A stretch of DNA of 64,000 nt from Solimonas soli DSM 21787. GTDB lineage: Bacteria; Pseudomonadota; Gammaproteobacteria; Nevskiales; Nevskiaceae. Every line of letters begins with the position of its first letter. Position 1 is the first letter of the stretch. Location: assembly GCF_000474945.1 (NCBI RefSeq), contig NZ_AXDW01000015.1:62001-126000 (forward strand), in the 5' to 3' direction. Made by a program: the position numbers and the translations under genes. The notes beneath the pieces are model-generated. The model saw only the letters and a list, made by a program, of their open reading frames with translations, made no database searches and was not told where the DNA came from. This document shows, in pieces, positions 1-64,000 of this stretch.

Positions 1-300
1 CTCGGCGACGGTGAAACCTTCGTGATCTCCGGCCTGGTCAGCACCAGCCTCACCGACAGCGTCAACAAGGTGCCGTGGCTCGGCGACGTGCCGGTGCTCG
101 GCGCGTTCTTCAAGTCGACGACGCTCGATCGCACCGACAAGGAGCTGATCATGGTGGTCACGCCGCATCTGGTGCGGCCGGTGGCCAAGGGCGTGGCGCT
201 GCCGAAGCTGCCGGGCGACCAGTACAACGGCAAGACGCCGAATCCGGCGTGGAATGTCTTCCTCGAGCGCGGCAAGTTCGATTCCGGCTTCAGCCGCTGA
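1..300 (+). CDS. Tad pilus secretin (RcpA/CpaC family), C-terminal end
   Basis: Only the last 99 codons are present; the frame is open from base 1. The readable end has the secretin-domain signature: a GLV segment, then VPWLGDVPVLGAFFKS, then ELIMVVTPHLVRP, where pre-C-terminal strands of type II/IV secretins lie. The family forms the outer-membrane channel for the Flp pilus. The tadZ-tadA-tadB-tadC-tadD genes directly downstream identify this as the RcpA/CpaC secretin of a Tad system rather than GspD or PilQ. It lies 63 bp before tadZ in the same direction, probably in one operon. Confidence 0.9.
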   Translation, partial: LGDGETFVISGLVSTSLTDSVNKVPWLGDVPVLGAFFKSTTLDRTDKELIMVVTPHLVRPVAKGVALPKLPGDQYNGKTPNPAWNVFLERGKFDSGFSR

Positions 301-363
301 TCGCACGCGCATGAAATGCCTGCCGCTACAATCGCCGACCCAGGATTGCTCACGGAAGAGAAC

Positions 364-1551
364 ATGAAAACGCAGGCCGTCGTCATTGCTGACGATCCCG
401 TCTATCTGAGCTGGCTCGAGAACGCCGCCGGCAGCAGTGCCGAGTTCTCGCTGATCCGGCCGCTCGATGCCGAGGACCTGGTCGAGCGCGTGCAGGTGAT
501 GGGACGTGTCGACGCGGCCTTCTTCCAGTTCGAGCGCGGCAATCTCGACGCGCGCCTGTCGATGATGGAGCGCCTGGTCGAGCGCGCGCCGGACATCGCC
601 GTCGCCGGTCTCGGTGCCGACAGCAATCCGGACGTGGTGCTGGCGGCGATGCGCGCCGGCGCGCGCGATTTCTTCGTGCTGCGGCGTGACGAGGCCGACG
701 TCGCCGCGCTGCTGTCCAAGCTCCTGCGGCGCAGCCAGGCGGCGCCGCGCGGCCAGCAGAAGCAGGGCCGCCTGTTCAGCGTGTTCGCCAGCCAGCCGGT
801 CGACTCGGTGGGCTTCGTCGCGGCGCATCTGGCGCTGGCCTGCGCCGAGCAGCTGCCGAAGGCGGAGCCGACGCTGCTGATCGACGTGGCGACGCCGCCC
901 GGCTCGAGCGCGATCTTCCTCAACATCGCGCAGTCGTACAGCGTGCTCGACGCGATCAACGACGTCTATCGCTGCGACCAGACGCTGGTCGACACCGCCT
1001 TCTCGCGGCATGCCAGCGGCATCTATCTGCTGAGCCTGCCGGAAGATCTGATCGGCCGTCCGCAGTTCGTGTTCGACGACTTCCTCAAGCTGCTGCAGGT
1101 GCTGCGCACGCTGTTCGGCTGCATGGTGGTCGCCTTCGACGCGCACTGGCCGATCGATTGCGTGGCCGGCGTGCTCGGCCAGGCCGACCGCTCGCTGCTG
1201 CTGTCCGACCAGTCGATCATCAAGTCGCGGCACAGCAAGTACCTGCTGCGCGCGCTGCGTCTCGAGGACTGCCCGCTCGACCGCACCGCGCTGCTCGTCG
1301 ACCACTATCACAAGCGCCAGGGCCTGGAGCCGGAGAATCTCGCCGAGATTCTCGACCTGCCGCTGTACGGCCGCCTGTCGGCGAGCGTCGGCCATGGCCG
1401 CATCCAGGCGATGAACGCCGGCGAAGCGATGTTCGCGATCGCGCCGAAGGAGCCGTTCTGCGCCGACGTGCGCGCGCTCGCTTCGGCGCTGCTCGGTGCG
1501 CAGGCGCGCATGGAGGTTCCGAAAGGCGGGCTTTCCCGTCTCTTCGGATAA
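364..1551 (+). CDS. tadZ: Tad pilus assembly protein TadZ/CpaE
   Basis: 395 residues from ATG 364, chosen over the in-frame ATG at 316 because GGAAGAG lies just upstream. The N-terminal part (about 1-125) looks like a receiver-type fold, but no phosphoacceptor Asp is visible at the usual strand end. The C-terminal part resembles MinD/ParA-like TadZ ATPases (LLIDVATPPGSSA; DRSLLLSDQSI). TadZ places the Tad machinery at the cell pole. The usual GKT P-loop is not visible: the equivalent stretch reads SQPVDSVGFVAAHLAL, so nucleotide binding is probably altered, as in other atypical TadZ proteins. It sits between the secretin and the TadA ATPase, which supports the assignment. Confidence 0.88.
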   Translation: MKTQAVVIADDPVYLSWLENAAGSSAEFSLIRPLDAEDLVERVQVMGRVDAAFFQFERGNLDARLSMMERLVERAPDIAVAGLGADSNPDVVLAAMRAGARDFFVLRRDEADVAALLSKLLRRSQAAPRGQQKQGRLFSVFASQPVDSVGFVAAHLALACAEQLPKAEPTLLIDVATPPGSSAIFLNIAQSYSVLDAINDVYRCDQTLVDTAFSRHASGIYLLSLPEDLIGRPQFVFDDFLKLLQVLRTLFGCMVVAFDAHWPIDCVAGVLGQADRSLLLSDQSIIKSRHSKYLLRALRLEDCPLDRTALLVDHYHKRQGLEPENLAEILDLPLYGRLSASVGHGRIQAMNAGEAMFAIAPKEPFCADVRALASALLGAQARMEVPKGGLSRLFG

Positions 1552-1557
1552 GCCGCA

Positions 1558-2805
1558 GTGGGCCAATCGGACCGCACGAACGTGAGCACGACCGCCGACG
1601 CCCAGATCGCGCGTTTCCGGCAGTCCGATCAATACCTGCAGCTGAAGAACAGCTTCCACCGGCATCTGATCCAGCAGATCGACGAGCGCGATCTCGACAT
1701 CGACCGCTGGAGCATCGAGCAGATCGACCGCTTCGTGCTCGAGCAGATCCGCCGCTACGTCGTCGATCAGCGCCTGCCGATCAACCAGCGCGAATCCGAG
1801 GCGCTGGCGCGCGACGCCAAGGACGAGCTGATGGGCTACGGCCCGATCCAGAACCTGATCGACGACGACGGCGTCAACGACATCGTCGTCAACGGGCCGA
1901 ATCGCGTCTTCGTCGAGCGCGCCGGCCGTCTGTACAGCGTGCCGGTGCGTTTCTTCAACGACGCGCACGTCATCCGCGTGATCCAGCGCATCCTGGCGCC
2001 GATCGGCCGCCGCGTCGATGAATCGACGCCGATGGTCGATGCGCGCCTGCCGGACGGCTCGCGCGTCAACGCCATCATTCCGCCGATCGCGCTCGACGGC
2101 CCCTGCCTGTCGATCCGCAAGTTCCGCAAGACGCCGCTGTCGGCCGACGATCTGCTGCGCTTCGGCACCATCAGCCCGGCGGAGCTCGACTACCTGAAGC
2201 AGAGCGTCATCGCGCGCACCAACCTGATCGTGGTCGGCGGCACCGGCTCCGGCAAGACCACCTTCCTCAATCTGCTCTCGCAGTGGATTCCGCAGGACGA
2301 ACGCATCGTCACCGTCGAGGACGCCGCCGAGCTGCGCTTCGAGCACGGCCACGTCGTGCGCCTGGAGACGCGCCCGCCGAACCTCGAGGGCGAGCGCGCG
2401 GTGACGGCGCGCGACCTGGTGCGCAATGCCTTGCGCATGCGACCGGACCGCATCGTCGTCGGCGAGGTGCGCGGTGACGAGGTGCTGGACATGCTGCAGG
2501 CAATGAACACCGGCCACGACGGTTCGATGACGACGCTGCACGCCAACTCGACGCGCGAGGCCATCGCCCGGCTGGAACTGCTCGCCGGCTTCGCCGGCTA
2601 TCGCGGCAGCGAGGTGACGTTCCGCAGCCAGATCGCCGCGGCGATCCAGCTGATGGTGCACGTCAGCCGCCTGAAGAGCGGCGAGCGCCGCGTCATGTCG
2701 ATCACCGAAATCGTCGGCCTGTCCGGCAGCGAGCTGCTGATGCGCGACGTCTTTCTCTACGACGCCGAGCGCGGCGAACACCTGGATCTGCGGGGGAACC
2801 CTTGA
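1558..2805 (+). CDS. tadA: Tad pilus ATPase TadA/CpaF
   Basis: 415 residues. GTG at 1558 follows the tadZ stop by 6 bp; GTG 1582 is an alternative start. This is a secretion ATPase of the GspE/VirB11 superfamily that powers Flp pilus assembly on the cytoplasmic face of the inner membrane. The N-terminal half has the CpaF signature ([20 protein letters not shown]). The Walker A motif GGTGSGKTT begins at residue 227, followed by an Asp-box-like [13 protein letters not shown], a Walker B region ending [10 protein letters not shown] near 300-308, and a His-box region ([13 protein letters not shown]). Length and motif order are as usual for the family. Its stop overlaps the tadB start. Confidence 0.96.
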
Positions 2806-3731
2806 TGAGCCTTGCGATCGTGCTGCTGTTGGCCGTGCTGCTGCTCGCCGGCGCGGCCTTCCTGGTCGTGCGCGCCGGCGAGCGCGAGCAGCAGGAGGAC
2901 GTGGGTCTGCGCATGCGCGTGCTCGGCGGCCACGACGAGAGCGTCGCCGCGCTGTCGCTGGACGAGGCGCAGGCCGTGCACAATCCGGCGCTGCGCTGGA
3001 TCTGTCACCTCGTCTGGCGCACCGGCGTCGACATGCAGCCGTCGACCGTGCTGCGCATCCTGATCGGCGTGGCGCTGTTCGTGCCGCTGGCGCTGCTGGT
3101 GTTCGGTGCGCTCGCCGGCCTGGCGCTGATCGTGCTCGCGCTGGTGGTCGGCTGGCTGCTGCTCACGCAGAAGGCCGTGCGTCGCCGCGCGAAGATCGTC
3201 GGCCAGCTGCCGCCCTTCCTCGAGAGCACGATCCGTGTGCTGGCCGCCGGCAACACGCTGGACGAAGCCCTGGCGTCGGCGGCGCGCGAGGCGCCGGAGC
3301 CGATCAAGCCGCTGTTCATCAGCATCAGCCGGCGCGTGCGCCTCGGCGCACCGCTGGAAGCGGTGCTGATGGACGCCGGCGAGATCCATCAGCTGCGCGA
3401 TCTGAAGATCATGGCGCTGGCGGCGTCGATCAACCGCAAGTTCGGCGGCTCGATGCGCAATGTCCTGCGCAGCCTGATCGACGGCATCCGCATGCGCGAG
3501 AACGCCGCGCGCGAGTTGCGCGCGCTGACCGCCGAAACGCGCTTTTCGGCGATGGTGCTCGCCATCATCCCGATCGCCATCATGTTCTTCATGGTCTGGC
3601 GCAATCCGGCCTATTACGCGCAGATGTGGGCCGATTCGAGCGGCCGCATGCTGCTGGCGGGCACCATCGGCCTGCAGGTCGCCGGCATGGTCATCATCTG
3701 GCGCATGATGAAATCGACGGAGGACGGCTGA
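2805..3731 (+). CDS. tadB: Tad pilus inner-membrane platform protein TadB
   Basis: 308 residues. The ATG at 2805 shares its A with the tadA TGA, so translation is probably coupled. TadB and TadC form the inner-membrane platform of the Tad machine. There is a hydrophobic N-terminal anchor (about 3-22), a membrane pair near 85-120, a type II secretion F-type domain (about 140-265) with the FLESTIRVLAAGNTLDEAL helix pair, and C-terminal membrane segments (FSAMVLAIIPIAIMFFMVW; IGLQVAGMVIIW). Length is normal for TadB. Confidence 0.93.
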   Translation: MSLAIVLLLAVLLLAGAAFLVVRAGEREQQEDVGLRMRVLGGHDESVAALSLDEAQAVHNPALRWICHLVWRTGVDMQPSTVLRILIGVALFVPLALLVFGALAGLALIVLALVVGWLLLTQKAVRRRAKIVGQLPPFLESTIRVLAAGNTLDEALASAAREAPEPIKPLFISISRRVRLGAPLEAVLMDAGEIHQLRDLKIMALAASINRKFGGSMRNVLRSLIDGIRMRENAARELRALTAETRFSAMVLAIIPIAIMFFMVWRNPAYYAQMWADSSGRMLLAGTIGLQVAGMVIIWRMMKSTEDG

Positions 3732-4670
3732 ATGAGCCCGAACGCTTTTGCCGGCATCGTCGCCGCGGCGATCGTCGTCTTCATCCTCGCCATCGCCACC
3801 CTGGTCTGGCTGCTGCTGCGCACGCGCGAAGAGGGCGTGCTGCGGCGGCGCATCGATCCGCAGGGCGGCAAGCCGGCGCACGATTTCGCCGCCTCCGGCA
3901 CGACGCCGATCGTCGCGAGCATGGTGCGCGGCGGCAAGGCGCTGGAGCGCATGGTCGACACGCAGGGCGAGAGCAACCTGCTCATGCTGCAGGCCGGCTG
4001 GCGGTCCGCGCAGGCGCGTCTGTTCTGGTACGTGTTCCAGGGCGCCCTGCCGGTGGTTCTGTTCGGCCTCGTGCTCGCCTTCTGGACTTTCAGCCAGTCG
4101 CCGCGACGGATGCTGCTCGGCCTGCTGCTCGTGGTCGTCGCCGCGATCCTCAGCTTCCTCGCGCCGCGCTGGGTGCTGCGGGCCGCCGCCGAGCGGCGGC
4201 GCAAGGCCATCCAGCACGAGGTTCCGCTGTTCATCCATCTGCTGGTGCTGCTGTTCGAATCCGGCCTGTCGACGCGGCAGGCGCTGTCGAGCATCGTCCG
4301 CGAAAGCGGCGGCGTGCTGCCGGAGCTGGGCCTGGAATTCGATATCGCGCTGCGCCAGATCGAGGCCGGCGCCGACATCGGCGAAACGCTGAAGAACGTC
4401 GGCGACCTGCTCGCCGTCGAGGATCTGACGACCGTGCTCGGCGTGCTGCGGCAGGTCGAGCGCTACGGCGGGGAACTGCGCGAACCCTTGCTCGAGACGC
4501 TCAGCGTGATCGAGGAGCGCCGCGGCTATGAAATCCGCGAGAGAGTCAATCTGCTGTCCGGCCGCATGACGGTGGTCATGGTGCTGTTCTTCTTTCCGGC
4601 GCTGCTGATCTTCATCGCCGGTCCCGCCTTCATGGGCATCATCAAGGCGCTCAGCAATGTCGCGCACTAA
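3732..4670 (+). CDS. tadC: Tad pilus inner-membrane platform protein TadC
   Basis: 312 residues; ATG directly abuts the tadB TGA. It is a second T2SF-domain protein with an N-terminal membrane helix (about 5-28), a membrane pair near 105-160, a T2SF domain (about 175-290; motif VPLFIHLLVLLFESGLSTRQ) and a C-terminal hydrophobic hairpin (MTVVMVLFFFPALLIFIAGP). It is paralogous to TadB and is its partner in the pilus platform. The last 14 bases overlap tadD. Confidence 0.93.
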   Translation: MSPNAFAGIVAAAIVVFILAIATLVWLLLRTREEGVLRRRIDPQGGKPAHDFAASGTTPIVASMVRGGKALERMVDTQGESNLLMLQAGWRSAQARLFWYVFQGALPVVLFGLVLAFWTFSQSPRRMLLGLLLVVVAAILSFLAPRWVLRAAAERRRKAIQHEVPLFIHLLVLLFESGLSTRQALSSIVRESGGVLPELGLEFDIALRQIEAGADIGETLKNVGDLLAVEDLTTVLGVLRQVERYGGELREPLLETLSVIEERRGYEIRERVNLLSGRMTVVMVLFFFPALLIFIAGPAFMGIIKALSNVAH

Positions 4671-5358
4671 GAGCGCTGCGGCGGTCGTGCCCTGCGCCGC
4701 GGTTCTCGCACTGGCGAGCCTGCTGGCGGGTTGCGCCGGCATGGGCGCCAGGGACAACGAGCCGCAGGCGGCGGACGAATCGACCGACAAGTCGATGCAT
4801 CTCGACCTGATCCGCAAGATGCTCGACCAGCAGCAGTATTACGCCGCGCTGGCGCACATCCAGCAGCAGCAGCGCGCGACCGGCAACAGCGACGATCTGC
4901 GCTATCTCGAAGCCGAGGCGCGCCGCGAACTGGGGCAGGACGCCGCGGCCGAGAACCTGTATCGCGGTCTTCTCGCCGGCAAGCTGGCGGGCAAGGCCTA
5001 CCACGGTCTTGGCCTGCTCTATGCCTCGCACAATCTGACGACCTCGGTCGACTATCTGCGCGAAGCGGCGCGCCGCAGTCCGACCGACGCGAAGATCCGC
5101 AACGATCTCGGCTATGCGCTGCTGCAGGCGCGACGCTACCGCGAAGCCCTGCCGGAACTGTCGACGGCGGTAGAACTCGATCCCGCCAGCGACCGGCCGC
5201 GCAACAATCTGCTGCTGCTGCTGATGGTGATGCGCGACGAGGCCGGCGTGCAGCGAGTGATCAACGAGGCCGGCGTTCCGGCCGAGACGGTGGCGCGCCT
5301 GCGCAGCGATGCGCAGGCCATGCAGGCCCGCACGGCGGGCACAGGAGTGAAGAAATGA
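4657..5358 (+). CDS. tadD: TadD, TPR lipoprotein of the Tad system
   Basis: 233 residues. The start overlaps the tadC end. The signal peptide carries a lipobox (LLAGC near residue 28), so this is a lipoprotein, probably on the inner leaflet of the outer membrane. The mature part has TPR-type helical pairs (YYAALAHIQQQQ; AYHGLGLLYAS; AKIRNDLGYALLQARRYREA), about 45-200. TadD proteins act as pilotin or assembly factors for the Tad secretin. The stop overlaps the next start (ATGA). Confidence 0.9.
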   Translation: MSRTKSAAAVVPCAAVLALASLLAGCAGMGARDNEPQAADESTDKSMHLDLIRKMLDQQQYYAALAHIQQQQRATGNSDDLRYLEAEARRELGQDAAAENLYRGLLAGKLAGKAYHGLGLLYASHNLTTSVDYLREAARRSPTDAKIRNDLGYALLQARRYREALPELSTAVELDPASDRPRNNLLLLLMVMRDEAGVQRVINEAGVPAETVARLRSDAQAMQARTAGTGVKK

Positions 5359-5642
5359 AGAAGTCCATGCTGATCGGTGCCATGCTGCTGGCGGCCGCGC
5401 CGGCCTACGCCGGCGAGACGCAGGCCGCGCCGCTGCCGCGCCTCGGCGCCGACACCCAGGCCTGGCTCGCGCTGCAGACCGATCCGGCGGCGCAGGCCGC
5501 CGACGTGCGTCCGGTGCCGGGCGAGGTCGCCGAGCGGGTGTATCAGCGCTATGTCGACAGTTTCAAGTTCCCGATCCCCGAGCATTTCCAGCGCGACAGC
5601 TTCGTGCAGGGCGGCGGTAGCGGTGGCGGCGGCAGCCGTTGA
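5355..5642 (+). CDS. DUF3613-type small exported protein of the Tad operon
   Basis: 95 residues, beginning in the ATGA overlap with tadD. It has a cleavable signal peptide (about 1-19, ending AYA). The short mature region contains TQAWLALQTDP and VYQRYVDSFKFPIPE and ends in a Gly/Ser tail (QGGGSGGGGSR). The AWLALQ...A...YQRYVDSF pattern and the position as last gene of a Tad operon match DUF3613 proteins. The molecular role is unknown; a periplasmic or secreted accessory of pilus assembly is inferred only from context. Confidence 0.75.
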   Translation: MKKSMLIGAMLLAAAPAYAGETQAAPLPRLGADTQAWLALQTDPAAQAADVRPVPGEVAERVYQRYVDSFKFPIPEHFQRDSFVQGGGSGGGGSR

Positions 5643-5686
5643 GCCGCGCGCGTCCTCGTCCCGCGGTGCGCGCGCCGCGTTGAGCC

Positions 5687-8600
5687 ATGCGCGGGCGTGA
5701 CGCGCGGAACGCAATGCCGCGGCGTCAGGCGGCGATCGCGCTGCTGCTGCTGTTCGCGCTGCTGCTGATCCTGCTCGGCGGCTCCAGCGCCGCCTACGCG
5801 GCGCGCCTGCAGGCGCGCGCGGCAATGGCGATCGCCGACGCCGAGATTCCCCGTCTGCTCGCCGTCGACCTGGCGCATGCCACGCCCGCACCGCGCCTGC
5901 GGCAGAGCGTGCGCGCGCTGGTCGCCGCCGGCGCTCCGGCGGCGCGGCAGCTCGGCCTGCGGCGGCTGGCGGTTCGCGACGCCGACGGCCTGCTGCTCGC
6001 GCGCAGCGGCCGCTACGACGACCTGCAGCTGAGCGGGCCGCTCGGGCGGCTCGTCGAAGACGCGCTGTATCGCCTCAGTGCCGCGCGCGGCGCGGTGCTC
6101 ATTCGCGACGCCGACGGCCGCATGCTCGGCAGCGCCGAGTTCGATCTCGACGCCGGTGCCGCCGCGGCGATCCACGACGAGGCGCTGGCGCGCCTGCGCG
6201 CGACCGGCTATGCGCTGCTCCTGCTCGCCGCCCTGCTGCTGCCGGTCTGGTGGTGGCTGCTGCGGCGCCAGGCGCGCAGTCCGGACTGGATGCTGCGGGC
6301 CGACCCGCAGGCGGCCAACGCGCCGCGCGCGATGGTCGACGCGGTGACGGCGGCCGAGCTGTTCCGCGAACGCGCCGGCACCGTGATGGATTCGATGAAC
6401 TACGGCCTCGTCACCGCCGACCGCGACGGCCGCATCCGCTACCTCAACACGACCGCCGAGCGCCTGACCGGCTGGAGCAACGCGGCCGGCCGCGGCCGCA
6501 TGGTCTACTCGGTGTTCCACCTCGTCGACGCGCGCGATGCGCCGCTGCAGAGCGCGCTGGAACTGGCGCTGCAGCAGAACGGCGATGTGCCGGCGCAACA
6601 CGCCTGGCTGCGTTCGCGCGACGGTACGCGGCGTCCGGTCGAGCTGATGGCCTGCCTGATCCGCAGCCGCGACAACGGCATCGGCGGCGTGGCGATGATC
6701 TGCCGCGACGCGACGCGGCAGACCGCCGAACTCGATCATCTGCGTCGCGAGGCGCGTCTGTCGCAGGCCGTCGTCGACCATCTCGAGGAAGGCGTGCTGA
6801 TGACCGATCCGTCCGGCGTCGTGCGCTTCGCCAATGCGCGCGCCGAGCAGATGTTCGCCTACGCGCGCGACGAGCTGCAGGGTTTCACGGTGACCAAGCT
6901 GATGCCGGTGCCCTTCCTCAACACGCCGAGCGTCCGCCTCGCCGACTACATCGCCGGTGCCGGCGCACGGCACACGGCGACGCTGCCGAAGGTGGTCGGC
7001 TGGCGCAAGGACGCGACCACCTTCCCGGTCGAACTCTGGGTGCAGCCGCTGCAGGTCGACCAGTCGGCCGGCCTCGTGGTGATCGTGCGCGACATCAGCG
7101 AGCGCCTGCGCGGCGAGAACCTGGCGAGCCGCCTCGGACGACTGCTCGATGCGGCGGTCGAGGAGGTCTACATCTTCGACGCGCAGACCCTGGCGCTGCT
7201 CGAAGTCAACCGCGGCGCGCGGCGCAACCTCGGCTATCGCGCCGAAGCACTGCTGCGCATGACGCCGCTCGACATCAGCGAGGAACTCGAGGAGGGCGTG
7301 TTCCGGCACTATCTGCTGCAGCTGCGCGGCGGCGAGCAGGAGCACGTCGTCTACCGCTGCCGGCACCGGCGCGCCGACGGCAGCAGCTATCCGGTCGAAG
7401 TGCGCCTCAACTTCTCGCGCGACGAGGAGCCGCCGGTGTTCATGGCGATCGCCGTCGACATCAGCGACCGCGTCGAGGTCGAGCAGCGCCTGCAGCAGCT
7501 GGCGCATTACGACGCCCTGACCGGCCTGCCGAACCGCGTCATGCTGCAGGACCGTTTGCGGCAGGCCTGGCTCGCCGCCCGGCAGCGCGGCGCGCGCCTG
7601 CTCGGCGTGCTGTTCCTCGATCTCGACCGCTTCAAGGACATCAACGACCGTCACGGCCACGAGGTCGGCGACCTGGTCCTGAAGGCGACCGCCGACCGTC
7701 TGCGCGCCGCCCTGCGCGAGTCGGATACCGTGGCGCGGCTGGCCGGCGACGAGTTCGTCATCATCGCGCCGGGCCTGCGCTCGGCCGAGGACGCCGCGCA
7801 GCTCGCGCAGAAGCTGCTCGATCGCTTCGCGCATCCGCTCGACATCCCGGGCCACCGCATCGTCACGCGGCTGAGCATCGGCGTGACGCTGTATCCGCTC
7901 GACGAATCCGATGCCGACGGCCTGCTGCGCCACGCCGATACGGCGATGTACGAGGCCAAGCAGGCCGGGCGCGGCTGCTATCGCCTGTTCACGACCGAGA
8001 TCGACGATGACCGCCGGCGCCGGCTCGATCTCGAACGCGAAATCCACGCCGCCGTCGCGCTCAACCAGCTGCATCTGCTGATGACGCCGGTGCTCGATGT
8101 CGACGGCGGCGCGGTCAAGGCCATCCTCGCGAGCCTGTACTGGCAGCATCCGCGCTTCGGCCGCATCGAGCACGACGAGCTGCTGCGCGCCGCCGCGCGC
8201 GCCGGCCTGATCGGCGATCTCGAGCTGTGGCAGATCACGCACGCCTGCGAACACCATCTGAGCGCGCAGCGCCGCGGCCTGCCGGCGCTGCCGTTCATCA
8301 TCGACGTGTCGGGCTGGCAGCTGCGCGGCGGCGAGTTTGCGCGCCACGTCGCCGAGCTGATGCAGCGTTACGAGGTGCCGCCGGACCGGCTGATCCTGGC
8401 CTTGAACCCGGACGGCCTGCTCGACGCCGCCGAGCTGCATCCGCGCGCGCAGCAGTTGCTGGAGACGGGCGTGCGCCTGGCGCTGCGCGATTTCAATCTG
8501 CCCCTGCCGGATGCCGCGCAGCCGCCGATCCATCTTCTGCTCGCCTCGGCCGCGTTCAGCGACGCCGCGCAGATCGGCGCCGCGGTCGACGCCGCGCAGC

Positions 8601-8758
8601 AGCGCCGGCTGCCGCTGGTGGCAACGCAGATCGCGGCCTCGCAGCGCGCGCTCTGGCGGAGCGCCGGCTGCCGCTGGTTCGGCGACGGCGATCCCGGCCC
8701 GCTCGACGCCGAGCAGGCGATCAGCTGGATCGCCGGCCGCGACGTGCAGCCGCTCTAG
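5687..8758 (+). CDS. Membrane PAS-GGDEF diguanylate cyclase with degenerate EAL domain
   Basis: 1023 residues (ATG 5687; ATG 5714 possible). There are two membrane helices (about 11-38 and 173-191) enclosing a periplasmic sensor region, three PAS domains (about 228-344, 354-474, 481-598), GGDEF (about 605-768) and an EAL-like domain (about 774-1017). The cyclase signature is AGDEF near 686, an accepted active variant, and RESD five residues upstream matches the product-inhibition I-site. The EAL part lacks its catalytic set: AILASLYW replaces EALLRW, IDVSGWQL the NLS segment, RDFNLPL the DDFGTG loop and LLLASAAF the KID segment. The expected activity is therefore c-di-GMP synthesis, with the EAL part as a ligand-binding or regulatory module. 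It lies 44 bp after the Tad operon and may control it, but that is inference. Confidence 0.88.
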   Translation: MRGRDARNAMPRRQAAIALLLLFALLLILLGGSSAAYAARLQARAAMAIADAEIPRLLAVDLAHATPAPRLRQSVRALVAAGAPAARQLGLRRLAVRDADGLLLARSGRYDDLQLSGPLGRLVEDALYRLSAARGAVLIRDADGRMLGSAEFDLDAGAAAAIHDEALARLRATGYALLLLAALLLPVWWWLLRRQARSPDWMLRADPQAANAPRAMVDAVTAAELFRERAGTVMDSMNYGLVTADRDGRIRYLNTTAERLTGWSNAAGRGRMVYSVFHLVDARDAPLQSALELALQQNGDVPAQHAWLRSRDGTRRPVELMACLIRSRDNGIGGVAMICRDATRQTAELDHLRREARLSQAVVDHLEEGVLMTDPSGVVRFANARAEQMFAYARDELQGFTVTKLMPVPFLNTPSVRLADYIAGAGARHTATLPKVVGWRKDATTFPVELWVQPLQVDQSAGLVVIVRDISERLRGENLASRLGRLLDAAVEEVYIFDAQTLALLEVNRGARRNLGYRAEALLRMTPLDISEELEEGVFRHYLLQLRGGEQEHVVYRCRHRRADGSSYPVEVRLNFSRDEEPPVFMAIAVDISDRVEVEQRLQQLAHYDALTGLPNRVMLQDRLRQAWLAARQRGARLLGVLFLDLDRFKDINDRHGHEVGDLVLKATADRLRAALRESDTVARLAGDEFVIIAPGLRSAEDAAQLAQKLLDRFAHPLDIPGHRIVTRLSIGVTLYPLDESDADGLLRHADTAMYEAKQAGRGCYRLFTTEIDDDRRRRLDLEREIHAAVALNQLHLLMTPVLDVDGGAVKAILASLYWQHPRFGRIEHDELLRAAARAGLIGDLELWQITHACEHHLSAQRRGLPALPFIIDVSGWQLRGGEFARHVAELMQRYEVPPDRLILALNPDGLLDAAELHPRAQQLLETGVRLALRDFNLPLPDAAQPPIHLLLASAAFSDAAQIGAAVDAAQQRRLPLVATQIAASQRALWRSAGCRWFGDGDPGPLDAEQAISWIAGRDVQPL

Positions 8759-8785
8759 AAGGATCGCCGGTCCGGCGGCGCGGTC

Positions 8786-9214
8786 TCAGACGTGCAGCGC
8801 CAGCACGTCGCACTTGGCGCGCGTGACGACGCTCTCCTCGGTGTGGCTGAACCAGGCGGCGAGGCCCTGGCGCGGATGGTGGCCGAGCACGATCAGGTCG
8901 ATCTGCATGGCCTCGGCGATCTGCTGGATCTGCGGGCTCACCGGGCCGGTCGCGGTGTGCAGATCCTGCGCCGCGATGCCGAACTCGGCGCACAGCGCTT
9001 CGAGCTGCTTGCGCGCCTGCTGTTCGAGCTGCTGGGTCAGATCGATCGGCGCCGTCATCAGCAGCTCGCCGCTCTCGATCGGAATGTACTCGACGACATG
9101 CAGGACCGACAGCTTCGCCTCGAACAGGCGCGCCAGCGTCTGCGCGCGCGCGAGCACCGTGCGGCCGGACGGGTCGAGCGCCACCGCGGCGAGGACATGA
9201 TGATAGGGACTCAT
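8786..9214 (-). CDS. Universal stress protein (UspA family)
   Basis: 142 residues from ATG 9214. The single Usp fold begins HHVLAAVALDPSGRTVLARA, has a central helix-strand region and ends in LIVLGHHPRQGLAAWFSHT then VVTRAKCDVLALHV. The GH-x2-G-x9-S ATP-binding pattern is partly kept (GHH...WFSHTEESV), so nucleotide binding is plausible. These are cytoplasmic stress-responsive proteins of mostly unknown mechanism. It follows ksgA on the same strand, in the place where apaG is often found in related clusters. Confidence 0.9.
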   Translation of the reverse strand: MSPYHHVLAAVALDPSGRTVLARAQTLARLFEAKLSVLHVVEYIPIESGELLMTAPIDLTQQLEQQARKQLEALCAEFGIAAQDLHTATGPVSPQIQQIAEAMQIDLIVLGHHPRQGLAAWFSHTEESVVTRAKCDVLALHV

Positions 9215-9288
9215 GTGCGGCTCCTGCGGAAGGGACGGAAGTGCCGCCAGTATCGCGCGCGCCGGCCGGCCGTCAACCGCAGGCCGCG

Positions 9289-10098
9289 TCAGCGCCCGCC
9301 GTGCAGCAGATTGGCGAGCGCGGCGAAGTCGCGCGCGTGCAGGCGCTCGGCACGCAGGCCCGGATCGAGGCCGGCGGCGCGGATCGTCTGCGCATCGGCG
9401 AGGCTCTTCAGCGCATTGGACAGCGTCTTGCGGCGCTGCGCGAAGGCCAGCATGACGACGCGATCGAACATCGCCATGTCGTCGATCGCATAGTCGGGCG
9501 TGCGCGGCTTGAGGCGCACGATCGCCGAGTCGACTTTCGGCGGCGGCCGGAAGGCGCCCGGCCCGACGTTGAACAGATGCGCGACTTCGCAGCGCGCGGC
9601 GAGCGCGACCGACAGCCGGCCGTAGTCGTCCTCGCCCGGGCCCGCGCACATGCGCTCGACGACTTCCTTCTGCAGCATGAAGTGCATGTCGGCGATGGCG
9701 TCGGCCTGCTCGAGCAGGTGGAAGAGGATCGGTGTCGAGATGTTGTAGGGCAGGTTGCCGACCAGGCGCAGGCGCCGGCCCGGCGTCGCCAACTGCCGAT
9801 AGTCGACGCTCAGCGCGTCGGCCTGGGTGATGTGCAGGGCCGGCGAGTGGCCGGCCGCCTCGAGCAGATGCGGGATGACGTCGCGATCGATCTCGATGAC
9901 ACGCAGCGTGCCGCCGTCCGCGGCGAGCTTCTCCAGCAGCGGCACGGTCAGCGCGCCGAGACCGGGGCCGATCTCGACCAGCGCGTCGCCCGGCTGCGGA
10001 TGGATCGCACGCAGGATGCGCGCGATCACCTGCGGGTCGTGCAGGAAATTCTGGCCGAAGCGGCGCTTCGGCTCAGGCAAATGACCATGAACGGCCAT
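9289..10098 (-). CDS. rsmA: 16S rRNA (adenine1518-N6/adenine1519-N6)-dimethyltransferase
   Basis: 269 residues from ATG 10098. RsmA/KsgA dimethylates two adjacent adenines in helix 45 of 16S rRNA late in 30S assembly. Visible motifs are KRRFGQNFLHD at the N-terminus, the SAM motif VEIGPGLGALT, VIEIDRD, the catalytic NLPYNIS, and AFRPPPKVDSAIV. Length is normal. A longer frame runs upstream, but the homologous part begins here; TTG at codon 7 is an alternative start. No good ribosome-binding site is visible, and the start codon lies in a strong inverted repeat. It lies downstream of pdxA in the lptD-surA-pdxA-ksgA order. Confidence 0.96.
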   Translation of the reverse strand: MAVHGHLPEPKRRFGQNFLHDPQVIARILRAIHPQPGDALVEIGPGLGALTVPLLEKLAADGGTLRVIEIDRDVIPHLLEAAGHSPALHITQADALSVDYRQLATPGRRLRLVGNLPYNISTPILFHLLEQADAIADMHFMLQKEVVERMCAGPGEDDYGRLSVALAARCEVAHLFNVGPGAFRPPPKVDSAIVRLKPRTPDYAIDDMAMFDRVVMLAFAQRRKTLSNALKSLADAQTIRAAGLDPGLRAERLHARDFAALANLLHGGR

Positions 10099-10134
10099 TT
10101 GCCGCGAAGCGCGCCCGGCCCTGGATGGCCGGGC
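10054..10134 (-). promoter_or_regulatory. Three consecutive hairpins across the ksgA translation start
   Basis: Three inverted repeats are read directly. 10113-10134: GCCCGGCC/GGCCGGGC with a 6-nt loop. 10076-10103: GGCAAATG/CATTTGCC, extended by CC/GG after one mismatch; this contains the start codon at 10096-10098. 10054-10072: GCCGAAGC/GCTTCGGC with a 3-nt loop, inside codons 9-15. In the mRNA the start codon would be base-paired and no Shine-Dalgarno sequence is exposed. No U-tract follows any stem, so these are not intrinsic terminators. Translational control is inferred. Confidence 0.55.
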
Positions 10135-10153
10135 CGGGCCCTGCGGGGGAAAT

Positions 10154-11185
10154 TTAGGCCCCGCCATGGACGGCGCCTCCGCGCTCGCCAGCGCTCGTGG
10201 AAGCCAGCTCGATGGCGAGCCGCAAGGCCGCGCGCAGGCTGCCGGCGTCGGCGCGGCCGCTGCCGGCGAGATCGAGCGCGGTTCCGTGATCGACCGAGGT
10301 GCGCAGGATCGGCAGGCCGAGCGTGATGTTGACGGCATCAAAGAAGCCGGCGTGCTTGAGCACCGGCAGGCCCTGGTCGTGGTACATGGCCAGCACCGCA
10401 TCGGCGTCGGCCAGATGCGTCGGCGTGAACAGGGTATCCGCCGGCAGCGGGCCGCGCGCGTCGATGCCTGCGCGCCGCGCCGCGTCGAGCGCCGGCGCGA
10501 TGATCTCGATCTCCTCGCGGCCGAGATGCCCCGACTCGCCGGCGTGCGGATTGAGGCCGCAGACCAGGATGCGCGGCGCGGCGATGCCAAAGCGGGCGCG
10601 CAGGTCGTGGTCGAGGATGCGCAGCGTCGCCAGCACGCGCTCGTGCGTGATCGCATCGGCGACCGCGCGCAGCGGCAGATGCGTGGTCAGCAGGGCGACG
10701 CGCAGCGGCGGCGCGGCGCCGGTCGCGAGCATCATGACCGGCAATGGCGCCGCGCAGTATTCGGCGAGGAATTCGGTGTGGCCGCTGAACGGCACGCCGC
10801 TGTCGGCGATCACGCTCTTCTGCACCGGCCCGGTGACCAGCGCGCCGGCCTGTCCGGCGAGGCAGGCGTCGGCGGCGCAGCGCAGCGTCTCCAGCACATA
10901 GGCGGCATTGCGCGGATCGAGCCGGCCGGGCGCCGCCGGCGCCGCCAGCGGCACCGGCAGTACCGCGAGCGCGCCGGCCGGCTGCGCCTGCGGCGCCTTG
11001 CCGAGATCGGCGCTGTGCAGCGCGAGCGGCAGGCCCAGCTGCGCGGCGCGCGCACGCAGCAGCTGCGGATCGGCGACGGCGACGATCTCGGCCGGCCAGG
11101 CCTGCTGGGCAATGACGCAGGCGAGGTCGGGGCCGATGCCGGCCGGTTCGCCGGGCGTGAGGACGATGCGCGGCAGGTGGCTCAT
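10154..11185 (-). CDS. pdxA: 4-hydroxythreonine-4-phosphate dehydrogenase
   Basis: 343 residues. PdxA oxidises 4-phosphohydroxy-L-threonine in the DXP-dependent pyridoxal phosphate pathway. Key parts are seen: N-terminal [28 protein letters not shown], the metal-ligand motifs [15 protein letters not shown] and [12 protein letters not shown], and the C-terminal [19 protein letters not shown]. Length is typical. It starts 36 bp after surA and is followed by ksgA, so the four minus-strand genes probably form an operon. Confidence 0.96.
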
Positions 11186-11221
11186 CGCCGCAGCCCGGAA
11201 AGCGACGACGGCGCGGCCGGC

Positions 11222-12571
11222 TTACTGCAGCTGCTTGGCGGCGTCGGCATCCGAGGGCAGGCGGTATTCGATGTACGCCTCGTTGCGCAGGCGGCGCAGC
11301 CAGACGTCGTATTCCTCGGCGGCCTTGCGCGTGCCGATGGTGGTACGTGCGCGGGCGCGCTTCTGGTCCTCGGTCACGTCGCGCTCGCGGCGTTCGAGCA
11401 GCTGCGCGATGTGCCAGCCGAACTGGGTGCGGAACGGTTCGGAAATCTCTTTCGGCTGCAGGGCGTCGAGCCGCGTCTGGAATTCCGGCACGAACACGCC
11501 CGGCGGCTGGAAGCCGAGATCGCCGCCGCTGTTCCTGGAACCCGGATCGTCGGAGAACTCCTTGGCCAGCTTGGCGAAGTCCTCGCCGCCCTTGAGGCGC
11601 GTGTAGAGATCATGCGCCAGGGCGCGCGACTGCTCGTCGTCGCGGATCGCGTTGGTCTGGATCAGGATGTGCCGCGCGTGCGTTTCGGTGACGGTCTTGC
11701 GCTCGGTATCGGCGCCGCGCACGTCGCTGAGCTTGATCAGGTGGTAGCCGCTGCCGGTCTCGAAGATGTCGCTGGTCTCGCCCTTCTTCAGCTTGCCGGC
11801 GATGCTGGCGAACACGCCCGGCAGATCGCCGGCCTTGCGCCAGTCGAGATCGCCGCCCTGCAGGGCCTGCTGGCCGTTGGAGTTGGCGATGGCCAGCTGC
11901 GCGAAGTCCTCGCCGGCGCGGATGCGCTTGAGCAGGTCTGCGGCCTTGGCGCGCGCCTGGTCGCGCACCTGCTGGCTGGCGCCGTCGGGGACGGCGATCA
12001 GGATGTGCGAGAGGCGGTATTCCTTGTCGGCGGCGGCGCCTTCGGTGGCGAGAAAGGCGTCGACGTCCTGGTCGGTGACCTGCACGCGGCTGTCGACTTC
12101 CTTGTTGCGCAGGCGCTGGATCGTCACCTCGTCGCGGATCTGTTCGCGCAGGGTCAGGTAGTCCATGCCCTCGCTGCGCACCGCGTCGGCGAAGGCCGAC
12201 AGGCTCATGCCGTTCTGCTTGGCGATGTTGCCGAGCACTTCGTTGAGTTCACGGTCGTCGATGCGCACGCCGGCCTGCTGGGCGCGCTGCGTCTGCACGC
12301 GCGTGAGGATCAGCTGCTCGAGCACCTGGGCGCGCAGGATCTCCTCGGGCGGCGCGGCGATGCCGCGCTTGGCGATCTGCGTGCGGGCATTTTCCATCGC
12401 CCGGTCGATCTCGCTTTCCAGGATCACGCCGTCGTTGACGACGACGACGATGCGGTCGAGCGCCTCCGGCGCGGCGATCGCCACCCGGGCCAGCCCCAGG
12501 CCGGCGCCCAGCGCGAGGAAGAAGGACGGCAGCAGACGCAGGACGGTACGCAGGGAGGAACGCAACGGCAT
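11222..12571 (-). CDS. surA: Periplasmic chaperone and peptidyl-prolyl isomerase SurA
   Basis: 449 residues from ATG 12571. The 40-residue in-frame extension upstream is rejected because the signal peptide starts at MPLRSSLRTVLRL. The signal peptide ends near ARVAIAA (about 34). A SurA N-terminal chaperone domain follows (VVVVNDGVILESEIDRAM; about 37-155), then two parvulin PPIase domains, starting at SHILIAVPDG (about 187) and ARHILIQTNA (about 300) and each with the GEDFAxLA segment. SurA escorts outer-membrane barrels to BAM; LptD, encoded just upstream, is a principal client in E. coli. Confidence 0.95.
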   Translation of the reverse strand: MPLRSSLRTVLRLLPSFFLALGAGLGLARVAIAAPEALDRIVVVVNDGVILESEIDRAMENARTQIAKRGIAAPPEEILRAQVLEQLILTRVQTQRAQQAGVRIDDRELNEVLGNIAKQNGMSLSAFADAVRSEGMDYLTLREQIRDEVTIQRLRNKEVDSRVQVTDQDVDAFLATEGAAADKEYRLSHILIAVPDGASQQVRDQARAKAADLLKRIRAGEDFAQLAIANSNGQQALQGGDLDWRKAGDLPGVFASIAGKLKKGETSDIFETGSGYHLIKLSDVRGADTERKTVTETHARHILIQTNAIRDDEQSRALAHDLYTRLKGGEDFAKLAKEFSDDPGSRNSGGDLGFQPPGVFVPEFQTRLDALQPKEISEPFRTQFGWHIAQLLERRERDVTEDQKRARARTTIGTRKAAEEYDVWLRRLRNEAYIEYRLPSDADAAKQLQ

Positions 12572-12605
12572 GACGGGACCGGTGGACGTGAAGGGAGAAC
12601 GGAAA

Positions 12606-12672
12606 AGGCGCCCGGGGGCGTGCGAAAAGGCGATTATCACCCAGCCGCGTCCCGGCGACGACCCGGGCGCCT
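12606..12672 (-). promoter_or_regulatory. Inverted repeat in the lptD-surA gap, terminator- or attenuator-like
   Basis: Perfect 11-bp arms, AGGCGCCCGGG at 12606-12616 and CCCGGGCGCCT at 12662-12672, enclose about 45 nt. On the minus strand the distal arm is followed at once by TTTTCC. The proximal arm reaches into the lptD stop codon. The loop is far longer than in a normal intrinsic terminator, so partial attenuation between lptD and surA, or an mRNA stability element, is only a possibility. Confidence 0.4.
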
Positions 12673-14894
12673 CAGTAGACATCATCATCGACCCGAAGGT
12701 TCGGGAAACCGGAGCCGATCTGGCCGAGGCCCTTGAGTTCGAGCTGGGCGTAGATGCCGGTATTGAAGGTGCCCCGCGAGTCGGAGATGTAGCGGCGGGC
12801 GGCGAGGTCGATCGCCCAGCAGCAGGTGTCGTAGCGCAGGCCGACGTAGGTGTCGAGCGTTTCGCTGTCGCGGATCGAGTAGCGCCAGCGTGCGGCGGCG
12901 CTGATCGCCTTGTAGACCGGCGTCATCAGGATCAGGTCGGTCTGTTCGAGCAGATCGCGGCGGTAGCGATACGAGGCTTCGAGCAGGCGGTGATGATCGT
13001 CGCGGTAGCGCAGCGCGAAGCCGGTGCGGGTGAATTCCGATTCGGCCGGCGACCACTGCGTCATCAGCCGTGCGCCCCAGTCCTGCGACAGGTTGTATTC
13101 GAATTCGCCGATGAAGTCGGTGGCGCCCTGCCGGGGCGCTTCCTCGTCCGGCAGCGTCACGCGCGGGGTCTCGAAGCGGTACAGCTGGCCGATCGCCATC
13201 GAGGCCTTGACCGCGCCGCTCTCGGGATCGATCTGGCGGCCGGTCAGCGCCAGGGTCAGTTCGTTGGCGTCGGAGATGCGATCGAGGCCGGAGAAGCGGT
13301 TGCGCGCGAACAGCTGGGTGAAGTCGAAGTCCGGCTCGCCGGCGTCGAACACCGGCAGATCGTCCTGGTTGCGGTACGGCACATAGAGATAGAAGAGGCG
13401 CGGTTCGAGCAGCTGCGGCGTGCCGTCGGCGAGCAGGCGCTCGAAGCGCAGGCCGTATTCCGCGCTGAACATGGGCAGCGCGCGATCCGGCGAGTTCGAC
13501 TGGCCGGTCGCGGTGTTGGTCAGCTCGTAGCCGGTGTAGCGATAGTCGAGCTGCGCCTTGCTGAACCACGAGATCGTGTCGCGCTCCAGCCGCAGATACG
13601 GATCGATGTCGAAGCGCTGGCCTTCGACCGAATCGGCGCGCGCGAAATTGCTGTACTCGCCGCTGATGCCGGCGCGCGTGTAGAGGAAGCCGTTGCGCGT
13701 CTGCGCGTTGGCGAGGATCTGCGGCAGCCGGCGGTAGGGCTGCTCGATCGAGGTGATGTTGCTGTCGATCTTCTGGTAGTCCTGCACCAGCCCCTGGATC
13801 GAATACGAACCGGGCGACTGATAGGTCAGGCGCGCGCTGCGGTCGAGGAAGGAGATCGACGACAGGTCGATGTGATTGCCGCCGAGGTCTTCGAAGTAGG
13901 CCGGATCACTGACGTTGGCGTAGTTGATGTCGAGCGCGAGGCGATCGCTGAGCAGGCCCTGGTGATTGAGATAGACGTAATCGCGCTTCTCGCCGGTGAC
14001 CTGATCGTTGTCGAGGTACTGGTAGCCGAGATCGCCTTCGGACTGCTCGAACAGGTAGCGGCCGGCCAGGCCCAGCTGCAGGCCGCGCTTCGACATGTAG
14101 CGCGGCGTGAACGTCGCGTCGTAGTTCCCGGCGAGGTTGAGGTAGAGCGGCTGACGATAGTCCAGGCCGGTCTTGTCGGTGTCGGCGATGACCGGATACA
14201 GCAGGCCGCTGCGGCGGCGATCGTCGATCGGAAACTGCAGCCAGGGCGAATAGAAGATCGGCACGCCGAGGAAGCGCAGCCGCGCATTGGTCGCGGTGCC
14301 AAGGCCGGCGTCGTAGTCGAGCTTGATCTGGCTCGCCTCGAGATACCAGCTGTCGTCGCCGGGTGCGCAGCTGGTGTAGCTGGCCTGGCGCAGCGCCGCG
14401 GTCTTGTCGCCGTTGACCTGCAGCTCCTTGGCCTGGCCGCGCGCCACGCGCGTCATCAGGGTGAACGAGTTGTCGCTGAACAGGCCGGTCTGATCGTCGA
14501 GATCGAACTGCGCGCGCTGCGAATCGATGACGAAATCCTTGCTGCGATACAGCGACTCGTTGTTGATGATGATGCGCTTCTCGACATCGTCGTAGTCGAG
14601 CTGGTCGGCGCTGATTTCCTTGTCGGCCTGCCGCACCTTCACCGAGCCGAGCATCTTCGACAGGCCGTCCTGCTGCAGGTCCACCTTGTCGGCGGTGAGG
14701 CGAATCTTGTCGTCGTTGGCGATGTCGAGCGGCGGCAGCGTGTCGGTGATCTGCGCGCAGGTCGACACCGCCTCCTCGTGGCGCTCGCTGGTGTAGTTGG
14801 ACCGGGTCGGCAGCAGGCTCTGCGCCCGGGCGGCACCGACGGCCAGGAGGCTGATGCCGAGCACGGCGGAGAGCTGGCGGCGAAGACGGAGCAA
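12672..14894 (-). CDS. lptD: LPS-assembly protein LptD
   Basis: 740 residues, starting with TTG at 14894; no better start precedes the signal peptide (about 1-24, ending ARA). LptD is the outer-membrane barrel that inserts lipopolysaccharide with LptE. The N-terminal jellyroll (about 58-190; IRLTADKVDLQQDG) is followed by the barrel, and the chain ends in an aromatic (DDDVY). Four cysteines (C46, C176, and the adjacent C691/C692) match the E. coli pattern in which non-consecutive disulfides activate LptD. surA is downstream, and amgK-murU diverge upstream, as in Pseudomonas. Confidence 0.96.
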   Translation of the reverse strand: MLRLRRQLSAVLGISLLAVGAARAQSLLPTRSNYTSERHEEAVSTCAQITDTLPPLDIANDDKIRLTADKVDLQQDGLSKMLGSVKVRQADKEISADQLDYDDVEKRIIINNESLYRSKDFVIDSQRAQFDLDDQTGLFSDNSFTLMTRVARGQAKELQVNGDKTAALRQASYTSCAPGDDSWYLEASQIKLDYDAGLGTATNARLRFLGVPIFYSPWLQFPIDDRRRSGLLYPVIADTDKTGLDYRQPLYLNLAGNYDATFTPRYMSKRGLQLGLAGRYLFEQSEGDLGYQYLDNDQVTGEKRDYVYLNHQGLLSDRLALDINYANVSDPAYFEDLGGNHIDLSSISFLDRSARLTYQSPGSYSIQGLVQDYQKIDSNITSIEQPYRRLPQILANAQTRNGFLYTRAGISGEYSNFARADSVEGQRFDIDPYLRLERDTISWFSKAQLDYRYTGYELTNTATGQSNSPDRALPMFSAEYGLRFERLLADGTPQLLEPRLFYLYVPYRNQDDLPVFDAGEPDFDFTQLFARNRFSGLDRISDANELTLALTGRQIDPESGAVKASMAIGQLYRFETPRVTLPDEEAPRQGATDFIGEFEYNLSQDWGARLMTQWSPAESEFTRTGFALRYRDDHHRLLEASYRYRRDLLEQTDLILMTPVYKAISAAARWRYSIRDSETLDTYVGLRYDTCCWAIDLAARRYISDSRGTFNTGIYAQLELKGLGQIGSGFPNLRVDDDVY

Positions 14895-15042
14895 GGCGGG
14901 TCGTTATGGGTGTGGAACGCGCAGTATATCGGCGGGCAGGGACGATCAGGACAGCGACGCCGATGCCGGCGGCCCGCGTCGTCGATGCGCGGGCGCCGTT
15001 CGGTTAAGCTGCGTGCGCCCGCTGATCATCTTTTGACCGTTC

Positions 15043-18147
<3,105 letters not shown>

Positions 18148-18167
18148 GCGAAAACATGAAGAGCTCC

Positions 18168-18245
18168 AACCATGGATTTCACAGTTTGCACAGAAGAAGA
18201 CGGAGCTTTGCTTTTCAATCCGTGGGATCCGTGAAATCCGTGGTT
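18168..18245. repeat. Palindromic intergenic element with three ATCCGTG repeats
   Basis: In the gap between two convergent genes, 17-bp arms at 18168-18184 (AACCATGGATTTCACAG) and 18229-18245 (CCGTGAAATCCGTGGTT) are inverted copies with two mismatches. The right part holds three tandem 9-bp units beginning ATCCGTG, at 18218, 18227 and 18236. It is AT-richer than its surroundings. The position after pmbA and before the oppositely read phosphoesterase is typical of REP-like or small non-autonomous elements. A transcript through it could fold into a long hairpin. Confidence 0.55.
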
Positions 18246-18249
18246 TGCT

Positions 18250-19056
18250 TCATGGCTTCTGCGCCGCGCGCTGCGGCGGCTTGAGCGGTGTGACCTTGGC
18301 CGAATTCTCGGCGCCTTCGTGCAGCTCCGCCCAGCGCAGGATCTCGATGCGGCCGTTCATGTCCTCGGCCAGCGCCGTGCAGCTTTCGACCCAGTCGCCG
18401 CAGTTGTAGTACTGCACGCCGTGGATGCGGCGGATCTCGGCGTGATGGATGTGGCCGCAAATCACGCCGTCGAGCTGGCGGCGGCGGCAGTCGCGCGCCA
18501 CGGCGTCCTCGAAGGCCGAAACGAAGTTCACCGCGCGCTTGACCTGGTGCTTGGCATAGGCCGACAGCGACCAGTGCGGCTTGTCGAAGCGCGCGCGCAC
18601 GCGGTTGATGACGACGTTGGCGCGCAGCAGCGTCTGATAGGCGGCGTCGCCGGCGATGGCGATGCGCCGGAAGTAGCGCGTGATCATGTCGAAGGCGTCG
18701 CCGTGCAGCACCAGCAGGCGGCGGCCGTCAGCCGTGTGATGAATGGCTTCGTTGGCGATGCTGATGTTGCCGAAGTGCATCGCGTGGTCGACGTAGCGGC
18801 GCAGGAATTCGTCGTGGTTGCCGGTGATGTAGTGCACCGCCGTGCCGGCCTCGGCCTTGCTCAGGATCTCGCGCACGACGTTGGCGTGTGCCTGCGGCCA
18901 GTACCAGCTTTGATGCAGCTTCCAGCCGTCGATGATGTCGCCGACCAGATACAGCCGCTCGCAGTCATGGCGGCGCAGGAAATCGGCGAGCAGTTCGGCC
19001 TGGCAGCCGGGACGTCCGAGGTGGACGTCGGAAATCCACAGTGTGCGATAGCGCAT
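18250..19056 (-). CDS. LpxH-like metallophosphoesterase, copy 1
   Basis: 268 residues. It is a calcineurin-like phosphoesterase close to the UDP-2,3-diacylglucosamine diphosphatase group. All metal-binding motifs are present: WISDVHLG near the N-terminus, VGDIIDGW, GNHDEFLR, LHGDAFD and GHIHHAE. Such proteins either cleave UDP-diacylglucosamine in lipid A synthesis or act on other phosphoesters; sequence alone does not settle this. It is a paralogue of the gene immediately upstream (19245-20099), sharing GDIIDGWKL, SWYWPQ, GNHDEFLR and NCGDWVESCTALAED. A terminator at 19201-19230 separates the copies. Confidence 0.88.
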   Translation of the reverse strand: MRYRTLWISDVHLGRPGCQAELLADFLRRHDCERLYLVGDIIDGWKLHQSWYWPQAHANVVREILSKAEAGTAVHYITGNHDEFLRRYVDHAMHFGNISIANEAIHHTADGRRLLVLHGDAFDMITRYFRRIAIAGDAAYQTLLRANVVINRVRARFDKPHWSLSAYAKHQVKRAVNFVSAFEDAVARDCRRRQLDGVICGHIHHAEIRRIHGVQYYNCGDWVESCTALAEDMNGRIEILRWAELHEGAENSAKVTPLKPPQRAAQKP

Positions 19057-19200
19057 GGTGCCTCCGGGCGCGGTGGGGGAAGCCGCGTCTGTCGTATTTC
19101 AGCAAGTTTCTTGCCACGCGGCCAGGGCGCAGTGGCGATGGAGACAATCCTGCGCCCGGCGATGTGAACTCGGTCACGGCACGAGCGTGCGCCGCCCACG

Positions 19201-19230
19201 AAAAAGGCCGCCGCGACGCGCGCGGCGGCC
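19201..19230 (-). terminator. Intrinsic terminator after phosphoesterase copy 2
   Basis: A perfect 10-bp stem, GGCCGCCGCG/CGCGGCGGCC, with a 5-nt loop is flanked on the plus strand by AAAAA at 19201-19205, which is the U-tract for minus-strand transcripts. It lies 15 bp past the stop of the 19245-20099 gene, so copy 1 probably needs its own promoter in the remaining roughly 145 bp. Confidence 0.85.
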
Positions 19231-19244
19231 TCGCGACGAGGGCT

Positions 19245-20099
19245 TCAGGCTGCGGTGCGGGCGCGCGGCAGCGGCGTGACCTTGCCGCCGGCCTGGTTGA
19301 GGTGATCGAGCTCGATCCAGCGCAGGACGTGGATGCGGCCGTTGAAGTCCTCGGCGAGCGCCGTGCAGCTTTCGACCCAGTCGCCGCAGTTGTAGTAGCT
19401 GACGCCGTCGATGTCGCGCGCTTCCGCGTGGTGGATGTGGCCGCAGACCACGCCGTCGAGTTCACGGCGGCGGCATTCGTGGGCCAGCGATTCCTCGAAG
19501 GTCGAGACGATGTTGACGGCGGTCTTCACGTGCTGCTTGGCGAAGGCCGACAGTGACCAGTAGCGCATGCCGAGCGCCGAGCGTGCGCGGTTGAACCAGT
19601 AGTTGAAGCGCATCGTGCCTTCGTACAGCGTGTCGCCGGCCAGCGCGATCCACTTGTGGTAGCGCGTGATGACGTCGAACAGGTCGCCGTGCATGACCAG
19701 CAGCTTGCGGCCGTCGGCGGTCGTGTGCACGTGTTCGTTGACGAGGCGGATGTTGCCGATCTCCAGCTCGTAGCCGACGAACTTGCGCAGGAACTCGTCG
19801 TGATTGCCGGTGACGTAATAGACCTTGGTACCGCGCTTGGCCTTGGTCAGCACCTTGCGCAGGACGTTGGTGTGCTCCTGCGGCCAGTACCAGCTCGAAC
19901 GCAGCTTCCAGCCGTCGATGATATCGCCGACCATGTACAGCGTCTCGCAGCTGTTGTGCTTGAGGAAGTCGGCGAGATGTTCCGCCTTGCAGCCCGGCGT
20001 GCCGAGATGCACATCGGAGATCCAGATCGTCCGGTAGCGGTTCTTGCCGTCGTCGGCCGGCTTGCGGGAGCGGGTCTTGGGCTTGGCTGCGTCTTTCAT
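19245..20099 (-). CDS. LpxH-like metallophosphoesterase, copy 2
   Basis: 284 residues from ATG 20099. Compared with copy 1 it has a basic N-terminal extension of about 20 residues (KPKTRSRKPADDGKNRY). The active-site motifs are complete: WISDVHLG, VGDIIDGW, GNHDEFLRK, MHGDLFD and GHIHHAEA. The core aligns end to end with copy 1, which indicates tandem duplication. Family knowledge suggests UDP-2,3-diacylglucosamine hydrolysis or a related phosphoesterase reaction at the inner membrane. Intrinsic terminators on both sides isolate it as a single transcription unit. Confidence 0.88.
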   Translation of the reverse strand: MKDAAKPKTRSRKPADDGKNRYRTIWISDVHLGTPGCKAEHLADFLKHNSCETLYMVGDIIDGWKLRSSWYWPQEHTNVLRKVLTKAKRGTKVYYVTGNHDEFLRKFVGYELEIGNIRLVNEHVHTTADGRKLLVMHGDLFDVITRYHKWIALAGDTLYEGTMRFNYWFNRARSALGMRYWSLSAFAKQHVKTAVNIVSTFEESLAHECRRRELDGVVCGHIHHAEARDIDGVSYYNCGDWVESCTALAEDFNGRIHVLRWIELDHLNQAGGKVTPLPRARTAA

Positions 20100-20168
20100 G
20101 GCGCTTCCTACTCTTGCAGCCGGCGATGATCGGCCGGTGACATGGCCATGAAGCTTTGGTGACGGACA

Positions 20169-20197
20169 CAAAAAAGGCGCAGCCTCGCGGCTGCGCC
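20169..20197 (-). terminator. Intrinsic terminator after the ompA-like/lipoprotein pair
   Basis: A perfect 9-bp stem, GGCGCAGCC/GGCTGCGCC, with a 4-nt loop lies at 20176-20197. The plus-strand A-run at 20170-20175 supplies the U-tract on the minus strand. It lies 21 bp beyond the lipoprotein stop at 20218. Confidence 0.9.
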
Positions 20198-20217
20198 CAC
20201 GAACAACGGGACCTCGA

Positions 20218-21042
20218 TCAGTTGCTGGCCGGCGGTGTGACAAACTTGCCGCCCGTGCACATCTCGTGCACGCGCATCGCGTTGCCGACATCGGCGGCGA
20301 CCAGCGAGGCGCCGATGCTGACGACGGCCGAGTCGAACTTCTTGTGTGCCTTGAGGCCGATGTAGCCCGCCTCGTCGCCGGCCAGGTTGAGGCCCAGGAG
20401 CTGCAGCTGGACCTCGTTCGCCGACACCGTTTCCTGCCGCGTGTCGCCCAGGTACGTGTCGACGGTGACCGTGCGCGTCAGGCCGAGATTGAGCACCGCC
20501 GCGGGGAAGGTCACGCCGAAGACGGCGTAGTTGCCCGCCGGGACCGCGGACGGGAACAGCACCGCCTCGCCGACGGAGTCGATCAGGTGCAGCGGGCCCA
20601 CGCCGAGCAGATCGACCGGCAGCGTGAAGGTCGCGAACGTGCTCAGCCGGCCGTCGACGACGTTATCCGGTTCCGTCACGCTGTTGGTCAGCGTGGTGAC
20701 CGGGCCGCCGCCCAGCATTTCGAGCAGGCTGCTCAGCGGGCCGCCGACGAGGCCGTTGGCGACGACCTCCGTGGTGACGTCACCGAAGGCGCGGGCGCCC
20801 GTCGTGCAGACGAAGTTCTTGCCCGTTTCGACCGGCGTGTCGGCGGTGCCGTCGCCGTCGGTGTCTTCCTGCACGTTGGTCGGCGTCGAGCCGTCATTGC
20901 TGAGCGGTGGCGTGGTGTTGCCGCCGTCGCTGATGATGCTGCCGCTTTCCGTGCCATTGCCATCGGCCTGGCAGCCGGCCAGGCCGAGGAGCGTCGCGGC
21001 CACGACCGCGATCAACGTCTTGTCGAGAATTTGCGAGTTCAT
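20218..21042 (-). CDS. Lipoprotein of unknown function with a DxDxDG motif
   Basis: 274 residues. The signal peptide carries the lipobox LAGC (Cys near 24). A Ser/Thr/Asn-rich linker holds DTDGDGTADTP, resembling the calcium-binding unit of thrombospondin type 3 repeats. The rest (about 75-270) is predicted mostly beta, with hydrophobic stretches such as FATFTLPVDLLGVGPLHLI. I recognise no enzymatic domain. It starts 15 bp after the OmpA-family gene on the same strand and is followed by a strong terminator, so the two are probably co-transcribed and may act together at the outer membrane. Confidence 0.8.
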   Translation of the reverse strand: MNSQILDKTLIAVVAATLLGLAGCQADGNGTESGSIISDGGNTTPPLSNDGSTPTNVQEDTDGDGTADTPVETGKNFVCTTGARAFGDVTTEVVANGLVGGPLSSLLEMLGGGPVTTLTNSVTEPDNVVDGRLSTFATFTLPVDLLGVGPLHLIDSVGEAVLFPSAVPAGNYAVFGVTFPAAVLNLGLTRTVTVDTYLGDTRQETVSANEVQLQLLGLNLAGDEAGYIGLKAHKKFDSAVVSIGASLVAADVGNAMRVHEMCTGGKFVTPPASN

Positions 21043-21057
21043 GCTGGTATTCCGTGA

Positions 21058-22338
21058 TTAGTTCAGGATGCGAAGCTCGACGCGGCGATTGCGCTCGCGA
21101 CCTTCGTCGGTCTTGTTGTCGGCGATCGGCTGCGATTCGCCGTAGCCCTTGGCGGTCAGCTGCGATTCGGGCACGCCGTGCGCGATGAAGTATTCCTTCA
21201 CCGACTGCGCGCGGCCTTCCGAGAGCTTCTGGTTGTAGCTGTCGCTGCCAATGCTGTCGGTGTGACCGGCGATCTCGACCTGCATGTCCGGATACTTCTT
21301 CAGCACGCCGGTGGCCCAGTCGAGGATGGTCTGCGCGTCAGGCCGCAGGCGAGTCTTGTTGAACTCGAAGGTCACACCCTTGAGATTGATGACCTTGTCG
21401 AACGGGCAGCCGTCGCCGTCGACGCGCGAGCCGGCCGGCGTGTCCGGGCACTTGTCCTTGTCGTCGACGATGCCGTCGCCGTCACTGTCGGTCAGGCCGG
21501 TCGGCACTTCGACCACCTTGGTCGTCTCGGTCGCCGCCGCCACTTCGACCGCCTTCTCCTTGAACAGCGGAATCTCGATGCCGAGGGCGTAGCGGATGTC
21601 GCCGTACTTGTCGGCGAAGAAGTCGTAGACGTAGCGCACGTCGCCGCGCAGGCGCAGGTTGCCGACCTTGGTGAACGGGCCGGTGACGAAGCCGACACCG
21701 CCGTTCACGAAGCCGCTGAAGCCGTCGTCCTGCGCGCCGTTCGGATAGATGTCGTTGTACGTGCCACCGCCGCCGACGAGAATGAACGGCGTGAAGTGCT
21801 TGCGGTCGCCGAAGGCGTAGAACAGATCGACGCCGAGACCGTAATTGTAGTAGTCGGTGCGCAGCGCATCGCCGGTCTCGAAGGTCTGGTACCAGCCGTG
21901 CACTTCGTAGCCCCAGCGCTTGTCGCTCTGCCAGCCATAGAGCAGGTCGATGCCGACGCCGCGGTCGATGTCGGCGCCGAATTCGTTGCGATCCTTGTCC
22001 GGATCGGTGTACAGACCCATGATGCCGAGGTAGCTGGACGACACCAGTTCGGTGCTTTGCATGGTGCTCGACGACGAGGACGAGGTCGATTCACTGGTCG
22101 TGGCAGCTGCTTCGCTGCTCTCCGCAGGCGCTGCGCTGTCGGTCGGCGCCGCCGTATCCACAGGGGCCGCGGTTTCGGCCGGCGCTGCCGCCTCAGCCGG
22201 CGCTGCGCTGTCGGGCGGCGCTGTCGCCTCAGCCGGCGCGGCGGTGTCTGCCGGCTCCGTGCTTGCCGGATCCTGTGCATACGATGTCGCGGCGGCCATC
22301 AGCGCAGCCGCCCCCAAAAAGCCAAATGCAGTCTTCAT
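21058..22338 (-). CDS. OmpA-family outer-membrane protein
   Basis: 426 residues from ATG 22338, with TTGGAG placed 7 nt upstream. Order: signal peptide (about 1-21); Ala/Pro-rich low-complexity segment with repeated AAPAEAAAP-type units (about 22-80) and a Ser run; an eight-strand-like beta-barrel (about 95-265); a thrombospondin type 3-like calcium motif (DSDGDGIVDDKDKCPDTP); and a C-terminal OmpA domain (about 310-426) with peptidoglycan-binding residues in AGHTDSIGSDSYNQKLSEGR and RERNRRVELRI. Such proteins tether the outer membrane to peptidoglycan. Its partner lipoprotein follows after 15 bp. Confidence 0.93.
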   Translation of the reverse strand: MKTAFGFLGAAALMAAATSYAQDPASTEPADTAAPAEATAPPDSAAPAEAAAPAETAAPVDTAAPTDSAAPAESSEAAATTSESTSSSSSSTMQSTELVSSSYLGIMGLYTDPDKDRNEFGADIDRGVGIDLLYGWQSDKRWGYEVHGWYQTFETGDALRTDYYNYGLGVDLFYAFGDRKHFTPFILVGGGGTYNDIYPNGAQDDGFSGFVNGGVGFVTGPFTKVGNLRLRGDVRYVYDFFADKYGDIRYALGIEIPLFKEKAVEVAAATETTKVVEVPTGLTDSDGDGIVDDKDKCPDTPAGSRVDGDGCPFDKVINLKGVTFEFNKTRLRPDAQTILDWATGVLKKYPDMQVEIAGHTDSIGSDSYNQKLSEGRAQSVKEYFIAHGVPESQLTAKGYGESQPIADNKTDEGRERNRRVELRILN

Positions 22339-22670
22339 GAGAACTCCAATGTTCCAAAGGGGGGGCAATCCCCGATAGCCGGCACAACTTCATTGTTCGC
22401 GGTGAACCCGGTCCGGCGCATGACCTCACCTACAGCGTTCCTGACTCCCCGGATCGATGACTCGCCCCGGTTCGGATTGCGGCAGTGCCCTGCGTACCGC
22501 CCCGGGCATGACTGCGCGTGTGTCGTATTTGGGCAAAAAACATTGCGCTTTTGCCTATCTACGCCCGATGGCGGCGAATCTAATGAAAATCGGGCCTTGT
22601 TGATGTAGGAAGATGCTGACACCGCGCTGCGGAAATTGGAGACTGGAGCGTCGCGCAATAAATTGGTGCA
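22339..22670. other. Gene-free upstream region of the ompA-like gene
   Basis: About 330 bp between the OmpA-family start and the terminator of the DUF1302 gene. No convincing reading frame is seen. It should hold the promoter of the minus-strand ompA-like operon, but I cannot fix a clear -35/-10 pair. An inverted repeat GGCAAAA/TTTTGCC (22532-22538 and 22549-22555, 10-nt loop) lies about 195 bp upstream of the start and is the only notable structure. Confidence 0.5.
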
Positions 22671-22701
22671 CAAAGAAAAGCCGCCGGACGTGGCCGGCGG
22701 C
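22671..22701 (-). terminator. Intrinsic terminator after the DUF1302 gene
   Basis: An 8-bp stem, GCCGCCGG/CCGGCGGC (22680-22687 and 22694-22701), has a 6-nt loop. The plus-strand CAAAGAAAA before it becomes a U-rich tract for minus-strand transcripts. It lies 28 bp beyond the stop at 22730. Confidence 0.8.
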
Positions 22702-22729
22702 TCTTGTACGACCGCGTCAGCGCGCTTGA

Positions 22730-25306
22730 CTAGAACTGCACGCGGAAGAAGGCCTGGGCGAAGTCGCGGTCACGCAGCAGATTGGTTTCGCCGCCGCCGA
22801 AGTACCAGGTGTAACCCAGCGTCAGGGACAGGAAATCCTTGTAGCGCGTCTCGAAGTTCGCCGCCATCGACTTGCGGCCGGCGACGAAGTTCTCGGCCGG
22901 ACCGGGCGAGGTGCCGGTGACGTCGTGCGACCACACGAGGAAGGGCTGCACGCTGATCGCCGGGAGCACGCTCTCGTACTTGATGATGCTGATCAGGCGA
23001 TAGCCCCAGGAGAACTTGTCGACGAAGTTGTCGAGATTGGCCTGATGCGGATTGAAGCGCAGGCCGTCGGGACCCGAGTAACAGTTATCGTTCGTCGAGC
23101 AGGCCTGGCGCGAGCCGTTGGCGCCGCTGCCGTCGGCGCCGGCCGAAGCGTGCAGCGGCACGCCGGGCGCGTCGATCTGCAGGCGATCCAGGCTCGGCAG
23201 GCCCGGGATCCAGGTCGCGCCGAACTCGCCGACCATCTGGATCTGGTCGGCACCGATGAAGTTGTCGGTCGCACCCAGCACGCGCGTGAAGCCCAGGTTG
23301 AACTGGAAGACGTCGAACTCCTCGTAGCCGCGAATGTATCCCGGGTTCTTGCGGTTGAGCGGCTGCGACGGAACGTAATGTCCGTTGGCATCGGTCACGC
23401 ACAGCCCATTGTCGTCGCGCACGCAAGGGGTGCCCGGGTTTTCGCCGACCACGCCGCCGCGGTACGGGATGATGAAGCTGGGGTAGGAGCGTGCCGAACC
23501 CGGCAGGTGACCGACCAGCAGGTTGATGGTGTCGGGATTCGCGGGATCGACGTCGCTGCTGCCGTAGAACGTGCGCGTGCCGTCTTCCGCCCAGCCATAG
23601 CCGGCCGTGCTGCCCTGGCAACGCGCCTGGCCCGCATTGCCGCAACTGGCGAGCGTCGGTGCCAGCGCCGCGAAGCCGAGGTCGGCGATCGAAACCTGCA
23701 GAGGCAGATTTGGACGATAGGCGACTTCGCCTTGCAGCGAGTAGTCGCCGAGCGTCGTGTTGAAGCTGGCGCCGAACAGATGGATGTTCTCCGGATATTC
23801 GAAGACGATGCGCGGCTGATCGAGTTCGGCGGAGTCAGACAGCTGCCCGTTCGCGTCGCCACCGAGCAGAAGGCCCTTCAGCGTTTCGAGGCCGGCTTCC
23901 GGATTGCTGAGCGCGCCGAGATCACCCAGCACGCCGGGCCGGTTGGCGATCAGCGTCAGCGCGTCGGCGGTGAGCTGCTGGCGGGCGCGGGCGTCGGCAA
24001 CCGCCGGGATGTTGCCGCAGGCCTGGAAGAAGGTCACTGTGTTGGTGACCCCCGGCGCGTGGCTGCACGAGGTCGGCGCGGCGAAGAAGCTGATGTACGG
24101 CAGCTTCGAGTGGTAGTTCATGAAGTAGAAGCCGAACTCGGTGCCGCTGCCGAGGTTCTCGGCGTAGTACTTGAAGGCGAGGCCGAACTGGCCCTGGTCG
24201 CTGGCGTCCCAGTCGCGCTCGCGCAGGAGCGTGCCGGTGGTCGGCGTGATCAGCGTCAGCGGATTGTCGAGATAGCCTTTGCGTGAATTGGCGGTGTCGC
24301 CGTCGAAGGCGCGATACGGATCGTCCGTGGCGGAACCGAAGCTGAAGTTCACCGTGCGGCCGGCATTGCGCGTGCCGAGGTCATTGGTCGCGAAGTAGCT
24401 GCCCGGCGGCGGCGCGTCGAGCGGCTGCCACTCGAACTGGTAGAAGGCCTCGATGGTCGCGTTGGTGAACGGCTCGAAGCTGGCGAAGGCCATGCCGACC
24501 GGCGTGAACACTTCCTCGACCTGCATGCCGACGCGATACAGGTTGTTGGCATTGACCGGATTGGCCTGATTGATGCTGTTGATGGCCAGCAGCGTCGACT
24601 CGCCCCAGTTCACGGTCTGGCGGCCGATCTTGAAACTGAACTCGTGATCGTCCCAGAACGGGATCGCCGCCTTGCCGTAGACGTTGATGTCGAGCAGCTG
24701 GAAGTCGGTGCCGATGTCGCGCAGCGTCTCGCCGTCGTTGCGCTTGCTGCGCACCCTGGCGCCGGGGCCGTAGACGTGCGCGAAATAGCGGTTGGCGATC
24801 GGATCGCCGGTGATGCCGACCTGGTCGACATTCCCCGGCGTGATCATGTTCGGATGCGTTTCGGTGAAGTCGTTGTTGACGAAGTCGTAGAAGTACAGCC
24901 ACTTCGCGAAGAAGCCGTAGTCGCGCCAGTTCAACGACAGGTCCTGGGTGACCTTGGCGACGGCCTGCGTGATGTCGTGCTTGTTGTAGTTGAGGTCGCC
25001 GTCGTCGGTGCGCATCTGGTAGGTGCCGCGCATGCGGCCCAGCTGCTCGGCGGGGTAGAACTGATCGCGGAACAGACCCTGGCAGGTCTGGAACTGCCGG
25101 CCGCAGCCGTTGGGATCGTTGTCGGCCTTGCCGATCAGATCCTTGGCCTGCGATTCCATGCGCATCGCCGCGCCGAAGCTGGCCGTGGTGTTCAGCGTAC
25201 CGGTTACGTCCCCATCGAACAGATCGAAACCGATCGCGAAGGCCGGTGCGCTGGCACAGGCCAGCAGGACCGCGGCGCCCCGGACGGTCGTCTTCCATGC
25301 GTCCAT
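22730..25306 (-). CDS. DUF1302 family outer-membrane protein
   Basis: 858 residues from ATG 25306, preceded by a good GGGGAG. The signal peptide ends near AFA (about 25). Then come FDLFDGDVTGTLNTTASFGAAMR and long beta-rich sequence with WGEST, characteristic of DUF1302 proteins (IGRQTVNWGESTLLAINSIN region), ending in FAQAFFRVQF, a C-terminal aromatic typical of outer-membrane barrels. Members are abundant in sterol- and hydrocarbon-degrading bacteria and often pair with DUF1329 proteins; none is adjacent here. Transport or surface binding of a hydrophobic substrate is a family-level guess. It has its own terminator downstream. Confidence 0.88.
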   Translation of the reverse strand: MDAWKTTVRGAAVLLACASAPAFAIGFDLFDGDVTGTLNTTASFGAAMRMESQAKDLIGKADNDPNGCGRQFQTCQGLFRDQFYPAEQLGRMRGTYQMRTDDGDLNYNKHDITQAVAKVTQDLSLNWRDYGFFAKWLYFYDFVNNDFTETHPNMITPGNVDQVGITGDPIANRYFAHVYGPGARVRSKRNDGETLRDIGTDFQLLDINVYGKAAIPFWDDHEFSFKIGRQTVNWGESTLLAINSINQANPVNANNLYRVGMQVEEVFTPVGMAFASFEPFTNATIEAFYQFEWQPLDAPPPGSYFATNDLGTRNAGRTVNFSFGSATDDPYRAFDGDTANSRKGYLDNPLTLITPTTGTLLRERDWDASDQGQFGLAFKYYAENLGSGTEFGFYFMNYHSKLPYISFFAAPTSCSHAPGVTNTVTFFQACGNIPAVADARARQQLTADALTLIANRPGVLGDLGALSNPEAGLETLKGLLLGGDANGQLSDSAELDQPRIVFEYPENIHLFGASFNTTLGDYSLQGEVAYRPNLPLQVSIADLGFAALAPTLASCGNAGQARCQGSTAGYGWAEDGTRTFYGSSDVDPANPDTINLLVGHLPGSARSYPSFIIPYRGGVVGENPGTPCVRDDNGLCVTDANGHYVPSQPLNRKNPGYIRGYEEFDVFQFNLGFTRVLGATDNFIGADQIQMVGEFGATWIPGLPSLDRLQIDAPGVPLHASAGADGSGANGSRQACSTNDNCYSGPDGLRFNPHQANLDNFVDKFSWGYRLISIIKYESVLPAISVQPFLVWSHDVTGTSPGPAENFVAGRKSMAANFETRYKDFLSLTLGYTWYFGGGETNLLRDRDFAQAFFRVQF

Positions 25307-25461
25307 CGTCTTCTCCCCAAGAGCCAAGACTTGCCAAGATTTAATTGTTATCACGGCGCGGTGGACCGGCACCGTGACGAGTGGGCCGAACCTAGCACGG
25401 CGCTCGTACAAAAAAAATGGCCTTCAGCGACAGTGCCCTGTGTCGCGGAGCTAAACCGCCG

Positions 25462-26373
25462 TCAGAGGCCGTGGCGGCGCAGGAAGGCGAGCGCGAGCGC
25501 GGCGGTCGTGGCCGGATCTTCCTGCATGAAGCAGTGGCCGCCGTGCACGATCTCGAGCTGCAGCGAGGGCAGCAGGCGACGGGCCTTGTGCGCGGCCATC
25601 GGCATGAAGGGATAGCTGGCGTCGCCGTGCACGAACAGCACCGGGCAGCGCAGGCGACGCAGGGCGGGCCAGGGGTAGACGGGATGATCGAAGATCTCGG
25701 CCTCGAGCCACTTCGGACAGCAGAGCACGCGTTCGACGCCGCCGCCCGGCATCGGTTCGTCGCGGGTCGCATGGTCGATGAAGCAGCCGAAGGCTTCGTC
25801 GGTCCAGTCCTGATAGATGCCGCGATCGTGCAGGCGGTCCCAGGCCGCCTGCCGCGAAACCCAGCGGTCGCGACGACGGCGCGCGGCGCGCGACAGCGGA
25901 TTGCGCCGCAACGCGGCGGCGATGCGCGTCGCCAGATAGAAGCGGTTCGGCAGCAGGATGGGATCGAGCAGCACCAGCGCGCGGAACAGCTCGGGATGCG
26001 CGGCCGCGACCTGCACGGTTTGCGCGGCGCCGTAGCTGTGGCCGATGCCGATCAGCTGACCCGCCTGCAGGCCCTGGTCGGCGATGATCTGCGGGATGCG
26101 CGCGGCGATCCGCGGCGTACCGGAAAAACGCGAGGCCGCGTCGCTGGCGCCGTGCCCTTCGAGATCGTGGCAGAACAGGCCGTAGTCGGCGACGAAATGG
26201 CGGAGCAGCGGCCAGTAGACGCCGCCGCAGAAGCCGTTGCCATGCAGGAAATGCAGGGTCAGCGGCGGGCCGTCATGGCGGCGGCCGCGCAGCACCGGCC
26301 CGTCGCCGGCAGCGGACTGCCAGGCGGCGAGCTGGAGGAAATCGCTGGGTGTGAATCGGCTGGATGCGGACAC
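25462..26373 (-). CDS. Alpha/beta hydrolase
   Basis: 303 residues. The oxyanion region is FLHGNGFCGGVYWPLL, the nucleophile elbow GHSYGAA (Ser), a likely acid is in FVHGDASYPF, and the His is in GGHCFMQED. A lid-like insertion (about 165-225) contains several Arg. Substrate is unknown; an esterase or lipase role on a hydrophobic ester would fit the neighbourhood. It reads away from the CysH-like gene, with 121 bp between starts. Confidence 0.85.
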   Translation of the reverse strand: MSASSRFTPSDFLQLAAWQSAAGDGPVLRGRRHDGPPLTLHFLHGNGFCGGVYWPLLRHFVADYGLFCHDLEGHGASDAASRFSGTPRIAARIPQIIADQGLQAGQLIGIGHSYGAAQTVQVAAAHPELFRALVLLDPILLPNRFYLATRIAAALRRNPLSRAARRRRDRWVSRQAAWDRLHDRGIYQDWTDEAFGCFIDHATRDEPMPGGGVERVLCCPKWLEAEIFDHPVYPWPALRRLRCPVLFVHGDASYPFMPMAAHKARRLLPSLQLEIVHGGHCFMQEDPATTAALALAFLRRHGL

Positions 26374-26494
26374 GATCGGCGGAGCCTAGCAAAGATGGCG
26401 TCTTTTAGACGGCTTCGCCGCGATGCGGGAAAATGCGCGGACCGCCCCCATGTAGGGGCACGTGGCCATGACGGCCGCCTGCCGGAGTGTCGAG

Positions 26495-27118
26495 ATGGCG
26501 TCGTCCGATTCTTTTGCCCTCAATCCGCAGCGCCCCGGTGAAGCCCTGGCGCTGATCCGCGAGACCCTGCGCGACGGCGAGCCGGCGATCGTCACCAGCA
26601 ATTTCCGCCCGTTTGCGGCCGTCATGCTGCATCTGCTGACGCAGGTCCGGCCGGATATGCCGGTGATCTGGATGGACAGCGGCTACAACACCGCCGACAC
26701 CTACCGGCATGCCGAGGCCCTGCGCGCGCAGCTCGGCCTCAACCTGCATGTGTACGTGCCGCGCCGCACGCGCGCCCAGCGCGAGGCCCTGGAAGGCGCG
26801 CCGCCCGGCCGCGACGATCCGCGCTTCGACGCCTTCGTGCGCGAGGTGAAGCTGGAACCCTTCGAGCGCGCGCTCGCCGATTTCAAGCCGAAGGTCTGGT
26901 TCAACGGCGTGCGCGCCACCGACACCGCCAAGCGCGCCGAGATGCGGCCGGTCGAGCGCAATGCCGACGGCATCCTCAAGGTCGCGCCGCTGCTCGACTG
27001 GACCTCGCGCGATCTGCACCACTACCTGCAGCAGCACGGCCTGCCGAACAACTGGGACTACGTCGATCCGACCAAGCCCGATCCGGCCCAGGAGTGCGGC
27101 CTGCACCTCGCCCACTGA
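26495..27118 (+). CDS. Phosphoadenosine phosphosulfate reductase family protein
   Basis: 207 residues from ATG 26495; in-frame GTG 26462 and ATG 26468 are possible. It has the PAPS/APS reductase fold: AIVTSNFRPFAAVMLHLL at the PP-loop-like position, VIWMDSGYNTADTYRHAEAL, and the catalytic C-terminal QECGLHLAH with the redox Cys. No CC...CxxC iron-sulfur ligands are present, which suggests a thioredoxin-type PAPS reductase rather than an APS reductase. It is somewhat short, and the SSS motif of canonical CysH is changed to TSN. No other sulfate-assimilation gene is close by, so a role outside assimilation is possible. Confidence 0.82.
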   Translation: MASSDSFALNPQRPGEALALIRETLRDGEPAIVTSNFRPFAAVMLHLLTQVRPDMPVIWMDSGYNTADTYRHAEALRAQLGLNLHVYVPRRTRAQREALEGAPPGRDDPRFDAFVREVKLEPFERALADFKPKVWFNGVRATDTAKRAEMRPVERNADGILKVAPLLDWTSRDLHHYLQQHGLPNNWDYVDPTKPDPAQECGLHLAH

Positions 27119-27130
27119 GGCGCGTCGGCC

Positions 27131-27994
27131 TCAGTCGCGCAGGAAGGCGGCGAGCCGTTCGCCGGTCTGCTGCGGCCGGTCGAAGTGCAGCATGTGGCCG
27201 GCGCCGTCGATGACGGTTTCCTCGCGCCGCGCGAAGCAGGCGCGGCGCGCGGCGCGCTCCTCGGGCGAGAGCATGGCCATGAACGGCGAGGCGCCGCCGT
27301 CGACGAACAGCGTCGGCGCCGTGATCTGCTTCCAGATTTCCTTCGATTCGGCGGCGCGGTACAGCGCCGGCATGCTGAGGCGGTGACGCGGATCGGCGAG
27401 CAGGCGCACGCGGCCACGGCCGTCCTCGCAGCCCCAGCCGCGCGCGACGAAAAGCGCGCGCGCCTCGCTCAGCTGCGGATGCTGGACGCGCACGCGCTCG
27501 GCGAGCGCCGCGAACGAAGCGTAGGTCTTGGCGCGCATCGGCATGCGCAGTTGCCTGAGCCAGCGGCGATAGCGCTCCGGCGCCTGCTCCGGCGCGGCGT
27601 CGGGTGAGGCGAGGCCGTCGATGACCACGAGCTTTTCGACGCGCGACGGCTTCAGGCCGGCATAGAGGCTGACGATCTGCGCGCCCATGCTGTGCCCGAC
27701 CAGGCGGATCGGCGCGTCGGTGCCGGCGTAGTGATCGACGAGCGCGTCGAGGTCGGCGACGTAATCGGCGAACCAGTAGCCGTCGGCCGGCCACTCCGTG
27801 TAGCCGAGCCCGCGCCAGTCGGGCGCGACCACCTGGCACGCGTCGAGCAGAGGCTGCACCAGATTCTCGAAGGTCGCCGAGGCGTCGAGCAGGCCATGGC
27901 CGAGGATCAGCAGTGGCTTGTCCGGGGCGCCCCAGCGGCGCACGTGATAGCGCAGGCCGCGGATGCGGACGAAGTCGGAACGGCTGGTCGGCAC
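27131..27994 (-). CDS. Alpha/beta hydrolase
   Basis: 287 residues using GTG 27994; an in-frame extension up to 28102 would overlap the next gene, so the start is uncertain. Features are [18 protein letters not shown] (oxyanion HG), [12 protein letters not shown], the nucleophile [28 protein letters not shown] for the acid and [11 protein letters not shown] for the His. The pattern is that of small-molecule esterases and hydrolases. It diverges from the large transglutaminase gene; promoter elements for both must lie in about 105 bp. Confidence 0.84.
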
Positions 27995-28100
27995 GGGGGC
28001 TTCACATGGAGAATGGCACGACAGTATAAAGTCGCGCGATGCGAGGTCCGATGGCATCGCTTTTGCCAGCAGATATCGCCGAAACCGGGACCTCAGCCGC

Positions 28101-31100
28101 ATGTCGATCCACGCCGCCCTGCATCACCAGACGGTTTACCGCTACGACCGCCGGGTCTCGCTGTCGCCGCAGCTGATCCGCCTGCGCCCGGCGCCGCACG
28201 CGCGCACCGAGATTCTCGGCTACTCGCTGAAGGTGTCGCCCGATCCGCACTTCCTCAACTGGCAGCAGGACCCGTTCGGCAACTGGCAGGCGCGCGTCGT
28301 GTTTCCGGAGAAGGTGACGGAATTCAGCGTCACCGTCGATCTGGTCGCCAATCTCTCCGTCATCAACCCGTTCGACTTCTTCGTCGAGGGCTATGCGCAG
28401 TCGTTTCCCTTCGACTACGAGCCGGGCCTCAAGGCGGAGCTGGCGCCTTACCTGCAGCCGCAGGCCGCCGGACCGCTGCTCGCGCAATACCTCGCCGCGG
28501 TACCGCGCGAAGCGAAGTCGACGATCGACTTCATCGTCGAACTCAATCGCCAGCTGCAGCAGCACATCGGCTATCTGATCCGCATGGAACCCGGCGTGCA
28601 GGCGCCGGAGGAAACGCTTGAGAAGCGTTCCGGCTCCTGCCGCGACTCGTCGTGGCTGCTCGTGCAGCTGCTGCGCCAGCTGGGACTCGCGGCGCGTTTC
28701 GTGTCCGGCTATCTCATCCAGCTCAAGCCGGACGTCAAGCCGCTGGAAGGCCCGGCGGGAGCCGCCGAGGACTTCACCGATCTGCACGCCTGGGCCGAGG
28801 TGTACATTCCCGGCGCCGGCTGGCTCGGCCTCGACCCGACCTCCGGCCTGTTCGCCGGCGAGGGGCACATTCCGCTGTCGGCGACGCCGGAACCGTCCTC
28901 GGCGGCACCGATCACCGGCCTCGTCGACGAGTGCGAAGTCAGCTTCGGCCACGACATGCAGGTCACGCGCATCTTCGAGACGCCGCGCGTCACCAAGCCG
29001 TACAGCGACGAGCAATGGCAGGCGATCGACGCGCTCGGCGAGCGCGTCGACCATCAGCTGCGCGTCGACGACGTGCGCCTCACCATGGGCGGCGAGCCGA
29101 CCTTCGTCGCGGTCGATGATCCGCAGGGCGAGGAATGGAACACCTCGGCGGTCGGTCCGACCAAGGCCAACCGCGCGCTCGATCTGGCGCTGCGCCTGCG
29201 CGAGCACTACGCGCCGCAGGGCCTGCTCACGTATGGCCAGGGCAAGTGGTATCCCGGTGAATCATTGCCGCGCTGGGTCTACAGCCTGTACTGGCGCCGC
29301 GACGGCGCGCCACTGTGGCGCGCGCCGGTGGTGAAGCCCGACCAGGCGCGGCCGCCGACGCTGCTGCAGGCCAACCAGTTCATGCTCGCGCTCGCCGAGC
29401 GGCTGGAGGTCGATCCGCGCAACGTCATCGAGGCCTACGAGGACGCGCTGCACTACATGGTTCGCGAGCGCAAGCTGCCGATCAATGTCGATCCGACCGA
29501 CAGCCGTCTCAAGGATCCGGAAGAGCGCGCGCGTCTGACGCAGGTCTTCGAGCGCGGCCTCGGCACGCCGCGCGGCTATGCGCTGCCGGTGCAGCGCTGG
29601 CAGGCCGCCGCGCGCTGGATGAGCGAGCGCTGGCTGCTGCGCACCGGCAAGCTGTTCCTGCTGCCCGGCGATTCGCCGATCGGCCTGCGTCTGCCGCTCG
29701 AATCGCTGCCGGCGGTGCCGGGCGCCGCCGTGCCGGTGAGCTATCCGGTCGATCCTTACGCCTTGGCGGAGACGCTGCCGGGCGCGGATCCGCGCCGCCA
29801 GCCGTTTCTGCAGCTGCGGGGGCGCGAGGAGCCGCAGCGCCGCGTCGCGGGCCAGAAATGGCGGCCCGAGCAGCCGCCGGCGCAGCGTTCGAGCAGCGCT
29901 TTCCTGAACGGCACCAATGTGCGCACGGCCATCACCGTCGAGCCGCGCGAAGGTTGGATCAATGTCTTCCTGCCGCCGGTCGGACGCACCGAGGATTTCC
30001 TCGATCTGGTCGCGGCGATCGAGGACGTCGCCGCCGAGACCGCGCTGCCGGTGCGCATCGAAGGCTACGCGCCGCCGCACGATCCGCGTCTCGAGATTCT
30101 CAAGATCACGCCCGACCCCGGCGTCATCGAGGTCAATGTGCAGCCGGCCCGCTCCTGGCAGGAATTGCGCGACAACACGATCACCCTCTACGACACCGCC
30201 TTCCAGGCGCGGCTGTCGACCGAGAAGTTCCTGATCGACGGCCGCGCCGTCGGCACCGGCGGCGGCAATCATGTGGTCGTCGGCGGCGCGCGCACCCAGG
30301 ATTCGCCGTTCCTGCGCCGGCCGGACGTGCTCGGCAGCATGATCCGCTACTGGCAGAACCACCCCTCGCTCTCGTATCTGTTCTCCGGTCTGTTCATCGG
30401 CCCGACCTCGCAGCATCCGCGCGTCGACGAGGCGCGCGACACGCAGCTCTACGAGCTGGAGATCGCGCTCGCGCAGCTGCCGGCCAAGGGCTGGAACGTG
30501 CCGCACTGGATCGTCGATCGCACCCTGCGCAACCTGCTCGTCGATCTGACCGGCAACACGCATCGCGCCGAGTTCTGCATCGACAAGCTGTACTCGCCGG
30601 ACGGCCCGACGGGTCGACTCGGTCTCGTCGAGTTGCGCGGCTTCGAGATGCCGCCGCATGCGCGCATGAGTCTCGTGCAGCAGCTGCTGGTCCGCGCGCT
30701 GATCGCCTGGTTCTGGCGCGAGCCGTACACGCGGCCGCTGATCCGCTGGGGCACGCAGCTGCACGACCGCTGGATGCTGCCCTACGACAACTGGCGCGAT
30801 CTCGGCGAGGTCATCGCCGATCTCAACCGCGCCGGCCTCGCCTTCGAGCACGACTGGTTCGCGCCGCACTTCGAGTTCCGCTTCCCGCGCCATGGCGCAT
30901 TCCGCTACGAGGACATCGAGATCGAGCTGCGCCACGCGCTCGAGCCCTGGCCGGTGCTCGGCGAGGAGCCCGGCGCCGGCGGCACGACGCGCTACGTCGA
31001 TTCCTCGGTCGAACGTCTGCAGATCAAGGCGAAGAACCTGGTGCCGGGCCGACACGTCGTCGCCTGCAACGGCCGTCCACTGCCGATGCGGGAAACCTTG

Positions 31101-31433
31101 GCTTCCGGTGGTGTCCGCGGCGAGAGCGTGGCCGGCGTGCGCTACCGCGCCTGGCAGCCATACGCCTGCCTGCATCCTGCGATCGGCGTGCACACGCCGC
31201 TGGTGTTCGACCTCTACGACACCTGGACGGGCCGTGCGCTCGCCGGCTGCACGTATCACGTCGCGCATCCGGCGGGTCGCAACTACGACACCTATCCGGT
31301 CAACGCTTTCGAAGCCGAGGCGCGGCGCATTGCGCGCTTCGAGGCGATCGGCCACACGCCGGGCCGCTACGTGCTCGGCAGCGCCAGCCCGAATCCGGAC
31401 TTTCCGGCGACGCTCGACCTGCGCCGGCCCTGA
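28101..31433 (+). CDS. Transglutaminase-like/DUF2126 protein
   Basis: 1110 residues from ATG 28101. The N-terminal part is a bacterial transglutaminase N-domain (about 1-90; [18 protein letters not shown]). The protease-like core (about 140-265) has the catalytic Cys in [20 protein letters not shown], His in [10 protein letters not shown] and Asp in [10 protein letters not shown]. The long C-terminal part (about 330-1100) is DUF2126 ([32 protein letters not shown] region). Family members usually lie with an alpha-E protein and a circularly permuted ATP-grasp protein and are thought to make or process a peptide; neither partner is in the window. Confidence 0.92.
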
Positions 31434-31439
31434 ACCGCG

Positions 31440-31946
31440 TCAGCGCAGGGGAAGGGAAGACGTGAAGCCGCTGTCCGGAAAGGGCAGGCTCAGCGTCGTC
31501 ATCGGCGTGACGTAGGATTTCGCCACTTTCCAGCGGCCGTCCTCGATCACATAGGTGTCGCGATATTCCATCGACAGCTGCGTGATGGTCTTGTCCTGGT
31601 TGTTGATCTGCACGAACCACAGGGTCCACTCGCCGGTCGCCGTGTGCTCGTCGAGCACTTCGATCACCGGCTGCAGGCCGTGATGGATGTCGTGCACGAG
31701 CCAGGCCTTCTTCTCGGTCGTCGCACAGCCGATGCGCTCGAACACTTCGACCAGCGGCTCGCGATCACTGAACTTGCCGAGCACGCCGTAATCGAGATCG
31801 GCCCCGTGCCTGACGAAGCATTCGCGGAACGCAACCGGATCCTTGCGGTCGCAGGCACGCCAATAGCGATACTTCAACTGCTCGATCTCGCGAATGGCTT
31901 CGAGGCGCTGCACGCGCCGCGTCAGTTCGGCGATGTCGGTGCTCAT
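31440..31946 (-). CDS. SnoaL/NTF2-like nuclear-transport-factor-fold protein
   Basis: 168 residues from ATG 31946, with AGGAG 8 nt upstream. The SnoaL-like pattern is seen: EIEQLKYRYWRACDRKDPVAFRECF (long N-terminal helices), DYGVLGKFSDREPLVEVF, a central His-containing DIHHGLQPVIEVL, and WTLWFVQIN followed by YRDTYVIEDGRWKVAKS. These small conical folds act as isomerases, dehydratases or binding proteins; in ring-cleavage and steroid pathways they are frequent, but no substrate can be read here. It converges with the DUF2126 gene (6 bp apart). Confidence 0.85.
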   Translation of the reverse strand: MSTDIAELTRRVQRLEAIREIEQLKYRYWRACDRKDPVAFRECFVRHGADLDYGVLGKFSDREPLVEVFERIGCATTEKKAWLVHDIHHGLQPVIEVLDEHTATGEWTLWFVQINNQDKTITQLSMEYRDTYVIEDGRWKVAKSYVTPMTTLSLPFPDSGFTSSLPLR

Positions 31947-32097
31947 CCGGATTCTCCTGATTGTGATCGATGCCGGGGTTGACCATGACCATAGCGGCGC
32001 GTGGTCCAGCCGTGCCAAGTCCGAATGGACGACCGTGAGCGATCCCGGGCCGGCCGACGATTTAGATTTTCTAACGGGTGAGCCCAATAAAAATCAA

Positions 32098-32126
32098 TTG
32101 TTGCGGCGCAGCAACCGCGCTTTAAT
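32098..32126 (+). promoter_or_regulatory. Predicted sigma70 promoter for the candidate sRNA
   Basis: The -35 TTGTTG (3 of 6 to consensus) and -10 TTTAAT (5 of 6) are separated by exactly 17 bp, within an AT-richer island. The -35 lies next to a small inverted repeat GTTGC/GCAAC (32100-32115). Confidence 0.45.
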
Positions 32127-32132
32127 ACACCC

Positions 32133-32237
32133 ACACCAACGGTCGATGCCTCGAAACGAAGCTCCCGGCGGTACCAGTCTCCTCCAGATCCCGCTCAGGG
32201 GTCTCTTTAAAGCCACCGTCACCGGTGGCTTTTTTTT
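32133..32237 (+). ncRNA. Candidate small RNA with its own promoter and terminator
   Basis: No gene on the plus strand reads into this terminator: the preceding plus gene ends at 31433 and a minus gene lies between. TTGTTG at 32098-32103, 17 bp, then TTTAAT at 32121-32126 form a plausible sigma70 promoter, giving a start near 32133. The transcript of about 105 nt has a C/U-rich segment (GTCTCCTCC, 32178-32186), a hairpin GATCCC/GGGGTC with loop GCTCA (about 32188-32204) and a perfect terminator. An anti-Shine-Dalgarno-like single strand and a 3' U-tail are features of Hfq-type sRNAs. It could instead be an attenuated leader for the iron-uptake operon. Confidence 0.5.
32209..32237 (+). terminator. 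Strong intrinsic terminator
   Basis: A perfect 8-bp stem, AGCCACCG/CGGTGGCT (32211-32218 and 32223-32230), has loop TCAC, a run of T at 32230-32237 and AA just before the stem. It points in the plus direction and does not follow any plus-strand gene. Confidence 0.93.
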
Positions 32238-32380
32238 ATCCCGAATTCGGCCCTTACGTCCGGCGTGTGCATTGGCGGCGGCGGAGTCCCGGTCTTGCCG
32301 ACGTCCGGCCTGGAAGGGCGAGGGCGGCGATCGGGCGGAGAAAACGTACTAAACGGTAGCCGGGGCGTTCGACGCAGGCA

Positions 32381-32409
32381 TTGAAATCGAGAATCGATCT
32401 CAATAAACT
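32381..32409 (+). promoter_or_regulatory. Promoter with overlapping Fur-box-like palindrome
   Basis: A 23-bp palindrome at 32381-32403 has arms TTGAAATCGA and TCGATCTCAA (9 of 10 positions complementary) around GAA. Its central 19 bases (32383-32401) match the E. coli Fur consensus at 12 of 19 positions by my count. The same stretch contains TTGAAA (-35, 5 of 6) and, 17 bp on, TAAACT (32404-32409, -10, 4 of 6). Repressor binding would cover the promoter of the downstream DUF3649-PepSY-DUF3325 genes, a class usually induced by iron limitation. The identity of the regulator is inferred. Confidence 0.5.
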
Positions 32410-32443
32410 TCGGCGACGTCGTCCGCCAGAGAGTGCCGCAAGC

Positions 32444-32752
32444 ATGTCGCTCGCCATGTCGCAGACCGAAGCCTTGCCATCGTCGCGGTGCCTTGCGTGG
32501 TGGCGCGGCATGCTCGCCGGTCCGCTGTCCTTCGTGACCGCCGCCTTGATCATGCTCGGCAGCACGGTGTGGCTGCCGTCGGGTCGCGCGCAGATCGACA
32601 ATCTCGTCCTGCCGATCGTGCTTTTCCCACTGATCTGGACGGCGCTCTTTCTTTACGCATTGCTGGCCAGGCGGCTGACGCGCGCCTATGCGGTCGTCGG
32701 CGTGCTCGGCGGCGTGAACGCGGCGCTGGTCGCCGCGCGCCTGTGGGCCTGA
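32444..32752 (+). CDS. Small membrane protein, DUF3649-like iron uptake protein
   Basis: 102 residues from ATG 32444 (ATG 32456 is an alternative). There are about three membrane segments: GMLAGPLSFVTAALIMLG, IDNLVLPIVLFPLIWTALFLYALLA region, and AVVGVLGGVNAALVA. Small size, hydrophobicity and position right before a PepSY protein and a DUF3325-like protein match the DUF3649-PepSY-DUF3325 set linked to siderophore uptake. It is separated from the PepSY gene by 4 bp. The function in the inner membrane is not established. Confidence 0.68.
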   Translation: MSLAMSQTEALPSSRCLAWWRGMLAGPLSFVTAALIMLGSTVWLPSGRAQIDNLVLPIVLFPLIWTALFLYALLARRLTRAYAVVGVLGGVNAALVAARLWA

Positions 32753-32756
32753 CGCA

Positions 32757-34355
32757 ATGGTCAGGCTGCCGCAAAACGAGACGAAGAAACTGCTGGCCAT
32801 TCACGGCTGGTCCGGTGTGCTTCTGGGCCTGCTGCTCTACGCCGTGATCTGCACCGGGGTCGCCGCCGTCTTCGAGGACGAGATCAAGGACTGGTCGAGC
32901 GCGCTGCCGACGCGCACCGAGGCCGAATTCCCGCTCGGCCTCGATGCGGCGATGCGCCGCCTCGCCTCGGAGACCGATGCGTACTTCCTGCACGACCTGT
33001 CGATCTGGCCGGCCGGCGGCGGCCGCCTCAACCTGCTGTTCCACGTGCACGAGACCGATGCCAGGGGCAGGCCGATCGAGCGCGGTGTCGAGTATGAAGT
33101 CGACGGCAACACGATGCGGACGGTGGCGCGCCGCGAAGGCGTGCTCGATGACATCGGCGGCGAACGGCGGTCGAGCGCGCTCGCCGATTTTCTCGTCGAT
33201 CTGCACGTGCGCCTGCACCTGCCGAATCCCTATGGTCTGTTCCTGACCGGCGTGCTCGGCCTAGTGATGATGATTGCCGCCGTCACCGGCTTTCTGGTCC
33301 ATCGCCACCTGATCAAAGAGCTGTTCACGCTGCGCCGGCGCCGCGACCAGCTGCTGACCGCGCGCGACGTGCACGTCGTCGCCGGCGCCTGGAACCTGCC
33401 GTTCGCCTTCATCCTCGCCTTCACCGGCAGCTTCTTCAGCTTCGCGAGCGCCTTCGCCCTGCCGGCGATGGCCATGGTCGCCTTCGGCGGCGACCAGGCG
33501 AAAATGTTCGAGACACTCATCGGCAAGGCCGTGCCGGAGGACGCGCGCGCGGCCACGCCGGCCGATCTCGACGCGGTGCTGCGCGACGTTCGCGGGCGCG
33601 CCGGCGAGGAGCCTTACTTCATCAGCTTCGAGCACTACGGACGTGCCGACGGCGTGATCACGCTGTTCATGGAACCCCGGCAGGGCGAGCTGACGCCGAT
33701 CACTTATCTCTACTCGGGTGCGAACGGTGCCTTCCTGCAGGACAAGCCGCTGCTCGGCCTCGCGCCTTCGTTCGGCGGGCAGGTGTATGCCTTGATCGGG
33801 CCGCTGCACTTCGGCAATTTCGCCGGGCCGTTGTCGAAGACGGTGTGGTTCGCGCTCGGCTTCGCCGGCGCCTACGTCACCCTGACCGGCATGCTGCTGT
33901 GGACGCAGCGCCGCGCCGAGCAGCGTGCGTGGCGGCGCATGGGCGCGGTGGTGCACTGGGTCGGCTACGGCTTGCCGCTGGCCTTGCTCGCCTGTCCTTA
34001 CGGTTATTTCATCGCCCTGGCCAGCGGTGCCGACGCGATTTCCGCACAGGCCGTGGCTTTCCTCGGCACGGCGGCGCTGGCGCTGATCGTCGTGCTGCTC
34101 TTGCGCCGCCATGACGCGATCCGGCGCGCCGCGCTGTTCGCCGGCGCGGCCGCGATGCTGGCCATGCCGCTGGTGCGCCTCGCCGCCGGCGGGCTCGGCT
34201 GGCCGGCGGCGCTGCGTGCCGGCATCGCCGTCGTGCCGGCAGTCGATCTGGCGCTGCTGTTCGCGGGGCTCGTCTGCCTTGTCCTGGTCCGGCGTGGTTT
34301 TGCGCGGCCGCAGAGCGCGGCGCTGCCCGACGCCGATCTGCCGGAGACGGCATGA
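32757..34355 (+). CDS. PepSY-associated transmembrane protein
   Basis: 532 residues. Order: cytoplasmic N-terminus, membrane helix (about 15-38; IHGWSGVLLGLLLYAVICTG), a periplasmic PepSY-type region (about 40-160), a helix pair ending in FLTGVLGLVMMIAAVTGFLVH, then a further periplasmic segment (about 245-345) and C-terminal helices including WFALGFAGAYVTLTGMLLW. Conserved His residues at helix ends (IHGW, DLHVRLHL, GFLVHRHL, DVHVVAG, PLHFGNF) could bind haem, as in members acting as ferric-siderophore reductases. It forms an operon with the flanking small membrane proteins; the next gene overlaps by 4 bp. Confidence 0.88.
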   Translation: MVRLPQNETKKLLAIHGWSGVLLGLLLYAVICTGVAAVFEDEIKDWSSALPTRTEAEFPLGLDAAMRRLASETDAYFLHDLSIWPAGGGRLNLLFHVHETDARGRPIERGVEYEVDGNTMRTVARREGVLDDIGGERRSSALADFLVDLHVRLHLPNPYGLFLTGVLGLVMMIAAVTGFLVHRHLIKELFTLRRRRDQLLTARDVHVVAGAWNLPFAFILAFTGSFFSFASAFALPAMAMVAFGGDQAKMFETLIGKAVPEDARAATPADLDAVLRDVRGRAGEEPYFISFEHYGRADGVITLFMEPRQGELTPITYLYSGANGAFLQDKPLLGLAPSFGGQVYALIGPLHFGNFAGPLSKTVWFALGFAGAYVTLTGMLLWTQRRAEQRAWRRMGAVVHWVGYGLPLALLACPYGYFIALASGADAISAQAVAFLGTAALALIVVLLLRRHDAIRRAALFAGAAAMLAMPLVRLAAGGLGWPAALRAGIAVVPAVDLALLFAGLVCLVLVRRGFARPQSAALPDADLPETA

Positions 34356-34645
34356 GCATCGCGATCCTGCTGGCGATCGTCGTCAGCGCCGTGGCGCTGT
34401 TGCTGCTCGGCCGGCGCGATCCGAAGCGTCTGCGCGCCGCCGTTTCGTCGTCGCTCGCGCCGCACACGCCCGCGCAGCGTCGCGCGCTGGCGGCGCTCGC
34501 ACTGGCGCCCGGCGCGCTGCTCGCGTGCGCCGGCCAGGCCGCCGGCTTCGTCATCTGGCTCGGCGCCGCCGTCGCGCTGGGCTGGCTGCTGACGCAGATG
34601 CTGGCCGTCGGCGGCCGTGCGCGGCGCGCGCACGACGCCGTCTGA
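34352..34645 (+). CDS. DUF3325-like small membrane protein
   Basis: 97 residues in an ATGA overlap with the PepSY gene. Three hydrophobic segments (IAILLAIVVSAVALLLLG; ALAALALAPGALLACAG; FVIWLGAAVALGWLLTQML) and a basic loop (RDPKRLRAAVSSSL) are visible. The pattern and the order after a PepSY protein fit DUF3325, the third part of this iron-uptake-associated set. Mechanism unknown. Confidence 0.72.
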   Translation: MSIAILLAIVVSAVALLLLGRRDPKRLRAAVSSSLAPHTPAQRRALAALALAPGALLACAGQAAGFVIWLGAAVALGWLLTQMLAVGGRARRAHDAV

Positions 34646-34652
34646 ACGCGTC

Positions 34653-35789
34653 CTAGAACTCGACGACCTGCCGCACCGCTTCGCCGCGCGCCAGGCGGTC
34701 GAAGCCGGCGTTGAGCTCATCGAGCGTCAGACGATGCGTCAGCAGGCGCTCGACCGGCAGGCGGCCGGCGCGGTGCAGGGCAACGAAGCGCGGCAGATCG
34801 CGCGCCGGCAGCGCCGAGCCCATGTACGAACCTTTGACGGTGCGCTCCTCGGCGACGAGGCTGACCGCCGGCACGCGGAACTCCTTCTGCGGATGCGGCA
34901 GACCGGCGGTGATCGTCGTGCCACCGCGCCGCGTCGCCGCGTAGGCGGCGGCGAGCGCGAGCTCGGAGCCGGCGGTCTCGATCGCGTACTGCGCGCCGCC
35001 GTGCGTGAGCGCGCGAATCTGCGCCACGGCATCGGCAGCCGTGGCGAGCACGGTGTGCGTGGCGCCGAGGCGCGCCGCGACTTCGAGCTTGGCCGGCAGC
35101 ACGTCGACGGCGACGATCGGCTGCGCGCCGGCGGCGACGGCGCCGAGCAGCGCGGCGAGGCCGACGCCGCCGAGGCCGAAGATGGCGACGCTGTCGCCCG
35201 GCGCGACGCGCGCGGTGTTGACGACGGCGCCGACGCCGGTCATCACCGCACAGCCGAACAGCGCGGCGATCGACCAGTCGAGGCGCGGCGCGTCGCCGCC
35301 GGCGATGCGCACCGCCGAACGCGCCGAGACCACCGTCGCATCGGCGAAGGCGGAGACGCCGAGATGGTGATGCAAGGCGGCGTCGCCCTCGTGCCAGCGC
35401 CGTGCGCCGGACAGCAGCGTGCCGGCGGTATTGGCGCGCGCGCCCGGCTCGCACAGCGCGGCGCGGCCTTCGGCGCAGTACGCGCAGTGGCCGCAGACCG
35501 GCACGAAGGAGAACACGACCTGGTCGCCGGTCGCGAAATCATCGACGTCGGCGCCGAGACCGATGACTTCGCCGGCCGCCTCGTGGCCGAGCACCATCGG
35601 CATCAGGCGCGGCCGCGAGCCGTCGATGACGGACAGATCGGAGTGGCACAGCCCGGCGGCGCGCACGCGCACCAGCAGTTCGCCGGGGCCGGGTGCATCG
35701 AGCTCGATGGTTTCGATCGCCAGCGGGCGCGAGACGGCATACGGCGCCGGCCGTCCCATCTCGCGCAGCACCGCCGCGCGGACCTTCAC
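34653..35789 (-). CDS. Zinc-dependent medium-chain alcohol dehydrogenase
   Basis: 378 residues from GTG 35789, which overlaps the thioesterase stop by one base (GTGA). Catalytic zinc ligands are in GLCHSDLSV (Cys, with His following) and LGHEAAGEV; the structural zinc set is in VCGHCAYCAEGRAALCE. The Rossmann motif GLGGVGLAALLGA (about 195) is followed by AVDVLPAKLE, indicating NAD(H). It resembles class III/aryl or long-chain alcohol dehydrogenases. With the thioesterase and the divergent acyl-CoA ligase it would fit oxidation of alcohols to acids and activation to CoA esters. Confidence 0.9.
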   Translation of the reverse strand: MKVRAAVLREMGRPAPYAVSRPLAIETIELDAPGPGELLVRVRAAGLCHSDLSVIDGSRPRLMPMVLGHEAAGEVIGLGADVDDFATGDQVVFSFVPVCGHCAYCAEGRAALCEPGARANTAGTLLSGARRWHEGDAALHHHLGVSAFADATVVSARSAVRIAGGDAPRLDWSIAALFGCAVMTGVGAVVNTARVAPGDSVAIFGLGGVGLAALLGAVAAGAQPIVAVDVLPAKLEVAARLGATHTVLATAADAVAQIRALTHGGAQYAIETAGSELALAAAYAATRRGGTTITAGLPHPQKEFRVPAVSLVAEERTVKGSYMGSALPARDLPRFVALHRAGRLPVERLLTHRLTLDELNAGFDRLARGEAVRQVVEF

Positions 35790-36259
35790 GCGTGCGCGCC
35801 GTAGGCGGTGACCAGGCGTTCGAGCGCTTCGCGCAGCTGGCCGCCGGGCGGCGAGGGGCGGCGCGTCACGCGATCGACGAAGACGTGCACGAACCAGCCT
35901 TCGGCGGCCGGCGTCTTGCGTCCTTCGCGGAACAGGCCGATCTCGTAGCGCACGCTGGAGGCGCCGAGGTGGGCGACGCGCAGGCCGGCGTCGATCGCGT
36001 CCGGAAAGACCAGCGAATCGTAGTAGCGGCAGCTCGATTCGGCGCACAGGCCCATCAGCTTGCCGCGATGGATGTCGAGGCCGCCGGCGGTGATCAGATA
36101 GTGGTTGATGACGGTGTCGAAGTAGCTGTAGTACTCGACGTTATTGACGTGGCCGTAGACGTCATTGTCCTTCCAGCGCGTGGTGATGCGCTCGAAATGC
36201 GGGTAGGCGGCGCGCGGCGCGCTGCCGTCCGGATTGTTGCGGGGCGTCGGGGTGCTCAA
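35786..36259 (-). CDS. Acyl-CoA thioesterase, 4-hydroxybenzoyl-CoA thioesterase family
   Basis: 157 residues. TTG at 36259 is preferred because GAGGAG lies 6 nt before it; the GTG at 36280 would put that site inside the coding region. It is a hot-dog fold with TTRWKDNDVYGHVNNVEYYSYFD, where Asp and the GHVNN helix form the active site (residues about 25-45), followed by SSCRYYDSLVFPD. It hydrolyses acyl-CoA thioesters. It is translationally coupled to the downstream alcohol dehydrogenase. Confidence 0.9.
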   Translation of the reverse strand: MSTPTPRNNPDGSAPRAAYPHFERITTRWKDNDVYGHVNNVEYYSYFDTVINHYLITAGGLDIHRGKLMGLCAESSCRYYDSLVFPDAIDAGLRVAHLGASSVRYEIGLFREGRKTPAAEGWFVHVFVDRVTRRPSPPGGQLREALERLVTAYGAHA

Positions 36260-36386
36260 ACGTTTCTCCTCGACCGGCACGGGCGGAACGCCGACAGTTT
36301 AGCGGGCCTCTCGCCCCTGCGGACGATTTGCGGCATGGTTGGCCTGCCGACAATCGGGCGAAGACCAGCGGCGGGAGAACGTGGCG

Positions 36387-38042
36387 ATGCAGTCTCGGAA
36401 ACAAGGGCCGATTCTCGGCCAGATGATGGAGCGGCCGCTCCTGCTGTCCTCGCTGCTGCGCCACGCCGAGCGCTATCACGCCGATACCGAGATCGTCTCG
36501 CGCACGCTCGAAGGCGGCCTCCATCGCTACGGCTACGCCGCGGCGGCGAGCCGCGCGCGCCGCCTGGCGAAGGCGCTGGAGCGGCTGGGCCTGCAGCGCG
36601 GCGAGCGCGCCGCGACGCTGGCCTGGAACGGCTATCGCCACTTCGAGCTGTACTACGCGATCTCCGGCGGCGGCGCCGTGCTGCATACCGTCAATCCGCG
36701 CCTGTTCCCCGAGCAGATCGCCTGGATCATCAACGACGCCGAAGACCAGCTGCTGTTCTTCGATCTCAGCTTCGCCAAGCTCATCGAGCAGCTCGCGCCG
36801 CGCTGCACGACGGTCCGCCACTGGGTCGCGCTGTGCGATGCCGCGCACCGCCCGGACATCGCCGTGCCCGGCCTGCTCTGCTACGAGGACCTGCTCGCCG
36901 CCGAACACGACGACTACGAGTGGCCGGAGTTCGACGAGCGCTGCGCCAGTGCGCTGTGCTACACCTCCGGCACCACCGGCAATCCGAAGGGCGTGCTCTA
37001 CTCGCATCGTTCGATGCTGCTGCACGGCTACGCGAGCTGCCTGCCGGACGTGTTCGGCTTCTCGGCGCGCGACTGCATCCTGCCGGTCGTGCCGATGTTC
37101 CACGTCAACGCCTGGACGATTCCCTATGCCGCGCCGATGGTCGGCGCCAAGCTGGTGCTGCCGGGCGCCGCGCTCGATGGCCCGAGTCTCTGCGCGCTGT
37201 TCGAGGACGAGGGCGTGACGTTCACCGGCGGCGTGCCGACCGTCTGGCAGGGCGTGCTGCAGCAGCTGCGGCAAACCGGGCGCCGGCCGCGCACCCTGCG
37301 GCGCGGCGTGATCGGCGGCTCGGCGGCGCCGCCGGCGCTGGTGGAAACGCTGGCGCGCGACTACGGCATCGAGCTCGATCATGCCTGGGGCATGACGGAA
37401 ATCTCGCCGCTCGGCACCTACAACAAGCCGAAGGCCAAGCACGCCGCGCTCGATGCCGCCGCGCGGCGCGCGCTCGCCGCCAAGCAGGGCCGGCCGCCGT
37501 ACGGCGTCGAGATGAAGATCGTCGACGGCGAAGGCCGCACGCTGCCGAACGACGGCGTCGCGGTCGGCGAGCTGCTGGTGCGCGGCCCCTGGGTCGTCGG
37601 CCAGTACTTCAACACCGACGCGCCGACCCTGCGCGACGGCTGGTTTCCGACCGGCGACGTCGGCAGCATCGACGCCGACGGCTATCTGTGCATCACCGAT
37701 CGCGCCAAGGACGTGATCAAGTCCGGCGGCGAGTGGATCGGCTCGATCGAGCTGGAGAATCTGGCCTGCGCGCACCCGGCCGTGGCGCAGGCGGCGGTGA
37801 TCGGCGTGGCGCACCGGAAATGGGACGAGCGGCCCTTGCTGATCGTCGTGCCGAAGGCGGGCGAGCGGCCGACGCGCGAGGAACTGCTCGGCTGGTACCA
37901 GGGCAAGATCGCCAAATGGTGGACGCCGGACGACGTCGTGTTCGTCGAGCAGCTGCCGCTGACCGCGACCGGCAAGATCTCCAAGCTGCAGCTGCGCGAG
38001 CAGTTCCGCGAACACCGCCTGCCGGACGGCGAGTCCGGCTAG
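36387..38042 (+). CDS. Medium/long-chain fatty-acid-CoA ligase, AlkK-like
   Basis: 551 residues from ATG 36387, with GGGAG 9 nt upstream. It is an AMP-forming acyl-CoA synthetase: P-loop YTSGTTGNPKGVLYSHRS (about 195), VPMFHVNAW, the adenine motif WGMTEISPLGT, hinge TGDVGSIDADGYLCITDRAK and the C-terminal catalytic Lys in TATGKISK. Length and details (EISPLG) resemble AlkK and other medium-chain ligases. It activates fatty acids for beta-oxidation in the cytoplasm. It diverges from the thioesterase/alcohol dehydrogenase pair across about 127 bp. Confidence 0.93.
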   Translation: MQSRKQGPILGQMMERPLLLSSLLRHAERYHADTEIVSRTLEGGLHRYGYAAAASRARRLAKALERLGLQRGERAATLAWNGYRHFELYYAISGGGAVLHTVNPRLFPEQIAWIINDAEDQLLFFDLSFAKLIEQLAPRCTTVRHWVALCDAAHRPDIAVPGLLCYEDLLAAEHDDYEWPEFDERCASALCYTSGTTGNPKGVLYSHRSMLLHGYASCLPDVFGFSARDCILPVVPMFHVNAWTIPYAAPMVGAKLVLPGAALDGPSLCALFEDEGVTFTGGVPTVWQGVLQQLRQTGRRPRTLRRGVIGGSAAPPALVETLARDYGIELDHAWGMTEISPLGTYNKPKAKHAALDAAARRALAAKQGRPPYGVEMKIVDGEGRTLPNDGVAVGELLVRGPWVVGQYFNTDAPTLRDGWFPTGDVGSIDADGYLCITDRAKDVIKSGGEWIGSIELENLACAHPAVAQAAVIGVAHRKWDERPLLIVVPKAGERPTREELLGWYQGKIAKWWTPDDVVFVEQLPLTATGKISKLQLREQFREHRLPDGESG

Positions 38043-38139
38043 GGCCTGTCGACGCGCTGGGTCATCCCTACCATCGTCCGTGCATTGCCCGCGTGCTAGC
38101 GTGCGCCGGCCGCAAGGGCGACTCCGAGGACATCCGCTG

Positions 38140-39666
38140 ATGACGCACCTGGATCGCAACGCCGCGCGGGCGGCGCTTTTTTCGTTGACCATGCTGCTGA
38201 CGGCTTGTGGCGGCAGCAGCGGCGACGGCGCCGGCGGCGCGCCGGCGAGCGGGCCGGTCGGCAGCGCCGACGCCGAAAGCTGGCAGGCGGCGCAGGGCTA
38301 CATGGACGTCATCGCGCATTCGTCCGCCTTCGACGAATGCCTGACCCGCAATCCGGCCGCCGAGCCGTGGAAATGCCTGCGCGGACCGCGTTCCGGCTCG
38401 GCGCTCGGGCACGCCGTCGCCGAGTGGATGCGCTCGCGCCTCGCCGCGATCGACGGTCTGACCGGCGTGCGCACGCAGCGCTTCTCGATTCCCGGCTTCG
38501 CGCCGCGCGCCTACGATCTCACCGTCGATGCCGACGACGGCGCGACGCCGATCGCCGCCTTTCCCTGGTACTACCGCGGCACGACGCCGGCGGCCGGCGT
38601 GGCGGGGCCCATCGTTGATCTCGGCAAGGGCGGCACGCTCGCGCAGCTGCTGGCCGGTGACCTCAGCGGCAAGGTCGCGTATCTGGAAATCTCGCTGGCG
38701 CTGAACGCCGAATCCGGCAAGGCCGACGGTCTGCTGCAGCAGATCGAGGACAAGGGCGCGCTCGCCGCGATCGTCGCCACCGATGCGCCGGCCAACGAGA
38801 TCGCCGCGCAGAACTTCGACGTCGGCACCGGCCGGCGCGCGCTGCCGACACTCATCGTCGGCAAGCAGGACGGCGCGCGCATCGCGGCGCTGGCCGGGCA
38901 CGACGCGCACGTGACGATCGAGGCGTCGATCGCCGACCAGAGCAGCGACAACGTCATCGCCCGCCTGCCCGGCGCCGATCCCTCGCACATCATCGTCGTC
39001 GGCACGCCGATCAACGCCTGGCTGACGGCGAGCGGCGAGCGCGCGCCGGGCGTCGGCATCCTGATCTATCTCGCGCGCTACTTCGCCGAGCAGGCCCGCA
39101 AGAACGGCCCGCTGCCGTACACGATCGACTTCGTGGCGACCGGCGGCCACGAGCTCTACGCGGCCGGCGTCGACCGCTATCTCTCCTGCCTCGCGCCGGA
39201 ATCGATCATGGCCTATGTGCACCTCGGCTCGGGCCTGGTCTACGCCGGCTATGCCAACGGCCTCGACGGCGAGCCGAAGGCGACCGGCGGCCTGTCGCAG
39301 GCGCGCACGCTGGCCGTCTCCGAGAACACGGTGCTGCGCGGCGTCAGCGATCCGGCATTCTCCGCTCCGGCGCTGCAGCCGTACTTCAGCTTTCCGCCGT
39401 CGCTGTTCATTCCCGGCGAAAACCGCGCGCCATACGCCAAGGGCATTCCGACCGTCGGCATGAACGGCACCAATGCCTATTTCCACACCGCCGCCGACGA
39501 TGCAACGCAGATCGTGCGCGCCGCGCTCGGGCCGATGGCCGAAGCCTTCCGCGACTCCGTCGCCGGCCTGCTGCAGACCGATGCCATGGCGCTCGCCCGC
39601 GCCAACGCGCTGGCCGCCGCGCTCGGCGCGGGCGGCGACGCGCCGTTCTGGGAATGCGCGGATTGA
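38140..39666 (+). CDS. M28-like lipoprotein lacking the zinc ligands
   Basis: 508 residues from ATG 38140. The lipobox LLTAC places lipidation near residue 22. A protease-associated-like insert (about 150-260; AYLEISLAL; ALPTLIVGKQDGARI) precedes an M28-type aminopeptidase core (about 280-500). Where M28 enzymes have HxD and the GANDN-type ligands, this has GTPINAW and GERAPG; the EE pair reads GGHELYAAG; the LD ligand reads VHLGSG. Only the last His (AYFHTAADDA) and the scaffold persist. A pseudo-peptidase with a binding role, or a reshaped metal site, is inferred. It follows the ligase gene after 97 bp. Confidence 0.78.
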   Translation: MTHLDRNAARAALFSLTMLLTACGGSSGDGAGGAPASGPVGSADAESWQAAQGYMDVIAHSSAFDECLTRNPAAEPWKCLRGPRSGSALGHAVAEWMRSRLAAIDGLTGVRTQRFSIPGFAPRAYDLTVDADDGATPIAAFPWYYRGTTPAAGVAGPIVDLGKGGTLAQLLAGDLSGKVAYLEISLALNAESGKADGLLQQIEDKGALAAIVATDAPANEIAAQNFDVGTGRRALPTLIVGKQDGARIAALAGHDAHVTIEASIADQSSDNVIARLPGADPSHIIVVGTPINAWLTASGERAPGVGILIYLARYFAEQARKNGPLPYTIDFVATGGHELYAAGVDRYLSCLAPESIMAYVHLGSGLVYAGYANGLDGEPKATGGLSQARTLAVSENTVLRGVSDPAFSAPALQPYFSFPPSLFIPGENRAPYAKGIPTVGMNGTNAYFHTAADDATQIVRAALGPMAEAFRDSVAGLLQTDAMALARANALAAALGAGGDAPFWECAD

Positions 39667-39765
39667 AGTCGTGAGCACGGGCCGCGGATGAAAGATTTTT
39701 CATGCGCGGCCCGCGGCGGCGAAATTCATCGGTGATTCACGCCGCGCGCTCTAAACAAGAGCGCG

Positions 39766-40572
39766 ATGGCTCCGACCTTCTTTCAGCACCGGCTTGCCGA
39801 TCCGCAATGGCTGCGGCTCGCGGCAACGGCGCTGGCCCTCGGCATCCTCCTGGCCGGCGAGGCGCCGTGGCCGCGCCGCGCCGCGCGGCGCCGGCAACGC
39901 TGGGCCGCCAACATCGCGCTGCTGATGTTTTCCGCCCTGCTTCTCGCATTGCTGCCGGTGGCGTCGCTCGGCGTTGCGGCCTGGGCGCAGGCGCACGGGC
40001 TCGGCCTGCTGAGCGCGTGGCGACCGCCGCGCGGCGCCGAGATCGCGCTGAGCGTGGTCGCGCTCGATCTGGCGATGTACTGGAACCATCGCCTGATGCA
40101 CGGACCCGACTGGCTGTGGCGTCTGCATCGCGTGCATCACAGCGACGTCGAGTTCGACGCGACCACCGCCCTGCGCTTCCATCCGTTCGAACTGCTCGCG
40201 GCGCTGCTGTGGAAGTGGGCGGCGATCGTGCTGCTCGGCGCGTCGCCGCTCGCCGTGCTCGTCTACGAGAGCATCGCCGGCGTCTACGCGCTGTTCGTGC
40301 ACGCCAACCTGCATCTGCCGGCCCGCCTCGATCGCGCACTGCGTCCGCTGTTCGTCACGCCGGATCTGCACCGCGTGCATCACTCGACCGCCTTCGACGA
40401 GGGCAACTGCAACTTCGGCACCATCTTCTCGTGCTGGGACCGCTGCTTCCGCAGCCATCGCGCGCAGCCGCGGCAGCCACACGCGGCGATGCCGATCGGC
40501 CTCGATCATTTCCGCGACGCCGAGGCGCAGCGCCTGCGCGCGATGCTGGTGCAGCCGTGGCGCGCGCCGTGA
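39766..40572 (+). CDS. Fatty acid hydroxylase/sterol desaturase family protein
   Basis: 268 residues. It is an integral membrane di-iron enzyme with His clusters HRLMH (about 108), HRVHH (about 121), HANLH and a second HRVHH (about 205), the full set for this superfamily. Hydrophobic segments lie near 18-36, 48-75 and 150-185. Members hydroxylate or desaturate lipids, sterols or hopanoids in the membrane; the substrate cannot be read from sequence. It is transcribed alone between two oppositely oriented neighbours. Confidence 0.9.
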   Translation: MAPTFFQHRLADPQWLRLAATALALGILLAGEAPWPRRAARRRQRWAANIALLMFSALLLALLPVASLGVAAWAQAHGLGLLSAWRPPRGAEIALSVVALDLAMYWNHRLMHGPDWLWRLHRVHHSDVEFDATTALRFHPFELLAALLWKWAAIVLLGASPLAVLVYESIAGVYALFVHANLHLPARLDRALRPLFVTPDLHRVHHSTAFDEGNCNFGTIFSCWDRCFRSHRAQPRQPHAAMPIGLDHFRDAEAQRLRAMLVQPWRAP

Positions 40573-40577
40573 GCGCT

Positions 40578-41186
40578 TCAGCGCGGTCGCAGGGCCCAGG
40601 CCAGCGCGTCGTCGAGGCGGTCGTTGCCCCAGAACAATTCCTTGCCGACCACGAAGCTCGGCGCGCCGAAGATGCCGCGCTGCTGCGCGGCGAGTGAATT
40701 GTCGCGCAGCTTCGGCTTCTCGGCGGCACTGAGCGCGTGCGCGATCGCGGCATCGGCGTCGACGCCGACGTCGGCGAGGCAGTCGCGGATCACCGCGTCA
40801 TCGCCGATGTTGCGGTCATCGGCGAAATTGGCGCGGTAGACGCCGCGCACGAAGGACGGCAGCCAGGGCGCCTCGGCGTGGCTGCAGGCGATGCGCGCCG
40901 CCGTCACGCTGGTGCGCGGGAACGACGAAGGCCTGCGCCAGGCGATGTGGTGCTTGGCGCAGAGGCGTTCGACGTCGCGCCACATGTAGCGGCCCTTCTG
41001 TTCGTGCACGAGGAACGGCGAGCTCGCGTAGCCCTGCGCCTGGAAGATCGGGCCGAGCAGGAACGGCTTCCACAAGAGCTCCGCGCCGGCGGCGTCGGCG
41101 GCCGTTTCGATGCGCATCGCCGCCGGATACGAATAGGTGCTGGCGAACTCGAACCAGAACTCGACGATCGGTCCCTTCGTGTTCAT
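40578..41186 (-). CDS. 2-hydroxychromene-2-carboxylate isomerase/DsbA-family protein
   Basis: 202 residues from ATG 41186, overlapping the mutarotase stop (ATGA). It is a kappa-class GST/DsbA-like thioredoxin fold: VEFWFEFASTYSYPAAMRI replaces the CxxC with a Ser at the active site (FASTYSY), and the cis-Pro loop reads GIFGAPSFVVGKELFWGNDR. This matches HCCA isomerases from naphthalene pathways and wider glutathione-dependent isomerases. In this lipid/aromatic setting it may serve an aromatic degradation step, but no such cluster is visible. Confidence 0.88.
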   Translation of the reverse strand: MNTKGPIVEFWFEFASTYSYPAAMRIETAADAAGAELLWKPFLLGPIFQAQGYASSPFLVHEQKGRYMWRDVERLCAKHHIAWRRPSSFPRTSVTAARIACSHAEAPWLPSFVRGVYRANFADDRNIGDDAVIRDCLADVGVDADAAIAHALSAAEKPKLRDNSLAAQQRGIFGAPSFVVGKELFWGNDRLDDALAWALRPR

Positions 41187-42028
41187 GCGGCCACCAGGCG
41201 CTGCGCGGCGCGCCAGCGCGCGCCCGGTGCGAGACGCACGGGCGTGGCGATCGTCGCCGCCTCCAGGCAGAGCATCTGCCGCCAGCCGCCCGGGTCGAGA
41301 TCGGCGAGCGCCGCCGCCTTGGCCTCGCCCGGATTCCAGACGACGAGATCGGGAAAGTTGCGGCTCTGCACGACGAGGCGCGTATCGCCGTCGCGCAGCT
41401 CGATCTGCGGCGGCGCGTGGCAATAGATGCGGTCGACTTCGCCTTCGATCGGCAGAGCCTCGGCCGTCTCGAGATGCCGCGCCGGTGTGCCCGGCGGCTC
41501 GCCGGCGGCGGAATCGCGGTAGCGCACGCCCTGCAGGCCGACGACGCGCGCGGCGGCGATATCGGATACGCGCAGATAGGTATGCAGTGCGGCGCTGAAG
41601 TGGCAGACCTCGGCGCCGAGATTGACCACGGACAGCTCGATGTCCAGCGCGTCGCCGCCGACTTCGATGTTCAGCTCGGCCTGGAAGTCATGCGGCCAGA
41701 TCGCGCGCGTCGCCGCGTCGTCGCGCAGCGTGTAGGCGGCATAGGCGCGGCCGTCGTCGCGCAAGCCGTGGCCGGCGCCGATCCAGGGACGCGAGCGCGC
41801 GAAGCCGTGCTTGGGCAGCGGGCCCTCGGCGGCGAACTGCGGGAAGATCACCGGCACGCCGCCGCGGATCGCCGCGCCGCCGTCGATCCGCGAGCGGCGG
41901 CTGAGATAGAGGCGCTCGCCGCCGCGTGCCGGCTGCCAGGCGCAGACGTGCGCGCCATGTGTACAGATCTCGACGCAGGCGCCGTCGCTGGCGCGCAGCG
42001 TTTCGGTGGGAAAGGCGAGGGGGCTCAT
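41183..42028 (-). CDS. D-hexose-6-phosphate mutarotase (YeaD family)
   Basis: 281 residues. It has a galactose-mutarotase-like beta-sandwich with IRGGVPVIFPQF, KHGFARSRPW (active-site His), a second His in LHTYLRV, and VVWNPGEAKAAALADLDPGGW near the end carrying the catalytic acid. The family interconverts the anomers of glucose-6-phosphate in the cytoplasm. It shares an ATGA overlap with the downstream isomerase and lies 14 bp after the DUF488 gene, so the three minus-strand genes are probably one operon. Confidence 0.9.
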   Translation of the reverse strand: MSPLAFPTETLRASDGACVEICTHGAHVCAWQPARGGERLYLSRRSRIDGGAAIRGGVPVIFPQFAAEGPLPKHGFARSRPWIGAGHGLRDDGRAYAAYTLRDDAATRAIWPHDFQAELNIEVGGDALDIELSVVNLGAEVCHFSAALHTYLRVSDIAAARVVGLQGVRYRDSAAGEPPGTPARHLETAEALPIEGEVDRIYCHAPPQIELRDGDTRLVVQSRNFPDLVVWNPGEAKAAALADLDPGGWRQMLCLEAATIATPVRLAPGARWRAAQRLVAA

Positions 42029-42041
42029 CGGTTATCCGGGT

Positions 42042-42428
42042 TCAGGCGATGTCGGCGCCGCGCTCGGCGAGCAGCGCGCGCAGCACGCTGCGGTGGCAGC
42101 GCTGTTCGTTTTCGCAATAGCAGCCGACGGCGACGTCGGTCTGCTGCGACAGCACGGCGAGCAGATCGAGCGTGTGCGCGGCGGCCGGCGCCGCCATCTC
42201 GCGCCGGTATGCCGTCGCGAACCGCCTCCAGTCGCGCGCGTCGTGCGCGGCCTGCGCCTGCTTGACCAGCTCGGCGCTCGGCGCCAGTTCCGGCAGCCAG
42301 ACGTCGTACCAGTCCCGCCTGGCGAAATCGGCCTTGGCGACACCGCGCGGCGGCCGGCGCACGGTGCCGATGCGCGGCCCTTCGCGCGGGCCGCGCGGCG
42401 TGCCGAGGCGGACGATATGAACGCTCAT
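42042..42428 (-). CDS. DUF488 family protein
   Basis: 128 residues. The family pattern is visible: an N-terminal IVRLGTPR..GPRIGTVRRPPRG, DWYDVWLPELAPSAELV, a central WRRFATAYRREMA, and the C-terminal CYCENEQRCHRSVLRALL with Cys and His residues that suggest a metal or nucleotide site. Function is unknown for the family. It heads the minus-strand group with the mutarotase and the isomerase. Confidence 0.85.
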   Translation of the reverse strand: MSVHIVRLGTPRGPREGPRIGTVRRPPRGVAKADFARRDWYDVWLPELAPSAELVKQAQAAHDARDWRRFATAYRREMAAPAAAHTLDLLAVLSQQTDVAVGCYCENEQRCHRSVLRALLAERGADIA

Positions 42429-42622
42429 CGCTGTCGCAGATCCGGCATGGGTGGAAACGCGAGCATGCCTTGCTTCGGCCCCGTGGCGCCAGCTGTCGCG
42501 CGGCGCCGGATCGGGGGATAAATCAGAGGCAACATTGCCTGTGGCGGCGGTCGCTCAGGCCAATGGCGCTGCCATGTTGCACCGCCACAATCCGCGCCAC
42601 TCCTATTCGTCAGGGTTCCCCA

Positions 42623-44440
42623 ATGCCTGCCTACAAAGCCCCGCTGCGCGACATGCGCTTCCTGATCAACGAAGTCTTCGACTATCCGGCGCACTACGCC
42701 GCGCTGTCGAACGGCAAGGATGCCGATCCCGAAACCGTCGCCGCCATCCTCGAGGAAGGCGCCAAGTTCTGCGAAGAGGTGCTCTCGCCGCTGAATCGGT
42801 CCGGCGACGAGGAAGGCTGCCACTTCGAGAACGGCAAGGTCACCACGCCCAAGGGCTTCAAGGAAGCCTATGCGCAGTACGTCGCCGGCGGCTGGCAGGG
42901 CCTCTCGCACCCGACCGAATACGGCGGCCAGGGCATGCCGATGTCGATGGGCCTGTTCAAGACCGAGATGATGGGCACCGCCAACTGGTCGTTCAACATG
43001 TATCCGGGCCTGTCGCTCGGCGCCATGAACACCATCCTGCAGCACGCGTCCGACGAGCTGAAGGCCATTTACATGCCGAAGCTCACCGAAGGGACCTGGA
43101 CCGGCACCATGTGCCTGACCGAGCCGCAGTGCGGCACCGACCTCGGCCAGGTCAAGACCCGCGCCGAGCCGCAGGCCGACGGGACCTACAAGATCACCGG
43201 CACCAAGATCTTCATCTCGGCCGGCGAGCACGATCTCGCCGACAACATCGTGCACATCGTCCTCGCGCGCCTGCCGGACGCGCCGCCCGGCACCAAGGGC
43301 ATCTCGCTGTTCATCATCCCCAAGCATCTGCCGGCGGCGGACGGCTCGGTCGGCGCGTTCAACAAGGTCGTGTGCAGCGCCATCGAGCACAAGATGGGCA
43401 TCAAGGCTTCGGCCACCTGCGTCATCAACTTCGAGGAATCGACCGGCTGGATGATCGCCGAGCCGAACAAGGGCCTCGAAGCGATGTTCACCTTCATGAA
43501 CACCGCGCGCATCGGCACCGCGATCCAGGGCGTCTGCCACGCCGAGCTGTCGTTCCAGGGCGCGCTGCGCTACGCCAAGGAGCGCCGCTCGATGCGCGCG
43601 CTCGGCGGCAAGAAGGAGCCGGACAAGGTCGCCGATGCGATCATCCACCACGCCGACGTGCGCCGCATGCTGCTCACGCAGAAGGCGATCGCCGAGGGCG
43701 GCCGCGCGATGATCTACTTCGCCGCGCAGTACGCCGACCACATGACCAGTGGCGTCATCGAAGGCGATGCCAAGAAGGTCAAGCACTGGGACGACAAGCT
43801 CGGCTTCCTCACGCCGATCCTCAAGGGCTTCCTCACCGAACTCGGTTTCGAAGCCGCCAATCAGGGCGTGCAGGTGTTCGGCGGCCACGGCTACATCAAG
43901 GAACACGGCATGGAACAGATCGTGCGCGATGCGCGCATCGCCATGCTCTACGAAGGCACGACCGGCATCCAGGCGCTCGACCTGCTCGGCCGCAAGGTGC
44001 TGATCATGACGCGCGGCGGCGCGGTGCGGGAATTCACCGGCCTGATCGCGCGATTCGCCGTCGAGCATCTGCGCAACGCCAAGCTGCGCCGCTACGCGAC
44101 CTCGCTGGCGACCTACGCCGCCGAGTGGAACGTGCTGACCACGCGCATCATGCTCACCGCGCGCAAGGATCGCGACAGCGTCAGCGCCGCCAGCTACCAC
44201 TTCCTGATGTACTCGGGCTACGTGACGATGGCCTACTTCTGGGCCCTGCAGGCCGCCGTCGCCAGCGACAAGCTCGCCAAAGGCGGCAGCGAGAAGCCGG
44301 AGTTCTACAAGGCCAAGCTGGCGACCGCGCGCTTCTACTTCGATCACCTGCTGCCGCGCGCCAAGGGCCACGCCAGCTCGATGGTCAAGCCGAGCAAGTC
44401 GCTCATCAAGCTGCCGGTCGAGCACTTCGCGTTCGAATGA
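42623..44440 (+). CDS. Acyl-CoA dehydrogenase, long ACAD form
   Basis: 605 residues from ATG 42623. The N-terminal region begins YKAPLRDMRFLINEVFD, typical of the 600-residue ACAD group that carries an extra C-terminal domain. FAD-binding segments are MCLTEPQCGTDLGQVKTRAE (about 155) and FISAGEHDLADNIVH. The catalytic Glu region is in MLYEGTTGIQALDLLGRKV (about 450), and FGGHGYIKEHGMEQIVRDARI is complete. It oxidises acyl-CoA to enoyl-CoA, passing electrons to ETF. A perfect hairpin terminator follows. Confidence 0.94.
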   Translation: MPAYKAPLRDMRFLINEVFDYPAHYAALSNGKDADPETVAAILEEGAKFCEEVLSPLNRSGDEEGCHFENGKVTTPKGFKEAYAQYVAGGWQGLSHPTEYGGQGMPMSMGLFKTEMMGTANWSFNMYPGLSLGAMNTILQHASDELKAIYMPKLTEGTWTGTMCLTEPQCGTDLGQVKTRAEPQADGTYKITGTKIFISAGEHDLADNIVHIVLARLPDAPPGTKGISLFIIPKHLPAADGSVGAFNKVVCSAIEHKMGIKASATCVINFEESTGWMIAEPNKGLEAMFTFMNTARIGTAIQGVCHAELSFQGALRYAKERRSMRALGGKKEPDKVADAIIHHADVRRMLLTQKAIAEGGRAMIYFAAQYADHMTSGVIEGDAKKVKHWDDKLGFLTPILKGFLTELGFEAANQGVQVFGGHGYIKEHGMEQIVRDARIAMLYEGTTGIQALDLLGRKVLIMTRGGAVREFTGLIARFAVEHLRNAKLRRYATSLATYAAEWNVLTTRIMLTARKDRDSVSAASYHFLMYSGYVTMAYFWALQAAVASDKLAKGGSEKPEFYKAKLATARFYFDHLLPRAKGHASSMVKPSKSLIKLPVEHFAFE

Positions 44441-44464
44441 CGCGTCGCTGAAGGTCGAGGAAAC

Positions 44465-44492
44465 GAAGAAGGCGCCTCACGGCGCCTTCTTC
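44465..44492. terminator. Bidirectional intrinsic terminator
   Basis: A perfect 12-bp stem, GAAGAAGGCGCC/GGCGCCTTCTTC, has loop TCAC. It is T-rich after the stem in the plus direction and A/T-rich on the other side (AAACGAAGAA). It lies between the convergent acyl-CoA dehydrogenase and XRE genes and can serve both. Confidence 0.85.
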
Positions 44493-44524
44493 CTATTCGA
44501 TGGCATCCCGCTTGGCACGTTTTG

Positions 44525-44776
44525 TCAGATGCCCTGGGATCGTCGCGACGACGCGGCGGTCTTTTGCTCGACGCTCCTGATCATCGCCGACACGCTGACG
44601 CCAAGGACCGTGCTCAGCTTGAACAGGGTCTTGATGCTCGCGGAATTGTGGCCGCGCTCGAGCAGGGAGACATAGTTCCGCTGCAGCCCGGCTTCCAGCG
44701 CGAGCTGCTCCTGAGAGAGGCCGCGCTGCAACCTCAGCTCGCGCAACACCTCCCCGAATGCCTGCTCCGGCTGCAC
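44525..44776 (-). CDS. Small XRE-family transcriptional regulator
   Basis: 83 residues, a single HTH-XRE domain (about 8-68). The recognition region is GLSQEQLALEAGLQRNYVSLLERG, with HNSASIKTLFKLSTVLGVSVS completing the five helices; a short basic tail follows (TAASSRRSQGI). It is a DNA-binding repressor type. Its promoter carries a 12-bp palindrome at the predicted transcription start, which suggests autoregulation. No toxin, restriction enzyme or phage gene is beside it. Confidence 0.9.
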   Translation of the reverse strand: MQPEQAFGEVLRELRLQRGLSQEQLALEAGLQRNYVSLLERGHNSASIKTLFKLSTVLGVSVSAMIRSVEQKTAASSRRSQGI

Positions 44777-44818
44777 GCCACTCTCCGTTCGATCGACGAA
44801 CGGTAGGGGTCAGGTGCA

Positions 44819-44861
44819 TGAAGATCTTCACAATATACTGGTCAATGGCGGGCGTGCTCAA
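44819..44861 (-). promoter_or_regulatory. Promoter of the XRE gene with palindromic operator
   Basis: On the minus strand, TTGAGC (44856-44861; 4 of 6 to the -35 consensus), 18 bp, then TATATT (44832-44837; 5 of 6 to the -10). The perfect palindrome TGAAGATCTTCA (44819-44830) lies just downstream, covering the expected start near 44825. Such placement is typical of operators for small self-repressing XRE proteins; the link to this protein is inference. Confidence 0.5.
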
Positions 44862-44923
44862 TACGATGCCTGCGTCGCTTCTGACGGGATATCTGCAAAG
44901 ACCGGGGACATGATGAGCGGGGA

Positions 44924-45547
44924 ATGGAAAAGGCCGGACGCGCGCGCGCCTGCCTGTTGCTCGGCGCGGTACTCGTGAGCACGCCTGCGGCAGCCGATCC
45001 AGCGGGGTTCTATGGCGGCCTGTCGGCAGGCGTGGGGCGCGTGAAGGGATACGACGATGCCAGATGGCGGCCGGTGCCGGCTGCGACGGTTGGTTATGCC
45101 TTTGTCTCGGGGCTGCGGCCGGAACTGGAACTCGCGTACCGTCATCACCGCGAGGTCGACGACGCTACGGCCGAGAGCGTGATGGGCAACCTCTGGTGGG
45201 ATATCTGGAACGAGGGTTACTACTTCTACGTCGGAGGCGGGGCCGGCAATGCCTGGCTCGACGTGGACGCCCGCAATGAACGCGCTTCCGACTCGCTGGC
45301 GGCATGGCAAGTCGGGCTCGGTTTAGGTGGTGCCGTGAACGAGCATCTTACGGTCGGCCTGAACTATCGGCATTTCGAAACCTTCCAGGAGCCTCGCTTC
45401 TCCGCGGCAGGGCAGTCTTCCCGGGCCGGCAGCCGTTTCGAGGCGCAGGCCTTCCTCGTCGAGTTGCGCTATTTCTTTGGCGGTGGTCCGCAGGATCCGG
45501 CCCCGTCCGTTTCGGTGCAGCCAGTCAGGGTGGTCCCCGTCCGATAG
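44924..45547 (+). CDS. Putative outer-membrane beta-barrel protein
   Basis: 207 residues. The signal peptide ends near TPAAA (about 24). The mature part alternates short amphipathic strands and turns (GFYGGLSAGVGRVKGYDD; LRPELELAYRHHREVDD; YYFYVGGGAGNAWLDV; LTVGLNYRHFETFQ; FLVELRYFFGGG), matching an eight-stranded OmpA/porin-like barrel of the outer-membrane beta-barrel superfamily. A Pro/Val-rich tail follows the last strand. The family is broad and the role unknown. It diverges from the XRE gene; the 3' end overlaps the tauE remnant. Confidence 0.78.
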   Translation: MEKAGRARACLLLGAVLVSTPAAADPAGFYGGLSAGVGRVKGYDDARWRPVPAATVGYAFVSGLRPELELAYRHHREVDDATAESVMGNLWWDIWNEGYYFYVGGGAGNAWLDVDARNERASDSLAAWQVGLGLGGAVNEHLTVGLNYRHFETFQEPRFSAAGQSSRAGSRFEAQAFLVELRYFFGGGPQDPAPSVSVQPVRVVPVR

Positions 45548-45875
45548 CCTGCGGTTGGTATGTATTCCGCCGAGGTGTGCAGCAGATGGGCGCCGAGCAG
45601 TGCCAGGGCGCCGAAGAAGCAGAGGCTGAACCCGCGCTGCGGCAGCCGCTGCTGCAGCGCCTGACCGGCGGCCATGCCGAGCAGCGCCGGCAGCACGAGA
45701 AAGATCGATAGCCCAAGATCGGCGGCCGGTGCATGGCGTGCCGCCAGCAGCGCGACGAACAAGGCCAGTGTCGAGGTCGTGAACGACAGGCCCATCGCCT
45801 GCAGCAGCGTCTGGCGCGGCAGGTCGAGCGCCTGCAGGAACGGAATCGCCGGCATCACGAACACGCCGGTGACGG
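45469..45875 (-). pseudogene. TauE/SafE sulfite exporter family remnant, 5' part deleted
   Basis: The homologous part, read on the minus strand, starts abruptly at TGVFVMPAIPFLQALDLPRQ (near 45871) and continues with LLQAMGLSFTTSTLALFVAL and a final hydrophobic stretch ending LLGAHLL. This corresponds to only the last third or so of a TSUP (TauE/SafE) permease. The N-terminal membrane half and the start codon are absent; sequence upstream of the break is part of the lysR remnant. The open frame continues past the expected end to 45469, overlapping the barrel gene, so this product is not expected to be functional. Confidence 0.8.
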
Positions 45876-46395
45876 CGGTGCCATCGTCGACGCCGTGCGC
45901 GACGGGCTTTGCGACATCGGCATCGCTTCCGACGCGATGGCGATGAACGGGCTCGAAACCTTCGCGTTTCGCGACGATCCGCTGGTGCTCGTCGCGCCGC
46001 GCGGCGACGCGCTGGCGGCGCGGCGCACGCTGCGCTTTGCCGACGTGCTCGATCGCGATTTCATCGGTCTGGTCGACGGCAGCGCGCTGCACGCGCATCT
46101 GGCCGAGCAGGCGCGTGCGGCCGGCGCGAACCTGCGTTACCGCGCGCGCCTGCGCAGCTTCGACGCGGTCTGCGCGATGGTCGGGCAGGGCGTCGGCGTC
46201 GGCATCGTTTCGCTGGCCGCCGCGAAGCGCTGCGCACGCGGCAGCGGCATCGTGCGTCTGAAGCTCGCCGAAGACTGGGCGGCGCGGCGCCTGCTGCTGT
46301 GCGTGCGCCGCGCCGACGAGCTGCCGGTGTACGCGCAGCGCCCGCTCGCGCATCTGCGCGGGCAGGGCGCCGTCGCGGCGGCGAAGCGCAGCTAG
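45876..46395 (+). pseudogene. LysR-type regulator remnant, HTH and 5' part deleted
   Basis: From about 45880 the frame reads IVDAVRDGLCDIGIASDAMA, then ETFAFRDDPLVLVAPRGDAL and FDAVCAMVGQGVGVGIVSLA, and ends at TAG 46395. This is the C-terminal half of a LysR substrate-binding domain (about 172 codons of 300). The HTH domain and first subdomain are missing. It abuts the tauE fragment head to head, so one deletion of a divergent lysR/tauE pair explains both. Its stop overlaps that of the next minus gene by 3 bp. Confidence 0.85.
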
Positions 46396-47225
46396 TTCCG
46401 GCTCGCGACCTTCGTGCCGCGCGGCTTCGCGAACTTCAGCGTCATGCGGTCCGACTCGCCGATCGCGAGATACCGGGCGCGATCCTGTTCGCCGAGCTTC
46501 AAGGTCGGCGGCAGCGTCCACACGCCTTGCGGATAGTCCTTCGTGTCCTTCGGATTGTCGTTGACGTTCGAGCGTGCGACGAGCTCGAAGCCGGCGTTGC
46601 GCGCCAGCGCAATCACGTAGTCCTCGTTGGCGTAGCCGCTGTCCTTCATCTGCTGGAGCGTGCTGCCGGGCCTGGCGCGATGCTCGACGACGCCGAGAAC
46701 GCCGCCCGGCTTCAGCGCCTTGAAGAACGCGTCGAAGGCCTGCTGCTCGTAGCCGCCGGCGACCCAGTTGTGCACGTTGCGGAACGTCAGCACCGCGTCG
46801 GCGCTGCCGGGTGGCGCGATGTCGGTCCGCGCCGGCGGCGCGAACGTCGACAGCGCGACCCTGTCGAGGCGTTCCGGCGCCGCTTCGAGCTTGGCCTGGT
46901 ACGCCGCGACCCCTTTCTCCGACGCCGGCAGCGCCGCCGTGTAGCGGCCGCGATCGTGCAGGTACGCCGCGAGGATGTCGGTGTAGCCGGTCGTGCCGGG
47001 CCAGATCTCGACGACGTTCATGTCCGGCGCGATGCCGAAGAACGTCAGCGTCTGCAGCGGATGGCGATAGACGTCACGCGCCCGCTGTTCGGGCGCACGC
47101 GCCGGGCTGTCGACGGCCTTCTTCAGCGCCGCGTGGTCGACGCCGGATGCGGCGGCCGATGCCGCGAGCAGCATCGCGGCGAGACCGCCGGCGAAGGATG
47201 TGGACCAACGGAAGGCAGGCGCCAT
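46392..47225 (-). CDS. Exported class I SAM-dependent methyltransferase-like protein
   Basis: 277 residues from ATG 47225. An N-terminal signal peptide (about 1-28; GGLAAMLLAASAAAS) precedes a methyltransferase fold: NVVEIWPGTTGYTDILAAYL for motif I with E and GT residues, ADAVLTFRNVHNWV and LKPGGVLGVVEHRA. It belongs to the predicted-methyltransferase group that carries a leader peptide. SAM is not known to be available in the periplasm, so the real activity is open. Family members are often annotated near stress or secondary-metabolism genes, but function is undefined. Confidence 0.82.
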   Translation of the reverse strand: MAPAFRWSTSFAGGLAAMLLAASAAASGVDHAALKKAVDSPARAPEQRARDVYRHPLQTLTFFGIAPDMNVVEIWPGTTGYTDILAAYLHDRGRYTAALPASEKGVAAYQAKLEAAPERLDRVALSTFAPPARTDIAPPGSADAVLTFRNVHNWVAGGYEQQAFDAFFKALKPGGVLGVVEHRARPGSTLQQMKDSGYANEDYVIALARNAGFELVARSNVNDNPKDTKDYPQGVWTLPPTLKLGEQDRARYLAIGESDRMTLKFAKPRGTKVASRN

Positions 47226-47405
47226 GTCGAACTCCGGAACGGATTCCCTGGAAGAACGTCGACAGTAGCCGCCACATCGCGGCCTGGCGAGAGGGGAATG
47301 CCGTAAAGGCACATGAAGCTTCTGTCAGCATGGCGCCGCCAGCCGGGCAAATGGCGAGGGGCCGCGTCATTGCGCGGCCCTCGCGCCATGGATCATCGGC
47401 GCTTG

Positions 47406-49463
<2,058 letters not shown>

Positions 49464-49522
49464 CTAAGGCTGGCAAAGGAAAACGGGGGGCGCCGGTCGC
49501 GTGGCGGGACGCGGCGGTTCGC

Positions 49523-50092
49523 TCACAGGCGAAGATGGCTGTCGCGCGGCGCGGCACCGGCCTCGGCCTTCAGCGCGGCGCTGATGCGGTCCTGGTTCTC
49601 GCTCCAGCGCAGCGCCCAGTCGGGCAGCGTGCCGGTCTGCGCGCCGCCGCCGCAGACCTCCATGACCTTCGCCGGCGGCACCGGGCCCTGCTTGCTGACG
49701 AACACGTAGCGCACCAGCACCAGCGCGCAGACGCGGCCGTCGCGCACGAAGCGGTGTTCGCAGTAGGTCCACTTCTGGTCCCAGCCGAGCGTGCGCGACT
49801 GCAGCTCGTAGGTCTCGAACGGCTGCAGCGAGCGCGAGTAGCGCGCGTCGGAATCGCCGGCGACCGGCCGCCAGCCGCGCTTCAGCGCCTTGAGCCAGAC
49901 CTGGTTGCGCAGGCCGAGATCGAGGCGGCCGAGATCGGCCACCGAGAAATAGCGGCCATTGTTCATGTGCAGGTTCATGTCGATGTCGCCGGGCCAGACG
50001 CGCAGGCGCAGGCGGCCGGTATCGAGCACGCCCAGCCGGCCGCGCCAGCGGAAGCTCAGCCAGATCCACAGGCTGCGCCAGAGCATCGTCAT
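49523..50092 (-). CDS. Thioesterase family protein (THEM6-like hot-dog)
   Basis: 189 residues from ATG 50092. A long in-frame extension upstream is antisense to the MFS gene and is rejected. The hot-dog pattern is GDIDMNLHMNNGRYFSVADL (Asp and the HMNN helix), followed by YSRSLQPFETYELQSRTLGWD and CEHRFVRDGRVCALVLVRYV. The hydrophobic N-terminus (MLWRSLWIWLSFRW) may associate with the membrane. It probably hydrolyses acyl-CoA. It follows fadH in reverse order on the same strand with about 70 bp between. Confidence 0.85.
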   Translation of the reverse strand: MTMLWRSLWIWLSFRWRGRLGVLDTGRLRLRVWPGDIDMNLHMNNGRYFSVADLGRLDLGLRNQVWLKALKRGWRPVAGDSDARYSRSLQPFETYELQSRTLGWDQKWTYCEHRFVRDGRVCALVLVRYVFVSKQGPVPPAKVMEVCGGGAQTGTLPDWALRWSENQDRISAALKAEAGAAPRDSHLRL

Positions 50093-50236
50093 GGGAAGGC
50101 CCACCCCGGAAGAATTCCGCCGCACGCTAGCGCAGCGGCGCCGCCGCGCCATTGGCGGTCGCGACAATGGCCGCTGCGAGCGCGCGACAAGGCGGCCGCG
50201 GGCAGGGCAAACTGCCGCCGTCCGGGGAACCACCAT

Positions 50237-51484
50237 ATGGCGACTACCACACCGCCCGCCGCCCGTCGCGGCGCGCTGATTTTCATCTTCGTCACCGTCG
50301 TGCTTGACATGCTGGCCTTCGGCATCATCATTCCGGTGCTGCCGAAGCTGGTCGAGCAGTTCCTGGCCGGCGATACCGCCCGCGCGGCGCGCGTCTACGG
50401 TACCTTCGGCATGGCCTGGGCCCTGATGCAGTTCGTGTTCTCGCCGCTGCTCGGCGCGGCGTCCGATCGCTTCGGGCGGCGGCCGCTGATCCTGCTGTCC
50501 TGCTTCGGGCTCGGCGTCGATTTCCTCTTCATGAGCGTGGCGCCGACGCTGGGCTGGCTGTTCGTCGGCCGCGTCATCAGCGGCATCACCGCGTCGAGCT
50601 TCTCGATGGCCAGCGCCTACATCGCCGACGTCACGCCGCCCGACAAGCGCGCCGGCGCCTACGGCCTGCTCGGCGCCGGCTTCGGCATCGGCTTCGTGTT
50701 CGGCCCGGCGCTCGGCGGTGTGCTCGGCCACGGCGATCCGCGCCTGCCATTCATGATCGCCGGCGCGCTCGCCGTGCTGAACGCGCTGTACGGCTTCTTC
50801 GTGCTGCCGGAATCGCTGCCGCGCGAGCGGCGCACGCCGCGCTTCGCCTGGGCACGCGCCAATCCGGTCGGCTCGCTGAAGCTGCTGCGCTCGCATCCCG
50901 AACTGTCCAGCTTCGCGATCGTCTACTTCCTGTACCAGTTCGCGCACTACGTGCTGCCGAGCACGGCGATTCTCTATTCCAGCTACCGCTACGGCTGGGA
51001 TGCGCGCGCGCTCGGTCTGATGATGGCGGCGACCGGCGTCTGCAGCATCCTCGTGCAGACCTTTCTCGTGCGGCGCATGGTGGCGCGCTTCGGCGAGCGC
51101 GCGACGCTGCTGATCGGGCTCGCGGCCGGAACGCTGGGTTACGCCGGCTATGGCCTGGCGCCGAGCGGGGCCTGGTTCCTCGCTGCGATTCCGGTGTTCG
51201 CGCTGTCCGGCCTGGTCAATCCCGGCCTGCAGGCGCTGATGACGGCGCGCGTCGGCAAGAACGAACAGGGCCAGCTGCAGGGCGCCAACGCGAGCCTGAT
51301 GGGCATCGCCGGCATGATCGCGCCCGGCTTCTTCGCGCTGGCCTTCGCGACCTTCATCGCGCCGGGCGCACCGTACCTGCCCGGCGCCGCGATGCTCGCC
51401 GCCGGGCTGCTGACGGCGGCGGCGATGCTGGTCACGCTGGCGGCGACGCGCCGCGCGACCGCGTCCGCAGCGGCGTCGCCGTGA
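50237..51484 (+). CDS. MFS transporter, TetA-like (TCR/Tet family)
   Basis: 415 residues, twelve predicted membrane segments. MFS motif A is [14 protein letters not shown] (about 73-86) and motif C is [19 protein letters not shown] (about 150), the antiporter motif. The first helix [20 protein letters not shown] resembles TetA-type drug/proton antiporters. The likely role is efflux of small molecules across the inner membrane; the substrate is not indicated and no TetR regulator is adjacent. It diverges from the thioesterase gene across 144 bp. Confidence 0.88.
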
Positions 51485-51583
51485 AGCGTCATTCGCCAGC
51501 GTGCCAGGCATGTGCTGCCTGCGGCCAAGGCGGCCGCCGCCGCAGCCGCTAAGCTCGCGCGACGATCACCGAGCGGAGTTGCG

Positions 51584-52609
51584 ATGTCACAGCCGACCGT
51601 GCGTTCCGGCCAGTTCCAGTATCAGGGGCATACGCTGGCCTACACGCTGCATGGCGCGGCCGGCGGCAAGCCCTGCGTGCTGGTGCACGGCATCCTGCTC
51701 GATTCGCTGCTGAACCGCGGCCTCGCGCGCCGCTTCGCCGCCCTCGGCTACGAGGTCGCGCTGCTCGATCTGCTCGGTCACGGCAAGAGCGAGCGCAGCC
51801 ACGATCCGAAGGAGCATCGCGTCGATTTCTACGCCGATCAGGTGCTGGCGCTGCTCGATCATCTGGGCTGGCCGCGGGCGCTGATCGGCGGCGTGTCGCT
51901 GGGCTGCATCACCGCGCTCACCGTGGCGGTGAAGGCGCCGCAGCGCTGCACGGCGCTGTTCCTCGAAATGCCGGTGATGGAGTGGTCGGCGCCGTGGGCG
52001 GCCCTGATCCTCTCGCCGCTGCTGGTCGCCTCGCGCTACAACCCGCTGCTGCAGGGGCGCATCGCGCGGTTCATCGGCCTCCTGCCGCGGCCGCCGATCG
52101 ACTGGCTGGCGAGCGCGATGAACGCGATCTCCAACGAGCCGAAGGTGATCGCCGCCATCCTGCACGGCGTGCTGGTCGGGCCGATGGTGCCGACCCTCGA
52201 CGAGCGGCGCCGGCTGACCCTGCCGGCGCTGGTCGTCGGCCACAGCGGCGACAAGCTGCACGAGCACCGCGACGCGCGTTCGCTCGCCGCGCAGCTGCCG
52301 AACGCGAAGCTGCTGATGGCGAAGTCTATCCTCGAACTGCGCACGCGGCCGCGGCGCCTGTGGCCGGAGATCGAGAGCTTCCTGAAGTCGGTGCCGGCGG
52401 CGCTCGCCGCACCAGCGCCTGCGGCGGCGCGCCAGGCCGCGAGCCGGGCGCCTTCCGGCAGACCGGCGCGGGCGGTGCCGAAGAAGGCCGCGAAGAAGGC
52501 GGCGAAGAAAATCGCGAACAAGGTCGCGAAGAAAGCCGTGAAGCAGGCGCCGCCGCGCCAAGCCGCGACCGCCAGGGCGTCGAAAAAGACGCCTGGTGCG
52601 CGGCGCTGA
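51584..52609 (+). CDS. Alpha/beta hydrolase with lysine-rich C-terminal tail
   Basis: 341 residues from ATG 51584, with GGAG 5 nt upstream. The hydrolase core (about 1-265) has LVHGILLDSLLNRGLARRF, LLDLLGHGKSER, the nucleophile elbow GGVSLGC and, near the end, VVGHSGDKLHEHRD. The expected His near the C-terminus is not clear. A 75-residue tail rich in Ala, Pro and Lys follows (KKAAKKAAKKIANKVAKK), like histone H1-type or PHA-granule phasin tails that bind DNA or acidic surfaces. Tail function is inferred. Confidence 0.8.
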   Translation: MSQPTVRSGQFQYQGHTLAYTLHGAAGGKPCVLVHGILLDSLLNRGLARRFAALGYEVALLDLLGHGKSERSHDPKEHRVDFYADQVLALLDHLGWPRALIGGVSLGCITALTVAVKAPQRCTALFLEMPVMEWSAPWAALILSPLLVASRYNPLLQGRIARFIGLLPRPPIDWLASAMNAISNEPKVIAAILHGVLVGPMVPTLDERRRLTLPALVVGHSGDKLHEHRDARSLAAQLPNAKLLMAKSILELRTRPRRLWPEIESFLKSVPAALAAPAPAAARQAASRAPSGRPARAVPKKAAKKAAKKIANKVAKKAVKQAPPRQAATARASKKTPGARR

Positions 52610-52655
52610 TTCACGGCCGCCCGACGGGCGCCGGCAGGGTGCGGGGAGGAGAACG

Positions 52656-52970
52656 ATGCGTGCGTGGCGGATGATCGCGCTGCCGGCCCTGCTGTGGCCG
52701 CTCATCGCGACGGCGATTCCCGAAGGACCGGACTATCCCTCGGCGGCATGGACGGCGCGCGAAGCGCAGAACTTCGCCAGGGTGCTCGAAGCGCCGACCG
52801 AGGAGGTCGCGACGCGCGACGGCCGGCGCGCGCAGTGCGAGGACATCCGCGCCGGCTGCGCCGCGCCGCAGGCGCACCACGGCGGCGGTGCGTTCGGCCT
52901 GTTCGGCGCGCTGCTGCTGCTCGGTGCGGCGCTGCTGCGCGGCCCCGGTGCGGCGCGGCGGCGCACCTGA
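52656..52970 (+). CDS. Small exported protein with GlyGly-CTERM-like end
   Basis: 104 residues from ATG 52656, with the strong site GGGGAGGAG. A signal peptide (about 1-20; ALPALLWPLIATA) is followed by a short charged region with two Cys (AQCEDIRAGC) and then HHGGGAFGLFGALLLLGAALL and RRR. The order Gly-rich patch, hydrophobic helix, basic cluster matches GlyGly-CTERM-type sorting tails recognised by rhombosortases, although the Ser commonly seen after the glycines is absent. The mature part would be only about 55 residues. Function unknown. Confidence 0.65.
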   Translation: MRAWRMIALPALLWPLIATAIPEGPDYPSAAWTAREAQNFARVLEAPTEEVATRDGRRAQCEDIRAGCAAPQAHHGGGAFGLFGALLLLGAALLRGPGAARRRT

Positions 52971-52991
52971 CGGCCGGCCCGCCACGCCGGC

Positions 52992-53435
52992 TCAGGACAG
53001 CGTATTCACCTTCGGGAACCGCGCGCGGAAGTCGTCCGGCATCGGCTGCACCTTCTTGCTCCGGTAGTTGAAGAACACGAAGCCGGACTTCGCCGTGGCG
53101 ATCAAGCTGCCGTCGGCCGGCCGCGAGATGCGGAACACGATGTCGCCGCCATAGCGGTTGAAGTCCATCACACCGATTTCGAACAGGAGCTGATCGCGCG
53201 CATGCGCCTCGGCGCGGTACATCGTCGCCAGATCGGTGACGATGATGCCGCACTGCGCGTCCGTCGGCTCGGTGATGCCATGGTTAAAGAGAAAATGCGC
53301 GCGCGCCTCGGAGATCATCGAGATCATCGCGTCGTTGCTGAGGTGATTGGCGGCGTTGATGTCGGTGATGCGCACGGTCAGCGTCGTGCGGTAGACGAAG
53401 GCGTCTTCGGGGAACTGCAGCTGGAGGCGCGCCAT
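52992..53435 (-). CDS. Acyl-CoA thioesterase, hot-dog family
   Basis: 147 residues. It is of 4-hydroxybenzoyl-CoA thioesterase type: YRTTLTVRITDINAANHLSN with the Asp/HLSN helix, ISEARAHFLFNHGI, and RDQLLFEIGVMDFNRYGGD in place of the usual substrate-binding strand. Substrate unknown; one of four hot-dog proteins in the window. It ends 21 bp from the small exported gene read the other way. Confidence 0.85.
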   Translation of the reverse strand: MARLQLQFPEDAFVYRTTLTVRITDINAANHLSNDAMISMISEARAHFLFNHGITEPTDAQCGIIVTDLATMYRAEAHARDQLLFEIGVMDFNRYGGDIVFRISRPADGSLIATAKSGFVFFNYRSKKVQPMPDDFRARFPKVNTLS

Positions 53436-53483
53436 GGCTCGATGGGGTCGGCAGCGGAGCGGCGGATTGTAGTGTCCGCCGTC

Positions 53484-53854
53484 TCAGCGGAACAGCCAGC
53501 GGCGCACGAGCCGCGTATAGCGCGGCATCAGCACGTACAACAGCGTGAACACGGCGATCGCGGTGACCGGCAGCTCGCGATTCCAGGGCCTCGCGGGCTT
53601 GGCACAGGTACGGCGTCCCGGCGGACTCTCCGCGGCGCAATCGACGAAGAGGCGTTCGCCCGTCCGGCGATCGAATCCGACCACATCGGGCTCTCCGCTC
53701 GTGCTCTCCATCTCGGCGAGCGAGGCCAGGCGCGCCGGCGAACGTTCGAGCCGCGCCCGCACCAGGCTCCATGCGACGCCTTCATGCCGTTTCATGTGCG
53801 TCTCGAAACGGCGCTTCAGGGTGTCGAGCAAGCATCGCGCTGCGTCGCGTTCAT
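53484..53854 (-). pseudogene. DUF4256 remnant fused to the 3' end of a membrane-protein gene
   Basis: From ATG 53854 the first codons give MNATQRDA; a one-base shift then gives LLDTLKRRFETHMKRHEGV, continuing MESTSGEPDVVGFDRRTGER and DCAAESPPGRR, characteristic of DUF4256. A second one-base shift would restore LCQAREALESR, after which homology stops (near 53580). The other frame runs on as VTAIAVFTLLYVLMPRYTRL, ending in RRWLFR, which looks like the C-terminus of a small antibiotic-biosynthesis-monooxygenase-type membrane protein. So two broken genes are joined here; neither is expected to be functional. Confidence 0.7.
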
Positions 53855-53929
53855 GCGGGCTCTCCTCGTGGTCGCCGCGCCGGTGATGTCCGCCGGCGCT
53901 TATCGCAGGCGCCGTTCGTGGCCCGCGCA

Positions 53930-54259
53930 TCAGCGCCGCGCGCCGAGCACGATCAGCGCGGCACCGGCGACGCACAGCGCCGCGCCCGCCAGATCGGTCG
54001 CCGTCGGCCGCACGCCGTCGACGCGCCACAGCCAGAGCAGGGCGACCGCGATGTAGACGCCGCCGTATGCGGCGTAGACGCGACCGGCGGCGGTCGGATG
54101 CAGGGTCAGCAGCCAGGCGAACAGCGCGAGGCTGGCGGCGGCCGGCGCCAGCAGCCAGGCCGCGCGCCGCTCGCGCAGCACCAGATACGGCAGATAGCAG
54201 CCGACGATCTCGGCGAGCGCGGTGGCGACGAACAGCAGTGCCGTGCGGGTCGGGCTCAT
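53930..54259 (-). CDS. YnfA/UPF0060 family small membrane protein
   Basis: 109 residues, four predicted membrane helices ([72 protein letters not shown]). The motifs EIVGCYLPY and [12 protein letters not shown] are diagnostic for UPF0060, distant SMR-like proteins proposed to export small compounds. It starts in an ATGA overlap with the preceding DUF4442 gene, so both are one operon. Confidence 0.9.
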
Positions 54260-54729
54260 GCGCCGGCGCGCGCCGGACGGTCTTTCTTGCGCCGCACGTA
54301 CAGTGTCTTCTTCACGGCGGCGACGATCTTGCCGTCATTGTCGGTGAGGTCGACGCGGTACTGCGGCCGCACCGCGTGGCCGCCCGCGGCTTCGCGGCGC
54401 AGGCGCTCGATCTCGGCCGGCGGCATGCGGAACTTGGCGTAGACGGTGCCGCGTCCCGGCGAGACGAAGTCGATCTGCGCGGACTGGTCCCAGACCACGT
54501 GGTCCTCGCCCATGAGCCGCAGCGTCATCAGCATCAGGAAAGGGTCGGCCATCGCGTAGAGACTGCCGCCGAACTGCGTGCCGACGGCATTCTTGTTGTA
54601 CCAGCGCAGCGGCATGCTGACGTCGACCTCGGCGAAATCCGCGCTCACGCGATCGACGCGGATGCCGGTGAAGAGATAGGGCGGATAGACGTTCATCAGC
54701 CAGCGGAACTGGCGCGCATTCACGTTCAC
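54256..54729 (-). CDS. DUF4442 hot-dog thioesterase-like protein
   Basis: 157 residues from GTG 54729, with AGGAG 7 nt upstream. The hot-dog core: [40 protein letters not shown] (the central helix region) and [23 protein letters not shown]4442 proteins are thought to act on acyl-thioesters. The YnfA gene overlaps its stop by 4 bp. Confidence 0.85.
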
Positions 54730-54808
54730 GGTGAAGCTCCTGAATGGGAAGCCGCGATCATGCGCGAGGCGGCCGGCCATACGCCATTGGCCGTGCCGAC
54801 GCGGCGTC

Positions 54809-55459
54809 TCAGCGACGCGGCAGCGCGGCGGCGACGGCGACATAGCCGCCGATCATCAGCAGCGCGTACCACCATTCGACGACATTGATCAGGCTGCCGT
54901 CGTCGTCGACCGCGCGCAGCGGAATGCTGGCAAGGCCGAGGCCGAGCAATGCCGCGCAGAGCAGCACGAGCGCCGCACGCGGCGCACGGCGCAGGCCGGG
55001 CAGACCTTCGAGCAGGGTCGCGGCGATCATCTCCGCCAGCACGGTGCCGGCGAAGTAGACGGTGATGCCGTAGCGGCGCAGCCACTGGTAGAAGCGGCCA
55101 TCGGCGCCGAGAAAGCCCGCATACAGGGCGAGGAAGACCGCGGCGAGCAGGCCGAGCATCAGCACCGCGCGCACGCGCTTCGGCGCATCGGGGCGAACCC
55201 GGCGCAGCGCCGCGGCGAGGCCGCGCCAGTAGAAAGCGAGCAGCACGATGTCGACGGCCATCAGCGTCTTGAACACGAGGTTCGCCGTGCCGTGGCGCGC
55301 CGCGCGGCTGATCGAGGTGCAGCCGTCGACGTAGGGAACGCAGGCCGGCACGAAGCCGGCGCATACCGACAGCGCGTAGGCCAGGTGCACGGCGAGGAAG
55401 GCGACTCCGGCACTCAGCCAGGCGAGGCGCAATGGGGGTATTCGCCCTGTTCCTTTCAT
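54809..55459 (-). CDS. Conserved membrane protein, possibly Frag1/DRAM-like
   Basis: 216 residues from ATG 55459, about six membrane helices (LAWLSAGVAFLAVHLAYAL; FKTLMAVDIVLLAFYW; AVLMLGLLAAVFLALYAGF; YGITVYFAGTVLAEMIAAT; ALVLLCAALLGLGLASI; WWYALLMIGGYVAVAAAL). A conserved-looking loop reads PYVDGCTSISRAARHGTANL, which resembles the first loop of Frag1/DRAM/Sfk1 proteins; this similarity is recalled, not tested. Role unknown. It diverges from the S46 peptidase gene across 45 bp. Confidence 0.68.
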   Translation of the reverse strand: MKGTGRIPPLRLAWLSAGVAFLAVHLAYALSVCAGFVPACVPYVDGCTSISRAARHGTANLVFKTLMAVDIVLLAFYWRGLAAALRRVRPDAPKRVRAVLMLGLLAAVFLALYAGFLGADGRFYQWLRRYGITVYFAGTVLAEMIAATLLEGLPGLRRAPRAALVLLCAALLGLGLASIPLRAVDDDGSLINVVEWWYALLMIGGYVAVAAALPRR

Positions 55460-55504
55460 CGCGCTGCAGTTTACCCTGCGCCAATGCCCGATCGAGGAAT
55501 CGAC

Positions 55505-57547
55505 ATGATCAACAAGCCGCGTGCCTGGCTGGCCATCGCGCTGAGCCTTTGCACCGTTTCCGCCTCCGCCGCCGAAGGCATGTGGACGCTCGACAATCTG
55601 CCGCGTGCGCAGCTGAAGGAGCAGTACGGCTTCGAGCCGGATGCGAAGTGGGTCGATCACGTGATGAAGGCGTCCGTGCGTCTCGCCGGCGGCTGCTCGG
55701 GCTCGTTCGTGTCGAAGGACGGACTCGTGCTGACCAACGCGCACTGCGTGCTCGGCTGCGTGCAGGACCTGAGCCGCGACAAGGACTGGGTCAACGATGG
55801 CTTCGTCGCCCGCAAGCGCGAGGAAGAGGTCGCCTGTCCGTCGGTCGAGCTGAACCGCCTCGAACAGATCAGCAACGTCAGCGCGCGCATCGCCAAGGCG
55901 ACGGCCGGCAAGAGCGGACAGGCCTTCGTCGATGCCCGGCAGGCCGAGACCGCGGCGATCGAATCGGAATGCACCGGCCGGGATACCGCGCGCACGCGCT
56001 GCGACGTCGTCGAGCTGTACAACGGCGGCCAGTACGATCTCTACCGCTATCACCGCTTCCAGGATGTGCGCCTGGTGTTCTCGCCCGAGTACCAGGCCGC
56101 GTTCTTCGGCGGCGATCCCGACAACTTCAATTTCCCGCGCTACAACCTCGACATGGGCATGCTGCGCGCCTACGAGGACGGCAAGCCGGCGAAGATCAAG
56201 GACTACTTCCCGCTGAACACGGCCGGCGCGGCGGTCGGCGAGCTGACCCTAGTCACCGGCCACCCGGGTTCGACCGAGCGCCAGCTCACCATCGCGCAGC
56301 TGGCCTCGCTGCGCGACTATCGCCTGATCAATGCCGCGCTGTATCTGTCCGAGCGGCGCGCGATGATCGCGCAGTACGGCCGCATCAGCGCCGAGGCGGC
56401 GCGCCAGTCGCAGACCGACCTGACCTATACGGAAAACAGCCTCAAGGTCTACAAGGGCGAGATCGAGGCGCTGCATGATCCGGCCGTGTTCGCGCGCAAG
56501 CAGAGCGAGGAGGATGCCCTGCGCGCCGCGGCCGGTTCGAGCGCGCCCTGGGACGCGATCGCCCGCGCCGAGGTCGTGCGCCGCAACCAGTACGCGCGCT
56601 ATGCGATGCTGGAGCGCAGCCAGGCGTTCTACTCCGAGCAGTTCCGCATTGCCCGTACCCTGGTCCGCCACGCCGAGGAAATGCAGAAGGCCAACGGCGA
56701 TCGTCTGCCGGAATACCAGGACGCCGCGCTGCCGACGCTCAAGCAGAAGCTGATGTCGAAGGCGCCGATCTATCCGGACTACGAGAAGGCCAAGCTGACC
56801 TGGTCGCTGACCAAGCTGCGCGAGGCGGTCGGCCCGGACGATGCGCTGGTCAAGCTCGTGCTCGGCAGGAAGTCTCCCGAGGAACGCGCGAACGAACTGG
56901 TCGACGGCAGCAGGCTCGCCGACCTCGCCGTGCGCCAGCAGCTCTGGGACGGCGGCGCCGCGGCGATCGCGGCATCGGACGATCCGTTCATCAAGCTGGC
57001 GCGCGAGGTCGATGCGCCGTCACGCGCCGTGCGCAAGACGATCGAGGCCGAGGTCGACGCGCCGGAAGCGCGCGCCGCCGAGGAGATTGCCAGGCTGCGC
57101 TTCGCCAAGTTCGGCACCGGCGTCTATCCGGACGCGACATTCACGCTGCGCCTCTCCTACGGCGAGGTGAAGGGCTGGGACGAGAACGGCGTGCCGGTGC
57201 CGCCGTTCACCGATCTGGCCGGTGCGTTCGCGCGGCAGACCGGCAGCGATCCCTTCGAGCTGCCGAAGTCCTGGAACGCCGCGAAGCCGAAGCTCGATCT
57301 GAAGACGCCGTTCAACTTCGTGACCACCAACGACATCATCGGCGGCAATTCCGGCAGCCCGGTGATCAATCGCAAGGCGCAGATCGTCGGTCTCGCCTTC
57401 GACGGCAACGCGCACTCGCACGGCGGCGCCTTCTGGTTCGACGACCAGCTCAACCGCTGCGTGGCCGTGCACCCGGCGGCGATCGCCGAGGCGCTCGACA
57501 AGATCTACGCGGCCGGTGGCTTGCTGAAGGAAATGCAGGGGCGCTAG
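55505..57547 (+). CDS. S46 family dipeptidyl-peptidase (DPP7/DPP11-like)
   Basis: 680 residues from ATG 55505, with GAGGA 6 nt upstream. The signal peptide ends ASA (about 25). It is chymotrypsin-like: catalytic His in LTNAHCVLGCV (about 80), Asp in the RCDVVELYNGG region (about 166) and Ser in IGGNSGSPVINRK (about 620). S46 enzymes release dipeptides from peptide N-termini in the periplasm. After the Ser segment it reads GLAFDGNAHS; Gly at the position that is Arg in DPP11 points to DPP7-like rather than acidic specificity (inference). Confidence 0.9.
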   Translation: MINKPRAWLAIALSLCTVSASAAEGMWTLDNLPRAQLKEQYGFEPDAKWVDHVMKASVRLAGGCSGSFVSKDGLVLTNAHCVLGCVQDLSRDKDWVNDGFVARKREEEVACPSVELNRLEQISNVSARIAKATAGKSGQAFVDARQAETAAIESECTGRDTARTRCDVVELYNGGQYDLYRYHRFQDVRLVFSPEYQAAFFGGDPDNFNFPRYNLDMGMLRAYEDGKPAKIKDYFPLNTAGAAVGELTLVTGHPGSTERQLTIAQLASLRDYRLINAALYLSERRAMIAQYGRISAEAARQSQTDLTYTENSLKVYKGEIEALHDPAVFARKQSEEDALRAAAGSSAPWDAIARAEVVRRNQYARYAMLERSQAFYSEQFRIARTLVRHAEEMQKANGDRLPEYQDAALPTLKQKLMSKAPIYPDYEKAKLTWSLTKLREAVGPDDALVKLVLGRKSPEERANELVDGSRLADLAVRQQLWDGGAAAIAASDDPFIKLAREVDAPSRAVRKTIEAEVDAPEARAAEEIARLRFAKFGTGVYPDATFTLRLSYGEVKGWDENGVPVPPFTDLAGAFARQTGSDPFELPKSWNAAKPKLDLKTPFNFVTTNDIIGGNSGSPVINRKAQIVGLAFDGNAHSHGGAFWFDDQLNRCVAVHPAAIAEALDKIYAAGGLLKEMQGR

Positions 57548-57665
57548 ACAGCGCCGGCCGGCCGGCTTGGGCGCGCGGCGCGCCGTGACGGTCGGCGACA
57601 TGCCGGATCGCGCGCCGCGTCCGTATGATGCGCGACGGTGCATCGACGGTGGCCAGGGAGCGCGG

Positions 57666-59024
57666 ATGGAGACGGCGGATGATCGGCTGGGCGTGCCGGG
57701 GCCGGCGGTGCCGTTTCGCGAGGCCTGCCGGGTCTGGCTGAAGATCGGCTTCATCAACTTCGGCGGTCCGGCCGGACAGATCGCGCTGATGCACCGCCTC
57801 CTCGTCGAGGAGAAGCGCTGGATTTCCGAGACGCGCTTCCTGCATGCCTTGAACTACTGCATGTTGCTGCCGGGGCCGGAGGCGCAGCAGCTGGCGACCT
57901 ACGTCGGCTGGCTGCTGCACGGCACGCGGGGCGGACTCGTGGCCGGCCTGCTGTTCATTCTGCCGGGCCTGGTGCTGATGACGCTGATCGCGATTGCCTA
58001 CGTCACGTTCGGCGATCTCGACTGGATGAAGGGCCTGCTGTTCGGCCTGCAGGCGGCGACGCTGGCGATCGTCGTCGAGGCGGTGCTGCGCGTCGGCCGC
58101 AAGGCGCTCAAGCATCGCGCGCTGTATGCGCTCGCCGCGGCGGCGTTCGTGGCGATCTTCGCCTTCGCCGTGCCGTTTCCGCTGATCATCGCCGCCGCCG
58201 CGCTGATCGGCGTCATCGGTGCGCGTGTCGCGCCGCAGGTGTTCGACACGCGAGACAGGCGCGAGCTCGACGACGACGAATCGATACCCGCGCACGCGCA
58301 GCCATCGCGTTCATGGACCTTGCGCGTGCTGCTGTCCGGCGTGCTGCTGTGGGGCTTGCCGGTGCTGCTGCTGTTCCTCGTGCTCGGCGCGCGCCACGTC
58401 TTCACGCAGGAAGCGGTGTTCTTCAGCAAGATGGCGGTCGTCACCTTCGGCGGCGCCTACGCCGTGCTCGCCTACATGGCGCAGCAGGCGGTGGAGCGCT
58501 ACGGCTGGCTGCTGCCGCACGAGATGGTGCAGGGCCTCGCGCTCGCCGAGACCACGCCGGGCCCGCTGATCCTGGTGCTGAGCTACGTCGGCTTCCTCGC
58601 CGCGTATCGCGAACCCGGCACGCTGCCGCCGCTGCTCGCGGGCCTGTTTGGCAGCACGCTGTCGACCTGGGTGACATTCGTGCCGTGCTTTCTGTGGATC
58701 TTCCTCGGCGCGCCCTACGTCGAACGCCTGCGCGGCAACGTCTGGGCCGGCGCGGCGCTGACCGCGATCACCGCCGCCGTGGTCGGCGTCATTCTCAATC
58801 TGTCGATCTGGTTCGCCCTGCACGTGCTGTTCGCGCGCGTCGACAACCGGACGGCGCACGGCCTCAGGCTGCCGGTTCCCGAGCTGGCGTCGCTCGATCT
58901 CTCGGCGTTGGTGCTCGGCGCCGGTGCGATGCTCGCGTTGCTGCGTTTTCGCGTGAACGTGCCGCTGACGCTTGCGCTGTGCGCGGCGCTGGGTATCGCA
59001 CTGCATCTCGTCGGCCGGGCATAA
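57666..59024 (+). CDS. chrA: Chromate transporter ChrA
   Basis: 452 residues from ATG 57666, with AGGGAG upstream. It is a CHR family protein in the long two-domain form. The N-terminal half has FINFGGPAGQIALMHRLLVE and LNYCMLLPGPEAQQLATYVG; the second half has FFSKMAVVTFGGAYAVLAYM and ALAETTPGPLILVLSYVGF. These paired FGG and PGP signatures are diagnostic. ChrA exports chromate across the inner membrane. No chrB or reductase gene is adjacent. Confidence 0.93.
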   Translation: METADDRLGVPGPAVPFREACRVWLKIGFINFGGPAGQIALMHRLLVEEKRWISETRFLHALNYCMLLPGPEAQQLATYVGWLLHGTRGGLVAGLLFILPGLVLMTLIAIAYVTFGDLDWMKGLLFGLQAATLAIVVEAVLRVGRKALKHRALYALAAAAFVAIFAFAVPFPLIIAAAALIGVIGARVAPQVFDTRDRRELDDDESIPAHAQPSRSWTLRVLLSGVLLWGLPVLLLFLVLGARHVFTQEAVFFSKMAVVTFGGAYAVLAYMAQQAVERYGWLLPHEMVQGLALAETTPGPLILVLSYVGFLAAYREPGTLPPLLAGLFGSTLSTWVTFVPCFLWIFLGAPYVERLRGNVWAGAALTAITAAVVGVILNLSIWFALHVLFARVDNRTAHGLRLPVPELASLDLSALVLGAGAMLALLRFRVNVPLTLALCAALGIALHLVGRA

Positions 59025-59148
59025 GCGCGCGAAACTTCAGCACGATGTTCGGCGATGGCATCCGAACGTCATCGCTGACCGGCGCGCGTCACATTCCGGT
59101 CAAGCTCGACACCTAGATTGCGGGGACTCTCGAATCAGGGACGAGGAT

Positions 59149-60555
59149 ATGAACCGCAAGGTTGGCGGCACTGCGCTGCGCCGTTCGTGGCTGCTCATGG
59201 TCGTGCTCGCGGGCGGCGCAGGTCTGTCGGCCTGCAATGACGACAACGACGACACGCCGGTCGGCTATGCGACGCTTGATGGCAAGGCGCCATTGATCAT
59301 TGGCCACCGCGGCTTGCCGGGCCTCTACCCGGAAGAAACCGAGATCGCCTACACGAAGGCCGCCGAGGCCGGCGCCGATTCGCTCGAAGAAGATCTGCAT
59401 CTTTCGAAGGACTGCGTGCTCGTCGCGCGGCACAATCCCTGGCTGTCGGACAACACCAACATTGCACAGGTCGCCGCGAGCAACGAAACCGTTGCCGCAC
59501 GCAGACGCACGGTGCCGGGTCGGCTCGTCGATGTCGGCTACGACGCCGCGACCTATGGCGGCCCGTCGCAATACCTGAGCGATCTTACCGATCCGGAAGA
59601 TCCGCAGTCGGTGCTCAAGTCGCTGATCGTCGACGGTGAGGACCATACCGGCGACTGGTCGATCACCGACTTCACGGTCGCCGAACTGCATGACTGGAAA
59701 ATCAACGGCACGACCTACGACGATCGCGGCGAACGGCCGACGGTCGACAACGGCAAGTATCCGATCCTGACCTTCCAGCAGATCATCGACATCGCCAGGG
59801 ATCAGTCGACGAAGCAGAAGCGCACGATCACCGTCTACCCGGAAGCCAAGAACCCGGTCTGGAACAATGCGCAGGCGCTCGCCAACGGTTGCGGCGACGG
59901 CGAGAGCGCGCATCCGTTCGAGGATGCCATCTTCAAGATCATCGTCGACAACGGCATGAACCGCTACGACGCGCCGATCATCGTGCAGAGCTTCGATCCG
60001 GCGAGCCTCAAGTACCTGCGCTCGCTCGGCCTGAAGACCCGGCTCGTGCAGCTGATCGACGGCAACACGGTCGACTACAAGACCGGCGATCTCGGCTACG
60101 CGACGAACGATGAATACACCTTCGTCGATGGCCGCCCGTACAGCTGGACGCTCGCCGGCGATCACCGCTACTTCGACGTGATGCTGACGCCGGAAGGTCT
60201 CGCCGAGATCAAGACCTACGCCGACGGCATCGGTCCGTGGAAGCCGCAGGTGGTGGCCTGGAAGATCTCGCCATTCCCGGCGACGAACGCTGACGGCTCG
60301 CCGTTCACCGGCACGCTCGCCGACGTCAACGTCGTCGAACCGAAGCCCCTGATCGCCGACGCGCACGCCGCCGGCCTGTTCGTGCACAGCTACACTTTCC
60401 GCGACGAGACGCGCTATCTGCCCGGGGTCTATGGCGGCGATCCGCAGGCCGAGTTCCTGCAGTTTTTCAAAGCCGGCATCGACGGCGTGTTCACCGATTT
60501 CGCGACGACCGGCGTCGCCGCGCGCGAAGCGTATGTGCAGGAACTGAGGGACTGA
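59149..60555 (+). CDS. Glycerophosphodiester phosphodiesterase lipoprotein
   Basis: 468 residues from ATG 59149, with GAGGAT just upstream. The lipobox LSAC (Cys near 29) marks it as a lipoprotein. The GDPD TIM barrel begins APLIIGHRGLPGLYPEET, giving the catalytic HR, followed by GADSLEEDLHLSKD and ARHNPWL (second His, acid ligands), then TVYPEAKNP and QSFDPASLKYL, ending with DGVFTDFATTG. It hydrolyses glycerophosphodiesters to glycerol-3-phosphate and an alcohol, here at the periplasmic face. A long insert (about 100-170) carries NG-rich loops. Confidence 0.93.
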   Translation: MNRKVGGTALRRSWLLMVVLAGGAGLSACNDDNDDTPVGYATLDGKAPLIIGHRGLPGLYPEETEIAYTKAAEAGADSLEEDLHLSKDCVLVARHNPWLSDNTNIAQVAASNETVAARRRTVPGRLVDVGYDAATYGGPSQYLSDLTDPEDPQSVLKSLIVDGEDHTGDWSITDFTVAELHDWKINGTTYDDRGERPTVDNGKYPILTFQQIIDIARDQSTKQKRTITVYPEAKNPVWNNAQALANGCGDGESAHPFEDAIFKIIVDNGMNRYDAPIIVQSFDPASLKYLRSLGLKTRLVQLIDGNTVDYKTGDLGYATNDEYTFVDGRPYSWTLAGDHRYFDVMLTPEGLAEIKTYADGIGPWKPQVVAWKISPFPATNADGSPFTGTLADVNVVEPKPLIADAHAAGLFVHSYTFRDETRYLPGVYGGDPQAEFLQFFKAGIDGVFTDFATTGVAAREAYVQELRD

Positions 60556-60591
60556 GGGTCCCGCGCCGGTCGCAGGACGATGGGGTGACGA

Positions 60592-60629
60592 CGGGCGAGG
60601 GGCGCACTCGCTCGAACGGCCCTCGCCCG
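60592..60629. other. Hairpin downstream of the GDPD gene
   Basis: 10-bp inverted repeat CGGGCGAGGG/CCCTCGCCCG with an 18-nt loop, 37 bp after the GDPD stop. There is no T-run, so it is not a classical intrinsic terminator; it may mark the mRNA end or only be GC-rich chance. Nothing else is seen in 60556-60726. Confidence 0.35.
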
Positions 60630-60726
60630 AGGCCGCGCAAGGCGCGGAGCGACTCGACCTCAATTCCCGGTCGCCAAGCACCTCTTCCATCCGACGCGCA
60701 GAGAGGAAGTCTTTTCCTGATATGCC

Positions 60727-61043
60727 CTAAGTCTGCATCGTGCCGGCGCTGCCGTCGGCGTTGATCGGAATCGCACGAATCTCGCCGAGGCTCGTCAGCG
60801 CCGTCGTGCTGAGGTACGGCCGTCATCGCTGAAGCGGATGTTCTCGGCCTCCGGGATCGTCAGCAGCACGGTCTTCTCGCCGCAGTCGCTCGATACGCAC
60901 GGCGCGGCCGGGTCGACCGCTGCGTCGTCTGCGTCTCCGCCGTCGCCGCTGCCGGCGCAGGCGGCCAGAGAAGCAGCGGTGCCAAAAAGAAATCCGCATG
61001 CGGCAAGCATGCGGATATTCGTGTTCCCCTGAGTGGGCTTCAT
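60727..61043 (-). pseudogene. Frameshifted lipoprotein remnant
   Basis: From ATG 61043 a signal peptide with lipobox SLAAC (near 30) leads into PCVSSDCGEKTVLLTIPEAEN and IRFSDDGR. The frame then ends at TSARRR, but one base off it continues YLSTTALTSLGEIRAIPINA to a stop at 60727. The combined reading suggests a lost base in the GGCCGTACC run. Even repaired it is about 104 residues, far shorter than the SMP-30-like beta-propellers it vaguely resembles, so a 3' truncation is also likely. A sequencing error cannot be excluded. Confidence 0.55.
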
Positions 61044-61106
61044 GATCGGAAGCCCCACTTCCGGATGCCGCGCCGACATCATCGCATCGCGTCGCCGCAC
61101 CGGCGA

Positions 61107-62297
<1,191 letters not shown>

Positions 62298-62477
62298 GGC
62301 GAGCTCCTGGGCGTGCGTTGAAGTGAATGGAAGTTCACTATTTTACTGTGCCGGCGGATTCGCTGCGCGGTCGCCGCGCGCGCTCCGGCCGGGCGCGGCT
62401 GAGGAAACATCCGGGTGGCCGGGCCGGGGGCTGTGGCTACAATCGCCGTCCGTTTGAAGCCTGCACTGGGTGCCGCC

Positions 62478-63533
62478 ATGGCCGTGTTCTCGCATCCCGA
62501 GTTCGATCACCACGAAACCGTCAGCTGGTGCCACGATGCCGCGAGCGGCCTGCGCGCGCTCATCGCCGTGCACAACACCCATCTCGGCAAGGGGCTCGGC
62601 GGCTGCCGCATGTGGCCGTACCGCAGCGAGGCCGAGGCGCTGACCGATGTCCTGCGCCTGTCGCGCGGCATGACCTACAAGGCCGCGCTCGCCGGCCTGC
62701 CGCAGGGCGGCGGCAAGAGCGTGATCATCGGCGATCCGCGCCGCGACAAGACGCCGGAGCTGATGCGCGCGATGGGCCGCGCCGTGAACCGCCTCAACGG
62801 CGCCTACGTGGTCGCCGAGGATTCCGGCACCAGCGTCGCCGACATGCGCCTGATGGCGCAGGAGACCGTGCACGTCGGCGGGCTCGCCGACGAGAAGGCG
62901 ATCGCCGAAGGCCGCACCGGCGATCCGTCGCCGGCGACCGCCTACGGCACTTTCATCGGCCTCAAGGCCGCGGTCCGCCATCGCCTGCAGCGCGACGATC
63001 TCAGGGGCCTCAAGGTCGCCATCCAGGGCGTCGGCAACGTCGGTCATCGGCTGGCCCGGCATCTGCACGAGGCCGGCGCCGAGCTGTGGGTGACCGACCT
63101 GCACGCGCCGGCCGTCGAGCGCTGCGTGCGCGAGTTTGGCGCGACGGCGGTGCCGATGGAGGCGATCCACGCGCTCGAGGTCGACGTGTTCGCGCCCTGC
63201 GCGCTCGGCGCCGTGCTCAACGACACGACGATCCCGGTGCTGAAGGCGCCGGTCGTCGCCGGCGCCGCCAACAATCAGCTGGCGATCGCCGATCGCCACG
63301 GCGAGGCGCTGCGCGAGCGCGGCATCCTCTACGCGCCGGACTACTGCATCAACGCCGGCGGCATCATCGACATCTACTACGAAGGCCCCGGCTACGACTG
63401 GGCCATCGTCGAAGCGCATCTGCAGAAGATCGGCACGACGCTGGCCGAGATCTTCGAGCGCGCGCAGCGCGAGGCGCAGCCGACGCACCGCATCGCCGAC
63501 CGCATGGCCGAGGAAATCTTCCGCAAGCGCTGA
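62478..63533 (+). CDS. Leucine/phenylalanine dehydrogenase (Glu/Leu/Phe/Val family)
   Basis: 351 residues from ATG 62478. The substrate domain has GGCRMWPY, MTYKAALAGLPQGGGKSVI with the catalytic Lys residues, and VVAEDSGTSVADM. The NAD-binding Rossmann domain starts VAIQGVGNVGHRLARHL (about 180), with APCALGAVLND and AGAANNQL after it. The enzyme deaminates a branched-chain or aromatic amino acid with NAD+. Lengths and motifs fit leucine dehydrogenases. Confidence 0.92.
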   Translation: MAVFSHPEFDHHETVSWCHDAASGLRALIAVHNTHLGKGLGGCRMWPYRSEAEALTDVLRLSRGMTYKAALAGLPQGGGKSVIIGDPRRDKTPELMRAMGRAVNRLNGAYVVAEDSGTSVADMRLMAQETVHVGGLADEKAIAEGRTGDPSPATAYGTFIGLKAAVRHRLQRDDLRGLKVAIQGVGNVGHRLARHLHEAGAELWVTDLHAPAVERCVREFGATAVPMEAIHALEVDVFAPCALGAVLNDTTIPVLKAPVVAGAANNQLAIADRHGEALRERGILYAPDYCINAGGIIDIYYEGPGYDWAIVEAHLQKIGTTLAEIFERAQREAQPTHRIADRMAEEIFRKR

Positions 63534-63579
63534 GCGGACGGTCGCCACGCGCGCGGCGTTTGCATAAGATCGCGCGACC

Positions 63580-64000
63580 ATGAGCGACCGTCTCGTCGAA
63601 CGCATCGCCGCCGTGCTGCTCGAGCGCGGCGAATGGCTGGCCACCGCCGAGTCCTGCACGGGCGGCATGATCGCCCAGCAGCTGACCGATCTCGCCGGCT
63701 CGTCCGGCTGGTTCGAGCGCGGCCTCGTCACCTACTCCAATGCCGCGAAGATGGAGCTGCTGGCGGTGCCCGACGAGGTGCTGGCGCAACACGGCGCGGT
63801 CAGCGGCGAATGCGCGCTGGCGATGGCGCGCGGCCTGCTGCGCGCCGCGCCGGTCGACTGGGGCGTCGCCGTCACCGGCATCGCCGGTCCGGGCGGCGGC
63901 AGCGCCGACAAGCCGGTCGGTACCGTGTGGGTGTCGTGGATCCGGCGCGGCTGCCCGCCCGAGGCGCACCGCTTCTTCTTCGAAGGCGGCCGCGACAGCG
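63580..64000 (+). CDS. pncC: Nicotinamide-nucleotide amidase PncC (CinA C-terminal domain), partial
   Basis: 140 codons of a gene that continues past the window. It starts at ATG 63580. Visible are TAESCTGGMIAQQLTDLAGS with the active-site Ser/Cys region, RGLVTYSNAAKMELL, AVTGIAGPGGGSADKPVGTV and the conserved GIAGP loop. The stand-alone CinA C-terminal domain deamidates NMN to nicotinate mononucleotide in NAD salvage. In many bacteria it lies just upstream of recA; that is outside the window. Confidence 0.94.
   Translation, partial: MSDRLVERIAAVLLERGEWLATAESCTGGMIAQQLTDLAGSSGWFERGLVTYSNAAKMELLAVPDEVLAQHGAVSGECALAMARGLLRAAPVDWGVAVTGIAGPGGGSADKPVGTVWVSWIRRGCPPEAHRFFFEGGRDS

Follow-up and report, generated by a model that had tools for sequence, protein, structure and literature searches.

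A conserved small-RNA gene of Solimonas soli with a putative anti-Shine-Dalgarno seed and LysR- and PhaR-type promoter elements

Introduction

The stretch of DNA analyzed here (64,000 nucleotides of contig NZ_AXDW01000015.1 of Solimonas soli DSM 21787, hereafter the window) contains, at positions 32098-32237 of the plus strand, a segment that raises two questions: is it a small-RNA (sRNA) gene in its own right and, if so, what might control it? An initial annotation, based on the letters alone, had proposed a promoter, a transcript with an exposed stretch able to pair with Shine-Dalgarno (SD) sequences and a terminator, and had considered a role in iron metabolism. On sequence grounds, this segment is a genuine, conserved and independent sRNA gene of a Solimonas-type bacterium, and two conserved promoter elements missed by the initial annotation, if correctly recognized, point to carbon storage and metabolic status.

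Results

Anatomy and fold of the sRNA gene

The core promoter, read from the sequence and conserved among relatives, consists of a -35 hexamer TTGTTG (32098-32103) and a -10 hexamer TTTAAT (32121-32126), separated by a 17-bp spacer. Its description as near-consensus does not hold, as the hexamers match the consensus at 3/6 and 5/6 positions, respectively, and the window promoter is absent from the list returned by a consensus promoter scan, but the designation as a promoter stands because of its conservation rather than its consensus match. The predicted plus-strand transcript is about 105 nt long (32133-32237), its start being deduced from the -10 hexamer and its end from the terminator. It comprises an anti-SD seed, GTCTCCTCCAG (32177-32187, with CTCCTCC at 32179-32185), a first hairpin, AGATCCC-GCTCA-GGGGTCT (32186-32204), and an intrinsic terminator with a 10-bp stem and a loop of four (32209-32232), with eight T residues at 32230-32237 (eight U in the RNA). 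The segment 32131-32238 folds at -37.6 kcal/mol (z = -3.2), and none of 200 shuffled sequences was equally stable. In the ensemble of the predicted sRNA, the seed is unpaired at 95-99% up to the hairpin, leaving GUCUCCUCCAG exposed. The hairpin-bearing transcript, the accessible CUCCUCC-like stretch and the terminator of the initial annotation were therefore all recovered, as was its view that the gap holds no plus-strand gene in need of a terminator: the upstream DUF2126 gene ends at 31433, the SnoaL gene is encoded on the minus strand, and there is no plus-strand gene with its end just upstream. Rfam searches at curated cut-offs yielded nothing in the window.

Conservation and distribution

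Two congeners have 80% identity to the element over about 180 bp (E about 1e-38), and the named genomes in which the scan found it belong to Solimonas, Nevskia, Sinimarinibacterium and Stenotrophobium, which are gamma-proteobacterial relatives of the window organism. Three copies stand in tandem in S. marina, each equipped with a promoter and a terminator of its own. The 9-nt sequence CTCCTCCAG is invariant across 29 copies, and hairpin 1, with 95% of its cells paired, is almost invariant in sequence in the same comparison. Changes on both sides of pairs were counted in 27 cells of the whole structure, versus 6.5 in shuffles, all within the terminator stem, which is covariation. Conservation extends beyond the covarying terminator stem to the invariant seed. 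Searched with an RNA model restricted to the transcript, 70 of 85 genomes of the order gave matches, the weakest of which include chance ones (the seed is absent from seven of 40 examined). Matches in bins of Acidobacteria, Verrucomicrobia and Rhodospirillales may come from mis-binned contigs; they were counted as copies and excluded from statements of distribution. A conserved single-stranded stretch of the CUCCUCC type, with its own promoter and terminator, identifies the product as a predicted trans-acting anti-SD sRNA.

Two conserved elements in the promoter region

The first of the two elements is a LysR-type (T-N11-A) box, TTAGATTTTCTAA (32062-32074, plus strand), centered near -65, an exact match for which 0.09 occurrences would be expected in the window. 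The second is a PhaR-type operator (32096-32116, plus strand), matching the S. meliloti PhaR consensus used for scoring (PMC12542648) at 20 of 21 positions; it includes a palindrome, TTGTTGCGGCGCAGCAA (32098-32114), over the -35 hexamer, with the core TGCGGCGCA at 32102-32110. The consensus match of this site is weak when taken alone, because 20/21 on this loose consensus is equaled or beaten at three further positions of the 64-kb window, none of them with the longer palindrome; the sole perfect occurrence of TGTTGCRNYGCARCA in the window is the palindrome of the sRNA promoter. Likewise, a LysR box with two mismatches allowed is matched by 46% of shuffles and is not significant by itself, significance being reached only through the fixed spacing. 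LysR box and palindrome occur at one such spacing in 41 of the 45 promoter copies, with 40 nt from the start of the box to the start of the palindrome core, and the module common to most copies reads TTAG-N5-CTAA, 19 nt, then TCAATTG-N-TGC-NNN-GCA. The PhaR rule YGCRNYGCR is obeyed by all 40 module sites, which are related by descent, with a few listed twice, and for which the three central bases had been left free in the search. Two LysR-linked copies (L349 and L351) lack the PhaR core, so PhaR control would not be universal.

The likely partner of the LysR box is a GcvA-type regulator (NF008352), the ortholog of which in the window genome scores 333.8 bits (cut-off 288). Each of the 11 genomes searched in the genus has a gene of this type. 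It adjoins the window-type sRNA (hereafter type A) in 20 of the 31 family genomes that carry it, divergently in 11 and tail to tail in nine, a GcvB-like arrangement not seen in the window genome, in which the LysR gene lies elsewhere (C12:26547-27509).

Small membrane proteins on the same module

The same promoter module precedes, and would drive, genes for proteins of 36-81 amino acids with one hydrophobic stretch, many of which end in KAA; none of those scanned had a Pfam or NCBIfam match above the cut-off. At six loci (L163, L167, L109, L079, L070 and L182), such a gene is followed by the type A seed, 16-74 nt beyond its stop codon; the sRNA is therefore part of the 3' UTR of the small-protein gene, which suggests that it is 3'-UTR-derived there. 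In the window genome, the sRNA and the small protein are split, the latter being encoded at C1:564180 with its own copy of the module. Loci of the small-protein family include L061:2302-2514 (C1 of the window genome, about 564.3 kb), L116, L118, L124, L129, L066 and L068.

A sister sRNA beside phaR

The weaker matches of the RNA model included a second sRNA (type B), GTCTCCTCCAGAAAGGCC..GCGCCTTTCTCGCAC plus terminator, with the same seed as type A. Of the 35 phaR-bearing genomes, 20 have it within about 1.3 kb downstream of phaR and in the same orientation; phaR itself was found in 35 of 37 relatives. The window genome is among the 20, with a copy (L243, C1:137721-137787) directly downstream of phaR and a PhaR core in its promoter; a third member of the sRNA family is located at C6:18261. 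The same arrangement, type B immediately after phaR and a PhaR core within its promoter, recurs at L245, L248 and L256, sometimes with two copies. A typical type B promoter reads TTGAC..TATACTGCACYGCAACA, and the PhaR core lies over its -10. Rfam gave no match to the sRNA in the type B loci scanned.

The association of seed and PhaR core was assessed on 40 weaker matches, obtained with the RNA model without the promoter and fetched before promoters were inspected. A PhaR core was present within 130 nt upstream in 27 of the 33 matches with the seed and in none of the seven without it, against 0.5% expected from shuffles. Over all distinct copies, the core was found in 25 of 34 type A and 47 of 52 type B copies (about 1% in shuffled sequences).

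Storage genes, Hfq and candidate targets

The window genome has hfq, phaR and a phasin gene. A double form of the PhaR-type element precedes the phasin gene; that genome has no other double site of this kind. A further PhaR-type site of the window genome, TGTTGCGGTGCAGCA, is located at L112:1824, just upstream of a fabG-like gene. The PHA synthase domain PhaC_N (PF07167) was not found in the window genome, which is 99.8% complete, and no synthase motif was detected in the stretches around phaR, the phasin gene and the third sRNA, so that the PHB part of any mechanism rests on phaR and phasin.

Duplex energies of the seed with the start regions of the phasin, phaR, LysR, small-protein and neighboring genes were not clearly better than those of shuffled seeds. 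A search of the window genome for the exact seed complement returned, apart from the sRNA genes, a single site, in L303, with neither hairpin nor terminator.

Discussion

A putative PhaR-repressed, LysR-activated sRNA

The reading that we favor, with a probability of about 0.7, is that the window sRNA is an MmgR-like, trans-acting anti-SD sRNA that would be activated by a LysR regulator, repressed by PhaR and released when PhaR leaves the DNA. A GcvA-type regulator bound near -65 would activate the promoter; LsrB binds at -72 to -60 of the anti-SD sRNA NfeR1 (PMC10746234). PhaR bound across the -35 would repress it; PhaR binds and represses mmgR (PMC12542648, PMC8401924), and MmgR limits PHB (PMC8401924). 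Storage granules, or whatever PhaR senses here, would take PhaR off the DNA, and at phaP1 in Ralstonia repression by PhaR is relieved upon granule binding (PMC11332829). The sRNA would then accumulate together with phasin, the sister sRNAs and the small membrane protein, which share the operator, and its single-stranded stretch, probably with Hfq, would cover the SD sites of target mRNAs and decrease their translation. SisA, which belongs to the MmgR family, acts as a repressor of many mRNAs, probably by way of an anti-SD 10-mer (PMC12559287).

An alternative that we consider unlikely retains the same anti-SD sRNA and takes the -35 palindrome for a second, activating LysR site, PhaR being uninvolved at the sRNA promoter. 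A second contact site near -35 is common among LysR proteins, and the fixed 40-nt distance between LysR box and palindrome core would fit such a contact, but the palindrome matches a measured PhaR consensus and also occurs where no spaced LysR box accompanies it, namely at the phasin gene and over the -10 of the phaR-side sister sRNAs, and there are LysR-linked copies without the palindrome.

Still less probable, by a wide margin, is the iron-responsive sRNA considered in the initial annotation, tied to the downstream operon of the PepSY/iron-uptake type. The intact PepSY neighbor that would favor it was seen beside the sRNA in the window and in S. flava only, the adjacency not being retained elsewhere, whereas five Solimonas-type genomes have retained the upstream SnoaL gene; moreover, no Fur box was found in the sRNA promoter region (best match 11/19) and the conserved promoter elements are of other kinds. 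The link to the iron-uptake operon was rejected accordingly, and iron does not seem to be involved. The DUF3649 label given to the downstream ORF (about 32444-32752) received no confirmation from Pfam or NCBIfam. In S. variicoloris, a fragment resembling the PepSY protein lies beside the sRNA (L162:2949-3109) and may be a decayed gene.

That the element, upstream of a plus-strand operon as it is, could be a 5' leader or attenuator of the PepSY mRNA, or a stray terminator, is scarcely tenable and was rejected, given the strong terminator some 200 bp upstream of the ORF, the self-contained tandem copies in S. marina, the other downstream genes at other loci and the invariant seed.

A possible recurrent circuit

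The PhaR-controlled reading may have a broader counterpart, to which we give somewhat less than even odds: PhaR and anti-SD sRNAs would form a recurrent circuit, in which granule growth titrates PhaR and releases anti-SD sRNAs, phasin and the small membrane protein, damping translation during carbon storage. Such a circuit would operate with MmgR in alpha-proteobacteria, across the whole of this gamma-proteobacterial order and with some sRNAs of the RF02278 type in other families, through ancient descent or repeated convergence. Three RF02278-type sRNAs from other gamma-proteobacterial families (L184, L194 and L199) have PhaR-type palindromes upstream, which most sRNAs of this type lack. MmgR is the sole PhaR-controlled sRNA described in the literature that we found. 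In the order studied here, PhaR-type operators seem to have been retained at several anti-SD sRNAs, one of which is often located beside phaR, and a second sRNA type also seems to be tied in with a LysR regulator of the GcvA type and with a small membrane protein. If this is true, sRNAs would carry storage-granule status into translation on a far wider scale than is known.

Comparison with known systems

The nearest Rfam family is Burkholderia ncS54 (RF02871), the best match to which covers the whole 3' part, seed and two hairpins (32175-32239; 39.0 bits, E 1.9e-07). This score lies below the cut-off of 43, so the window sRNA is not a member of ncS54, and the cut-off was reached in none of 61 genomes. 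In enterobacteria, the GcvA-type LysR gene gcvA stands beside, and often divergent from, the sRNA gene gcvB. The adjacency of LysR gene and sRNA described above is similar, but the GcvB seed is G/U-rich, whereas that of the window sRNA is C/U-rich, with no Rfam match to GcvB.

The toxic sRNAs or double-hairpin RNAs of Betaproteobacteria (RF02278) share with the window sRNA a UCUCC seed, two hairpins, multiple copies and a predicted pairing with ribosome-binding sites (PMC5688073), but the first hairpin differs and the score is 23.7 bits against a cut-off of 50. NfeR1, or alpha-r14 (RF02344), is likewise an anti-SD sRNA, and its LysR T-N11-A box lies at -72 to -60 (PMC10746234); it has three seeds, and the three hairpins each with CCUCCUCCC that define alpha-r14 are not found in the window sRNA, which has one CUCCUCC seed and scores 16.3 bits (cut-off 58.8). 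In the CcaF1-CcsR locus of Rhodobacter (cuckoo RNAs), a small protein shares a single transcription unit with sRNAs of the anti-SD type (PMC10253847), an organization resembling that of the six 3'-UTR loci; in contrast, the sRNA stands alone in the window genome, and no DUF1127 ORF was seen beside the window copy.

A close parallel in terms of putative control is MmgR, or alpha-r8 (RF00519), of S. meliloti, which, like SisA-D of Caulobacter, is a short sRNA with a C/U-rich anti-SD stretch (PMC8401924, PMC12542648, PMC12559287). The window sRNA is distinct from this family (RF00519 score 22.4, cut-off 41): its seed precedes the first hairpin, whereas that of MmgR follows it, and its second regulator would be of the LysR type, rather than NtrC. 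Both have a PhaR operator in the core promoter: CAATTGTTGCGGCGCAGCAAC in the window sRNA, recognized only by its letters at 20/21 positions of the S. meliloti consensus, and CAATTGTGCACCGCAGCATTA in mmgR, which is linked to PHB.
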